Part shown: positions 1 to 36,772 of the stretch, piece by piece
How the letters are laid out: each line of letters begins with the position of its first letter
Position numbering within the stretch: position 1 is the stretch's first letter
NCBI GenBank assembly: GCA_015999875.1
Contig: JAECRG010000002.1
Location: forward strand, 154,148 to 190,919
Length of the DNA: 36,772 nucleotides
Direction: 5' to 3'
Source: Candidatus Saccharimonadota bacterium
GTDB lineage: Bacteria; Patescibacteriota; Saccharimonadia; Saccharimonadales; Saccharimonadaceae
Translations under genes and position numbers: made by a program
The notes under the pieces: model-generated
What the model saw: the letters and a program-made list of their open reading frames with translations, nothing else
What the model was told of the DNA's origin: nothing
The model's database searches: none

Positions 1-405
1 TGGTGCTGAAGTGGCAAACGTGTTTTGTGACACTGGCGCATCGGCAAGTACTTCGTGAACAGTGCGCACGACGTCTTCGATACCGACTTGTGACTTGACA
101 AGATAGCGATCTGCACCAAGTTGTTCGCCGCGTTGACGCTGATCTTCGCTAGAAAGCGCGGTCATCATGATTACTTTGATATCTCTTGTTTCGGTAGTTG
201 AGCGCAAAATATCAAGCATGTCGAAACCACTGATTTTTGGCATCATTACGTCGCTTACGATTAGCTGAGGCCGTTCTTTGATTGCCATGGCGAGTGCCTC
301 TTCACCGTCGCCTGCTGAGACGATATCATAACCCTCCGCCAATAGACGAACGCCATAAATTTCTCTCAGGCTTTTGTCGTCTTCTACAAGTAAAATCTTT
401 GTCAT
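1..405 (-). CDS. Response regulator receiver domain protein (C-terminus cut by window edge)
   Basis: Two-component response regulator, probably phosphorylated by the histidine kinase encoded just upstream. Translating the minus strand from ATG at 405 gives a receiver domain with all hallmark residues: the acidic pair D9/D10 after MTKILLVE, phospho-acceptor D52 in LIVSDVMMPK, T82 in IMMTA and K104 in YLVKS. The frame stays open to base 1 (135 codons), so the protein continues outside the window. After the receiver domain the sequence turns into an Ala/Pro/Ser-rich linker, and any output domain is not visible. A GGAAG ribosome site lies 6 nt before the ATG. It is 56 nt downstream of the kinase on the same strand. 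A TACAAT box at 416-421 could give it its own promoter. Confidence 0.93.
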   Translation of the reverse strand, partial: MTKILLVEDDKSLREIYGVRLLAEGYDIVSAGDGEEALAMAIKERPQLIVSDVMMPKISGFDMLDILRSTTETRDIKVIMMTALSSEDQRQRGEQLGADRYLVKSQVGIEDVVRTVHEVLADAPVSQNTFATSAP

Positions 406-461
406 ATTGCTTCCATTGTACCTATGCTTTTATAAAAATACCATACCTCTTACGCATATTG

Positions 462-2510
462 CTATGTTTTTGGTGGAGTTGGTCGTGAGACGACGTATTG
501 TTCCGGGTTGCGCTCGAGTGCAGTAAGCGGTACATTGGCACGTTGCTGCGCGACAGGTACCGTGCGAGGTACTGGCGCCACTTGCACTTGCGGGGCTGCA
601 ACTGTCTGTACTATCTCCTGGGGTGCAGGCTGTGTAACAGGCGTTGGCTGAGGTGCTGGTTCTGGAGGTGGGGTGGTAGTGTCGTATGCTACGGCACCAA
701 AGCGTCGTTGGGCTTCGGGTGTAGGCTGAGTGGCGGTGACAGGTGCAGTATTTAATGGCTGTTGAGGCGTTGGCTGAGGTGCTGGTTCTGGAGGTGGGGT
801 GGGTATTTCTGGTGACTGCTCTATGGTTCCTAGTGCTACGGCAGTGTTTGTAGTAGTAGCATCAACGGGTGCAGGTGTTGCTTGTTGTTTGGCTATTTCT
901 TCGCGCTCCATGATTTCGGAAGCCTTCATGCGGTCGAGACGAGGAACCTCTATGTGAAATGTACTTCCCTTTTTGTATTCGCTTTCTACCCAAATACGCC
1001 CGTCCATGGCTTCGATAAGTTTGCGACAAAGATACAAACCAAGACCAGTCCCGCCAATTTCTCGCGTGTCACTATTGTCGACACGATAGAATTTTTGAAA
1101 CAAGTGGGGCATGTCTTCGGCTGGGATGCCGACACCACTATCTTGGATTGATACGCGAACATATTCATCGGTAGCTGTTGCATCGATCATTACACTGCCT
1201 TCGAGTGTGTACTTGATGCCGTTTTCAACTAGGTTGTCGATAACTTCTCGTAGATGATCACGGTCAACATGTGCGTATAGGACCGGAGAAATAACCGTTG
1301 TGCCAGCAGTGGACTTCGTGCCATCTGGTTTGTAAGTCAGTTCGAGTCCTTTTTCTTCGGCTTTTGCACGCAAGCCATCGACAATCTCACGAGTAAACTC
1401 AATCACATCAATTACTGCAGGTTTTTCTTTGAGCCTTCCGTCATCTGCTTTGCTGACGTCGAGGAGATCTTGGAAGAGATGTCCGAGATGTTGTGCGGAA
1501 GCATGTGCTTTGTTGATGAAATCGCGTGCTTTTTCGTCGATTGTGGCGGTGTTTGGATTGAGCGCTAGCCCAAGGTAGCCTTCGATAGAGGCGACAGGTG
1601 TGCGCATCTCGTGGCTCGCGGTAGAGATGAACTCAGCTTGTGCACGTTCGTCGTCACGTTCTTTGGTGATATCACGAAATACTGCGATAGCACCCTCACC
1701 TGCAGCGCCCATCGGGCTCACAACAAACGCAGCATAAATCTTTTTACCGGATTTTGTGATGATGCAGATTTCGTTTTCGCGTACTTGCTGCCCAACATTA
1801 AGCACTCGTGATATAGGATTAAGTGAATTATCGACGGGCTTGCCTTCGCCGTCTTGTAGCTTGAGTATGGAATCGAAGTGAAGATGTAGCGCATCATCTG
1901 CGGACCAGCCTGTCATTTGCTGTGCTGCGGGGTTGATGATGAGCACCTCGCCTGTTTGGTTGACTACGATCACGCCGTCTCCAATCGCCTCGATGATTGC
2001 ATCGGCTTTGGATGATTCCTGCTCGAGAGTCTTGCTTAGTTTAGACACGTCATGGTCGCGTGCTTCCTCTAGCGACTCTCGGCCGTTCCATAATATGTAG
2101 CTGATGAGCATCGGCAAATAGCCGGCGATAGCTGCGACTACAATATCTTCACGTGCAATGCCACTGCCTATGAAGATGGAAATGATATAAATGTTCACAA
2201 GCAAGAATATAGCACCGAGTCCAAAAATGCCGTAGAGTCCAGCAAATACACTGACTGCCATCCAGATGGCGATAAATGGTGAGTCGATACCGTTGCTTTG
2301 GATGACAAGCATGCCTGTCATGACAACCAAGAGGCCATATATACTGGCAGAAACCGGGAGTAATACCTTCTTCGGAGTCCATAGATGAAACAGTACAGCG
2401 GCAATGAGTACTATTCCTGCAAGTATGGCGGTGGGCATTGATATATAAAGCGTACTCGCTAAAGCAGTGTTGGCGCTTAGTTGCTGACCCCAGATATAGA
2501 GCACGAGCAC
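462..2510 (-). CDS. PAS-domain membrane sensor histidine kinase with proline-rich tail
   Basis: Sensor kinase that autophosphorylates on histidine and should pass phosphate to the adjacent response regulator. The order is: hydrophobic N-terminus with about five membrane segments (residues 1-141), coiled linker, PAS domain (about 168-285), HisKA with H300 in STASHEMRTP, and HATPase_c with N box (DNLVENGIKY, about 425-434), G1 (DSGVGIP, about 457) and G2 (GTGLGLYL, about 488). A Pro/Gln/Thr-rich tail of about 130 residues follows and contains a 37-bp direct repeat. The start is uncertain. GTG at 2510 has no ribosome site and truncates the first membrane segment. The frame is open for 25 more codons, back to an AGGGGG box just before ATT at 2585 and ATC at 2582, so a non-canonical start there is possible. 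Confidence 0.93.
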   Translation of the reverse strand: MLVLYIWGQQLSANTALASTLYISMPTAILAGIVLIAAVLFHLWTPKKVLLPVSASIYGLLVVMTGMLVIQSNGIDSPFIAIWMAVSVFAGLYGIFGLGAIFLLVNIYIISIFIGSGIAREDIVVAAIAGYLPMLISYILWNGRESLEEARDHDVSKLSKTLEQESSKADAIIEAIGDGVIVVNQTGEVLIINPAAQQMTGWSADDALHLHFDSILKLQDGEGKPVDNSLNPISRVLNVGQQVRENEICIITKSGKKIYAAFVVSPMGAAGEGAIAVFRDITKERDDERAQAEFISTASHEMRTPVASIEGYLGLALNPNTATIDEKARDFINKAHASAQHLGHLFQDLLDVSKADDGRLKEKPAVIDVIEFTREIVDGLRAKAEEKGLELTYKPDGTKSTAGTTVISPVLYAHVDRDHLREVIDNLVENGIKYTLEGSVMIDATATDEYVRVSIQDSGVGIPAEDMPHLFQKFYRVDNSDTREIGGTGLGLYLCRKLIEAMDGRIWVESEYKKGSTFHIEVPRLDRMKASEIMEREEIAKQQATPAPVDATTTNTAVALGTIEQSPEIPTPPPEPAPQPTPQQPLNTAPVTATQPTPEAQRRFGAVAYDTTTPPPEPAPQPTPVTQPAPQEIVQTVAAPQVQVAPVPRTVPVAQQRANVPLTALERNPEQYVVSRPTPPKT
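640..802. repeat. 37-bp direct repeat within the kinase tail (copies at 640-676 and 766-802)
   Basis: Two perfect 37-bp copies, each containing ggcgttggctgaggtgctgg, lie 126 bp apart (start to start) and in the same frame. On the minus strand they encode the Pro-rich segment TPPPEPAPQPTP twice. They look like an internal in-frame duplication in a disordered tail, not a mobile element. Confidence 0.9.
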
Positions 2511-2649
2511 GAGCAGGGCTACTACACCAGACGCTTCGCAAATGCGTCTGTGCCAAAACGTAGAAACGTACAGAGTCTCGATAATGCCCCCTATGATCAG
2601 TAATTCTTCTTATGGTTCATTATCGCGTAGTCAGAGGTAAAAATCAACT

Positions 2650-2678
2650 AAAATAGCCCCCGTAATGAGGGCTATTTT
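2650..2678 (-). terminator. Rho-independent terminator after the FMN reductase gene
   Basis: Perfect 10-bp stem: AAAATAGCCC (2650-2659), a 9-nt loop, then GGGCTATTTT (2669-2678). The A-rich left arm becomes a U-tract on the minus strand and the right arm ends in a T-run on the plus strand, so it could act in both directions. It lies 21 nt beyond the stop of the FMN reductase gene and separates it from the kinase gene. Confidence 0.8.
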
Positions 2679-2699
2679 TACGAAGTGTGAATTCTGCTG

Positions 2700-3245
2700 T
2701 TATTTGGCTGCAAGCGCTGTCAGCACTGTGTCAAATATCGCAGTCTCTTCGCTGGTAACGCCGGCTCCCGTGAAGGCGCCGTCAACCAATGTTGCATCTC
2801 CAAGCTGAATACCGGCAGTCTCTTCTACGATATCAGTCTTGAGGAATCCTAGAATCTCACCGAGGTGCTTGCGAGCGTTAGCTGCGGCTCCGATATAGCC
2901 GTAGCCTGCAATGGCAACTGGTTTGCTATTCCACTCTGCCGAGAGGTAGTCAATCGCCGATTTGAGACTTGCTGGGATGCTCCGGTTGTATTCTGGCGTA
3001 AGTACGAGAATATGCTCGGCGTCGTTGATTTGCTGTGCCCAAGCCTTTGCTTCGGCTGTTTCGAGCGGTGCGTACTGTGGAGGTACGGGTGTATCAAATT
3101 TAGGAAGATTGATCTCTTTGAGATCGAGTAGTTTGATCTCGTCAAAGCCTGCTTCTTTTGCCTGCTCGCCTACCCATTCTGCGATGCTGTGTCCGACACG
3201 GTTTGTGCGTGTGCTGCCAATGATGATACTCAGTGATTTTGCCAT
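2700..3245 (-). CDS. NADPH-dependent FMN reductase family protein
   Basis: Flavodoxin-fold oxidoreductase, 181 aa, the usual length for this family. Such proteins reduce FMN, quinones, azo or nitro compounds with NAD(P)H; the substrate here cannot be read from sequence. Visible motifs are the N-terminal phosphate-binding loop IIGSTRTNRVG and the flavin-contact stretch TPEYNRSIPASLKSAIDYL, followed by PVAIAGYGYIGAAAN. A strong AGGAGG-type ribosome site precedes the ATG. It is divergent from an HxlR regulator across an 87-bp gap with palindromes, a common arrangement in which the regulator controls a redox or detoxification gene. A terminator follows. Confidence 0.88.
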   Translation of the reverse strand: MAKSLSIIIGSTRTNRVGHSIAEWVGEQAKEAGFDEIKLLDLKEINLPKFDTPVPPQYAPLETAEAKAWAQQINDAEHILVLTPEYNRSIPASLKSAIDYLSAEWNSKPVAIAGYGYIGAAANARKHLGEILGFLKTDIVEETAGIQLGDATLVDGAFTGAGVTSEETAIFDTVLTALAAK

Positions 3246-3279
3246 AAAGCCCTCCTTGTGGTATTATTATACTATAAAT

Positions 3280-3310
3280 ACTGTAGTACTTTATATATTA
3301 TAGTACTATA
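3280..3310. promoter_or_regulatory. Palindromic candidate operator between FMN reductase and HxlR genes
   Basis: The divergent spacer holds a perfect 12-bp palindrome TATAGTACTATA (3299-3310) and, about 17 bp away, a second AGTACT core within an imperfect AAATACTGTAGTACTTT palindrome. Two related AGTACT half-sites between the start codons fit binding by the dimeric HxlR protein. This is inference; no binding data exist for it. Confidence 0.5.
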
Positions 3311-3332
3311 GAAATTAAAGCAAGAGGTGGCT

Positions 3333-3647
3333 ATGGGAAGTATATGTGACTCATACAAAGATGATCCGCGATTCAAAGAGACATTGCGGCTAGTTGGAGA
3401 TTTTTGGACATTGCGTATTGTGGCAGTGCTCGAGAGCGAAGATCTGCGTTTTTGCGGTATAGAACGTGCACTTGGCGATAGTAACCCTGCAACCTTGACA
3501 GCTCGACTCAAAAAATTAGAACAAAGCAATATTGTCACTCGTCGAGAAGAAGACGGCGATACTGTGTACGCACTCACTACGAGTGGTGCAAAGCTCGTGC
3601 CGATCATCTCTCAGGTGCATGAGCTTTCCACTGAATATATCAATTAG
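3333..3647 (+). CDS. HxlR-family winged-helix transcriptional regulator
   Basis: DNA-binding regulator of 104 aa with the HxlR signature. An N-terminal Cys (ICDSY) is followed by a long helix (LRLVGDFWTLRIVAVLES), the recognition-helix segment NPATLTARLKKLEQ, and the wing (IVTRREEDGDTVYALTTSG). Many HxlR proteins sense electrophiles or quinones through the N-terminal Cys, which is kept here at residue 5. ATG at 3333 is chosen because AAGAGGTG just upstream works as its ribosome site; a GTG two codons earlier overlaps that site. It probably controls the divergent FMN reductase gene. Its stop codon overlaps the convergent ndh stop by 4 nt. Confidence 0.88.
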   Translation: MGSICDSYKDDPRFKETLRLVGDFWTLRIVAVLESEDLRFCGIERALGDSNPATLTARLKKLEQSNIVTRREEDGDTVYALTTSGAKLVPIISQVHELSTEYIN

Positions 3648-4828
3648 TCGGTTGCCGAAAGGTCTTCAGGAATACGCAGGCGTGGTCGCATGCCTGCGCG
3701 CCATGTGTCGATTGCATGACCCATAGGCAGTATGTCGTGGTGGCCGACAATATCTGCCGCGTCTCGCATGAACGCACCAAGTGCTCCTGTAAGACGAATT
3801 GTTCCACGTTCATAGATAGACCAGTTGTGTCCTATCGGTACTACGACACCAAGGTTTTTTGTCTTGTAGGTGCGTGGTTTTTCGCCGTTTTTGACGCGAA
3901 GAATATTTCGAGCGACAAAGACGCCATCATGAATGGCTGTTTGGGCTAAGCCCGAGAGAGGGGTGTCAGCGTTATCTCCTATTACAAAGATATTTTGGCG
4001 AGCCTGCAAATAGTCATCAACGACCACTTTGCCTCGTGGGTTGAGTTCAAAATGTGCTGCATTTTGTTTGAAAAATGGAGCGTTGGCAACACCAGATGTC
4101 CAGATAATTGTCTGTGTCTGGATTGGTTTACCGCTCACCATCAAGCCCTCTGCAGACGCTGACTGGACCATTTTGTTTGTCTCGACCTTAACGCCTAGAT
4201 TGCGCAGGCGCTTAACTGCGGCTTTGCTCGCGGCTTTGCTCATGCGGGGCAGTACCCTAGGGGATGCTTCGACAAGTGTGATGTGAATTTTTTGTTCGCG
4301 TAGGCCAAAGAATTTACGCAGACGCTGTAAATACGCACCAAGTGCGCCTGCGAGCTCTACTCCTGTCGGTCCACCACCGATAATTACGTAGCTCTTATCG
4401 ATGACACCTTCGTCACCCATTTGGCGAAATAGATGTTTTTGGAGTGCGCGAATCTCGCTTTCAGATTTGATGCCATATGCATAGTGGTCAAGACCTTCGA
4501 TACCAAAATATGTGGTAACACTACCGAGTGCGAGAATGAGTTTACTGTAGTGATACCTTAGCTTTTTGCCTGTCAATGTTTTCCTGTCAGGATTAATCGT
4601 GCTAATTGTGTCGTAAACAACCTTGATGTTTGGATGAGTTCGAAATATGAATTCGAGTGGAACCCACGATTCTTTGTGGTCGTGACCAGTGGCAGTACTG
4701 TAGAGCGACGGATAATATACAAAGTTTCGGTTAGCGCTGATTAGGGTGATCTTGATACTGTCGTCTTTTGCGAGTTCTAGGGCTGCTTTGACACCACCAA
4801 AACCACCGCCCACAATTGTTATATTCAT
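3644..4828 (-). CDS. ndh: Type II NADH:quinone oxidoreductase (NDH-2)
   Basis: Membrane-associated FAD enzyme that passes electrons from NADH to quinone without pumping protons. The protein is 394 aa with two Rossmann motifs: FAD-binding IVGGGFGGVKAALELA at residues 5-20 and NADH-binding VIIGGGPTGVELAGALG at 149-164. The second FAD-contact motif is FVIGDNAD (281-288), followed by the quinone-site AQTAIHDG. It is slightly shorter than E. coli Ndh (434 aa). With the neighbouring cyo operon it forms a complete electron path from NADH to O2. It has its own promoter (4871-4900). The 3' end overlaps the convergent HxlR gene by 4 nt. The related sulfide:quinone reductases are less likely because no redox cysteine pair is seen. 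Confidence 0.88.
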   Translation of the reverse strand: MNITIVGGGFGGVKAALELAKDDSIKITLISANRNFVYYPSLYSTATGHDHKESWVPLEFIFRTHPNIKVVYDTISTINPDRKTLTGKKLRYHYSKLILALGSVTTYFGIEGLDHYAYGIKSESEIRALQKHLFRQMGDEGVIDKSYVIIGGGPTGVELAGALGAYLQRLRKFFGLREQKIHITLVEASPRVLPRMSKAASKAAVKRLRNLGVKVETNKMVQSASAEGLMVSGKPIQTQTIIWTSGVANAPFFKQNAAHFELNPRGKVVVDDYLQARQNIFVIGDNADTPLSGLAQTAIHDGVFVARNILRVKNGEKPRTYKTKNLGVVVPIGHNWSIYERGTIRLTGALGAFMRDAADIVGHHDILPMGHAIDTWRAGMRPRLRIPEDLSATD

Positions 4829-4870
4829 CTCACTTGCCTTTTTTATGTTTGGTACAGATTGTTTGGCTAT

Positions 4871-4900
4871 ATTGTAGCACTAAGCACAAGTAGTATGCAA
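4871..4900 (-). promoter_or_regulatory. Promoter of ndh
   Basis: On the minus strand: -35 TTGCAT (4900-4895), 18-bp spacer, -10 TACAAT (4876-4871). The predicted leader is about 35 nt. The cyo promoter has the same -35 hexamer and spacer length. Confidence 0.6.
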
Positions 4901-5041
4901 TACGCTAATCTGGCATGTCAAGCCTAAGGGTTCGGTTGCTGAACGTGCGTCGTTCACATTGAGCACTAGCCTGTAGAGCTAAGAGCACGTACAAGATGAG
5001 TCTATTGCTCACTACTTCGGCATATGTACTGAAAAAATAAA

Positions 5042-5914
5042 CTACGGTAACAGTGGTCCGATACTCAGCATGAGACAAAGGAGGAGTATGTGATACATCG
5101 CTTGTCGAAACATCCGTTTGCGTGCCCAGTGGTCTGGGTCTTTGGCGGAGAACCCTTGGTATCCAACGTAAATCCAGTAGAGCCCTGCGAGTAGCATGAT
5201 TACAAAGTATATCCAGCCCGTGTATCCGAGTGGGGTAAGTGCAAGTGTGCATAAGACATATAGAATAGTGTTGATAAAGATCCAGCGAACTGTCTTTGGT
5301 ACTCCCCTGACGACCGATATAACAGGTATACCGGCTGCTTTATACTCTTTGCGACGATAGATAGATATTGAGTAAAATTCAGGAAACTGCCAGAAAAATA
5401 ATATGAGAAATACTAGAATAAGTCCTGTATCGATAGTGCTCGAAACGGCCGCGTAACCACCAGCTATCGGCATAGCTCCAGAAATACTGCCTACAAGCGT
5501 CCCGTGAAGTGATTTGCGTTTTGACAGTGCGCCGTAAAGCCACACGTATATCACAAATCCAACTAGCCCTATCGCTACGACAAGCCAATTTGTCCAAAGC
5601 GCAAGGATGAGCGTACCGAGTACAAGTAGCGTAACACTATAGAGTACCATCGCTCGACCACTTACCTTTCCTGTGACACTTGGACGCTTCTGAGTGCGCT
5701 TCATGATCTGATCGATGTCTTGATCTAGGTAATTATTAAGTACACATGCAGCAGAGACGACGAGTGTCATGCCGAAAACTGTTGCAGCAAAATTCCCCCA
5801 GCCAAATATACCGAAGTGACCAGCTGCGAATAAATAGCCCGCGACTCCCGTCAGTACATTGCCATACATGACACCAGGCTTAACAAGTTGATAGTATGTG
5901 TGTAATTTCGACAC
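5042..5914 (-). CDS. cyoE: Protoheme IX farnesyltransferase (heme O synthase)
   Basis: UbiA-type membrane prenyltransferase that adds a farnesyl group to heme B to make the heme O needed by CyoB. The protein is 290 aa with about nine membrane segments. The first Asp-rich motif is NNYLDQDIDQIMKRTQKRP, with N60, D64 and D68 in the NxxxDxxxD spacing; the second conserved loop is YRRKEYKAAGIPV. GTG at 5914 is chosen because it follows the cyoD stop by 5 nt, has AGGA just upstream, and gives the normal MSKLHTYYQLVKPG family N-terminus. The frame stays open further upstream, but there it only overlaps cyoD. It is the last gene of cyoABCDE. No strong terminator is visible after it, only an A/T-rich stretch near 5030. 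Confidence 0.93.
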   Translation of the reverse strand: MSKLHTYYQLVKPGVMYGNVLTGVAGYLFAAGHFGIFGWGNFAATVFGMTLVVSAACVLNNYLDQDIDQIMKRTQKRPSVTGKVSGRAMVLYSVTLLVLGTLILALWTNWLVVAIGLVGFVIYVWLYGALSKRKSLHGTLVGSISGAMPIAGGYAAVSSTIDTGLILVFLILFFWQFPEFYSISIYRRKEYKAAGIPVISVVRGVPKTVRWIFINTILYVLCTLALTPLGYTGWIYFVIMLLAGLYWIYVGYQGFSAKDPDHWARKRMFRQAMYHILLLCLMLSIGPLLP

Positions 5915-5919
5915 TTGTC

Positions 5920-6282
5920 CTAGAAGCCTTTTTTGCCTTGTTCGAGCATGTACTCTTCCATAGCCTCGCCACTCATGCCCATGCGGTAATTGAGATTGTA
6001 CATCACCCAGAGTGAGCCAAATACTACGACAAGCATCATGACAATCGAATAGATAAACGTCCAGCTGCGCCATCGCGGCTTCGCTTCGCCGCGTAGATGC
6101 AGGAAGTAGTATACTTGCACGCTAAACTGCAGTACGGCTAGTACGAGCACAAATATGGCTGTGGTTGTGGCATCAAACCAATCAAGCTTGACGGATAAGT
6201 ATGCGAGTATCGTGAGCGTTGCGGCACCAACAAACCCTATTACATACTGTTGTGTTTCGTGTACATAATTTACTTTGCTCAT
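5920..6282 (-). CDS. cyoD: Cytochrome o quinol oxidase subunit IV
   Basis: Small accessory subunit of the cytochrome bo3-type oxidase, 120 aa, with three predicted membrane helices (about 14-34, 40-62 and 77-98). Typical motifs are HETQQYVIGFVGA at the start, VLAVLQFSVQVYYFLHL in helix 2 and the SIVMMLVVVFGSLWVMYNLN helix 3. It overlaps cyoC by 4 nt (ATGA type) and precedes cyoE by 5 nt, so translation is probably coupled. It helps assemble CyoB with its metal centres; this role is known for the family and not directly visible here. Confidence 0.93.
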   Translation of the reverse strand: MSKVNYVHETQQYVIGFVGAATLTILAYLSVKLDWFDATTTAIFVLVLAVLQFSVQVYYFLHLRGEAKPRWRSWTFIYSIVMMLVVVFGSLWVMYNLNYRMGMSGEAMEEYMLEQGKKGF

Positions 6283-6866
6283 GAGATAATTCCTAATAGA
6301 TAGACGATCGTAAAGATGAAAATCCAGACAAGATCGAGGAAATGCCAGAACACGACGAAAAGACTGAATTTACGTAGCGCATCAGGCGAAGTGCCGTGTT
6401 TTGAAATATAGTCACCGAGCGCGATTGCCCAGATGATACCAATAAGAATATGGAGTCCATGCGTCCCCACTAATGTAAAGAAGGCTGAAAGAAACGCGCT
6501 GTGTGCAGGTCCATGTCCTGCAAGTATGAGTTCGCCAAACTCATAAAGCTCGAGCGTAAGGAAGCCTATACCCAATGCAATCGTCGTGCCGAGAAGCACG
6601 AGCGCTCTACGCTTGAGGCCTCGGCGCACAGCGAGATATGCGAGCCCACTAGTAAAGCTGCTTACAAGCAGTAAAAATGTCTCAACCATGACGAATTCGA
6701 GGTTAAATATGTCTTGGCTTGCAGGTCCACCGTTTGTACCGTTGCGCAGGATGACATACGTGGCGAAAAGACTCGCAAAGACCATGATATCGGTCATAAG
6801 GTATAGCCAGAAGCCGAGCGAAGCTTTTTCGGCTTTTTCCTTCAGATGTGCTGCGTGGCTGGTCAT
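6279..6866 (-). CDS. cyoC: Cytochrome o quinol oxidase subunit III
   Basis: Subunit III of the heme-copper oxidase, 195 aa, with five predicted membrane helices as expected for the quinol-oxidase version. Recognisable parts are GFWLYLMTDIMVFASLFATYV at the first helix, the TFLLLVSSFTSGLAYLA helix, the family signature LVGTHGLHILIGIIW and the C-terminal FWHFLDLVWIFIFTIVYL. It does not carry metals but stabilises CyoB and proton uptake. It overlaps cyoB and cyoD by 4 nt each, which indicates tight translational coupling inside cyoABCDE. Confidence 0.94.
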   Translation of the reverse strand: MTSHAAHLKEKAEKASLGFWLYLMTDIMVFASLFATYVILRNGTNGGPASQDIFNLEFVMVETFLLLVSSFTSGLAYLAVRRGLKRRALVLLGTTIALGIGFLTLELYEFGELILAGHGPAHSAFLSAFFTLVGTHGLHILIGIIWAIALGDYISKHGTSPDALRKFSLFVVFWHFLDLVWIFIFTIVYLLGIIS

Positions 6867-8830
6867 GCGCGTGCCTTTCTGTCGAGTTGATATAATTCAT
6901 CGGCAGTAATTGTATATTCTGTGTCGTCGTTGAATGAGCGGCGGATCACGAACGCAATAACTACTATGAGTGCCACTGCTACCATCCACCATATATGCCA
7001 GATGAAGCCAAAGCCTATCATGCCAGTTGCTATGGCAATATAGACGCCTTCAGCAGTATTTTTTGGTAGCTCGATATCTTTGTAGTCTTCTCGTTTTGGT
7101 TGCGCAACTCCATCTTTCTTGCGGTACCACCACTCATCGCGGCGAGTTACGGTAGGTGTGATTGCAAAGTTGTAAAAAGGTGCTGGTGAAGGTACTGACC
7201 ACTCGAGTGTACGGCCGTCCCATGGGTCGCCTGTGGTGTCGGCAAGCTTCTTGCGCTTCCAGATGCTGTACACCATGCTCAAAATCATGAGTCCTGCACC
7301 TATTCCGATTACACCCACTCCAACTCCGGAGACGATGAATAGCGGCACCCAAGAAGGGTCATCATACGTATTGATACGACGCGCTGCGCCCATAAGTCCA
7401 AGGATATACAGGGGTATAAACGCAAGGATAAACCCAACCTGCCACGCGTATGCCGAAAGCTTGCCGAGGCCGTCGTGTAGTGTAAAGCCGAAAAGTTTTG
7501 GCCACCAGTAATAAATACCCGCGAAGTAGCCAAATAGTACGCCGCCGATGATGACGTTATGGAAATGTGCTACCAGGAACATCGTATTGTGTACCTGGAA
7601 ATCGAGTGCAGGCACAGCCATAAGCACACCTGTTACTCCGCCAATAGTAAATGTCACTGCGAAGCACATGAACCAAATCATCGGCGCGGTAAATTTGGTC
7701 CTACCTTTGTACATTGTAAAGATCCAGTTGAATAATTTTACTCCCGTAGGGATGGCAATAATCATGGTCATAATACCAAAGAACGCATTGACGTTCGCTC
7801 CCGCGCCCATGGTAAAGAAGTGGTGTTGCCATACGACGAAACTGAGAAACATAATTGCTATCAGTGCTGCAACCATAGTGGTGTAGCCAAATAATCGCTT
7901 ACGAGCAAACGTTGCGACAATCTCGCTGAATATACCAAATGCTGGTAAGACAAGTATATATACCTCCGGGTGCCCCCATGCCCAGATGAGGTTTATGTAC
8001 ATCATCGGGTTTCCTCCTGCGTCGGAGGTAAAGAAATGCATCCCTGCTACCCTATCGAGCGCAAGCATGCCGAGTGTGGCAGTGAGTACAGGAAACGCTA
8101 GCATGACAAGTACCATGGCGACGAGTACGCTCCATGCGAAAATTGGCATTTTCATAAGTGTCATGCCGGGTGCGCGGTTTTTAAGGATTGTAACGGTAAA
8201 GTTTATGCCTGAAAGTAGGCTTCCGATACCGGCTATCTGGAGGGCCCATATCCAATAATCAACACCTGGACCAGGGTTATACTCAAGACCTGTCAGCGGC
8301 GGATAGCCGAGCCAACCGCCGTTACTAAATCCGCCAAACACAAGTGACGCATTGATGATGACCATGCCCGCAAAAAAGAGCCAGAAGCTTACCGAGTTTA
8401 GAAATGGATACGCAACATCTCTAGCACCTAACATGAGCGGCAGTGCCATGTTGATAAGGCCAAACATCGCCCCCATGCCCACGAAAAAGATCATAATACT
8501 TCCGTGTGCGGTGAATACTTCTTGGAACGTCTGAGTGTTGAAGAGTTCGATACCCGTCTGGGCAAGTGCGGTTTGTGCGCGAAGCATGAGTGCATCGGCG
8601 CCACCTCTGAGTAGCATGAGAATCGCGATACCCATGTACATGATACCTATCTTTTTGGCATCGAGTGTTGTGACCCACTCATTCCATATGTAGCTCCACT
8701 TTTTAAAGTAAGTGATAGCCAAGAGAATACCTATTATAGCTATCGGCATACCGATAGCAGCCCCTAATGTGACGGGATCTTTCGGTAGATATTCGGGCGA
8801 AAGGCGCCCGATAAGCCATGACCAATCCAT
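6863..8830 (-). CDS. cyoB: Cytochrome o quinol oxidase subunit I (heme-copper catalytic subunit)
   Basis: Catalytic, proton-pumping subunit: it oxidises quinol and reduces O2 to water at a heme-CuB centre. At 655 aa it is close to E. coli CyoB (663). By eye alignment, low-spin heme ligands are H109 (FTAHG) and H424; the high-spin heme ligand is H422 (AHFHN). CuB ligands are H287, H336 and H337; the cross-linked Tyr is Y291 in GHPEVY. D-channel D138 (GARDVAYPF) and E289 and K-channel K365 (PTGVK) are all present. In the high-affinity quinol site R75 and D79 are kept, but the E. coli H98 and Q101 positions are T101 and E104. Its start overlaps the cyoA stop by one base (TAATG). Confidence 0.97.
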   Translation of the reverse strand: MDWSWLIGRLSPEYLPKDPVTLGAAIGMPIAIIGILLAITYFKKWSYIWNEWVTTLDAKKIGIMYMGIAILMLLRGGADALMLRAQTALAQTGIELFNTQTFQEVFTAHGSIMIFFVGMGAMFGLINMALPLMLGARDVAYPFLNSVSFWLFFAGMVIINASLVFGGFSNGGWLGYPPLTGLEYNPGPGVDYWIWALQIAGIGSLLSGINFTVTILKNRAPGMTLMKMPIFAWSVLVAMVLVMLAFPVLTATLGMLALDRVAGMHFFTSDAGGNPMMYINLIWAWGHPEVYILVLPAFGIFSEIVATFARKRLFGYTTMVAALIAIMFLSFVVWQHHFFTMGAGANVNAFFGIMTMIIAIPTGVKLFNWIFTMYKGRTKFTAPMIWFMCFAVTFTIGGVTGVLMAVPALDFQVHNTMFLVAHFHNVIIGGVLFGYFAGIYYWWPKLFGFTLHDGLGKLSAYAWQVGFILAFIPLYILGLMGAARRINTYDDPSWVPLFIVSGVGVGVIGIGAGLMILSMVYSIWKRKKLADTTGDPWDGRTLEWSVPSPAPFYNFAITPTVTRRDEWWYRKKDGVAQPKREDYKDIELPKNTAEGVYIAIATGMIGFGFIWHIWWMVAVALIVVIAFVIRRSFNDDTEYTITADELYQLDRKARA

Positions 8831-9783
8831 TAGTGTGTATGCTCCTCATTTTTGTTAGTGTTGTGGTCCATGTTTGTCATGTCATGTTTTTTTGGAGACG
8901 CATCGTTACTCGCTCCCCCATGACTCATATACTTTGCTACTATCGTATCATATAGGTCCGGCGCTGCTAATCGGTAGGTCTCAGGTGTCTTTATGAGACC
9001 CGGTTTTGCCAGTGTGGTGTATGTGGCTTCGTTCATGTGTTTTCCGGCCGTATCGGCTTTTTCTGGTGCGGTGATTGTCCAGCTGGTGAAGTCGACTTCG
9101 GGCATCACGCGCGCCTTGAAATTCATTTTAGCGTAGCCTTCACCGTTGATATTGGTGTTATAGCCGTCATACTCCCCTACTTTGTTTGCGATGAGATTGA
9201 GTTCAGATGACATGCCGTTCATAGAATAAACCTGCGAACCAAGACTAGGGATCCAAAATGCACTCATCGGTGCATCGGCAGCGAGCGTAAAATGCACAGG
9301 TCTATCAACGGGCAGAGGTAGATCGTTGACGGTAGCAAGATTGTATTCTGGATATATAAAAAGCCATTTCCACTGCAGCGCTACTACTTGGACTTCGAGT
9401 GCCTTTTTTTCTGAATCAATTGATCTATACGGGTCTAAACTATGGCTAGTTTGCCATGTGACTACGCTCAACACGGCGATGATCACAATTGGAATCCCCC
9501 ACCACAACACCTCGAGTTTGGTACTGCCGTCCCATTCCGGTTTGTACTCGTTGTTGCGACCTTCGCGATACCTAAAAGCGAAAAGACCAAGCATCGTAAA
9601 CACTGGCACTACGACAAGTAGACTCAGCGCGAGCGTGAAATATAGCAATTTGAGTTGCTCGACGGCTATTTTGCCGCTCGGCATAAGTACGTCGATAGTA
9701 ACTCCTCGCAAGATGAGCCACATAAGCAATACAAACCCTCCGAGGCCTAGGGGGATAAGACTTGCGTTCAAGAAGCGTTTCAT
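8830..9783 (-). CDS. cyoA: Cytochrome o quinol oxidase subunit II
   Basis: Subunit II of the bo3-type oxidase, 317 aa. Two clear membrane helices (about 46-70 and 93-113) follow an N-terminal hydrophobic stretch (8-27). The periplasmic cupredoxin domain contains QWKWLFIYPEYN (about 137-148) and PMSAFWIPSLGSQVYSMNGM (about 172-191). The CuA ligands of cytochrome c oxidases are absent, which marks it as a quinol oxidase. E. coli CyoA has a lipobox Cys; none is seen here. The C-terminal 35 residues are polar and His-rich (HGG, KKHD, MDHN, EEHTH). ATG at 9783 is chosen because an upstream in-frame TTG (9822) overlaps the -35 box. The gene begins the cyo operon. Confidence 0.94.
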   Translation of the reverse strand: MKRFLNASLIPLGLGGFVLLMWLILRGVTIDVLMPSGKIAVEQLKLLYFTLALSLLVVVPVFTMLGLFAFRYREGRNNEYKPEWDGSTKLEVLWWGIPIVIIAVLSVVTWQTSHSLDPYRSIDSEKKALEVQVVALQWKWLFIYPEYNLATVNDLPLPVDRPVHFTLAADAPMSAFWIPSLGSQVYSMNGMSSELNLIANKVGEYDGYNTNINGEGYAKMNFKARVMPEVDFTSWTITAPEKADTAGKHMNEATYTTLAKPGLIKTPETYRLAAPDLYDTIVAKYMSHGGASNDASPKKHDMTNMDHNTNKNEEHTH

Positions 9784-9792
9784 AGTGCTTCT

Positions 9793-9822
9793 ATCATACC
9801 GCTTGTGGTGTTCGAGATGCAA
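9793..9822 (-). promoter_or_regulatory. Promoter of the cyoABCDE operon
   Basis: On the minus strand: -35 TTGCAT (9822-9817), 18-bp spacer, -10 TATGAT (9798-9793). The -10 ends 9 nt before the cyoA ATG, so the transcript would have almost no leader. The -35 hexamer and spacer match the ndh promoter. Confidence 0.6.
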
Positions 9823-9844
9823 GTAGATGCGCTATAGTTATTGT

Positions 9845-10630
9845 ATGTTGCAGATTATTCTCCATTCCTCTAAGACTATGCGCGCAGGCTCTCAGGGTGA
9901 AGCTCGTCATGTTCGCCCACGATTGCAGAGTGAGGCAGACGAGCTTATGAGATATCTGGAAAAGCTCAGTGCGGATCAGTTGGGAAAAAGCATGCATCTA
10001 TCGCAGAAAAAAGCTAACGAAACAGTCGCTCTTCTACAGCAATGGTCAAGTGACTCAGCGCAGACCCTACCCGCTATAGACGCATTTTTGGGTGATATTT
10101 ACAGTGGCCTGCAGGTTCAGACATTCGCAGAAGCTGACCGTCAGTATGCGGATACGCACTTACTCATTCTTTCTGGACTTTATGGCGGGCTGCGTGCACT
10201 CGACAGCATTGCTCCGTATCGCCTGGAGATGGGCTATCGCCTACCGGACGAACCATATCGAAATCTATACAATTTTTGGGACAGTAAGATCGCTGCGCTG
10301 TTGCCTGAGGCTACGTCGCTTGTCGTAAACCTCTCCGCTGTAGAGTACACCAAGGCTTTTCTACCATATATAGAAAAAAGTGTTGTTACGCCAAAGTTTT
10401 TGACCATTAGCCCCAAGACGGGTGAGCCCACTTTTGTGGTAGTGCACGCTAAGGTCGCCCGAGGCGCATTCGCGCACTGGCTGATTACCCAGCGTGTAGA
10501 TAATGGCGCATGTCTGCAGGAATTTTCGGAGCTAGGCTATCGCTACGATGCGACGCTTAGTACGCCTGAACAACCTACGTTTGTATGCGAGGAGTTTGGC
10601 GGGCTTGGTCTTAGTGTTCGACTCACGTAG
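9845..10630 (+). CDS. yaaA: YaaA/UPF0246 family peroxide-stress protein
   Basis: Member of the YaaA family, which in E. coli limits free iron and DNA damage during hydrogen peroxide stress and binds DNA. The protein is 261 aa from ATG 9845. Characteristic stretches are the N-terminal IILHSSKTM, LILSGLYGGLRALDSIAPYR, LEMGYRL, NLYNFW, VVNLSAVEYTKAF and the late HAKVARGAFAHWLI. A TATAGT box ends 6 nt before this ATG, and no ribosome site is present, which suggests a leaderless start; an ATG six codons earlier would lie inside the promoter. The gene is divergent from cyo, which fits a role beside an oxygen-using enzyme. Its end overlaps chaB by 8 nt. Confidence 0.9.
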   Translation: MLQIILHSSKTMRAGSQGEARHVRPRLQSEADELMRYLEKLSADQLGKSMHLSQKKANETVALLQQWSSDSAQTLPAIDAFLGDIYSGLQVQTFAEADRQYADTHLLILSGLYGGLRALDSIAPYRLEMGYRLPDEPYRNLYNFWDSKIAALLPEATSLVVNLSAVEYTKAFLPYIEKSVVTPKFLTISPKTGEPTFVVVHAKVARGAFAHWLITQRVDNGACLQEFSELGYRYDATLSTPEQPTFVCEEFGGLGLSVRLT

Positions 10631-10850
10631 TTTTGTGCCAGTCACCATCGCTACCTTTTTTATAAGACTGCTTGACGGCGCTCCAGGCTACTTTGTGCGC
10701 AACCGTCTCGCGGTCTTCGCTGCTGCGCCTATCTGCTGACGAGTACTCCTCCCACGCATTGTTAAATGCAGCTTGATAAATGGCTTGTGCATGCACTGGT
10801 AATGCGCCGCGAACACTTTCCGGCAAGTCGTCTCGCTTGTGATATGGCAT
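10623..10850 (-). CDS. chaB: ChaB family protein
   Basis: Small 75-aa protein that matches the ChaB family over its whole length: MPYHKRDDLPESVRGALP at the N-terminus, HAQAIYQAAFNNAWEEY in the middle and ETVAHKVAWSAVKQSYKKG towards the end. E. coli ChaB is 76 aa and is annotated as a putative regulator of the ChaA cation antiporter; its molecular function is poorly known, and no chaA is present here. A G-rich GGGGGGG ribosome site precedes the ATG; next to it is a 7C/9T homopolymer tract (10857-10872) that could be prone to slippage. It is transcribed just after the flavodoxin-like gene and convergent with yaaA. Confidence 0.93.
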   Translation of the reverse strand: MPYHKRDDLPESVRGALPVHAQAIYQAAFNNAWEEYSSADRRSSEDRETVAHKVAWSAVKQSYKKGSDGDWHKTT

Positions 10851-10869
10851 ATACTACCCCCCCTTTTTT

Positions 10870-11592
10870 TTACATTGCTGTGCGATATTCTGGGTTATCG
10901 AAACTGAATTCATTGCCCTTTTGCCATTTGTCGGGTACATTTCCTTCTGCTGGCACGCCACCTTGAGCCCGCAGCATGGCAGCGGTGTGCATGAGGTTGT
11001 AGGTCATAAACGTAATGTTGCGATTGGTGAAATCGTTTTCTGGTCCACCGGATTTTTCGTCGAGATAGCTTGGACCTGGACCAACAGGGCCTATCCAGCC
11101 TGCATCCGCTTGTGGGGGTATGGTAAACCCTACATGTTGCAGGCTGTAGAGTATGTTCATGGCGCAGTGCTTGATACCATCTTCGTTGCCGGTGATGATG
11201 CATCCGCCCACCTTGCCGTAATACACGTACTGCCCTTTGTCGTTTGTCATTGCTGAGTTAGCGTAGAATCGTTCTATGAGTTTTTTCGTCTCTGAACTAT
11301 TGTCACCAAGCCAAATTGGTCCACAGAGTACGACGATGTCTGCCTCTTTGACTTTTTCAAACAGATTTGGCCATTCATCAATCTCCCAGCCGTGCTCGCA
11401 CATGTCTGGCTGTATGCCTGTTGCGATCTTGTGATCTATAGTGCGAATAAGCTCTGTTGTAACGCCGTGCTGCTCCATGAGTTGCATGCTACGTCTGAGT
11501 AGTCCTTCGGTGTTGCTCACCTCGGGAGATCGCTTGAGCGTGCCATTGAAAAACACCGCGCTTAGGTTGCTAAAGGCTTGGTTGGTACTCAT
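10870..11592 (-). CDS. Flavodoxin-fold NAD(P)H reductase family protein
   Basis: 240-aa flavodoxin/NADPH-dependent FMN reductase-like protein. Residues 10-30 form the flavin phosphate loop (AVFFNGTLKRSPEVSNTEGL). ADIVVLCGPIWLGDNSSETKKLIERF and the GKVGGCIITGNEDGIKHCAMNI stretch fit the flavin-binding strands of this fold. The C-terminal 60 residues (GPSYLDEKSGGPENDF and on) are typical of longer actinobacterial-type relatives. The substrate is unknown. It has a near-perfect AAAGGAGGGG ribosome site and a promoter at 11619-11647. chaB follows after 19 nt, so the two are probably one transcript. Confidence 0.85.
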   Translation of the reverse strand: MSTNQAFSNLSAVFFNGTLKRSPEVSNTEGLLRRSMQLMEQHGVTTELIRTIDHKIATGIQPDMCEHGWEIDEWPNLFEKVKEADIVVLCGPIWLGDNSSETKKLIERFYANSAMTNDKGQYVYYGKVGGCIITGNEDGIKHCAMNILYSLQHVGFTIPPQADAGWIGPVGPGPSYLDEKSGGPENDFTNRNITFMTYNLMHTAAMLRAQGGVPAEGNVPDKWQKGNEFSFDNPEYRTAM

Positions 11593-11618
11593 GCTTCCCC
11601 TCCTTTACTTCTCTATTT

Positions 11619-11647
11619 AGTATACTCGTTATCTGAACATGACGCAA
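11619..11647 (-). promoter_or_regulatory. Promoter of the flavodoxin-like/chaB operon
   Basis: On the minus strand: -35 TTGCGT (11647-11642), 17-bp spacer, -10 TATACT (11624-11619). A strong ribosome site follows in a leader of about 20 nt. Confidence 0.6.
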
Positions 11648-11655
11648 AGCGTACG

Positions 11656-13962
11656 CTACTTGCGGTTGCGCGCAGGCCACCATACAGCACCGCCGATATC
11701 GTGCACGAGTGCAGGTACCAACAAGGATCGCACTATGATTGTGTCGATAAGTACACCGACCGCAACGATAAATGCAAGTTGTGCAAGAAACAGCACTGGT
11801 ATGACGCCAAGCGCAGCAAACGTTGCGGCAAGAACAATACCCGCCGAAGTGATTACGCCGCCAGTGACAATCAGTCCGCGTATAACTCCGCGTCGTGTAC
11901 CGATTTTGAGGGATTCTTCCCGTACTCGCGTCATCAAAAAGATGTTGTAGTCAATACCAAGGGCTACTAGGAATATGAAGCCGTATAGGACTACCGAAGG
12001 GTCTGCTCCGGGAAAGCCGAGTACGTTATTGAAGACGAATGCAGATAGGCCGAGTGTTGCCGCAAACGACAGTACGGTCGTAAGAAGTAGCAAAATTGGT
12101 GCGAGTATAGACCTGAGGAGTAGCATTAAGATGATAGTGATCACTACAAGTACTGTTGGTAGTACGACTGCGCGGTCTCGCTTGGCGCTTTCTTGCGTGT
12201 CGAGTTGTACAGCCGTGGTGCCACCGACGCGAGCTGATGGGTCGACAGCGTGTACAATCTCACGTAGTCGCACGATCGTGTCTCGTGCTGCTTCAGAGTC
12301 TGCATTATCGGTAAGTGTCACTTCAAGCAACGACTCCCCATTGACCGTCTTAATTGTTGCGTCTTTAAATGGATATGCATCGTCGACAATTTTGTCTACA
12401 GTTGGAATATTACTAGCAACCTGATCGTAAATTTGGTCTATGATCATAGCGGGTGCGCCAGCTGTCTGAGCCTCGATTTGCGAGCGAAGATCTGCTTTTT
12501 GCGTGGCGATCTTTTTGGCGGCTTCAGTGCGAATCTCATCCCTGATCTTGTTTTCGGCGCGGCCAAGTGGTTTACTACCACTCTCGGAGTTATCGGCACG
12601 GGCAGCGACTGTGTCGACGCCAGGATCTTTTTCGAGTGCTGTCACTATGCCATTCACATGTTCTGTAGGTACGATGACCTGCGCAGGCGTACCTGAGCCC
12701 GCGGGAAAATGTTTATCAATAAGTACCTGGCCGTCACGGGCATCTGATTGACCAAGTATAAGGTCGCTTTGAGAGATGCCATCGGCACGCAGGTGCAGTA
12801 AACCTGTACAGGCTACGAGAAGTACTACTGTCGTGACAACCCACGTACTGCGGTCGCGTTGTGCTACAAATGTGCCAACACGTACCCAGATTCCTTTTGC
12901 GTCATCTTTTGTTGACTTGAGCTTGGTATAGTGAGGTGTCCTTGGCCAAAATACTCGCCTGCCCCACATAAGGAGGAGGCTCGGAAGCAATGTAAGCGCG
13001 CTCACGATGGCAAATCCTATGCCAATCGCCCCGACTGGGCCGAGCGCTTTGTTGGAATTAAGGTCGGACAGTAAGAGACATAGCAAGCCAACCGTGACGG
13101 TGCCGCCTGCTGCTAAGATCGGCTCTAGCGAGCTTTTCCAGCTTGCAATGATCGCTTGATATGGCTCCTTGTGATGTTCTAGTTCCTCGCGGTAACGTGC
13201 CACGTAGAGTAATGCGTAGTCAGTCGCGGCTCCGATAACTAAGATGAATAAGATGCCTTGCACTTGCCCATTGATCGTCACTATACCTGCTTGCGCCAAA
13301 TAATACACAAGTAAGATCGCAGCGGAAAGCGCGAAGATTGAATTGAGTAGCACGAGAAACGGTAGAATTGGTGAACGATATACGATGAGCAATATTACAA
13401 ACACGACAAGAAGGGCAACGCCAAGGAGCAGTCCGTCTATGCCAGCAAATGCCTTGCCAAGATCGTTGAGGAAGCCAATTGGTCCTGTGATCTTAAGATC
13501 GCTTACGGGTATGTTCGCGGCGGATAACTTCTGCTGGAACTTTGGTATGAGCTCGCGGTAGCCTGCTTCGCTATCGACGTTTACTACGACCAGCGCAGCC
13601 TTGCTGTCATCCGCTATGACGGGAGGCGACACTTTTCCGACAACCTGCGGAAACTCCGTAAAGGCTTCTGTGGTGCGAGAGATGTTGTCGATTGTGGTCT
13701 GCGGCAGTGGTTGGTCGTCGGCAAATACTATGATAGCCGGAATGCTGTTGTTGTCTTGGAACTTCTCAAGCTCTTTATTGACTTGAGTTGACTCTGCGCC
13801 AGCTGGCAAAAAAGTAGCCTGATCATTACTTACTACGTCGCCAATTTTACCAAAGTACGGCCCACCGATCGCACCAAGACCCAGCCATATAAGAAGAAGC
13901 GCGCTTGGTACGACGATTCTAATCCATCTTGATACTTTTCGAGGAGAAGATTTTTTAATCAT
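11656..13962 (-). CDS. MMPL/RND-family membrane exporter
   Basis: Large transporter, 768 aa, of the MMPL branch of the RND superfamily, which uses the proton gradient to export lipids or drugs. The layout is the classic duplicated one: TM1 (about 15-35), extracellular domain, TM2-6, cytoplasmic loop, TM7 (about 380), second extracellular domain with a charged coiled-coil insert, then TM8-12. Both proton-relay motifs are visible: GAATDYALLYVARYREE in the first half and ALGIDYNIFLMTRVREE in the second. ATG at 13962 is chosen: a TACAAT box ends 6 nt before it and no ribosome site exists. It lies 19 nt after the alpha/beta hydrolase gene, which suggests a link to lipid or ester metabolism. Confidence 0.9.
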   Translation of the reverse strand: MIKKSSPRKVSRWIRIVVPSALLLIWLGLGAIGGPYFGKIGDVVSNDQATFLPAGAESTQVNKELEKFQDNNSIPAIIVFADDQPLPQTTIDNISRTTEAFTEFPQVVGKVSPPVIADDSKAALVVVNVDSEAGYRELIPKFQQKLSAANIPVSDLKITGPIGFLNDLGKAFAGIDGLLLGVALLVVFVILLIVYRSPILPFLVLLNSIFALSAAILLVYYLAQAGIVTINGQVQGILFILVIGAATDYALLYVARYREELEHHKEPYQAIIASWKSSLEPILAAGGTVTVGLLCLLLSDLNSNKALGPVGAIGIGFAIVSALTLLPSLLLMWGRRVFWPRTPHYTKLKSTKDDAKGIWVRVGTFVAQRDRSTWVVTTVVLLVACTGLLHLRADGISQSDLILGQSDARDGQVLIDKHFPAGSGTPAQVIVPTEHVNGIVTALEKDPGVDTVAARADNSESGSKPLGRAENKIRDEIRTEAAKKIATQKADLRSQIEAQTAGAPAMIIDQIYDQVASNIPTVDKIVDDAYPFKDATIKTVNGESLLEVTLTDNADSEAARDTIVRLREIVHAVDPSARVGGTTAVQLDTQESAKRDRAVVLPTVLVVITIILMLLLRSILAPILLLLTTVLSFAATLGLSAFVFNNVLGFPGADPSVVLYGFIFLVALGIDYNIFLMTRVREESLKIGTRRGVIRGLIVTGGVITSAGIVLAATFAALGVIPVLFLAQLAFIVAVGVLIDTIIVRSLLVPALVHDIGGAVWWPARNRK

Positions 13963-13968
13963 AGGTAT

Positions 13969-13974
13969 ATTGTA
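13969..13974 (-). promoter_or_regulatory. -10 box for a leaderless MMPL transcript
   Basis: TACAAT on the minus strand, 6 nt before the ATG at 13962. No Shine-Dalgarno sequence is present between box and start. Confidence 0.45.
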
Positions 13975-13981
13975 GCGCACC

Positions 13982-14803
13982 CTACGGTCTATGGGGTAAT
14001 TGAAGCTCAATTTGGTGCACTACGGCTACGATCATTGCGGCGTTTTTAATCTCGTGGCCAGACACAACGTGCGTGAGTGTGATATTGGGCATTGCATTTG
14101 ACAGGTAGCGTAAATTTTCAACCACCACTACGGGGTCAAGTCGCCCGTGCACGAGTGCAATTGGCATATGAAGTGTTTCGATATCATTCATTGAAGTCTG
14201 GTTAACTATCGCTGTCTCGAGCGTGGCCATGTAGCTTGTGACATTGTCCGAGGTGACATTGAATACGTTGTTAACCAGCTTGTATTTCATGGCAATCGCC
14301 GCCACTCGTACGAAGTCCTCAGGACTTTTTTGCACTGTGCGATACACGTCTCGCAAAATTGCATCTGGTCGAGGCAATACTGCTTTTGTAGCAGGATCCT
14401 CCGGTCGATAAAACGGCGGGCTTACGAGTACTAGTGAGCGCACAAGTAGCGGATAGCGTTTGGCTATTTCTATTGCTATGAGTGATCCGAGTGAATGTCC
14501 TACAATGACCACTTGCTCGGGAATGCCCAAGGAGAGGTATGTGTGCAGCACGCTTCTCGCCTGTTCGTGTGCGCTATACTCGATCCAATTTGGCCGTGGA
14601 GAGCGACCAAACCCAAGTAAGTCGATAGTGATAATGCGCACGTCCTGGGGAAGTTTTGCGATCACCTCATCCCACGCATGACCGGTATTGCCGATGCCAT
14701 GAATCATTAGTAGCGTAGCGCGTGGCTTGGCTGGATTACGTACTACGTCTGCATGAAGCCGATATGGTACGCGTAGCCAGCGGTGAACGAGACGATCGTA
14801 CAT
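13982..14803 (-). CDS. Alpha/beta-fold hydrolase
   Basis: 273-aa serine hydrolase of the alpha/beta superfamily. The catalytic triad can be placed: nucleophile S104 in the elbow VVIVGHSLGSLIA, acid D223 in HGRLDPVVV and H250 in VSGHEIKN. The oxyanion-hole motif MIHGIGNTGHAW is at residues 33-44. The sequence resembles the esterase/lysophospholipase-like group, but the substrate cannot be assigned. No signal peptide is seen, so it is cytoplasmic. It sits 18 nt after a coiled-coil gene and 19 nt before the MMPL exporter in a minus-strand cluster. A TATGCT box lies 11 nt before the ATG, with a weak AGGGG next to the start. Confidence 0.88.
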   Translation of the reverse strand: MYDRLVHRWLRVPYRLHADVVRNPAKPRATLLMIHGIGNTGHAWDEVIAKLPQDVRIITIDLLGFGRSPRPNWIEYSAHEQARSVLHTYLSLGIPEQVVIVGHSLGSLIAIEIAKRYPLLVRSLVLVSPPFYRPEDPATKAVLPRPDAILRDVYRTVQKSPEDFVRVAAIAMKYKLVNNVFNVTSDNVTSYMATLETAIVNQTSMNDIETLHMPIALVHGRLDPVVVVENLRYLSNAMPNITLTHVVSGHEIKNAAMIVAVVHQIELQLPHRP

Positions 14804-14821
14804 GCCCCTAGCGTAGCATAA

Positions 14822-15184
14822 TTATCCGAGAAGTTGTGCTCTGCGACTTTCGAGTTGCTGTAAATCAACATTAAACTGCTGCTCAAGTCGTTGCTGATCT
14901 GCAATGTGCTGATTTTTGCGTTGCGTGATCTCAGCCTCGACATTCGTCACATCGTGTTGAAGCTGTGTGATCTGTTGTTGGGCGTCATTGATCTGCTTAT
15001 TAATCATTTCAATCTGCTGGTTTTCTCGCCTTGCGGTTTGTTCTTCGCCCATCGCAGCGATTGCATCGCCACCAACTAAGTTACTTATACCGTGGCGGTG
15101 GTGCTTAGAAAGCTCTTTCTCGTGGACAGATTTATCTTGTTCGAGTTTTGCGATTTGTTGTTGCAGTACTTTTATATTGCTCAT
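14822..15184 (-). CDS. Small coiled-coil protein, function unknown
   Basis: 120-aa protein that I do not recognise. Residues 3-25 and 50-118 are rich in Gln, Glu, Lys and Leu in heptad-like spacing (LQQQIAKLEQDKSVHEKEL; QQITQLQHDVTNVEAEI). Between them is a short break HHRHGISNLVGGDAIAAMG. This suggests two helices forming a coiled-coil hairpin around a Gly/His turn. There is no signal peptide or membrane segment. It has a clear AGGGGAG ribosome site and a TATAAT box at 15208-15213. It begins the minus-strand cluster with the hydrolase and MMPL genes and is divergent from the ThrE-type exporter. Confidence 0.75.
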   Translation of the reverse strand: MSNIKVLQQQIAKLEQDKSVHEKELSKHHRHGISNLVGGDAIAAMGEEQTARRENQQIEMINKQINDAQQQITQLQHDVTNVEAEITQRKNQHIADQQRLEQQFNVDLQQLESRRAQLLG

Positions 15185-15218
15185 TGTGAAGTCTCCCCTA
15201 TCACTTTATTATACCGTG

Positions 15219-15247
15219 TTGGGTACTAGAGCGGTACCTGTTACAAT
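15219..15247 (+). promoter_or_regulatory. Promoter of the ThrE-type exporter gene
   Basis: -35 TTGGGT (15219-15224), 17-bp spacer, -10 TACAAT (15242-15247), then an AAGGAG ribosome site 11 nt before the ATG. A divergent TATAAT (15208-15213, minus strand) serves the coiled-coil gene, so the two promoters lie back to back. Confidence 0.55.
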
Positions 15248-15278
15248 TGAAGCAAAAGCATAAGGAGCAACTAAACAC

Positions 15279-16793
15279 ATGAAGCTTTGGCCATTTGGTC
15301 GCAAAAACCTGGAGCACGCTGTCGAACAAGCTGCCTTACCGCTTATTGAGAAGTTTGGCGAGACATTAACTCCAAATATGCGTGCGCTCCGTATGGCGAC
15401 AACAATGGCAGATCAGCTACTTTCGATGGGTGTATCTGCAAACAGCGTGGTTTCAAAAGTCCTCGACGTGACAGATACGTACTGCAAGAAGCCGGTGCAT
15501 CTCGACATTAGTGCGAATGTCATCATGGTGTCGCAGCTGCGAGGTATTGAGCGTGAGCCCCTGACGCTTATTCGGCCGGTTGCGCCGCGTAATATCAACT
15601 ACATGACGATCCAGTCTATTCAGAATCTTATCTTTGAGATCGGCAAAGGCCATCACACGCTAGACGAAGCCGAAGAGCAACTCGAGACTATTATCACGAA
15701 TCCAAAGAAATTCCCGTGGTGGGTTATTATGATAGGTAATGCCTCTATCGTAGCGGGCGTCACACTTATGTATACAAGCTCATGGCAAGTGATCTTGACG
15801 ACATTTTGTATAGGTATAATGATTGACCGGCTGCTCGCGTTACTTATTAAATATGCGATCCCACCATTTTTCCGCCAAGTTATCGCCGCGGCATCTATCG
15901 CTCTTATCGCGGCGGGTATCAACGCACTTGCGAGGCAGGGTATTGAATTTTTCGCCGATATGAACCCTACGTTACTTGTTGTTGGTGGTGTTGTCATGCT
16001 CGTGGCCGGACTCGTGATTGTCGGTGCTGTGCAAGACGCCATCGACGAATACTATGTCACCGCAAACGCAAGACTCACCAAGGTCTTCATGCAGACAATT
16101 GGCATTGTGGCAGGTATATTGATAGCGCTCTACACTGCTCGTAAACTAGGAATTGGGATCTCTGTATCGGTGGATCCGCTGAGTCTCAACTCATTTGATT
16201 TTCAGGTAGCCGGCGCAATAATTGCTTCGGCGGGCTATGCTCTGGCTGGCCAGACACGTCGACGCGCAGTAATCGGTGTGGGTATTATCGGAGGTGCTGG
16301 CCTGTTCATTATGTCGTATACCGTGACGCATTTGGGCATCTCTATCGTGCCAGCATCAGGCGTGGCTGCGTTGTTTATCGGCGTATCTGCAGCCATAATT
16401 TCTCGTTTTTGGCGCACCCCATCAGTAGGTATAATCTCTGGTGCTATCGTACCTCTTGTGCCAGGGCTCACACTCTACACGGGTTTGATGCAGATTATTC
16501 AGTATCCACCTGGTGCCCCTCTCTTTTTCAACGCCGTAGGCACCCTGTTTACTGCTCTTGCTCTCGCTCTTACTATTGCTGCAGGTGCTTCGCTTGGCAG
16601 CATGGTCGGTCGTCCGCTCCGTCAGCAGCTTGCATCGACGCGCAATATCCAGCCGTTTGCCGTGTTCATGCGGAGGCAGGTCGGCCCGTCACCTGGCAAG
16701 AGTTTGGCAAGTTTAGCGCTAGGCAAATTCCGACGGCCACGTTTGCGGCAGCCTGCGCAGTCACACGATCCAGAATCTATCGATAAAGTGTAG
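15279..16793 (+). CDS. ThrE-family threonine/serine exporter
   Basis: 504-aa membrane protein similar in size and layout to Corynebacterium ThrE (489 aa), which exports threonine and serine with the proton gradient. A soluble N-terminal part (1-140) contains the typical GETLTPNMRALRMATTMADQL and Cys-containing DVTDTYCKKPVHLDISANV stretches. About ten membrane helices follow in two blocks: the ThrE domain (about 145-280) and the ThrE_2-like domain (about 310-460), the latter with GIISGAIVPLVPGLTLYTG. The last 40 residues are basic and cytoplasmic. The promoter and AAGGAG site fit ATG 15279. It is not in an operon; its end faces a small membrane protein gene with a 4-nt gap. Confidence 0.87.
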   Translation: MKLWPFGRKNLEHAVEQAALPLIEKFGETLTPNMRALRMATTMADQLLSMGVSANSVVSKVLDVTDTYCKKPVHLDISANVIMVSQLRGIEREPLTLIRPVAPRNINYMTIQSIQNLIFEIGKGHHTLDEAEEQLETIITNPKKFPWWVIMIGNASIVAGVTLMYTSSWQVILTTFCIGIMIDRLLALLIKYAIPPFFRQVIAAASIALIAAGINALARQGIEFFADMNPTLLVVGGVVMLVAGLVIVGAVQDAIDEYYVTANARLTKVFMQTIGIVAGILIALYTARKLGIGISVSVDPLSLNSFDFQVAGAIIASAGYALAGQTRRRAVIGVGIIGGAGLFIMSYTVTHLGISIVPASGVAALFIGVSAAIISRFWRTPSVGIISGAIVPLVPGLTLYTGLMQIIQYPPGAPLFFNAVGTLFTALALALTIAAGASLGSMVGRPLRQQLASTRNIQPFAVFMRRQVGPSPGKSLASLALGKFRRPRLRQPAQSHDPESIDKV

Positions 16794-16797
16794 CTAG

Positions 16798-17187
16798 CTA
16801 GCTTGCGAAAGGCAGAAAATATGCCAGCAGAGCTACCGCTACACCGATGGCAGCCGACCCAGCGATAATCGTAATAGCTTTTTGCTGATCTTTCTTGCGA
16901 AATTCAATTTGATCTACGGTGTGCTGTTCTTTCATATCGTCCCCGACGTTGAATAGGCCGCTCATACCAAACTTTGCACAAAAATGCAGGTATGCCTGCA
17001 GAAAACCGGTGGCCGCAAGGGTGGCAGGTATAAATACAAGAAGTCGCCACGGGGCATCAATCGGTACCAAGTAGAAAATCACAAAAAGTACTAGTGTGAT
17101 GGCGAGTCCAATATACCCCGTCATACGTCGCATACGTATCTCTGCTGGTCCAATATTGCAAACGCCGGGTATGTAAGTAGTGCTCAT
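16798..17187 (-). CDS. Small three-helix membrane protein with Cys/His motifs
   Basis: 129-aa protein with three predicted membrane helices (about 25-43, 48-68 and 104-126). Two short motifs stand out: PGVCNIGPAEIRMRR before helix 1 and YLHFCAKFGMSGLFNVG after helix 2. The Cys residues at 10 and 69 and His 67 may come close on one membrane face. I recall similar short proteins in other bacteria but no assigned function, so none is given. A TATACT box lies 6 nt before the ATG with no ribosome site, so the transcript may be leaderless. It is divergent from the FKBP gene, only 41 bp away. Confidence 0.75.
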   Translation of the reverse strand: MSTTYIPGVCNIGPAEIRMRRMTGYIGLAITLVLFVIFYLVPIDAPWRLLVFIPATLAATGFLQAYLHFCAKFGMSGLFNVGDDMKEQHTVDQIEFRKKDQQKAITIIAGSAAIGVAVALLAYFLPFAS

Positions 17188-17193
17188 ACTACT

Positions 17194-17222
17194 AGTATAC
17201 TCCTGTGTGAGTACGGTATACT
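17194..17222. promoter_or_regulatory. Back-to-back -10 boxes for two leaderless genes
   Basis: In the 41-bp divergent spacer, TATACT on the minus strand (17199-17194) ends 6 nt before the ATG at 17187, and TATACT on the plus strand (17217-17222) ends 6 nt before the ATG at 17229. Neither gene has a Shine-Dalgarno sequence. Confidence 0.55.
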
Positions 17223-17228
17223 AGAAAT

Positions 17229-17612
17229 ATGAATGAATCAGGCAAACTCGAAGGTACAAAACTCGCAAACTTTACTCCTCTAGCAAAGGTAGAGTCGCTA
17301 GAAATCATAGATGCTGTAGTAGGTACTGGTGACGAAGTGCCTGAGGGCGCAACGATCACTGCGCACTACACTGGCGCCCTTTGTGCGGACGGCACAATCT
17401 TTCAGAGTAGCCATGACTTTGGCGAAGCCATTACTTTCCCGCTCTCAGGTGTGATTGCAGGTTGGACGCAGGGTGTGCCCGGTATGAAAGTTGGTGGTAC
17501 TCGTCGCCTAGTTATTCCTTCTGCGATGGCCTATGGCTCTGCACGTGCGGCAGCAAATATTCCGCCAAATAGCGATCTTGTATTTGATATCGAACTCGTT
17601 GCTATTAAGTAA
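17229..17612 (+). CDS. FKBP-type peptidyl-prolyl cis-trans isomerase
   Basis: 127-aa single-domain FKBP that catalyses cis-trans isomerisation of Xaa-Pro bonds and helps protein folding. The catalytic pocket aromatics can be matched to human FKBP12: Y of AHYTG, F of GTIFQSS, F of ITFPL, V-I-x-x-W in VIAGWTQGV, Y of MAYGSA and F of LVFDIEL. The FKBP12 D37 position is Gln here. The N-terminal 30 residues precede the domain and are not a signal peptide, so it is cytoplasmic. A TATACT box ends 6 nt before the ATG without a ribosome site, which indicates a leaderless mRNA. Confidence 0.95.
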   Translation: MNESGKLEGTKLANFTPLAKVESLEIIDAVVGTGDEVPEGATITAHYTGALCADGTIFQSSHDFGEAITFPLSGVIAGWTQGVPGMKVGGTRRLVIPSAMAYGSARAAANIPPNSDLVFDIELVAIK

Positions 17613-17776
17613 TTACTCAACGGTAGGTAGTAGATTGTGAGTAGCCAACGCATGGCAGTCTTGGCTTCTTGTGCGCCTAGAGGTTCGTAGACACCACAAT
17701 TAAAACTTAACGATATGTACTTGTATTTGGACTACGCACAGTATGGGTTATTCGACAAGCTGCGCTAATATCATTG

Positions 17777-19126
17777 TTACTCGTTGTCATCTAGCTCGGC
17801 AAACTTTGCAGCCATGGTTGGATTGCCACGTGTCAGGCGTTTGATCGACAAGTCTTCTGCTTTTTGATTTGCGAGACGCAGGTTATTTTCACTTGAAAGT
17901 AGTGCATCTTTAGTTTTCTGTAGATGATCAATTGTCTTGTCTATCTCATCGATAGCTGTCTTGAACTTGCGGCTTGCAAGGTCGTAGTTGCGCGCGAAGC
18001 CTTCTTTGAACGTTTGTATATTGTCCTCGAAATTTGTGATGTCGACGTTTTGGGCGCGTACTAATGCAAGCTCAGATTTGTATTGCATCGAATTAAGCGC
18101 CGCGTTGCGCAGTAGTGTGATCATAGGTATAAAAAACTGTGGACGAATCACGTACATCTTTGGATATTTGTGAGATACGTCTACGATACCGCTATTGTAG
18201 AGTTCGCTATCGGCTTCGAGTAATGTCACGAGCACAGCATATTCACAGCCTTTTTCTCGGCGGTCTTTATCGAGCTCTTTGAGAAAATCTTCGTTGCGAT
18301 GCTTGGTCGCTGTCTCGTCACCTTCGTTTTTCATCTCAAACATAATCGAAATAACCTCGGTATTTGCTTCGTCAGTTTCGCGATAGATATAGTCGCCCTT
18401 ACTACCGCTTCGTGCGTCATTGTCCTTTTCGAAATATGCGCGCTGAAACGCAGTTGCACGAAGCTTGTTAAACTCTGTTTCGCAGTGTTGCTCAAGTGTC
18501 TCGCCTACCATTTTGGTAGAGAGTTTTGCCTTCATGTCTTTGTAATATGCAATCATCTCATCTTTAGATTTCAGCTCATGTTCGTGCTCGCGCTTGAGCG
18601 AAGCTTCCGCGAGTTGTTTCTCGGCGTCCTTGCTCTTCAGCTCGTGCTCCAGCTCGTTGCGCTCACGCTCTATCTTATTAATAGCTTCGGTGAGCGCAAG
18701 CTTTTTCTCTGTCTCAGAAGAATTTATGCGTGCGAGTAGCTTGGCGATTTCGGCATCTTTTGCAGCTTTGAGATTAGCTACCTCGGCTTCTTTCCTAGAT
18801 AAATCTATCTGCAGCTCATTTTTTGTTTTGGCTTCAGCGAGTGCAACTGCACTTGTCTTCTCTTTTTCGAGCATGGCGACGCGCTCTAATAGTTCACGTT
18901 CTTTGAGCTCTGCTTCGAGGGATTTTTCACGCTCTATTATTTCGCGCATTTTTTGCACTTCGGCTTCAAATGTATCTTTTTTGATTGAGTTCACTACACC
19001 TTGAATTGTAGATTTGTCGATGTCCGTCTCGTGGATTGATGTAAGGTCTACTAGATCGCCTTTTGCTGCATCTTCTCGCAGAACGAGGGTGTGCTCGTCT
19101 TGTATGGAAACTTTAATTTTTTTCAT
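17777..19126 (-). CDS. DUF2130-domain coiled-coil protein
   Basis: 449 aa. A short N-terminal domain (1-50) is followed by a long, highly charged coiled coil (about 55-200; [21 protein letters not shown]). The conserved DUF2130 domain (about 200-330) contains [30 protein letters not shown] and [24 protein letters not shown] second helical region (about 345-430) ends the protein. The spacing of E, GD and E-x-K resembles a PD-(D/E)XK nuclease core; this is my inference. DUF2130 proteins are uncharacterised; some lie near restriction or DNA-repair genes. A GAGG ribosome site precedes the ATG and a TATACT box lies further upstream. Confidence 0.85.
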
Positions 19127-19242
19127 AGGCCGCCTCTCGAATTATTACTACTAGTATAGAGGATTTGGCGTTCGTGTGTAGTGAAAACATGTTCACTCCG
19201 CTGTTGCTTTGCGCATATTAACCCCTATCACGATAAAAATGG

Positions 19243-19248
19243 TATACT
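19243..19248 (+). promoter_or_regulatory. -10 box for the leaderless DUF5652/SRAP transcript
   Basis: TATACT ends 6 nt before the ATG at 19255. There is no ribosome site, and no convincing -35 is visible. Confidence 0.5.
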
Positions 19249-19254
19249 GGCAAT

Positions 19255-19500
19255 ATGTATACTTTCGATCTTCCTATGTGGTCATATATCATTATCATAC
19301 CTCTTGCAGTGTGGTCGCTTTTCTGGAAAGCCATGGCTCTGTGGCATGCGGCGAAGCACGGCAGTAAGTTTTGGTTCGTATTTCTTTTTCTCGTTAACAC
19401 GGTAGGTATTCTTGATATCATCTACCTCATCATCATCGGTAAGCTTAAAGCCGGTGCTCTGTTTGACAACTCTAGCGATGCTCCAGTGGCGAAAGCTTAG
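19255..19500 (+). CDS. DUF5652 family small membrane protein
   Basis: 81-aa protein with two predicted membrane helices (about 10-28 and 40-62). The pattern matches DUF5652, a family frequent in Patescibacteria and archaea: PLAVWSLFWKAMALWHAAKHG, then FWFVFLFLVNTVGILDIIYL. The function is unknown. The C-terminal 20 residues are polar and likely cytoplasmic. The stop codon directly abuts the start of the SRAP gene (TAG-ATG), so the two are cotranscribed and translation of the second probably depends on the first. Confidence 0.82.
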   Translation: MYTFDLPMWSYIIIIPLAVWSLFWKAMALWHAAKHGSKFWFVFLFLVNTVGILDIIYLIIIGKLKAGALFDNSSDAPVAKA

Positions 19501-20172
19501 ATGATAGAACGTTATGCATTGTATGAGATAGACAAGCTTCGCGATCAGTTTAACTTGGCTGCCGGTGTGCCAAAGGGCGTCAAGAGACGGTATAATATCG
19601 TACCTTCTCAGAATGTTCCAGTGATATTGAGCAAAGACGGTGTATCGACGATGGAGCAAATGCAATGGGGCTTCGTATCGCAAAATGCACCAGATACCAA
19701 TTCGATATTTCGCTACAAGACATTTACTGTGCGCTCTGAAGATACTTTCAAAAAAACAATGTGGGAAAAGTCTATTCGTACGCAGCGTTGCTTGATACCT
19801 GCAAATGGATTCTATGTATGGGCGCAAACTCCAGACGGTAAGTTGCCCTATTACGTGCAAGTAAACGATCGTCCGCTTGTCGCTCTCGCGGGTGTATATA
19901 GTAGCTGGACAAATAGTGAAGGTGTTGAATCTGGCATGGCTGCTATCGTGACGGTCCCTGGCGACGAAGCAACAAACGAGTTTACTGACCATTTGCCGGC
20001 TATCGTACATCCAAATCAAGAACAGATGTGGCTTGACCCTGCTGTCAGCGACATGGCATCACTGTATGATGTGATGCGCACTACGTCGTTTAACTCACTG
20101 ACCTTTACTCGCGTGAGCGACAAAATCTATTCGAAAAAAACTGATACACCCGCTCTTATTCTCGAAGCATAG
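19501..20172 (+). CDS. SRAP (YedK/HMCES-like) domain protein lacking the catalytic residues
   Basis: 223-aa protein that follows the SRAP fold from end to end: RYNIVPSQNVPVIL, MQWGFVS, RCLIPANGFYVW, LPYYVQV, ALAGVYSSW and a late LPAIVHP stretch. SRAP proteins cross-link to abasic sites in single-stranded DNA through Cys2. Here the usual MCGRY start is MIERY, so Cys2 is Ile. The active-site Glu of GFYEW (YedK E105) is V106, and the His of HDRMP (YedK H160) is T162. The MINAR motif is also changed (FTVRSED, R78 kept), while N32 of RYNxxP is kept. The fold looks intact and the catalysis lost. Cotranscribed with the DUF5652 gene, with zero spacing. Confidence 0.88.
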   Translation: MIERYALYEIDKLRDQFNLAAGVPKGVKRRYNIVPSQNVPVILSKDGVSTMEQMQWGFVSQNAPDTNSIFRYKTFTVRSEDTFKKTMWEKSIRTQRCLIPANGFYVWAQTPDGKLPYYVQVNDRPLVALAGVYSSWTNSEGVESGMAAIVTVPGDEATNEFTDHLPAIVHPNQEQMWLDPAVSDMASLYDVMRTTSFNSLTFTRVSDKIYSKKTDTPALILEA

Positions 20173-20323
20173 TTTGTTTTCGATTAAGATTGTCTACCTA
20201 AAGATGACAACACGCAAAAAGCCATATTCTGCTTGGACATGGCTTCGCTGATTTATTGTGGTCTGTATTAGTGATGATGTAAGATAAATACAATTTCATA
20301 TTTTATGGTATAGTATAGCTATT

Positions 20324-20896
20324 ATGAATTATGTGCAGCATCTGCAGTACGCGAGCGAACGGCTCAAAAGCGCCAATGGGTTCGCCGCACCAGATGAATC
20401 TAAGGCGCGACTCAACAAAATCTATGCACCCTACGGGGAAGTGTATCATGAGTTGACTGGGCGTGGTCGGCTTGAGGTATCGTGTACCGATACTAATTTT
20501 GAGCGAAGTGTTCGCGCAGGTATTGTAGCCGCGCGTCGTGCGATAATTTTATTTGGTCAATTTGGTGAACGAAATGGTCTTCGCGCGTTGCCGCTGGTCG
20601 AAACAGATGCGACGCCTGCGGATGATTCTACGCATGTTGCACTTCTCGAGTATGCAGGCGCGCGTATCGGTGATTTCAACCAGGCGAGCGGACTTTTTGG
20701 GTATGATTTCCAATTTCGCGATAACGTTCCTGCTATTGGCGTAGCACATGCCGATTTGGATATCGCACCCGCTCAGCAAGAAGCGTTGCTGTCTATTACG
20801 AAAAAGATTGGTGTGCGGGTGATCGCCTTGCCATTATCCGACAGAACTCGCGCAAGTTTGTATGTAGATGGCAGTCGTCAAAGAATTGATTTCTAG
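20324..20896 (+). CDS. Hypothetical protein, 190 aa
   Basis: I do not recognise this protein. It is soluble, without a signal peptide or membrane segment. The composition is balanced and the pattern suggests an alpha/beta fold: a helical N-terminus (MNYVQHLQYASERLKSANG), then strands around GRLEVSC, AIILFGQFGERNGL, IGVAHADLDI and KKIGVRVIALPL. The absence of Lys/Asn bias and a good coding pattern make it a likely real gene. TATAGT (20309-20314) lies 9 nt before the ATG and no ribosome site is seen. It stands alone between the SRAP gene and the orphan island. Confidence 0.65.
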   Translation: MNYVQHLQYASERLKSANGFAAPDESKARLNKIYAPYGEVYHELTGRGRLEVSCTDTNFERSVRAGIVAARRAIILFGQFGERNGLRALPLVETDATPADDSTHVALLEYAGARIGDFNQASGLFGYDFQFRDNVPAIGVAHADLDIAPAQQEALLSITKKIGVRVIALPLSDRTRASLYVDGSRQRIDF

Positions 20897-21017
20897 GTCA
20901 ATTCTTCTCGTCGCATGGGGTTAGTAGGTATCGAGCACGCTGCGGTTTGACACGCACATGCTTGACCGAAGATCTCGTATCGTGTTTTGCTAGGGTGGGG
21001 ATAGAAACGGAGTCAAA

Positions 21018-21485
21018 ATGATGCCTGCTGTAACTGTCATTGTCGTAGGCGGTATATTTATTGCCGGTGCGATATATATCAGCTTGACCGTAGTGACAAA
21101 CCGACAGGAGTACGACACGCGTCCGCATGTCGTCGCTGCGCGCCATAGTCTAGTTCAGACCGTCTGGTTGAAAGTGGATGCCAACTACAGGTTTCACTGC
21201 GGGCGGGCAAATGGCGATGAGGTGCGTATTGCCGCTTACCCGGTCTCATTGACCGCAGGCGCAATGGTCGAGATACGAGTCATTCGGCATAGTAGCGCCG
21301 GGTATGGGCAGTCGCCAGATGTGCTTTTCTACCGGATCCACCGCTGGGATGTCCGGGTGGCCAAGGCGGTACGTTTCGGCGACGAGCGAAAGATCTACCG
21401 ATCTGGATTCGCAGATGTCGCAGAACTTCGTGAAATCGAAGAATTGATCAAAGTTAAACACTCACTACCACGATCCCCTCGCTGA
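21018..21485 (+). CDS. Membrane-anchored hypothetical protein, 155 aa
   Basis: I do not recognise this protein. One N-terminal membrane helix (about 4-26, VTVIVVGGIFIAGAIYISL) anchors a soluble domain. Around residues 45-115 the domain has alternating hydrophobic residues that suggest a beta-rich fold (QTVWLKVDANYRFHCGR; GAMVEIRVIRH; DVLFYRIHRWDV). Topology is probably N-in with the domain outside, but this is a guess. GGAG lies about 6 nt before the ATG-ATG start. Two hairpins follow the gene. It opens the island of orphan genes, and its G/C-richer codons differ from the genes before 20 kb. Confidence 0.65.
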   Translation: MMPAVTVIVVGGIFIAGAIYISLTVVTNRQEYDTRPHVVAARHSLVQTVWLKVDANYRFHCGRANGDEVRIAAYPVSLTAGAMVEIRVIRHSSAGYGQSPDVLFYRIHRWDVRVAKAVRFGDERKIYRSGFADVAELREIEELIKVKHSLPRSPR

Positions 21486-21525
21486 CCGAGTACGGTTCAT
21501 CTAGAAGCACGATGCAAAGCTGCTT

Positions 21526-21559
21526 GCCTGCACCGACGAGTTCGGTGCAGGCGTTTTGC
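21526..21559 (+). terminator. Rho-independent terminator
   Basis: Perfect 11-bp stem, GCCTGCACCGA (21526-21536) with TCGGTGCAGGC (21542-21552), a 5-nt loop, then gttttgcttttttt. It ends the transcript of the 155-aa membrane-anchored protein. Confidence 0.88.
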
Positions 21560-21615
21560 TTTTTTTGGTAAAAATAAAAGCCCAAGAATAATCGGGGCAT
21601 ATAGAATATACAGGG

Positions 21616-21683
21616 ACTGCTCACAAGCAGACTGACCAAGGTGTTACGCATACCCTTGGCTAGTCTGCTTGTGAGCAGTTTTT
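21616..21683 (+). terminator. Long hairpin, 18-bp perfect arms plus inner stem, with T-run
   Basis: Left arm ACTGCTCACAAGCAGACT (21616-21633) pairs perfectly with 21662-21679. After two imperfect pairs, CCAAGG (21636-21641) pairs with CCTTGG (21654-21659). TTTTT follows on the plus side only. It may be a second terminator or a mobile hairpin element; it is much longer than the usual terminator. Confidence 0.65.
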
Positions 21684-21694
21684 GCCAAGTGTGA

Positions 21695-22207
21695 CTAGAC
21701 CCGACCGAAACCACCACTGTAGCTGTCGCTGGGTTCTCCGAAGACGGTGCTCCGGTAGCCGAGATCGCTCGATCCCATTCTGTCCGTCATGCTTTTCTGG
21801 CTGAAGAACTCGCCAAGGAGGTCGCCGAGGGCGACGGCGTCCGTGCTGTTGAACTTCGAGGGTCCGAGTGTCGCTCTCGCGGTCGCATCAAGTACCTCGT
21901 CTGCAATTAGATCAAACAGGTCGTTCATGCAGTATGCAGGGACACCGTTGATGCGTCCGCTAACACGCACTGAACACGCGATACCGCCAATGTTTATTGT
22001 TGTGGGTGTCATCGCGATCCTGCCGAGACTATCGGTATCAGAATCCGCTTGGTCGATGAAGGGCGGTATCACGTGGTTGAGTGTATGCAGAGCCTCCGCG
22101 ATACCAGTATTGAGCGCCTCTTCGAGGTGCTCGCACTCATCTGCTATCTCGATACAAACATCGATGAAAGCACTGCCGCTCACGACGGTAATGTTCTTAT
22201 CGGACAT
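21695..22207 (-). CDS. Hypothetical protein, 170 aa
   Basis: Not recognised. The start MSDKNITVVSG is chosen because AAGGGGA lies 6 nt before it; the frame is open further upstream but without support. Residues 10-45 are acidic and helical (FIDVCIEIADECEHLEEALNTG), the middle is mixed (TPTTINIGGIACSVRVSG) and residues 90-125 again look helical (YCMNDLFDLIADEVLDATAR). The end is Gly/Ser-rich (DSYSGGFGRV), probably a disordered tail. No signal peptide or membrane segment. The opposite strand has a longer open frame that is Ser/Arg-rich and has no ribosome site; I take that as a shadow. Confidence 0.6.
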   Translation of the reverse strand: MSDKNITVVSGSAFIDVCIEIADECEHLEEALNTGIAEALHTLNHVIPPFIDQADSDTDSLGRIAMTPTTINIGGIACSVRVSGRINGVPAYCMNDLFDLIADEVLDATARATLGPSKFNSTDAVALGDLLGEFFSQKSMTDRMGSSDLGYRSTVFGEPSDSYSGGFGRV

Positions 22208-22259
22208 GGAGTCCCCTTCTGGTCGATTGACGTGGATTCCTCGAATGAATATGCGTAAC

Positions 22260-22323
22260 ACACTAGACGAGGATAGCATCCATGATTGCGTAAGTAGTCA
22301 TGCGCGCGATGCTCGTCTAGTGT
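22260..22323. repeat. Inverted repeat, 12-bp perfect arms
   Basis: ACACTAGACGAG (22260-22271) and CTCGTCTAGTGT (22312-22323) are perfect inverted copies. Inner GCATC/GATGC and CATGA/TCATG pairs extend the hairpin. It lies just upstream of the 170-aa gene, within its likely promoter or leader, and has no T-run. Confidence 0.7.
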
Positions 22324-22431
22324 CGTCTGCTTGTGAAGGTGCAAGTCGCGTGTGCGAACTTAACCGATTTATTTTGTCATAATTTTTACTTGATGTCAAT
22401 ACAGTTCTATAGGGATGTGTCTATCGTTGTG

Positions 22432-23085
22432 TTATTCCGTGGCTCTGTCTTCATTGCTTTTGCTAGACGCACGCCATGGCGCAGTGGAAGAAACTCGCCA
22501 GTCTCTCATTTCGTCACCCTTATCTAAGTGCTGCGCGAGTCGCAAAAGCGATACGAACCTGTGATTATCAACAGGGTGTTCGTAGCTACGATGGTGTACA
22601 GCATAGGCGACCATGCTTTCGAATTCATCGTGAATATCGAGAGTCTCGCCGCTATCGGGGCGTACGTAGGGCTGAATCGGCAAAGCTGCAGTTTGTAGTG
22701 CAATATAGTTATCGATCATAACTTTTTGCGATTGATTGTGGCGTTCGTAGTTTGTAGTACCCATATCTTTTGATTTTGGCTGGGGAGGTATGTGTAGCTT
22801 TTTTGTCTTGCTCCAGTGGAGCGGACTGAGCTCTGTACGCTGGCCTTGTAGATCTATCCTGACGACTGTATATACTATAACTCCCCCGTCTCTGGACGAG
22901 TGTTCTTTTAGCTCGTAGCTATCCCCTGATCCATCAGATGCGTACCATGACGTGTTGCCCCCTATCTCGAATTCATTGCCATATACTCGCATGACATCGA
23001 CAAGAAGACGCTCAACTTCATGGTGAATCGCCGAGTAGTCTTCTCCGGGTGGCTCCATAAAACCAGATTCGTATCGATTTGACAT
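22432..23085 (-). CDS. Hypothetical protein, 217 aa
   Basis: Not recognised. A hydrophilic soluble protein: helical N-terminus with His/Glu (YSAIHHEVERLLVDVMRVYG), a beta-like middle (VIVYTVVRIDLQG), a Lys-rich stretch (WSKTKKLHIPPQPKSKD) and a helical C-terminal third (FESMVAYAVHHRSYEHP; RFVSLLRLAQHL). ATG at 23085 is preferred over GTG three codons earlier, because TATAGT (23093-23098 on the minus strand) ends 7 nt before it and no ribosome site is present. Its length and lack of low-complexity sequence support a real gene. Part of the orphan island. Confidence 0.62.
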   Translation of the reverse strand: MSNRYESGFMEPPGEDYSAIHHEVERLLVDVMRVYGNEFEIGGNTSWYASDGSGDSYELKEHSSRDGGVIVYTVVRIDLQGQRTELSPLHWSKTKKLHIPPQPKSKDMGTTNYERHNQSQKVMIDNYIALQTAALPIQPYVRPDSGETLDIHDEFESMVAYAVHHRSYEHPVDNHRFVSLLRLAQHLDKGDEMRDWRVSSTAPWRASSKSNEDRATE

Positions 23086-23092
23086 TTTATAC

Positions 23093-23098
23093 ACTATA
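23093..23098 (-). promoter_or_regulatory. -10 box for a leaderless orphan gene
   Basis: TATAGT on the minus strand, 7 nt before the ATG at 23085; no ribosome site. Confidence 0.4.
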
Positions 23099-23252
23099 TC
23101 ATAGAGCGTATATTAGCCCTTAGTTATCGCATAATTAAGCAGTCACTTGACCGTAGAGGCATATTTGAGAAATCAATCAGTTATGATATGGTATTGATAT
23201 GGGCAGCACTCGCTGTCTTGTTTTGTCCCCTGAGAGATTTGGAGATAGAAAG

Positions 23253-23417
23253 ATGTCATATACACGGCGTACCCCTGCGGGTGCAACCCCAGTAGAGCGG
23301 TATGGCTGCACCTGTGAGCGTGAGCCGGAATGCGGCGGATGCGACCAGGGTCACCACCGGAGTTGTAGCTATGGCTGCAGGTTTGGTCAGTTTGTCCAGT
23401 CATCGAAGAAGGGATAG
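23253..23417 (+). CDS. Cysteine-rich mini-protein, 54 aa
   Basis: Small protein starting MSYTRRTPAGATP. Six Cys and two adjacent His are packed in about 30 residues (CTC, ECGGC, HHRSCSYGC), followed by a basic tail ending SSKKG. CxC and CxxC pairs suggest zinc binding or a disulfide-rich fold. A modified-peptide precursor is possible, but no modification enzyme is nearby. ATG at 23253 is chosen because GGAG lies 8 nt upstream. An in-frame ATG at 23199 has a TATGGT box 6 nt before it and would give a 72-aa form. A second small gene follows 3 nt after its stop. Confidence 0.5.
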   Translation: MSYTRRTPAGATPVERYGCTCEREPECGGCDQGHHRSCSYGCRFGQFVQSSKKG

Positions 23418-23420
23418 ATA

Positions 23421-23582
23421 GTGCGAGTTAAACTTGAGGTCATCGCGGAGCGTATAGGTGGAGTCATACGAGATATCCCGAGAGACGATTGCTTCGGTGC
23501 TGTAGTCGGTGAACTTCGACAAGTTTACGTGGAACTTGTGGACTCCCCTTTTTTGAAGGATGTTGGTATCAGGGCTATGTAG
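23421..23582 (+). CDS. Small protein, 53 aa, cotranscribed with the Cys-rich gene
   Basis: GTG start 3 nt after the stop of the Cys-rich gene, with AAGGGA 7 nt upstream inside that gene's end. The product starts MRVKLEVIAERIGGVIRDI, contains CFGAVVGELRQVYVELVD and ends VGIRAM. Alternating hydrophobic residues suggest a small compact alpha/beta fold; it is not low-complexity. The spacing and ribosome site support a two-gene operon. A structured terminator-like element follows 24 nt later. Function unknown. Confidence 0.5.
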   Translation: MRVKLEVIAERIGGVIRDIPRDDCFGAVVGELRQVYVELVDSPFLKDVGIRAM

Positions 23583-23606
23583 GCATCGTGCTCGCAACAA
23601 TTTCTT

Positions 23607-23675
23607 ACACCCCTACCGGGGAAGCCGCTCCAGCAGGAGCGCCCTCGGATTTACGGGGGTGTTTCTGCTTTTGTA
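23607..23675 (+). terminator. Multi-stem hairpin with T-rich tail after the small-protein pair
   Basis: Nested pairing: ACACCCC (23607-23613) with GGGGTGT (23656-23662); CCGGGG with CCCTCGG (one bulge); CGCTCC (23626-23631) with GGAGCG (23636-23641) around loop AGCA. It is followed by ttctgcttttg. It probably terminates the two-gene transcript; a structured RNA role is possible. Confidence 0.6.
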
Positions 23676-23696
23676 GACTAGACGACACTTGATTCC

Positions 23697-23724
23697 TTGA
23701 CAAAAACGAATGTGATGGTATTAT
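23697..23724 (+). promoter_or_regulatory. Promoter upstream of the 144-aa orphan gene
   Basis: -35 TTGACA (23697-23702, consensus), 16-bp spacer, -10 TATTAT (23719-23724). It would give a leader of about 130 nt. A palindrome AGAATT-GTTAT-AATTCT (23735-23751) lies just after the start site and could be an operator. Confidence 0.55.
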
Positions 23725-23782
23725 AGCTATATGTAGAATTGTTATAATTCTATGTTTTTTGACAGAGTAGTGAGTATTTCTG

Positions 23783-23824
23783 GGCATCAATCAGCATATA
23801 AGATCTTTTGTGTTGATTGATGCC
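23783..23824 (+). promoter_or_regulatory. Hairpin in the 5' leader of the 144-aa orphan gene
   Basis: GGCATCAATCA (23783-23793) and TGATTGATGCC (23814-23824) form a perfect 11-bp stem; the 20-nt loop contains the palindrome AAGATCTT. It ends 35 nt before the ATG, just upstream of the GGGAGGG ribosome site. No T-run follows, so it is a leader structure, possibly a cis-regulatory element. Confidence 0.5.
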
Positions 23825-23859
23825 TGGAACCACTAGGCACGCACCAAGGGAGGGCACTC

Positions 23860-24294
23860 ATGTCCGGTAGAAAGATTGCGGAAAATGCAACAATTCTCGA
23901 CTACGGCCGAGTCGGCCATAACAACTTGATCAACAACAGGTTGCCGACTATTTACCTAGTAGAACAGAATAAATCCGGCGAGACGTTTTTGGATATGTTG
24001 GCTCGTAACATCGGCCTCGACTTTACGAGCTATCTGTTTACTGATGACCTCATAGAGGCGATCGGTGACGTATTGATCGCTCCGCGTGAGAGCCTGGAGA
24101 GTACAGTCAAATTCATCGACGCATTGTATTTGTCGGAGCAGTCGTATATGGATGAGCATACCGATGCGCTCATTGGGTCGCTTCAGGAGCGACAAGGATT
24201 GAGCCCGCTTCATGTATGGGTCTGGCGACCAGACAGTCGGCTTTGGGAGAAGATCGCCCCACCCGTCTGGGAGAAGATCACCCCACCCTCCTGA
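23860..24294 (+). CDS. Hypothetical protein, 144 aa, with C-terminal tandem repeat
   Basis: Not recognised. A strong GGGAGGG ribosome site 7 nt upstream fixes the start MSGRKIAENATILDYG. The protein is acidic and mostly helical (ETFLDMLARNIGLDF; DDLIEAIGDVLIAPRESL; TVKFIDALYLSEQSY). It ends in two near-identical octapeptides, LWEKIAPP and VWEKITPP, encoded by a 24-bp tandem repeat (24244-24288). A GC-rich hairpin and the first copy of the 49-bp hairpin element follow. The long structured leader suggests regulated expression. Confidence 0.65.
   Translation: MSGRKIAENATILDYGRVGHNNLINNRLPTIYLVEQNKSGETFLDMLARNIGLDFTSYLFTDDLIEAIGDVLIAPRESLESTVKFIDALYLSEQSYMDEHTDALIGSLQERQGLSPLHVWVWRPDSRLWEKIAPPVWEKITPPS
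24244..24288 (+). repeat. In-frame 24-bp tandem duplication
   Basis: Two units, tgggagaagatc(g/a)ccccaccc at 24244-24264 and 24268-24288, differ at one base and encode the repeated WEK(I)xPP segment. A recent slippage-type duplication is likely. Confidence 0.85.
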
Positions 24295-24312
24295 GCATGA
24301 AGCGACCTCCTC

Positions 24313-24335
24313 GGGGGTGGGCACTGCCCGCCCCC
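24313..24335. repeat. GC-rich 10-bp hairpin after the 144-aa gene
   Basis: GGGGGTGGGC (24313-24322), loop ACT, GCCCGCCCCC (24326-24335), with one G-T wobble. It is very stable but lacks a T-run, so it could be a factor-assisted terminator or an mRNA 3'-end stabiliser. Confidence 0.6.
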
Positions 24336-24355
24336 ATGATGCCAAGTGAACTACT

Positions 24356-24404
24356 CTGTCGCTTCACCAAAGTTTTCAATATAGTTTGAAGGTTTTGATG
24401 AAGA
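24356..24404. repeat. 49-bp hairpin element, copy 1
   Basis: Begins ctgtcgcttcaccaaag and ends gatgaaga; 45 of 49 bases match copy 2 at 26616-26664. The two halves form a stem of about 18 bp with G-T wobbles and one mismatch. It lies between genes and has no T-run on either strand, so it does not look like a terminator. Confidence 0.8.
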
Positions 24405-24497
24405 GCGGTATCACCGGCAAATTGTTTCTAGAGATAAGGTTGAATACGTGCTTATTTGGACTGCAATCTTCATGTGGCATGGTTTGTTATCTTTTTG

Positions 24498-24503
24498 TAT
24501 ACT
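24498..24503 (+). promoter_or_regulatory. -10 box for the small basic peptide transcript
   Basis: TATACT preceded by a T-rich stretch. It would start a transcript of about 190 nt that carries the 22-aa gene and ends at the terminator at 24671-24695. The leader of about 85 nt contains only very short frames. Confidence 0.4.
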
Positions 24504-24595
24504 AGTTATGTAGGCAAAGGAGATTATCTACAAAATCATGAAAAGCTAACAATCATCCATGCAATTCGGACAAACACTTTATGAAAGGATGTTTT

Positions 24596-24664
24596 ATGGG
24601 AAGAGATAAAGGCCACCAGAAGCGCGAATTGCGCAAGCCAAAGAAGAAGAAAGAAACTTTGTAA
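24596..24664 (+). CDS. Lysine-rich 22-aa peptide gene
   Basis: Very small frame encoding MGRDKGHQKRELRKPKKKK plus ETL, with ten Lys/Arg in the last 14 residues. Support: AAAGGATG just upstream as a ribosome site, an upstream TATACT, and a dedicated terminator immediately downstream, with no other gene on the short transcript. Such a highly basic peptide is expected to bind RNA, DNA or the ribosome, but this is inference. I have a vague memory of similar very short basic peptides annotated as hypothetical in other bacteria and cannot confirm it here. Confidence 0.5.
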   Translation: MGRDKGHQKRELRKPKKKKETL

Positions 24665-24670
24665 TAAGAT

Positions 24671-24695
24671 AAGCCGGCGGCCTACGCCGGTTTTT
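24671..24695 (+). terminator. Rho-independent terminator of the 22-aa gene
   Basis: CCGGCG (24674-24679), loop GCCTA, CGCCGG (24685-24690), then TTTTTCTT. It is 6 nt after the stop codon. Confidence 0.9.
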
Positions 24696-24736
24696 CTTAT
24701 GAAGACTCGAGATTCGCAACACAGTAGCTTAGATGG

Positions 24737-24742
24737 TATAAT
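24737..24742 (+). promoter_or_regulatory. -10 box of the 166-aa orphan gene
   Basis: Consensus TATAAT about 40 nt before the ATG at 24781, followed by a GGAGG ribosome site (24771-24775). Confidence 0.45.
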
Positions 24743-24780
24743 ATAAATGTCCAGATTGTTGCAAAACTATGGAGGCTATG

Positions 24781-25281
24781 ATGAAGTTTGAAATTGACCA
24801 GTGGGAAGAGTTGAGCGCCCGCGCACATCTACTTGCACGAGTCGAGACGCATTATCGTAACTATGTATCGAGCATGTGGCGGGACGCGAAATATCGGTCT
24901 CAGCACTTGTTGGGCGATTTGTGGCCAACAGATACCCGCGAGATCGAAGCGTTGTACGACGAGCATGTCAAGCTTGAGCTTGGTTTTTGCCGAGAGTGCG
25001 GTGGTTCAGAGGGCGACGAGTACCGCGAGGAGCTTGAGGACAGACATGCGCTGCTCGAGGCTGAGCTGGTGACGTATCTGTTCGTGTCACTTGAACAGGT
25101 CAGAGACCCGCGACAAGGGTACTATGTCTTGTGTTGGTCTCAGGCTCGTCTACGGCGACATCGACAAATGCGTCGACAAACTCAGCAGATCATCACTGGC
25201 GCTAGCATGCCAGGGTCGCCAGAGGAATTGTTCCGTTGCGCTACGTCGATCTTTCCTCAGGTTGTCCCGCAGTTTGTATAG
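24781..25281 (+). CDS. Hypothetical protein, 166 aa, Arg/Glu-rich helical
   Basis: Not recognised. GGAGG (24771-24775) is 5 nt before the third of three close in-frame ATGs, so the start MKFEIDQWEELSARAH is chosen. The protein is mainly helical and charged, with a central FCRECGG Cys pair (about residues 74-80) that may bind metal but lacks an obvious partner pair. A basic stretch (ARLRRHRQMRRQTQQI) near residue 125 suggests nucleic-acid binding. No membrane segment. It is in the orphan island and has G/C-richer codon use similar to its neighbours there. Confidence 0.6.
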   Translation: MKFEIDQWEELSARAHLLARVETHYRNYVSSMWRDAKYRSQHLLGDLWPTDTREIEALYDEHVKLELGFCRECGGSEGDEYREELEDRHALLEAELVTYLFVSLEQVRDPRQGYYVLCWSQARLRRHRQMRRQTQQIITGASMPGSPEELFRCATSIFPQVVPQFV

Positions 25282-25400
25282 AGTCGGACTCTCTTCCCCA
25301 CCCTGAAAGGCGAGAATATGCGCCGTGATGGGTGGGTATTTTCGTATACTGTATCTGTATGATCAAACGAATACTTAACCAATAAAAGGAGTGTGAGCAT

Positions 25401-25970
25401 ATGACAAAAATAATTCTTGCCTCAGGTTCTTTCCTGAAAAAGTTTATTATGGACAACTCTCACCTACCGTACGAAGTTGTTGCAGCTGACATAGATGAAA
25501 GCGTGTATGACAATTTAGACGTATCCGAACGCGTAGTCAAACTCGCTACGGATAAATGTGCTAAAGTTGCAGAAATACATCCGGACAGTTTCATAATTGC
25601 GGCAGATACTTTGACGGCTGACGAGACCGGGCTTGTTTATACGAAGCTTACTGGTGATGACGATCCATTTCAGGCCGCACTACGACTTAGTGGACAAACT
25701 ATCGGTGTTTTTACTGGATGCGCCGTGTACACTCCAGGTGTTGGTGTAGAAAGTGTTCTGTCGACAGCTGCCATACGTTACCAGAACTTTACAGAAGAAA
25801 ACTTACGACGACTCGCGAGCGATGATAACCCAAGTATACGCAGCGGTGCACTCGGAATATTTTACGATGCCCCCGGCTTTACACTCATCGAACATATCGA
25901 GGGCTCGTATACTGGCGCATTTGGTCTGCCAATGGAGTTTGTCTACAAGCAGCTAGTAGATGCTCAATAG
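25401..25970 (+). CDS. Maf-like nucleotide pyrophosphatase, divergent
   Basis: 189 aa, family length. Maf/YhdE/YceF proteins hydrolyse non-canonical or modified nucleoside triphosphates to the monophosphates. Recognisable: ILASGSFLKKFIM at residues 5-17, FIIAADTLTA with the catalytic Asp, a following K (VYTK), RLSGQTIGVFTGCAVY and the end IEGSYTGAFGLP. Two signature elements are altered: the SPRR motif is SFLKK, and the GIQGRGA loop near residue 150 is GIFYDAPG, so substrate range may differ or activity may be reduced. AAGGAG 9 nt upstream sets the start and TATACT (25345-25350) is the likely -10 box. It is monocistronic within the orphan island. Confidence 0.85.
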   Translation: MTKIILASGSFLKKFIMDNSHLPYEVVAADIDESVYDNLDVSERVVKLATDKCAKVAEIHPDSFIIAADTLTADETGLVYTKLTGDDDPFQAALRLSGQTIGVFTGCAVYTPGVGVESVLSTAAIRYQNFTEENLRRLASDDNPSIRSGALGIFYDAPGFTLIEHIEGSYTGAFGLPMEFVYKQLVDAQ

Positions 25971-26027
25971 CAAATATACTTGCTATTAGTAGAATTTACT
26001 TCGAGCCGTCTTTCATACTGGTGCGAG

Positions 26028-26055
26028 TTGACTAATACTTAATAGGTGATATAAT
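26028..26055 (+). promoter_or_regulatory. Promoter of the 153-aa orphan gene
   Basis: -35 TTGACT (26028-26033), 16-bp spacer, -10 TATAAT (26050-26055). The leader is about 30 nt to GTG 26091. Confidence 0.65.
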
Positions 26056-26090
26056 ATAATATACACAACGCCGCATGAAAATGTAAGTTT

Positions 26091-26552
26091 GTGAGTACAA
26101 TGACAGTGCAGAACTGTACTACCCGAGGAGGAGCATTGCTACCCAAAAGTATCGTGCTTGTAGATGAGCACATTACTGATGTGCATATCAAAGAGCTGAG
26201 AGCCACGCCTCATCTGAAAATCAATCAAGACGAGGAGCTGCTGCTACTGAATTGGAAACAGGAGTCCGAAAGTCTGAAAAGCGCTATGAATGTGATGAAT
26301 TGCTCTCTCGTGAGTGAGCGAGCATGCCGCCACTTCGCTGAGTATATGGCTGAGCGACTCATGCCGGACGATGGTAGTGCTGAGGTGCGAGCAGTCGTGT
26401 ATTCGCACGTAACTCGCTCTTACCCTGAAGTTGGCAATGCGCAGTTCCGGTTCATTCCAGAAGCAATTCGTAGACGTAGAAGGTCTCTTGGTCTCTCGGG
26501 GATTCACAGCCAGTGGATTCTTTATAGAGAGAGCCTCCAGCAGCTCTGGTGA
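26091..26552 (+). CDS. Hypothetical protein, 153 aa
   Basis: Not recognised. The start is uncertain: GTG 26091 or ATG 26100 lie at the expected distance from a good promoter but lack a ribosome site; a TTG at 26136 is preceded by GAGGAGGA. The product has a short beta-like start (SIVLVDEHITDVHIKEL), an acidic helical middle (QDEELLLLNWKQESESLK) and a basic C-terminal part (AIRRRRRSLGLSG). The basic patch suggests nucleic-acid contact, unproven. The second copy of the 49-bp hairpin element follows 63 nt after the stop. Confidence 0.55.
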   Translation: MSTMTVQNCTTRGGALLPKSIVLVDEHITDVHIKELRATPHLKINQDEELLLLNWKQESESLKSAMNVMNCSLVSERACRHFAEYMAERLMPDDGSAEVRAVVYSHVTRSYPEVGNAQFRFIPEAIRRRRRSLGLSGIHSQWILYRESLQQLW

Positions 26553-26615
26553 ATTTTCGAGAGAGCTGTTCCAATCCGTTCTATCGAGGGGTGAGCGCAG
26601 CGTAGATATCTTGCA

Positions 26616-26664
26616 CTGTCGCTTCACCAAAGTTTTCAACATGGTTTGAAGGTTTTGGCGAAGA
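26616..26664. repeat. 49-bp hairpin element, copy 2
   Basis: 45 of 49 bases match copy 1 (24356-24404). The two changes in the right arm (GATGAAG to GGCGAAG) move the single mismatch but keep the same number of pairs. It lies between the 153-aa and 83-aa orphan genes and ends about 20 nt before the latter's ATG. Confidence 0.8.
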
Positions 26665-26685
26665 CGACTACAATAAATAGCATAT

Positions 26686-26937
26686 ATGGCATTTAATCAC
26701 TATGCTAAAATCAAACGAATTCTCGACGAGCAGCCCCGAGACTGGTATATTTTGCGTATCGATGAGCCGACGGTAGCGCAAAATTTCAAAGGCGAAAAAG
26801 TAGCGTATGATCACTACTACCGGATATATGATGCTACAGACTCCCCTATCAAATACTGCAAATTTCAAAAGATAGATAAGCTGGCGAGTGTGCTCGGCAC
26901 GAGTGTTGAAGAATTGCCTGTCGTAGAGCGGCGGTAA
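26686..26937 (+). CDS. Hypothetical protein, 83 aa
   Basis: Not recognised. A small, aromatic-rich soluble protein: MAFNHYAKIKRILDEQP, WYILRIDEP, KVAYDHYYRIYDA, then a helical end (KIDKLASVLGTSVEELPVVERR). The last part has the rhythm of a helix-turn-helix, but too little is present to call it. No ribosome site; TACAAT (26669-26674) lies 11 nt before the ATG, directly after the hairpin element. Its stop codon directly abuts the stop of the convergent F420-reductase-like gene. Confidence 0.55.
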   Translation: MAFNHYAKIKRILDEQPRDWYILRIDEPTVAQNFKGEKVAYDHYYRIYDATDSPIKYCKFQKIDKLASVLGTSVEELPVVERR

Positions 26938-27573
26938 CTACCGAGAGACTAGCTGTAGTAGCGCTGTTTTATTTTCGTCTGCGCCAAATGCTGGATGCCC
27001 AGGTTCGAGCGCCCTACCCGTGCTAAGCACTCCAATATAGAGTGGATCAAAGCCGAGGGCATTTATAATTTGCGAAACCGTGTCAATATCTGCTTGAACA
27101 TCACCCGCCACGGCAATAGCTTTGCGTCCGGGCATAGTCGCCGGTCGGGCTTCGTCGTGCAAATCATGATAGCCCATGTGATTGAGTGCTTTGACTACAC
27201 GGGAATTTGGTAAAAATTCCTGCATCGCTTCACTCGATGACATATCAGATGATAGTAGATCGTCGCGTGGTCCGTCTACTTCCCACCAGTGGTTCATAGC
27301 ATCGACAACCAGCTTACCCTCAAGTGTATCTACGGGTATTTTCCTGTACTTACCGAGCGGCATAGCGAGAACGACGATATCTGATATGCGCGCAGCGTCT
27401 TTACTGCGTACGGCATGAGCGCCAGGTGCAAGTACCTGGACACTAAGCGCAATCTTCTCGGGGTCGCCGGATCCAGCGACGTATACTTTGTATCCGGCTT
27501 TTCGTGCGAGCTGTGCAAGAGTGATGCCGAGTTTACCCGCACCGAGGATTCCTATGGTTTTGACAGCTACCAT
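26938..27573 (-). CDS. NADPH:F420 reductase-like NAD(P)-binding protein
   Basis: 211 aa, similar to the Fno/NpdG family and its F420-independent relatives. N-terminal Rossmann motif TIGILGAGKLGITLAQLARKAGYKVYV with the following VAGSG. DIVVLAMPLGKY and the conserved GKLVVDAMNHWW and VVKALNHMGYHDL stretches also fit the family. No F420 biosynthesis gene is seen here, so the true cofactor is unknown. Last gene of the ArsR - luciferase-like - reductase operon; its start is one base after the luciferase-like stop, suggesting coupled translation. Supplying reduced flavin or deazaflavin to the neighbouring oxidoreductase is a reasonable guess. Confidence 0.82.
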   Translation of the reverse strand: MVAVKTIGILGAGKLGITLAQLARKAGYKVYVAGSGDPEKIALSVQVLAPGAHAVRSKDAARISDIVVLAMPLGKYRKIPVDTLEGKLVVDAMNHWWEVDGPRDDLLSSDMSSSEAMQEFLPNSRVVKALNHMGYHDLHDEARPATMPGRKAIAVAGDVQADIDTVSQIINALGFDPLYIGVLSTGRALEPGHPAFGADENKTALLQLVSR

Positions 27574-27574
27574 A

Positions 27575-28627
27575 TTATTCGCCTGCTAGTAGCTCACGTA
27601 CACGTGGGATAACTTCTTTGCCGTATAGCTCGATCATACGGTAACGGTCACTTGCTTTCATGGGTCCAAAACCATAGACGAGATCGAAGCGCTCAGCACC
27701 GACGGCTTTCATGGATTTGGCGATTTTTTTGGCAACTGTTTCTGGTGAGCCGACGTACATAGAGCCCCCTTTGACTTCGTTCATGAAATGTTGCTTGGTC
27801 ATGGGCTGCCAGCCGCGAGATTCGCCGACTTTGTCCATGGCTTCCTTGAATAATGGGAACGCCAGTTCGATAGCTTGCTCGTCTGTGTCGGCGATAAAGC
27901 CTGGAGAGTGCATGCCAACTGGATGCGGGGTGTGATCGAATTGTTCGGCAGCGCGCTTGTAGAGGTCGACATATGGGGCGAAGCGATCTGGTGATCCACC
28001 GATGATAGCGAGTACGAGTGGAAAATCATAGGCCGCTGCGCGTACTACCGAATTTGGTGATCCACCGACACCCACGTATGTGGCGAGTCTGCCAGATTCT
28101 GTCTTGGGGAATATATCGGCCTTATCGAGAGATTGGGTATGTGTTCCTTCCCATGTGATGGGTTTTTCTGTGAGGAGTTTAGAGAAGAGCTCTACTTTTT
28201 CTTCGAAGAGTTCTTCGTAGTCGCGCAAATCGTAGCCAAAAAGTGGAAATGATTCGGTAAACGAGCCGCGACCCAGGATAACTTGTGCACGACCACCCGA
28301 CACTGCATCAAGTGTAGCGAAACGTTCGTAGACGCGTACTGGATCATCGGAGCTAAGTACCGTTACTCCCGAGGCGAGCTTGATATTCTTTGTCTTACTA
28401 GCGATGGCAGAAAGCACCATCTCTGGACTGGAAATTGCAAACTCTTCACGGTGGTGTTCGCCAAGTGCGATTATGTCGACACCAAGTTTATCGGCCAATA
28501 CTGCTTCGTCAATAACAAGTCGAATTGAAGCTGCATGGCTCATGAGTTTGCTATGGGAATCTGTGGCTAGATCGCCAAATGAATCGAGGCCAAATAGGTA
28601 TGGTGTGCTGGTGGTTGTTTTTTTCAT
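27575..28627 (-). CDS. LLM-class (luciferase-like) flavin-dependent oxidoreductase
   Basis: 350-aa TIM-barrel enzyme of the bacterial luciferase-like family, which uses FMN or F420. Diagnostic stretches are LGVDIIALGEHHREEFAISSP, TKNIKLASGVTVLSSDDPVR, RFATLDAVSGGRAQVILGRG and YVGVGGSPNSVVRAA. ATG at 28627 is chosen because AAGGGGA lies 4 nt upstream; the frame extends nine codons further without support. It is the middle gene of a three-gene minus-strand operon: the ArsR-type regulator ends 10 nt upstream and the F420-reductase-like gene starts one base downstream. The physiological substrate is unknown; relatives act on alkanals, sulfonates, xenobiotics and alcohols. Confidence 0.9.
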   Translation of the reverse strand: MKKTTTSTPYLFGLDSFGDLATDSHSKLMSHAASIRLVIDEAVLADKLGVDIIALGEHHREEFAISSPEMVLSAIASKTKNIKLASGVTVLSSDDPVRVYERFATLDAVSGGRAQVILGRGSFTESFPLFGYDLRDYEELFEEKVELFSKLLTEKPITWEGTHTQSLDKADIFPKTESGRLATYVGVGGSPNSVVRAAAYDFPLVLAIIGGSPDRFAPYVDLYKRAAEQFDHTPHPVGMHSPGFIADTDEQAIELAFPLFKEAMDKVGESRGWQPMTKQHFMNEVKGGSMYVGSPETVAKKIAKSMKAVGAERFDLVYGFGPMKASDRYRMIELYGKEVIPRVRELLAGE

Positions 28628-28637
28628 AGTCCCCTTT

Positions 28638-28922
28638 TTATAATTTATCTGCATCTATCCCGGCGCTTATGAGAAGTGGTCGGTTGAGCTGATAATATTT
28701 TTCGACACCTTCTTTGCGTTCGTCTATGACCCCACTAGCTACGAGCCTCTGGAAGTGATGGCTCATAGTAGGCTGCGATAGCTTGAGTGTAAATGCGCAG
28801 TCGGATACGATATCCTGGCTAGTTACCTCGCAGTTGTCGCGAGCGAGCTTGCGTACAATAGAAAGCCTTGTTTCGTCGGCGAGACTTTTGAATATGCCAG
28901 CTGTGTCGGTGGTTTTTGTCAT
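28638..28922 (-). CDS. ArsR-family winged-helix transcriptional regulator
   Basis: 94-aa regulator. FKSLADETRLSIVRKLARDN is helix 1-2, and LSQPTMSHHFQRLVASGVIDERKEG is the recognition helix and wing. No Cys pair of the metal-sensing ArsR/SmtB members is present in the recognition region, so it probably senses something other than As or Cd. It is the first gene of the operon with the luciferase-like and reductase genes and probably represses that operon. TATAAT (28930-28935 on the minus strand) ends 7 nt before the ATG, without a ribosome site, suggesting a leaderless start. An A/T palindrome overlaps that box. Confidence 0.92.
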   Translation of the reverse strand: MTKTTDTAGIFKSLADETRLSIVRKLARDNCEVTSQDIVSDCAFTLKLSQPTMSHHFQRLVASGVIDERKEGVEKYYQLNRPLLISAGIDADKL

Positions 28923-28929
28923 GATATTA

Positions 28930-28950
28930 ATTATATAGATATATTTATAT
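28930..28950 (-). promoter_or_regulatory. ArsR promoter with overlapping A/T palindrome
   Basis: TATAAT (28930-28935 on the minus strand), 7 nt before the ATG. It overlaps an imperfect palindrome ATATAGATATATTTATAT (28933-28950), a plausible autoregulatory operator. Confidence 0.5.
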
Positions 28951-29032
28951 ATTTCAATATAATAGTTTTAACTAAGTGTACACCTACTGGCTCGGCCATT
29001 TGTTATATCTAGGATATTCACGTATATGAGAG

Positions 29033-29056
29033 TGCCCCCGGCATACGCTGGGGGCA
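29033..29056 (-). terminator. GC-rich hairpin after the 88-aa gene
   Basis: TGCCCCC (29033-29039), a 10-nt loop, GGGGGCA (29050-29056). It lies 22 nt beyond the stop of the minus-strand 88-aa gene and before the ArsR start. No T-run, so a weak or factor-dependent terminator. Confidence 0.45.
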
Positions 29057-29078
29057 TTGTGTGAGGATCGCCCGAATT

Positions 29079-29345
29079 TTAGGCTGTTCTGGTGGAGGTG
29101 TGACTACTAGCTTGCCGGATGGCAAAGTCTTTATCTAGTAAGCCTCGCCGGGCATCGGCCGCTGCTTTCCGCTCTTTGTCGACGACTATGCGAGTGAGTA
29201 TGCTGTCGTCTTCTCGCTTGGCATCTTCGTCAGCGTCGATGAGAAAATGCTCTGCCCGCCATCCTGCCGGGTCTAGGCCGCTCGCGTCGCGAAACGGATT
29301 CTCTTGGTAACGGGTAGGTTCGTAATTTTGTATGTGTGCTTTCAT
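29079..29345 (-). CDS. Hypothetical protein, 88 aa
   Basis: Not recognised. The start MKAHIQNYEPTRYQENPF is fixed by a consensus AAAGGAGGT ribosome site 4 nt upstream, one of the best in the window; the frame continues upstream but overlaps the leader. Hydrophilic and charged, with a PF-R-D-A-SGLDPAGWR stretch and a Lys/Arg/Glu-rich helical second half (EDAKREDDSILTRIVV; DKERKAAADARRGLLD). No membrane segment. The strong ribosome site suggests high protein output. It is divergent from the 95-aa gene and a GC hairpin follows it. Confidence 0.7.
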   Translation of the reverse strand: MKAHIQNYEPTRYQENPFRDASGLDPAGWRAEHFLIDADEDAKREDDSILTRIVVDKERKAAADARRGLLDKDFAIRQASSHTSTRTA

Positions 29346-29455
29346 GACACCTCCTTTGTTACGATTGTCACCGTGCGACCTGTTGTGGTCACAGATATAA
29401 GTATGATCTATGTAGCTGAGAATACGCTGTAACGGATACTGTACCCTATTTACAC

Positions 29456-29483
29456 TTGACAATATTTATAAAAGTACTATGAT
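29456..29483 (+). promoter_or_regulatory. Promoter of the 95-aa gene
   Basis: -35 TTGACA (29456-29461, consensus), 16-bp spacer, -10 TATGAT (29478-29483). The -10 ends 9 nt before the ATG and no ribosome site is present, so the leader is very short. Confidence 0.6.
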
Positions 29484-29492
29484 ACTACTATC

Positions 29493-29780
29493 ATGATACG
29501 TGATGGTGTGTCAAAAGAAATTCCCAATGCAATACGCGCATCTATATACGCGCAGCTTATTGCTGCTGAGCTTGCACTTGTAATCGTAGATGCTGTGGAT
29601 GATGTTGCAGTGACTGCCATCGCAGAAGTGGTTGATCTTGGGAATCCAGCGGAGCGACGCGCTGAAGTTTTGGCTGGTTTATCTGAGATGACACTGGGCT
29701 TGGCACTCAGTGAGTGTGCTGGTGATATGTTAGAGGCGCACTCAAAATCTGATGTGCGCGACGATCCATCAAGTGTGTAG
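29493..29780 (+). CDS. Hypothetical helical protein, 95 aa
   Basis: Not recognised. Ala/Val/Leu/Glu-rich and probably all-helical: RDGVSKEIPNAIRASIYAQL, then AAELALVIVDAVDDVAVTAI, and a second helix pair (GLSEMTLGLALSECAGDM). The hydrophobicity is moderate and regularly interrupted by acidic residues, so amphipathic helices are more likely than membrane ones. It has a consensus TTGACA promoter and a nearly leaderless start. The winged-helix/Nudix gene follows after 23 nt and has its own -10-like box, so cotranscription is possible but not certain. Confidence 0.6.
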   Translation: MIRDGVSKEIPNAIRASIYAQLIAAELALVIVDAVDDVAVTAIAEVVDLGNPAERRAEVLAGLSEMTLGLALSECAGDMLEAHSKSDVRDDPSSV

Positions 29781-29803
29781 TTTGCTATACTTAGTATAAT
29801 ACT

Positions 29804-30472
29804 ATGCTTGATCATCATATTCAGAAAAACATTGTGTATACACTCGCCTTCTCAGATGGTATGCGATTTGGTGAACTGAAGCCAGATGAGCTAGAGAATA
29901 AGGCGTTCGACTATCATTTAAAAAAGGTGGTTCAGGCTGGTTTCGTAGCGAAAGCTGAGGATGGACGCTATGTATTGACGAGCGAAGGTAAACGCGTTGG
30001 TATCAGTGCATTTCGCGGCAAGGTGGATAGGCTTGATCAAGCGCGAGCCACTCTATTGCTTGTTGCGCGACGTGCGGATGACGGAGCTTGGCTTATGATG
30101 CGACGCAAATCCCAGCCACTTATCGGTTTGCGTGGGTTTATGAACGCGCGCCCGACGGCCACCCAGCAGATTGTGGATACAGCCCAGCAGATATGCCGGG
30201 AGGAGACGGGACTTACCGGCGAGTTCGTAGCGCATGGGCACGGGTATTTCCGTGTGTACCGCTCGGGCAGTCTCGAAAGCTTCATTCATTTTACGCTCCT
30301 AGTGTGCAACGAAATTCGGGGAGAGTTGCACCAAAACAGTTCACTAGCGGAATACTACTGGGATACGGATCCCGATTGGTCGGCACCGGATATGCTACCG
30401 AACACTCAAATACTTCGCAAAATGCTCGAAGCTCAGCCGGGCCAGTTTGTGGATCAAAGGTTTGATATTTAG
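29804..30472 (+). CDS. Winged-helix + Nudix-domain fusion with degenerate Nudix box
   Basis: 222 aa in two parts. Residues 1-70 form a winged helix (IVYTLAFSDGMRFGELKPDELENK; FDYHLKKVVQAGFVAKAEDGRY). Residues about 78-190 form a Nudix-type domain (ATLLLVARRADDGAWLMMRR; CREETGLTGEFVAHGHGYF). In the Nudix box the metal-binding EETG end is kept, but the RE of the REUxEE core reads QI and the earlier GxxxxxE Glu is not apparent, so hydrolysis may be lost. Nudix-type regulators such as NrtR carry the Nudix domain first and the winged helix last; here the order is reversed. A nucleotide-sugar or NAD-related ligand sensor is an inference. TATAAT (29795-29800) lies just before the ATG. Confidence 0.78.
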   Translation: MLDHHIQKNIVYTLAFSDGMRFGELKPDELENKAFDYHLKKVVQAGFVAKAEDGRYVLTSEGKRVGISAFRGKVDRLDQARATLLLVARRADDGAWLMMRRKSQPLIGLRGFMNARPTATQQIVDTAQQICREETGLTGEFVAHGHGYFRVYRSGSLESFIHFTLLVCNEIRGELHQNSSLAEYYWDTDPDWSAPDMLPNTQILRKMLEAQPGQFVDQRFDI

Positions 30473-30581
30473 TCTCTCTTAGCTTCATCTTGCTTGTCAT
30501 AATCATGCTCCTTGCTTATGTCTACTACTAGTATGTATCGACAGCGCTTATTGCGCAGTGAAGAGTTTTTCACTAGTGAGG

Positions 30582-30587
30582 TATACT
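30582..30587 (+). promoter_or_regulatory. -10 box for a leaderless membrane protein gene
   Basis: TATACT ends 7 nt before the ATG at 30595; no ribosome site is present. Confidence 0.5.
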
Positions 30588-30594
30588 GGTAGCA

Positions 30595-31335
30595 ATGAAT
30601 ATCTTTCCGCACCTGCACTGGTATACAGAAACTATCTTTGATAGTGGTCGACAGCCTGCTTTTGTGATGCTGGTGGCATTTTTGATCGCATTTGCGTGCG
30701 CCCGTGGCTATACACGGATTGCTCGGCATACCGGCTGGGGCAGTGTGCATCTAGGTGGTACGCATGCGCATCATCTGGTGTTTGGTGTGGTGATTGCGCT
30801 TGTGGCCGCAAGTATACAGTTTGCTCTGAGCCCTGTTGCAGATAGTCCAGCACAGTTGGCGCTGGCTGCGGCATTTGGCGTAGGTGCTGCATTGATTCTC
30901 GACGAGTTTGCACTACTTTTTTATCTCAAAGATGTGTATTGGGATACGGATGGTCGAAAATCTGTAGATGCAGTGGTGATGGCTGTGGGGCTTGGTTGTT
31001 TATTCTTACTACATACAACACCTTTTGGAAAAAGTGATTTCGACGAACGCCCGGTGCTCTTTGTACTTACGGCGGCGCAGCTTATAAACATGGTTCCGGT
31101 GCTTGTCTGTGCGATCAAAGGCAAACTCTCGCTGGCGCTCTTGGGGGTGTTTATACCAATTTTCGCATGGATCGGTGCAGCTCGCTTAGCTGAACCAACT
31201 TCGGTGTGGGCGCAGCGACTTTATAGTAAGAAAAAACTTAGCCGTGCTGGAAAGCGCTATGAGCAATATGACAGAGTATGGCAGCCTCGCAGGACTGCCC
31301 TACTCGATTTCATTGGAGGAAAGCCAAGTCGCTAA
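30595..31335 (+). CDS. Polytopic membrane protein with conserved-looking His/Asp motif
   Basis: 246 aa with about six membrane helices (about 22-40, 58-80, 86-108, 124-141, 150-170, 178-195). Striking polar residues lie at helix ends: VHLGGTHAHHLVFG (H52, H57, H59, H60), LILDEFALLFYLKDVYWDTDGR (D103, E104, D113, D117, D119) and SVDAV (D125). Clustered His and Asp near the membrane face suggest a metal site. I recall similar integral membrane proteins annotated as hypothetical in Actinobacteria, with no function. The C-terminal 50 residues are basic and cytoplasmic. The start is leaderless-like (TATACT, 7 nt). The end overlaps the convergent 258-aa gene by 4 nt. Confidence 0.75.
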   Translation: MNIFPHLHWYTETIFDSGRQPAFVMLVAFLIAFACARGYTRIARHTGWGSVHLGGTHAHHLVFGVVIALVAASIQFALSPVADSPAQLALAAAFGVGAALILDEFALLFYLKDVYWDTDGRKSVDAVVMAVGLGCLFLLHTTPFGKSDFDERPVLFVLTAAQLINMVPVLVCAIKGKLSLALLGVFIPIFAWIGAARLAEPTSVWAQRLYSKKKLSRAGKRYEQYDRVWQPRRTALLDFIGGKPSR

Positions 31336-32108
31336 GCGACAAGTTGTTCTTCTGGGTTGGCGGCTAGTGCTGCTTCATACGCACGACGGACGGCAGGAGG
31401 TGCATTGCGACGTATGTCTACAGCTACCGGTGAATCCGGTTCGGCGAGCTGTGCGACGCTCGGTACTACACCGATGTCTTGTGCATAGCTCCTAGTGTCA
31501 CTGAGCAGTTCGATCGCTAGCTCCTTTGACTTGATCTGTATATCAACAGGGTGTAGATGATTGAACTTGCCGGGCATGTCGTACGCGAGTGTCTGCAAGC
31601 CGGCATTTCCAAGATGGCGTCCTACGCTGCGACTTAATACACGGATGCGCTCAGGGTCACCGTCAGTACGGAGCAGCTGCAAGCGCGCCTCTGCCGTCAT
31701 GGCAGCAAGCGCAATTGAGCGCTGGGTTTGTGCGAGGTATTCCTCTGGGGTGGTATAATGCCGCTCTGCGTAGGTGGTGCGTCTGCCGTCTGCGACGAGT
31801 CCCAGCTTAAGCACACTAAACATCGTTTCATCACTCCTTAGGCCGTAATTGGCCGAGCCTAGGGCGATACGGGTGTAGATATCTCGTGCTGCATGTTGAT
31901 CTCTGGGACTCTCGAATCTTGTCGGATGTAGCGCATCTGTGATCGAAATGCTACGGTATTCTTGATCAGGCACAAGAGTACCGGGGTGCAGCTGCCGCTT
32001 GGCAATAACACCTGGGGTGTCTGAGCGATATGTCTCGTAGTTTGCGAGGTCGTCGAATTGATTTCTTGGTAAATCGAGTTGTTTGGGTGGTCGTATAATT
32101 TCGTTCAT
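31332..32108 (-). CDS. Hypothetical protein, 258 aa
   Basis: Not recognised. Soluble, without a signal peptide. The start MNEIIRPPKQLDLP is chosen because the frame further upstream runs into a terminator hairpin. CATAGT (32115-32120 on the minus strand) lies 6 nt before this ATG; GAGG also abuts it. The N-terminal 70 residues are Pro/Arg-rich and probably extended, with GVIAKRQLHPGTLVPDQEYR. The rest is helical with a basic and acidic mix: RDIYTRIALGSANYGLR, TPEEYLAQTQRSIALAAMTA, RIRVLSRSVGRHLGNAGL, AVRRAYEAALAANPEE. The layout is consistent with an adaptor or regulatory protein, but nothing proves it. Confidence 0.68.
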   Translation of the reverse strand: MNEIIRPPKQLDLPRNQFDDLANYETYRSDTPGVIAKRQLHPGTLVPDQEYRSISITDALHPTRFESPRDQHAARDIYTRIALGSANYGLRSDETMFSVLKLGLVADGRRTTYAERHYTTPEEYLAQTQRSIALAAMTAEARLQLLRTDGDPERIRVLSRSVGRHLGNAGLQTLAYDMPGKFNHLHPVDIQIKSKELAIELLSDTRSYAQDIGVVPSVAQLAEPDSPVAVDIRRNAPPAVRRAYEAALAANPEEQLVA

Positions 32109-32134
32109 ACCTCTACTATGCACCTCAAACAAAA

Positions 32135-32166
32135 AGCCGTCAGTGAATAGATTTTCACCGACGGCT
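32135..32166 (-). terminator. Rho-independent terminator of the HdeD-like gene
   Basis: AGCCGTC (32135-32141) with GACGGCT (32160-32166) and inner GTGAA/TTCAC. On the minus strand it is followed by TTTTTGTTT. It lies 17 nt beyond the stop of the HdeD-like gene. Confidence 0.85.
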
Positions 32167-32182
32167 CTTTCGAATGCCCGTA

Positions 32183-32743
32183 TTAGTCTTCGAGGAGTTC
32201 CTGGAATTTGCTAGCAAGTACGATCAGTACTACGCCTTCTATGACAGCATAAAGGCCAAGTACCCATACGAATGCTAAGCCACTCGCTGCTGGGTATGTG
32301 AGTACGACGATACCTGCTACAAGGCCAATCGCTGCACTAAATGCATACAGCCATTTGTTGGCAACAACAGCGGGTTCTTTGCTGAAAAACGCTTGTACGA
32401 TGTCGACAAGCCCGCGAATTACAAGTGTAAAGCCGATGAGCAACACGAGCCACATCAGGGTGACTTCTGGGTTGCGAACTAGGTATACACCGACTCCTAG
32501 TAGCGCAACGCCAAAAATCAGCTCAAGCCACCAGAGGCTGATTTTACCGAGATTGAGTAGGCTCTGAATAAGTAGTGAGATACCCCAGACGAGCACAAAT
32601 AGACCAAACAGAACCGCGATGATGCTTACTGTTGCTTGTGGCCAAAACAATGCGGCGATACCAAATAGAATCGCGAGCACACCCTGTGAGACAATGAGTC
32701 CTACGAGCGGTCGTGTAAATGAACTTAATGGTTTCTTTGACAT
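32183..32743 (-). CDS. HdeD family membrane protein
   Basis: 186 aa with six predicted membrane helices, matching the HdeD/DUF308 family, which in E. coli is linked to acid resistance at high cell density. The repeat of two-helix units is visible: GVLAILFGIAALFWPQATV, IIAVLFGLFVLVWGISLLIQ, LELIFGVALLGVGVYLVRNPEVT and a third, more diverged copy (FSAAIGLVAGIVVLTYPAAS). The P-x-x-T/S motifs at helix ends are family-typical. The mechanism is unknown. GGAG sits about 10 nt before the ATG and TATACT-like boxes lie upstream. A strong terminator follows, so it is monocistronic. Confidence 0.9.
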   Translation of the reverse strand: MSKKPLSSFTRPLVGLIVSQGVLAILFGIAALFWPQATVSIIAVLFGLFVLVWGISLLIQSLLNLGKISLWWLELIFGVALLGVGVYLVRNPEVTLMWLVLLIGFTLVIRGLVDIVQAFFSKEPAVVANKWLYAFSAAIGLVAGIVVLTYPAASGLAFVWVLGLYAVIEGVVLIVLASKFQELLED

Positions 32744-32789
32744 ACCTTATCTCCGTTTATAGTATGAGCTTAGTATACACCTGCGAGTG

Positions 32790-33992
32790 CTATCTATGAA
32801 ACTGTATATGCTTCAGGTGTTCTACTGGTATATGTCCCCATCTTCCCCCGGGTAGATCGACTGTCACATACAATCCAAGTGTTTCAGCCGATGCTGCTGG
32901 TTCTTGTCCTGGCGTAATGGCTGTCCGTGGCATAAGGGTAAGGTCGATCACATTTGCGATGTAGCTGATTACGGCCTCTGGGTTGCTTTGCGCGGGTTCG
33001 TAGTGGTGAATAGGATCTTTCTCGCCGATATTTCCTAGCTGGAGAATATAAGGAGTTATGACGCGCACAGGAGATTGCTCTGGCGATAAGTATAATTTCA
33101 TGAGGTCGATCAAACTATCTTGTAGGGGGTACTCTTCTAGCATGTGATCTTCTCGAAAAAGTGCCTGGCATAGTGAATCGAGCTGCTTAAGCTGGTGTGT
33201 CGTCATGCCCGAAGTCTCTATTTGTGACACAAGTGCTTCGACTTGGTCGGCTACTGGTGTGAGTTCGTATTGACCTAGTATGCTGGACGCATGCTCAATA
33301 TCGTCCGAGTAAGAGTCTTCGTCGAACGAAAGGCTCGCATGTCGAAGCTCGGCAATATTAAACACGGTCACATCAGCGAGGGTGTTTTCCATAAAGCACG
33401 CGCGAACCCTGGCGTATAAAATGAACTTATAAAGAGTTGTATCTGAATGGTCTTTTTCGTCGATATACGACTCAGCACGAAAGGCAAATCCACCAAACGG
33501 TCCCTTAAGTGACGAGACACGAGTGTCTTTTGCAGATTCTAGAGAGGTGGTGTCTCTTTCGAGAGTGTCGCTAGGCTCTTCAGGCTCATCCGAGCCTTCG
33601 ATTTCCTCTTCTTGCCCATAATGCAAAAGCGCATCCGTATTTTCAGGCGTAACGACAACACCTCCTGTATTAAGCTGATCGATAACGGTGGGATATGTGA
33701 TCGCATCGTGCGGCGCGTAAATCGTGACAGGGAAATCTAGCAGGCGACCCGCTGCTCGTTCATTAAGGTTTTCAACGCGAACTCTGATTAGCTCATGAAA
33801 CTGCTCGATATTAGTAAACACCAGATTATCTAGCTGGTTTTTTAGCCGATATGCATCTTCTATGACGGGGTGATTACTTAAAGTGCCTTCGTATGTTTCT
33901 TCTCCATCGCGTAGTGAAGAAAAATCATCATATAGTAATTTGTCTGACGCACAAATAGCTGATTCTCTGAATTCGAACATATATAGAAGCAT
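32790..33992 (-). CDS. Hypothetical protein, 400 aa, with acidic linker
   Basis: Not recognised. A large soluble protein in two parts joined by an acidic disordered stretch (EEEIEGSDEPEEPSDTLER, about residues 125-145). The N-terminal part includes RLKNQLDNLVFTNIEQFHEL and RLLDFPVTIYAPHDAITYPT; the C-terminal part includes SYIDEKDHSDTTLYKFILYA, a Gln/Leu-rich helical region and a final beta-like GLYVTVDLPGGRWGHIPVEH. The start is uncertain: ATG 33992 is used, ATG 33980 and TTG 34019 are alternatives, and none has a ribosome site. TATAAT at 34028-34033 (minus strand) is the likely -10 box, giving a leader of about 30 nt. The length and lack of repeats support a true gene. Confidence 0.65.
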   Translation of the reverse strand: MLLYMFEFRESAICASDKLLYDDFSSLRDGEETYEGTLSNHPVIEDAYRLKNQLDNLVFTNIEQFHELIRVRVENLNERAAGRLLDFPVTIYAPHDAITYPTVIDQLNTGGVVVTPENTDALLHYGQEEEIEGSDEPEEPSDTLERDTTSLESAKDTRVSSLKGPFGGFAFRAESYIDEKDHSDTTLYKFILYARVRACFMENTLADVTVFNIAELRHASLSFDEDSYSDDIEHASSILGQYELTPVADQVEALVSQIETSGMTTHQLKQLDSLCQALFREDHMLEEYPLQDSLIDLMKLYLSPEQSPVRVITPYILQLGNIGEKDPIHHYEPAQSNPEAVISYIANVIDLTLMPRTAITPGQEPAASAETLGLYVTVDLPGGRWGHIPVEHLKHIQFHR

Positions 33993-34027
33993 TGTAGTGA
34001 CAGCTTTGCTGACGCGCAAGTATGAGC

Positions 34028-34033
34028 ATTATA
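34028..34033 (-). promoter_or_regulatory. -10 box of the 400-aa gene
   Basis: Consensus TATAAT on the minus strand, immediately after a terminator-like hairpin of the upstream gene. Confidence 0.5.
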
Positions 34034-34039
34034 CGAAAG

Positions 34040-34059
34040 CAGCACCCAACAGGGTGCTG
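34040..34059 (-). terminator. Terminator-like hairpin after the 82-aa gene
   Basis: CAGCACCC (34040-34047), loop AACA, GGGTGCTG (34052-34059); GCTTTCG follows on the minus strand. Compact 8-bp stem with a weak T-run, 10 nt after the stop of the 82-aa gene. Confidence 0.6.
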
Positions 34060-34069
34060 ATTCGCTGGA

Positions 34070-34318
34070 TTATGCACTCATGCTGAGCAGAGTCCATATC
34101 CCGTGGCCACCATCTCGGAGCCAAAACTGCTGCGCACCATCAGAAAGGGTGAAGATTCGCGCTTTCTGCGCGCCTCTCTGTACTGTACAGCTGAGCCCGC
34201 GATCGACGAATTCATATGTGTGACCCTCGTGCTCTATGGCTTTTGGATACGCACGCATGTCTCGTCCGAAACTCATGCGAGTTACGTTGACCGGTTGGTT
34301 GATTTTAAGTGTTTTCAT
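34070..34318 (-). CDS. Hypothetical small protein, 82 aa
   Basis: Not recognised by function. Clear ribosome site AGGAG 7 nt before ATG. The sequence begins MKTLKINQPVNVTRMSFGRD and has the look of a small beta protein: AIEHEGHTYEFVDRG, LSCTVQRGAQKARIFTLSDG, QQFWLRDGGHGIWTLLSM. Alternating strand-like stretches with Gly turns fit a compact barrel or sandwich. One Cys. No membrane segment. A terminator-like hairpin follows and the 400-aa gene continues on the same strand with its own promoter. Confidence 0.68.
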   Translation of the reverse strand: MKTLKINQPVNVTRMSFGRDMRAYPKAIEHEGHTYEFVDRGLSCTVQRGAQKARIFTLSDGAQQFWLRDGGHGIWTLLSMSA

Positions 34319-34652
34319 ATTTTCACTCCTGACTCTCTTCTTAAAGAAAAGGGCTAATTCTTGATAGATTTAGCGAACGGATTTTGGAGTGTTCCAGCGG
34401 TGGATAGGAATAGTTGACCGCTCATGAAACTTTCGTCTCTGTCCTACTCTTTTTACCACGTTGGAGGTGTCTAAGGGCGTCTTTTTCGGACGCTAGTCGT
34501 GAATAGCTTGTAAGTGAAAAGGTGCTCCCACCAGTACCTACATAGCTGTACATAGTATAGCCTGTCGATTGGTTGCGTCGTCAACCTGTAATGCATTGTG
34601 AAATTTAACACGGCTTGCTTTTTGAGAAGCACTAGCTTATTCTGAGCGTAGT
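34319..34652. other. 334-bp spacer without a firm gene
   Basis: This stretch holds a short A/T-rich leader for the 82-aa gene, a small GCGTC-ttttt-cg-GACGC hairpin near 34478, a minus-strand frame of 43 codons (34422-34553), and the upstream region of the plus-strand gene at 34653. I see no tRNA, terminator or repeat in it. Confidence 0.5.
34422..34553 (-). CDS. Candidate small basic protein, 43 aa
   Basis: Open frame starting MYSYVGTGGSTFSLTSYSR and ending KSRTETKVS, with a basic second half. TATACT directly precedes the ATG, too close for the transcript to include it if that is the -10 box, and no ribosome site is present. It may be a chance frame; kept because the spacer is otherwise unexplained. 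Confidence 0.22.
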   Translation of the reverse strand: MYSYVGTGGSTFSLTSYSRLASEKDALRHLQRGKKSRTETKVS

Positions 34653-34919
34653 ATGGATACAAACCCACTTCTTGATGACCCGCTTCATGATTCGGACACA
34701 GCCAATTCTACGCACTTTACGAAGCATGCCGTGCCATTGCAGCCGGTATCATCCGAAGAAGAGATCCGCACTTCTGCGGAATTTGTAGTGCAAAGTGTCC
34801 CGCTTCCTGAAATAGATACGCCTAGCCCTGCTACAGCCTCTTCGCCTACATACGGAACTGCTGCAGCACCACAGAACATCAATGAGTTGTCTGCCGAAGA
34901 TATTCGAGAAGATTATTAG
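34653..34919 (+). CDS. Disordered acidic protein, 88 aa
   Basis: Not recognised. Composition is dominated by Asp, Glu, Ser, Thr, Pro and Ala (DPLHDSDTANSTHF, SSEEEIRTSAEF, IDTPSPATASSPTYG), so it is predicted to be disordered and acidic throughout. A short C-terminal segment, INELSAEDIREDY, could form a helix. No signal peptide. It lies 15 nt upstream of the membrane-anchored 194-aa gene and is probably cotranscribed. TATTCT about 9 nt before the ATG may be a -10 box. This gene pair may act together at the cell surface or on the inner membrane face; this is a guess. Confidence 0.55.
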   Translation: MDTNPLLDDPLHDSDTANSTHFTKHAVPLQPVSSEEEIRTSAEFVVQSVPLPEIDTPSPATASSPTYGTAAAPQNINELSAEDIREDY

Positions 34920-34934
34920 CACGATAGGAATACA

Positions 34935-35519
34935 ATGCCAAAAACAAAAAAGCAATCTTTCAACAAAAAAGCATTTTTAAAGATCACAGTATCTGCTCTT
35001 TTAGTGTTGTTTGTGATTATCTCGGCGGTAATATATCTACAATATAAACCTTTGATGGACAATCCAACGAATATTCGCGATATGTTGATCCGCTCTTCTA
35101 GAGACTCACATATTAATGCTCCAATCGAGCCAAAGACAGGTGATGTGTATTTTCCAGAAATGAAATTATATGTGCCACGTGGCGATGCGCAGATCGCAAG
35201 TTTTACATATCGCTATGATACGAGCTACGAAGGATGGCCTGAATCAATATCCGTAACCTCGCGTGATGTCACGGATCAAGCGGAGCTGGATCTATACAAT
35301 GCAGTTGATTCCGAAAAGGTATTTAGCAAAGTGCCCTATATGCAGGCTTGCCGACAAGGTTTGACGCTCACTGCGCAGCCACTCCCTAGTTTAGACGGTG
35401 AAAAACTCCATCATCAGCAGGCATTGCAAGACGGTCGTATGCTATATGTGTATACAAACACCGGTTGCCCTGCGTTAACTGAAGTCGTCGACGACATCAA
35501 TCGGATTAACTCGTATTGA
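34935..35519 (+). CDS. Membrane-anchored extracytoplasmic protein, 194 aa
   Basis: Not recognised by family. A basic start (MPKTKKQSFNKKAFLK) precedes one membrane helix (about 17-38, ITVSALLVLFVIISAVIYL), which makes it a type II anchored protein with the rest outside. The exported part includes GDVYFPEMKLYVPRGDAQIA, SFTYRYDTSYEGWPESISV and two Cys, in YMQACRQGL and YTNTGCPAL, which may form a disulfide. AGGA 5 nt before the ATG is the ribosome site. It follows the disordered acidic gene by 15 nt and faces the convergent secreted hydrolase gene. Confidence 0.68.
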   Translation: MPKTKKQSFNKKAFLKITVSALLVLFVIISAVIYLQYKPLMDNPTNIRDMLIRSSRDSHINAPIEPKTGDVYFPEMKLYVPRGDAQIASFTYRYDTSYEGWPESISVTSRDVTDQAELDLYNAVDSEKVFSKVPYMQACRQGLTLTAQPLPSLDGEKLHHQQALQDGRMLYVYTNTGCPALTEVVDDINRINSY

Positions 35520-35595
35520 TGCTATGAGCGAAAGTAAGTTGCTATAGTAGGGGTATACTGAGTGTTCCCCAGAAATTTCTAGCATGTAGTGTATG

Positions 35596-36772
35596 CTAAG
35601 CGGTCTGCTCTACTAGGAAGTTATCAAATTGCCAAGTTGTATCTGTGGCATGACCTGCGCTGAAGCCAGCAAATCCAGAAGGCTTTGTGCCTGTGTATGT
35701 TAGCGTGTCGGTAGCTACGCCGTTGATCCACATCGTGACTACTGCACTTGTGCCGTTTGTATCCCATTGTGCGCTTACTCCAACAGTGTCACCTGGTGTT
35801 ACCGTTGTCGATGGACCTTGGGCAGCAGCACCTCCGCTGTCGACGAGATTAAGGCGAGCACCTAGTAATTGTGAAACCGAGGTCTGCGTGACGCGCACTC
35901 CAAGAGCTGTCGTGCCCGAACTGCCGACAGCCGATCGTGCACAGTCAATGAGTAGTAGAGCGGTTGTCGAAGATAAAGTTGTTAGTTTTTCTGTAATCTT
36001 GATACTTGCACGCGCATCAGCGAAACCGGTTGCCACCGCAGCGGTTGAATAGCCAGGTGATGCTCCGGCGCGAAGTATACCGCCAGAAACGGTAAACTTA
36101 TCGGTGTTTGATGCAAGTGCATAATTCTTGGTTGCGCCACCGTTTACGGTGTCTGTTGCACGATTTGGCGTGCCATAGAGGCTGCCTGATCCTGTGAAGG
36201 AGTCAGAGGTGTATGTCGACCATGCTGCCGATGGGGTGACGCTTGCTGAGGCTGAAGACTGAGCTGATCGATTGCCCGCTGCGTCGTAGGCGGCAACCTT
36301 GAAGCTGACTGCTGTTCCATTGCTGAGTCCTGTGACGGTCATGGGGCTTGTTGAGTTTGTAGCAGCGACAGCCGAGTAGCCGTCGACTGAGCTGTAGGCT
36401 TCGTATCCGACGACAGCGACATTGTCTGAGGAGGGTGTAAAGCTAAGGGTTACTGAGCTGTCGCCAGCTATAGCACTTGGCGTACCTGGTACACTAGGTG
36501 CCGTTACGTCACCTTCTGTCACGAGCGCGTATCCTCGTGATTTAAACTCATGTTCGATGGCTGCATTAAGTATATTGTAGCCGGCGTCATTGAGATGTAG
36601 TGTGTCGGTGCGAAGTTGCGACGGAGTGACACCATTTGCAATATCAGTCGTGTCTTGGCTGGTCAGAGTGTAACCAAGCGCGGTGACGACATTTGGGTCA
36701 CGTACCCATGCCGCCACGTCGACAAAGTTACTGGCGAAGGCGTCACGTATAGCTGCATTTACCGCATCAAGC
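35596..36772 (-). CDS. Secreted SGNH-type hydrolase with FN3 and lectin-like domains (N-terminus outside window)
   Basis: C-terminal 391 residues of a larger protein; the frame is open to the window edge. The first part carries the end of an SGNH/GDSL hydrolase domain: DTLHLNDAGYNILNAAI holds the D-x-x-H catalytic block. A fibronectin type III domain follows (PSVPGTPSAIAGDSSVTLSF to NRSAQSSASASVTPS). The final ~215 residues are Ser/Thr/Gly/Ala-rich and look like a jelly-roll carbohydrate-binding domain ending TTWQFDNFLVEQ. Such proteins are exported and act on cell-surface or environmental glycans; the substrate is unknown. Nucleophile Ser, oxyanion residues and signal peptide would lie upstream and cannot be seen. 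Confidence 0.83.
   Translation of the reverse strand, partial: LDAVNAAIRDAFASNFVDVAAWVRDPNVVTALGYTLTSQDTTDIANGVTPSQLRTDTLHLNDAGYNILNAAIEHEFKSRGYALVTEGDVTAPSVPGTPSAIAGDSSVTLSFTPSSDNVAVVGYEAYSSVDGYSAVAATNSTSPMTVTGLSNGTAVSFKVAAYDAAGNRSAQSSASASVTPSAAWSTYTSDSFTGSGSLYGTPNRATDTVNGGATKNYALASNTDKFTVSGGILRAGASPGYSTAAVATGFADARASIKITEKLTTLSSTTALLLIDCARSAVGSSGTTALGVRVTQTSVSQLLGARLNLVDSGGAAAQGPSTTVTPGDTVGVSAQWDTNGTSAVVTMWINGVATDTLTYTGTKPSGFAGFSAGHATDTTWQFDNFLVEQTA

What the first reader, a model, noticed from the sequence alone, without database searches (positions are those of the whole stretch)
19501..20172. SRAP-domain protein that lacks all three catalytic residues
The protein keeps the SRAP framework (RYNxxP, WGF, RCLIPA, GFY) but the usual MCGRY start is MIERY, the catalytic Glu of GFYEW is Val (V106) and the His of HDRMP is Thr (T162); the NAR motif is also lost. 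In YedK/HMCES, Cys2 makes the DNA cross-link and the Glu and His assist. A protein with an intact fold and no Cys2 cannot form that cross-link, so it may bind single-stranded DNA or abasic sites non-covalently or do something new. It is translated directly after a DUF5652 membrane protein with zero spacing.
Basis: partly seen in the sequence, partly recalled or inferred. Interest (0 to 1): 0.75.

Follow-up and report, generated by a model that had tools for sequence, protein, structure and literature searches.

The report
DNA-repair protein family without its cysteine
A small-genome bacterium carries a well-folded relative of the abasic-site repair proteins YedK and HMCES that has lost the cysteine with which those proteins cross-link damaged DNA; it belongs to a whole, selectively maintained branch of such cysteine-less proteins, although the literature calls that cysteine invariant.

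Summary
Window 19501-20172(+) encodes a 223-aa SRAP protein (PF02586, E 2.7e-44; AlphaFold2 pLDDT 92; Z about 26 to YedK and HMCES). It lacks Cys2 (Ile2), Glu105 (Val106), His160 (Thr162) and also Asn75 (Thr76) and Arg162 (His164). It is the genome's only SRAP and its one cysteine is the structural Cys97. It is not a lone oddity: 27 Cys2-less SRAPs, all from one Saccharibacteria family, form a single fully supported clade nested among canonical MCGRY proteins, also when active-site columns are masked. Basal members are natural 'C2S' proteins with Asn/Glu/His intact; most others lost His and some also Glu. The clade is under purifying selection (dN/dS 0.03-0.12). Of 14 positions invariant in canonical SRAPs, only six active-site positions relaxed. 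The start codon is secured by a leaderless promoter at -12 to -14 in 28 of 28 relatives. In YedK, loss of Cys2 leaves a Schiff-base lyase that depends on Glu105, so basal members may be AP lyases. The window protein, without Glu and with Met1 probably kept, is most likely a non-covalent SRAP pseudoenzyme. Its DNA binding and role are inferred. The DUF5652 link is not conserved.

The parts
19501..20172 (+). Cys2-less SRAP protein (MIERY start), 223 aa
   Evidence: Pfam PF02586 E 2.7e-44; AlphaFold2 pLDDT 92.3, pTM 0.90; VIA-align Z 26-28 to 2f20, YedK and HMCES; member of the Cys2-less clade with support 100/99
19504..19506 (+). codon 2 = ATA (Ile), where canonical SRAPs have Cys (TGC/TGT)
   Evidence: Cys2 is present in all 30 canonical proteins of the tree (YedK included) and in 78/78 sampled viral SRAPs
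19726..19728 (+). codon 76 (Thr) at the YedK Asn75 position
   Evidence: alignment
19816..19818 (+). codon 106 (Val) at the YedK Glu105 position
   Evidence: alignment
19984..19986 (+). codon 162 (Thr) at the YedK His160 position (codon 164, His, is at the Arg162 position)
19708..19722 (+). FRYKT (residues 70-74), a motif fixed in the Cys2-less clade (F70, R71, Y72 in 27/27)
19255..19500 (+). DUF5652 small membrane protein, upstream gene of the two-gene unit (its TAG stop is followed directly by the SRAP ATG)
   Evidence: Pfam PF18893 E 5.9e-23; adjacency not seen at any other SRAP locus examined
19243..19248 (+). TATACT, likely -10 element of a leaderless transcript starting at the DUF5652 ATG (12 nt spacing)
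   Evidence: sequence; the same arrangement precedes 28/28 other Cys2-less SRAP genes

Best explanation
The gene encodes a SRAP-fold pseudoenzyme, one of the most catalytically stripped members of a monophyletic Cys2-less SRAP clade in one Saccharibacteria family. Shown: one loss of Cys2 in the sampled tree (basal members read Met-Ser-Ser-Arg-Tyr, AGC where relatives have TGC), followed by relaxation of the active-site positions while the fold stays under purifying selection. Inferred, step 1: the ancestor and the Glu-retaining members, with a cleavable Met1 and Ser/Thr/Pro at position 2, could still form a transient Schiff base with abasic sites through the N-terminal amine, as YedK C2A/C2S do, and so act as AP lyases or reversible traps rather than permanent shields. 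Inferred, step 2: the window protein has also lost Glu105, His160, Asn75 and Arg162 and, with Ile2, should keep Met1, so it should do no covalent chemistry and should act only by non-covalent binding, most likely of ssDNA or AP-site DNA through the retained Arg4, Arg78, Trp107 and Thr151, shielding the strand or recruiting a partner.
For: Only SRAP in a 98.6% complete genome. Full-length fold, pLDDT 92.3, Z 26.8 to YedK-DNA and 26.6 to HMCES-DNA over 210-218 residues. 27 Cys2-less proteins in one clade, 100/99, also with 17 active-site columns masked. dN/dS 0.033-0.12 in Cys2-less pairs whose dS is measurable. Of 14 non-Met columns invariant in 30 canonical SRAPs, C2, N75, R77, E105, W106 and H160 fall to 0-78% in the clade while P40, G62, G102, I147, T149, R162, P164 and W175 stay at 85-100%; active-site against other conserved columns, Fisher p 4e-4. 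Start codon fixed by a TATA[AC]T element at -12 to -14 and no SD in 28/28 relatives. PMC9436759: without the Cys2 thiol SRAP makes no stable cross-link but has lyase activity; C2A/C2S trapped by borohydride; C2A E105Q lyase 25-fold slower, C2A H160Q 2.5-fold; active-site mutants still bind DNA.
Against: No biochemistry. DNA binding is inferred from a few retained residues, and R162, whose HMCES equivalent I recall as a DNA-contacting arginine (own knowledge), is His here. Across the clade R77 and W106 are relaxed, which argues that some members no longer need the AP-DNA pocket. No conserved gene neighbour links it to repair. The gene is patchy (35 of 394 family genomes have any SRAP). Window-to-nearest-relative dS is saturated, so selection on the window lineage itself is inferred from pN well below saturated pS and from conserved fold residues.
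Confidence: 0.55

Rival explanations
1. The clade has been repurposed away from DNA: the SRAP fold is kept as a protein-binding module and the former active-site groove drifts.
For: R77, W106, N75, H160 and W67 are relaxed across the clade while the fold is strongly kept and a different motif, FRYKT, is fixed.
Against: Glu105 is still present in 21 of 27 members and W106 in 17 of 27; basal members keep the whole site except Cys2; the window keeps R4, R78, W107 and T151.
Confidence: 0.2
2. A gene on its way out: the window copy is a decaying relic with no remaining function.
For: Window copy has lost five canonical-invariant residues; patchy occurrence; some relatives carry deletions or fusions (L016 lacks the HDRMP segment, L048 is fused to an Nramp fragment).
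Against: Uninterrupted 223-aa frame, all canonical-invariant fold residues except R162 kept, confident fold, pN 0.32 against saturated pS to the nearest relatives, low dN/dS in the clade, codon use like the neighbours.
Confidence: 0.13
3. The window protein is still an AP lyase that uses the Met1 (or trimmed Ile2) amine.
For: YedK C2A uses the alpha-amine alone (PMC9436759); 17 of 18 members with a small residue 2 keep Glu105.
Against: Glu105, the key residue for Schiff-base formation, is Val; Ile2 predicts retained Met1 (general methionine aminopeptidase rule, own knowledge); H160 and N75 are also gone. The association of bulky residue 2 with Glu loss (5/9 against 1/18, p 0.008) points the same way but rests on only 3-4 independent pairs and is not significant on the tree.
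Confidence: 0.08
4. Artefact: sequencing error, wrong start codon or misassembly hides a normal MCGRY start.
For: A single assembly.
Against: The ATG directly follows the DUF5652 stop; codons 2 and 3 both differ; 26 further proteins from other genomes lack Cys2, with start codons fixed by a -10 element; the structure aligns residue 2 to residue 2.
Confidence: 0.02

Closest known systems
YedK (E. coli), SRAP/DUF159 family
   Same: Same fold over the full length (Z 26.8, rmsd 2.3 A, 210 residues); R4, P40, W61, G62, R77, G102, W106, T149, P164 and W175 kept.
   Different: No Cys2, Glu105, His160, Asn75 or Arg162; Met1 probably retained; cannot form the thiazolidine cross-link.
HMCES SRAP domain (human)
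   Same: Fold (Z 26.6, 218 residues); phmmer E 4e-9.
   Different: Same catalytic losses in the window protein.
YedK C2A / C2S laboratory mutants (PMC9436759; PDB 8d2m)
   Same: The basal clade members (L031-L033, and L004) are natural equivalents: Ser2 with Asn, Glu and His intact.
   Different: The window protein goes further: it lacks Glu, His and Asn too.
Canonical MCGRY SRAPs of the same class (L054, L030, L055)
   Same: Nearest canonical lineages to the Cys2-less clade on the tree; two genomes (G255, G196) carry both kinds.
   Different: All catalytic residues present.

Membership tests
SRAP superfamily (PF02586), by descent and fold | Full-length profile match and SRAP fold | tested here: met
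   PF02586 151.7 bits against cut-off 27.1; Z 21-28 to all solved SRAP entries listed
Catalytic SRAP (YedK/HMCES-type AP-site cross-linker) | Cys as the second residue ('absolutely conserved', PMC3765255; 'invariant', PMC9436759) | tested here: not met
   Ile2; clade-wide absence
Catalytic SRAP (YedK/HMCES-type AP-site cross-linker) | Glu105 and His160 acid-base pair and Asn75 | tested here: not met
   V106, T162, T76
Catalytic SRAP (YedK/HMCES-type AP-site cross-linker) | Forms a thiazolidine cross-link with AP-DNA | not testable with these tools
   Needs purified protein; excluded by chemistry if Cys2 is absent
Schiff-base AP lyase (like YedK C2A) | Free alpha-amine at residue 2 plus Glu105 | tested here: not met
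   Window: Val106 and Ile2 (Met1 retention inferred). Relatives L004, L031-L033 and L022-L026 do keep Glu with Ser/Thr2
ssDNA-binding SRAP | DNA-contacting Arg/Trp residues of the groove | tested here: inconclusive
   R4, R78 and W107 kept; R162 -> H164 and W67 -> N62 lost
SOS-associated operon member | Neighbouring LexA / DinB / UmuC / ImuB genes | tested here: inconclusive
   No Pfam match to such a family among the immediate neighbours scanned in the window; among 25 loci one Peptidase_S24 gene (PF00717) lies divergent to the SRAP gene (L098); not every neighbour was scanned

The most novel reading that the evidence does not exclude
A whole bacterial lineage has turned the AP-site cross-linking SRAP domain into something else in two steps: first natural C2S/C2T proteins acting as reversible Schiff-base AP lyases or traps, then fully non-covalent SRAP proteins such as the window's with a new role in ssDNA protection or protein recruitment. 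This would contradict the view that Cys2 is essential to what SRAP proteins are for.
Probability: 0.3. Interest if true: 0.75.

Novelty: new variant of a known kind. Interest (0 to 1): 0.58.

Why it matters
Published work treats Cys2 of SRAP as invariant and its thiazolidine cross-link as the point of the protein. A clade under purifying selection that dropped Cys2, and in part the rest of the active site, is a natural experiment: it separates what the fold does from what the cross-link does, supplies ready-made natural C2S/C2T proteins to test whether SRAP lyase chemistry is used in nature, and warns that 'SOS response-associated peptidase' annotations in these bacteria do not imply cross-linking.

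Tried and rejected
Replacement nucleophile: the only Cys in the window protein is C97, conserved in canonical relatives too; rejected. Canonical paralogue in the same genome: none. Wrong start codon: rejected by the leaderless promoter position in relatives and the structural alignment of residue 2. Functional link to DUF5652: not found next to any other SRAP examined. Conserved operon: neighbours differ almost everywhere; RsgA occurs near the SRAP in 4 loci, probably incidental. Viral origin: a scan of viral contigs with the Cys2-less profile found no relative, and 78/78 sampled viral SRAPs keep Cys2, with the caveat that this sample was drawn by the GFYEW motif. A first AlphaFold2 run with 6 sequences was useless (pLDDT 35.5) and was repeated with 63. 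Link between bulky residue 2 and Glu loss: suggestive in raw counts, not significant on the tree. AP-repair context: Fpg-type (PF01149) and HhH-GPD (PF00730) proteins are present, AP_endonuc_2 (PF01261) was not found, so an AP lyase here would not be the only one. Other phyla were sampled only through E. coli YedK, solved structures and viral/phage records.

Full report
What is there. The window (contig 1 of a 1.04-Mb, 98.6% complete genome) encodes at 19501-20172(+) a 223-aa protein that matches Pfam SRAP over its whole length (E 2.7e-44). Sequence matches to solved SRAP structures are clear: BT_1218 2f20 1.7e-21, HMCES 4e-9, YedK 1.3e-7. AlphaFold2 with 63 sequences gives pLDDT 92.3 and pTM 0.90. 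VIA-align gives Z 28.1 to 2f20, 26.8 to YedK bound to abasic-site DNA and 26.6 to HMCES bound to DNA, aligned from residue 2 to residue 223.

What is missing. It keeps Arg4, Arg77, Trp106, Thr149 and the fold-defining Pro40, Trp61, Gly62, Gly102, Pro164 and Trp175. The only cysteine, C97, sits in RCLIPA and is present in nearly all canonical relatives, so it is no substitute. The genome has no other SRAP gene.

It is a clade. SRAP genes are patchy in this family (35 of 394 sampled genomes). Reading the N-termini of those and of the class and phylum samples shows that proteins from the window's own family mostly begin M[STIFP]x[RK]Y, whereas those of other families begin MC. In a maximum-likelihood tree of 58 proteins the 27 Cys2-less ones form one clade with support 100/99, nested beside the canonical L030, L054 and L055. 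Removing YedK and the longest branches and masking 17 active-site columns leaves the clade at 100/99. Two genomes hold both kinds (G255: L030 and L045; G196: L027 and L046). In the sampled tree one loss of Cys2 suffices.

Order of losses. The basal branch (L031-L033) reads MSSRY with codons AGC AGT against TGC GGN in the sisters, and keeps Asn75, Glu105 and His160: natural C2S proteins. L004 is the same. His160 is kept in only 4 of 27; Glu105 in 21 of 27; it is replaced in the window (Val), L008 and L011 (Gln), L043 (Met), L013 (Tyr) and L046 (Asp).

Selection. For Cys2-less pairs with measurable dS, dN/dS is 0.03-0.12. For the window the nearest relatives are about 51% identical; synonymous sites are saturated (pS 0.78-0.86) while pN is 0.32-0.35, which points to long-term constraint on the protein as a whole. 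Fourteen columns besides Met1 are invariant in 30 canonical SRAPs. In the clade the six active-site or DNA-groove columns among them drop (C2 0%, H160 15%, R77 44%, N75 59%, W106 63%, E105 78%), and the eight others stay at 85-100%. Among all columns at least 85% conserved in canonical proteins, active-site positions are lost far more often than the rest (1 of 10 retained against 22 of 29; Fisher p 4e-4; the sequences are related and the ten positions were chosen from the literature and memory, so this is descriptive). The clade also fixes FRYKT at window residues 70-74, a motif that two sister lineages have as FKYKT.

The start codon. All 28 other Cys2-less genes have TATA[AC]T beginning 12-14 nt before the ATG (most at exactly -12) and no Shine-Dalgarno-like motif, the layout of leaderless transcripts; about 0.8% would be expected by chance per gene. 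This fixes the N-termini independently of the protein alignment. In the window the SRAP gene lacks this element; instead DUF5652 (19255-19500) has TATACT at -12 (19243-19248), and the SRAP ATG follows its TAG without a gap, so the SRAP looks like the second gene of a leaderless two-gene unit. DUF5652 is not next to any other SRAP examined.

How it most likely works. Established biochemistry (PMC9436759): the Cys2 alpha-amine attacks the abasic-site aldehyde to give a Schiff base, the thiol closes the thiazolidine; Glu105 is the main acid-base residue, His160 helps ring opening, Asn75 matters little for internal AP sites. Without the thiol there is no stable cross-link but a Schiff base (trapped in C2A and C2S) and strand cleavage; removing Glu105 as well slows lyase 25-fold, removing His160 2.5-fold; active-site mutants still bind DNA. 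It follows that the Glu-keeping, Ser/Thr/Pro2 members could be Schiff-base lyases, and that the window protein, without Glu105 and with Ile2 (which by the general rule for methionine aminopeptidase should leave Met1 on), should have no covalent chemistry. Its retained groove residues make non-covalent ssDNA or AP-DNA binding the most likely residual function; this step is inference. In the raw counts bulky residue 2 goes with loss of Glu105 (5 of 9 against 1 of 18, p 0.008), as expected if a free amine and Glu work together, but only 3-4 phylogenetically independent comparisons exist, so it is a lead only.

Against what is known. PMC3765255 (2013) calls Cys2 absolutely conserved and always the second residue; PMC9436759 (2022) calls it invariant. 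Eight paper searches found no report of a natural Cys2-less SRAP group or of SRAP pseudoenzymes; the library holds open-licence papers only. The protein is a member of the SRAP superfamily by descent and fold, but it fails the defining features of the catalytic, cross-linking SRAP. I rate it a new variant of a known kind.

Noticed in passing
20 Saccharibacteria loci L083-L102: A -10-like TAYAVT element 11-14 nt before an in-frame start codon occurs in 55 of 182 ORFs of at least 150 aa against 1 of 182 for internal codons: leaderless transcription looks common in this family.
   Followed up: partly
L058 around 1434-1480 (G507, another family of the order): SRAP with an N-terminal extension, MKFDDGCGRY: the Cys is residue 7, so processing would be needed to expose it.
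   Followed up: no
L048 (G190:C3, about 12.1-13.0 kb): C-terminal half of a Cys2-less-type SRAP is fused in frame to an Nramp transporter fragment (PF01566 plus PF02586); Nramp genes lie near the SRAP in L092-L094.
   Followed up: partly
L016 (G002, same genus as the window): Cys2-less SRAP with an in-frame deletion that removes the HDRMP segment.
   Followed up: no
L077 (G805, another family of the phylum): Very divergent SRAP match (E 7e-10) in which GFYEW reads SFVVG and HDRMP reads LARLP: perhaps an independent loss of the active site; its start codon was not determined.
   Followed up: no
L098 6712-7344(+): A Peptidase_S24 (LexA-like) gene is divergent to a Cys2-less SRAP.
   Followed up: no
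L014/L020 (G106): Canonical MCGRY SRAP broken into two frames, either a frameshift or an assembly error.
   Followed up: no
window 19282-20019(-): A 245-aa antisense ORF overlaps the SRAP and DUF5652 genes and is longer than the SRAP ORF; no evidence that it is a gene.
   Followed up: no
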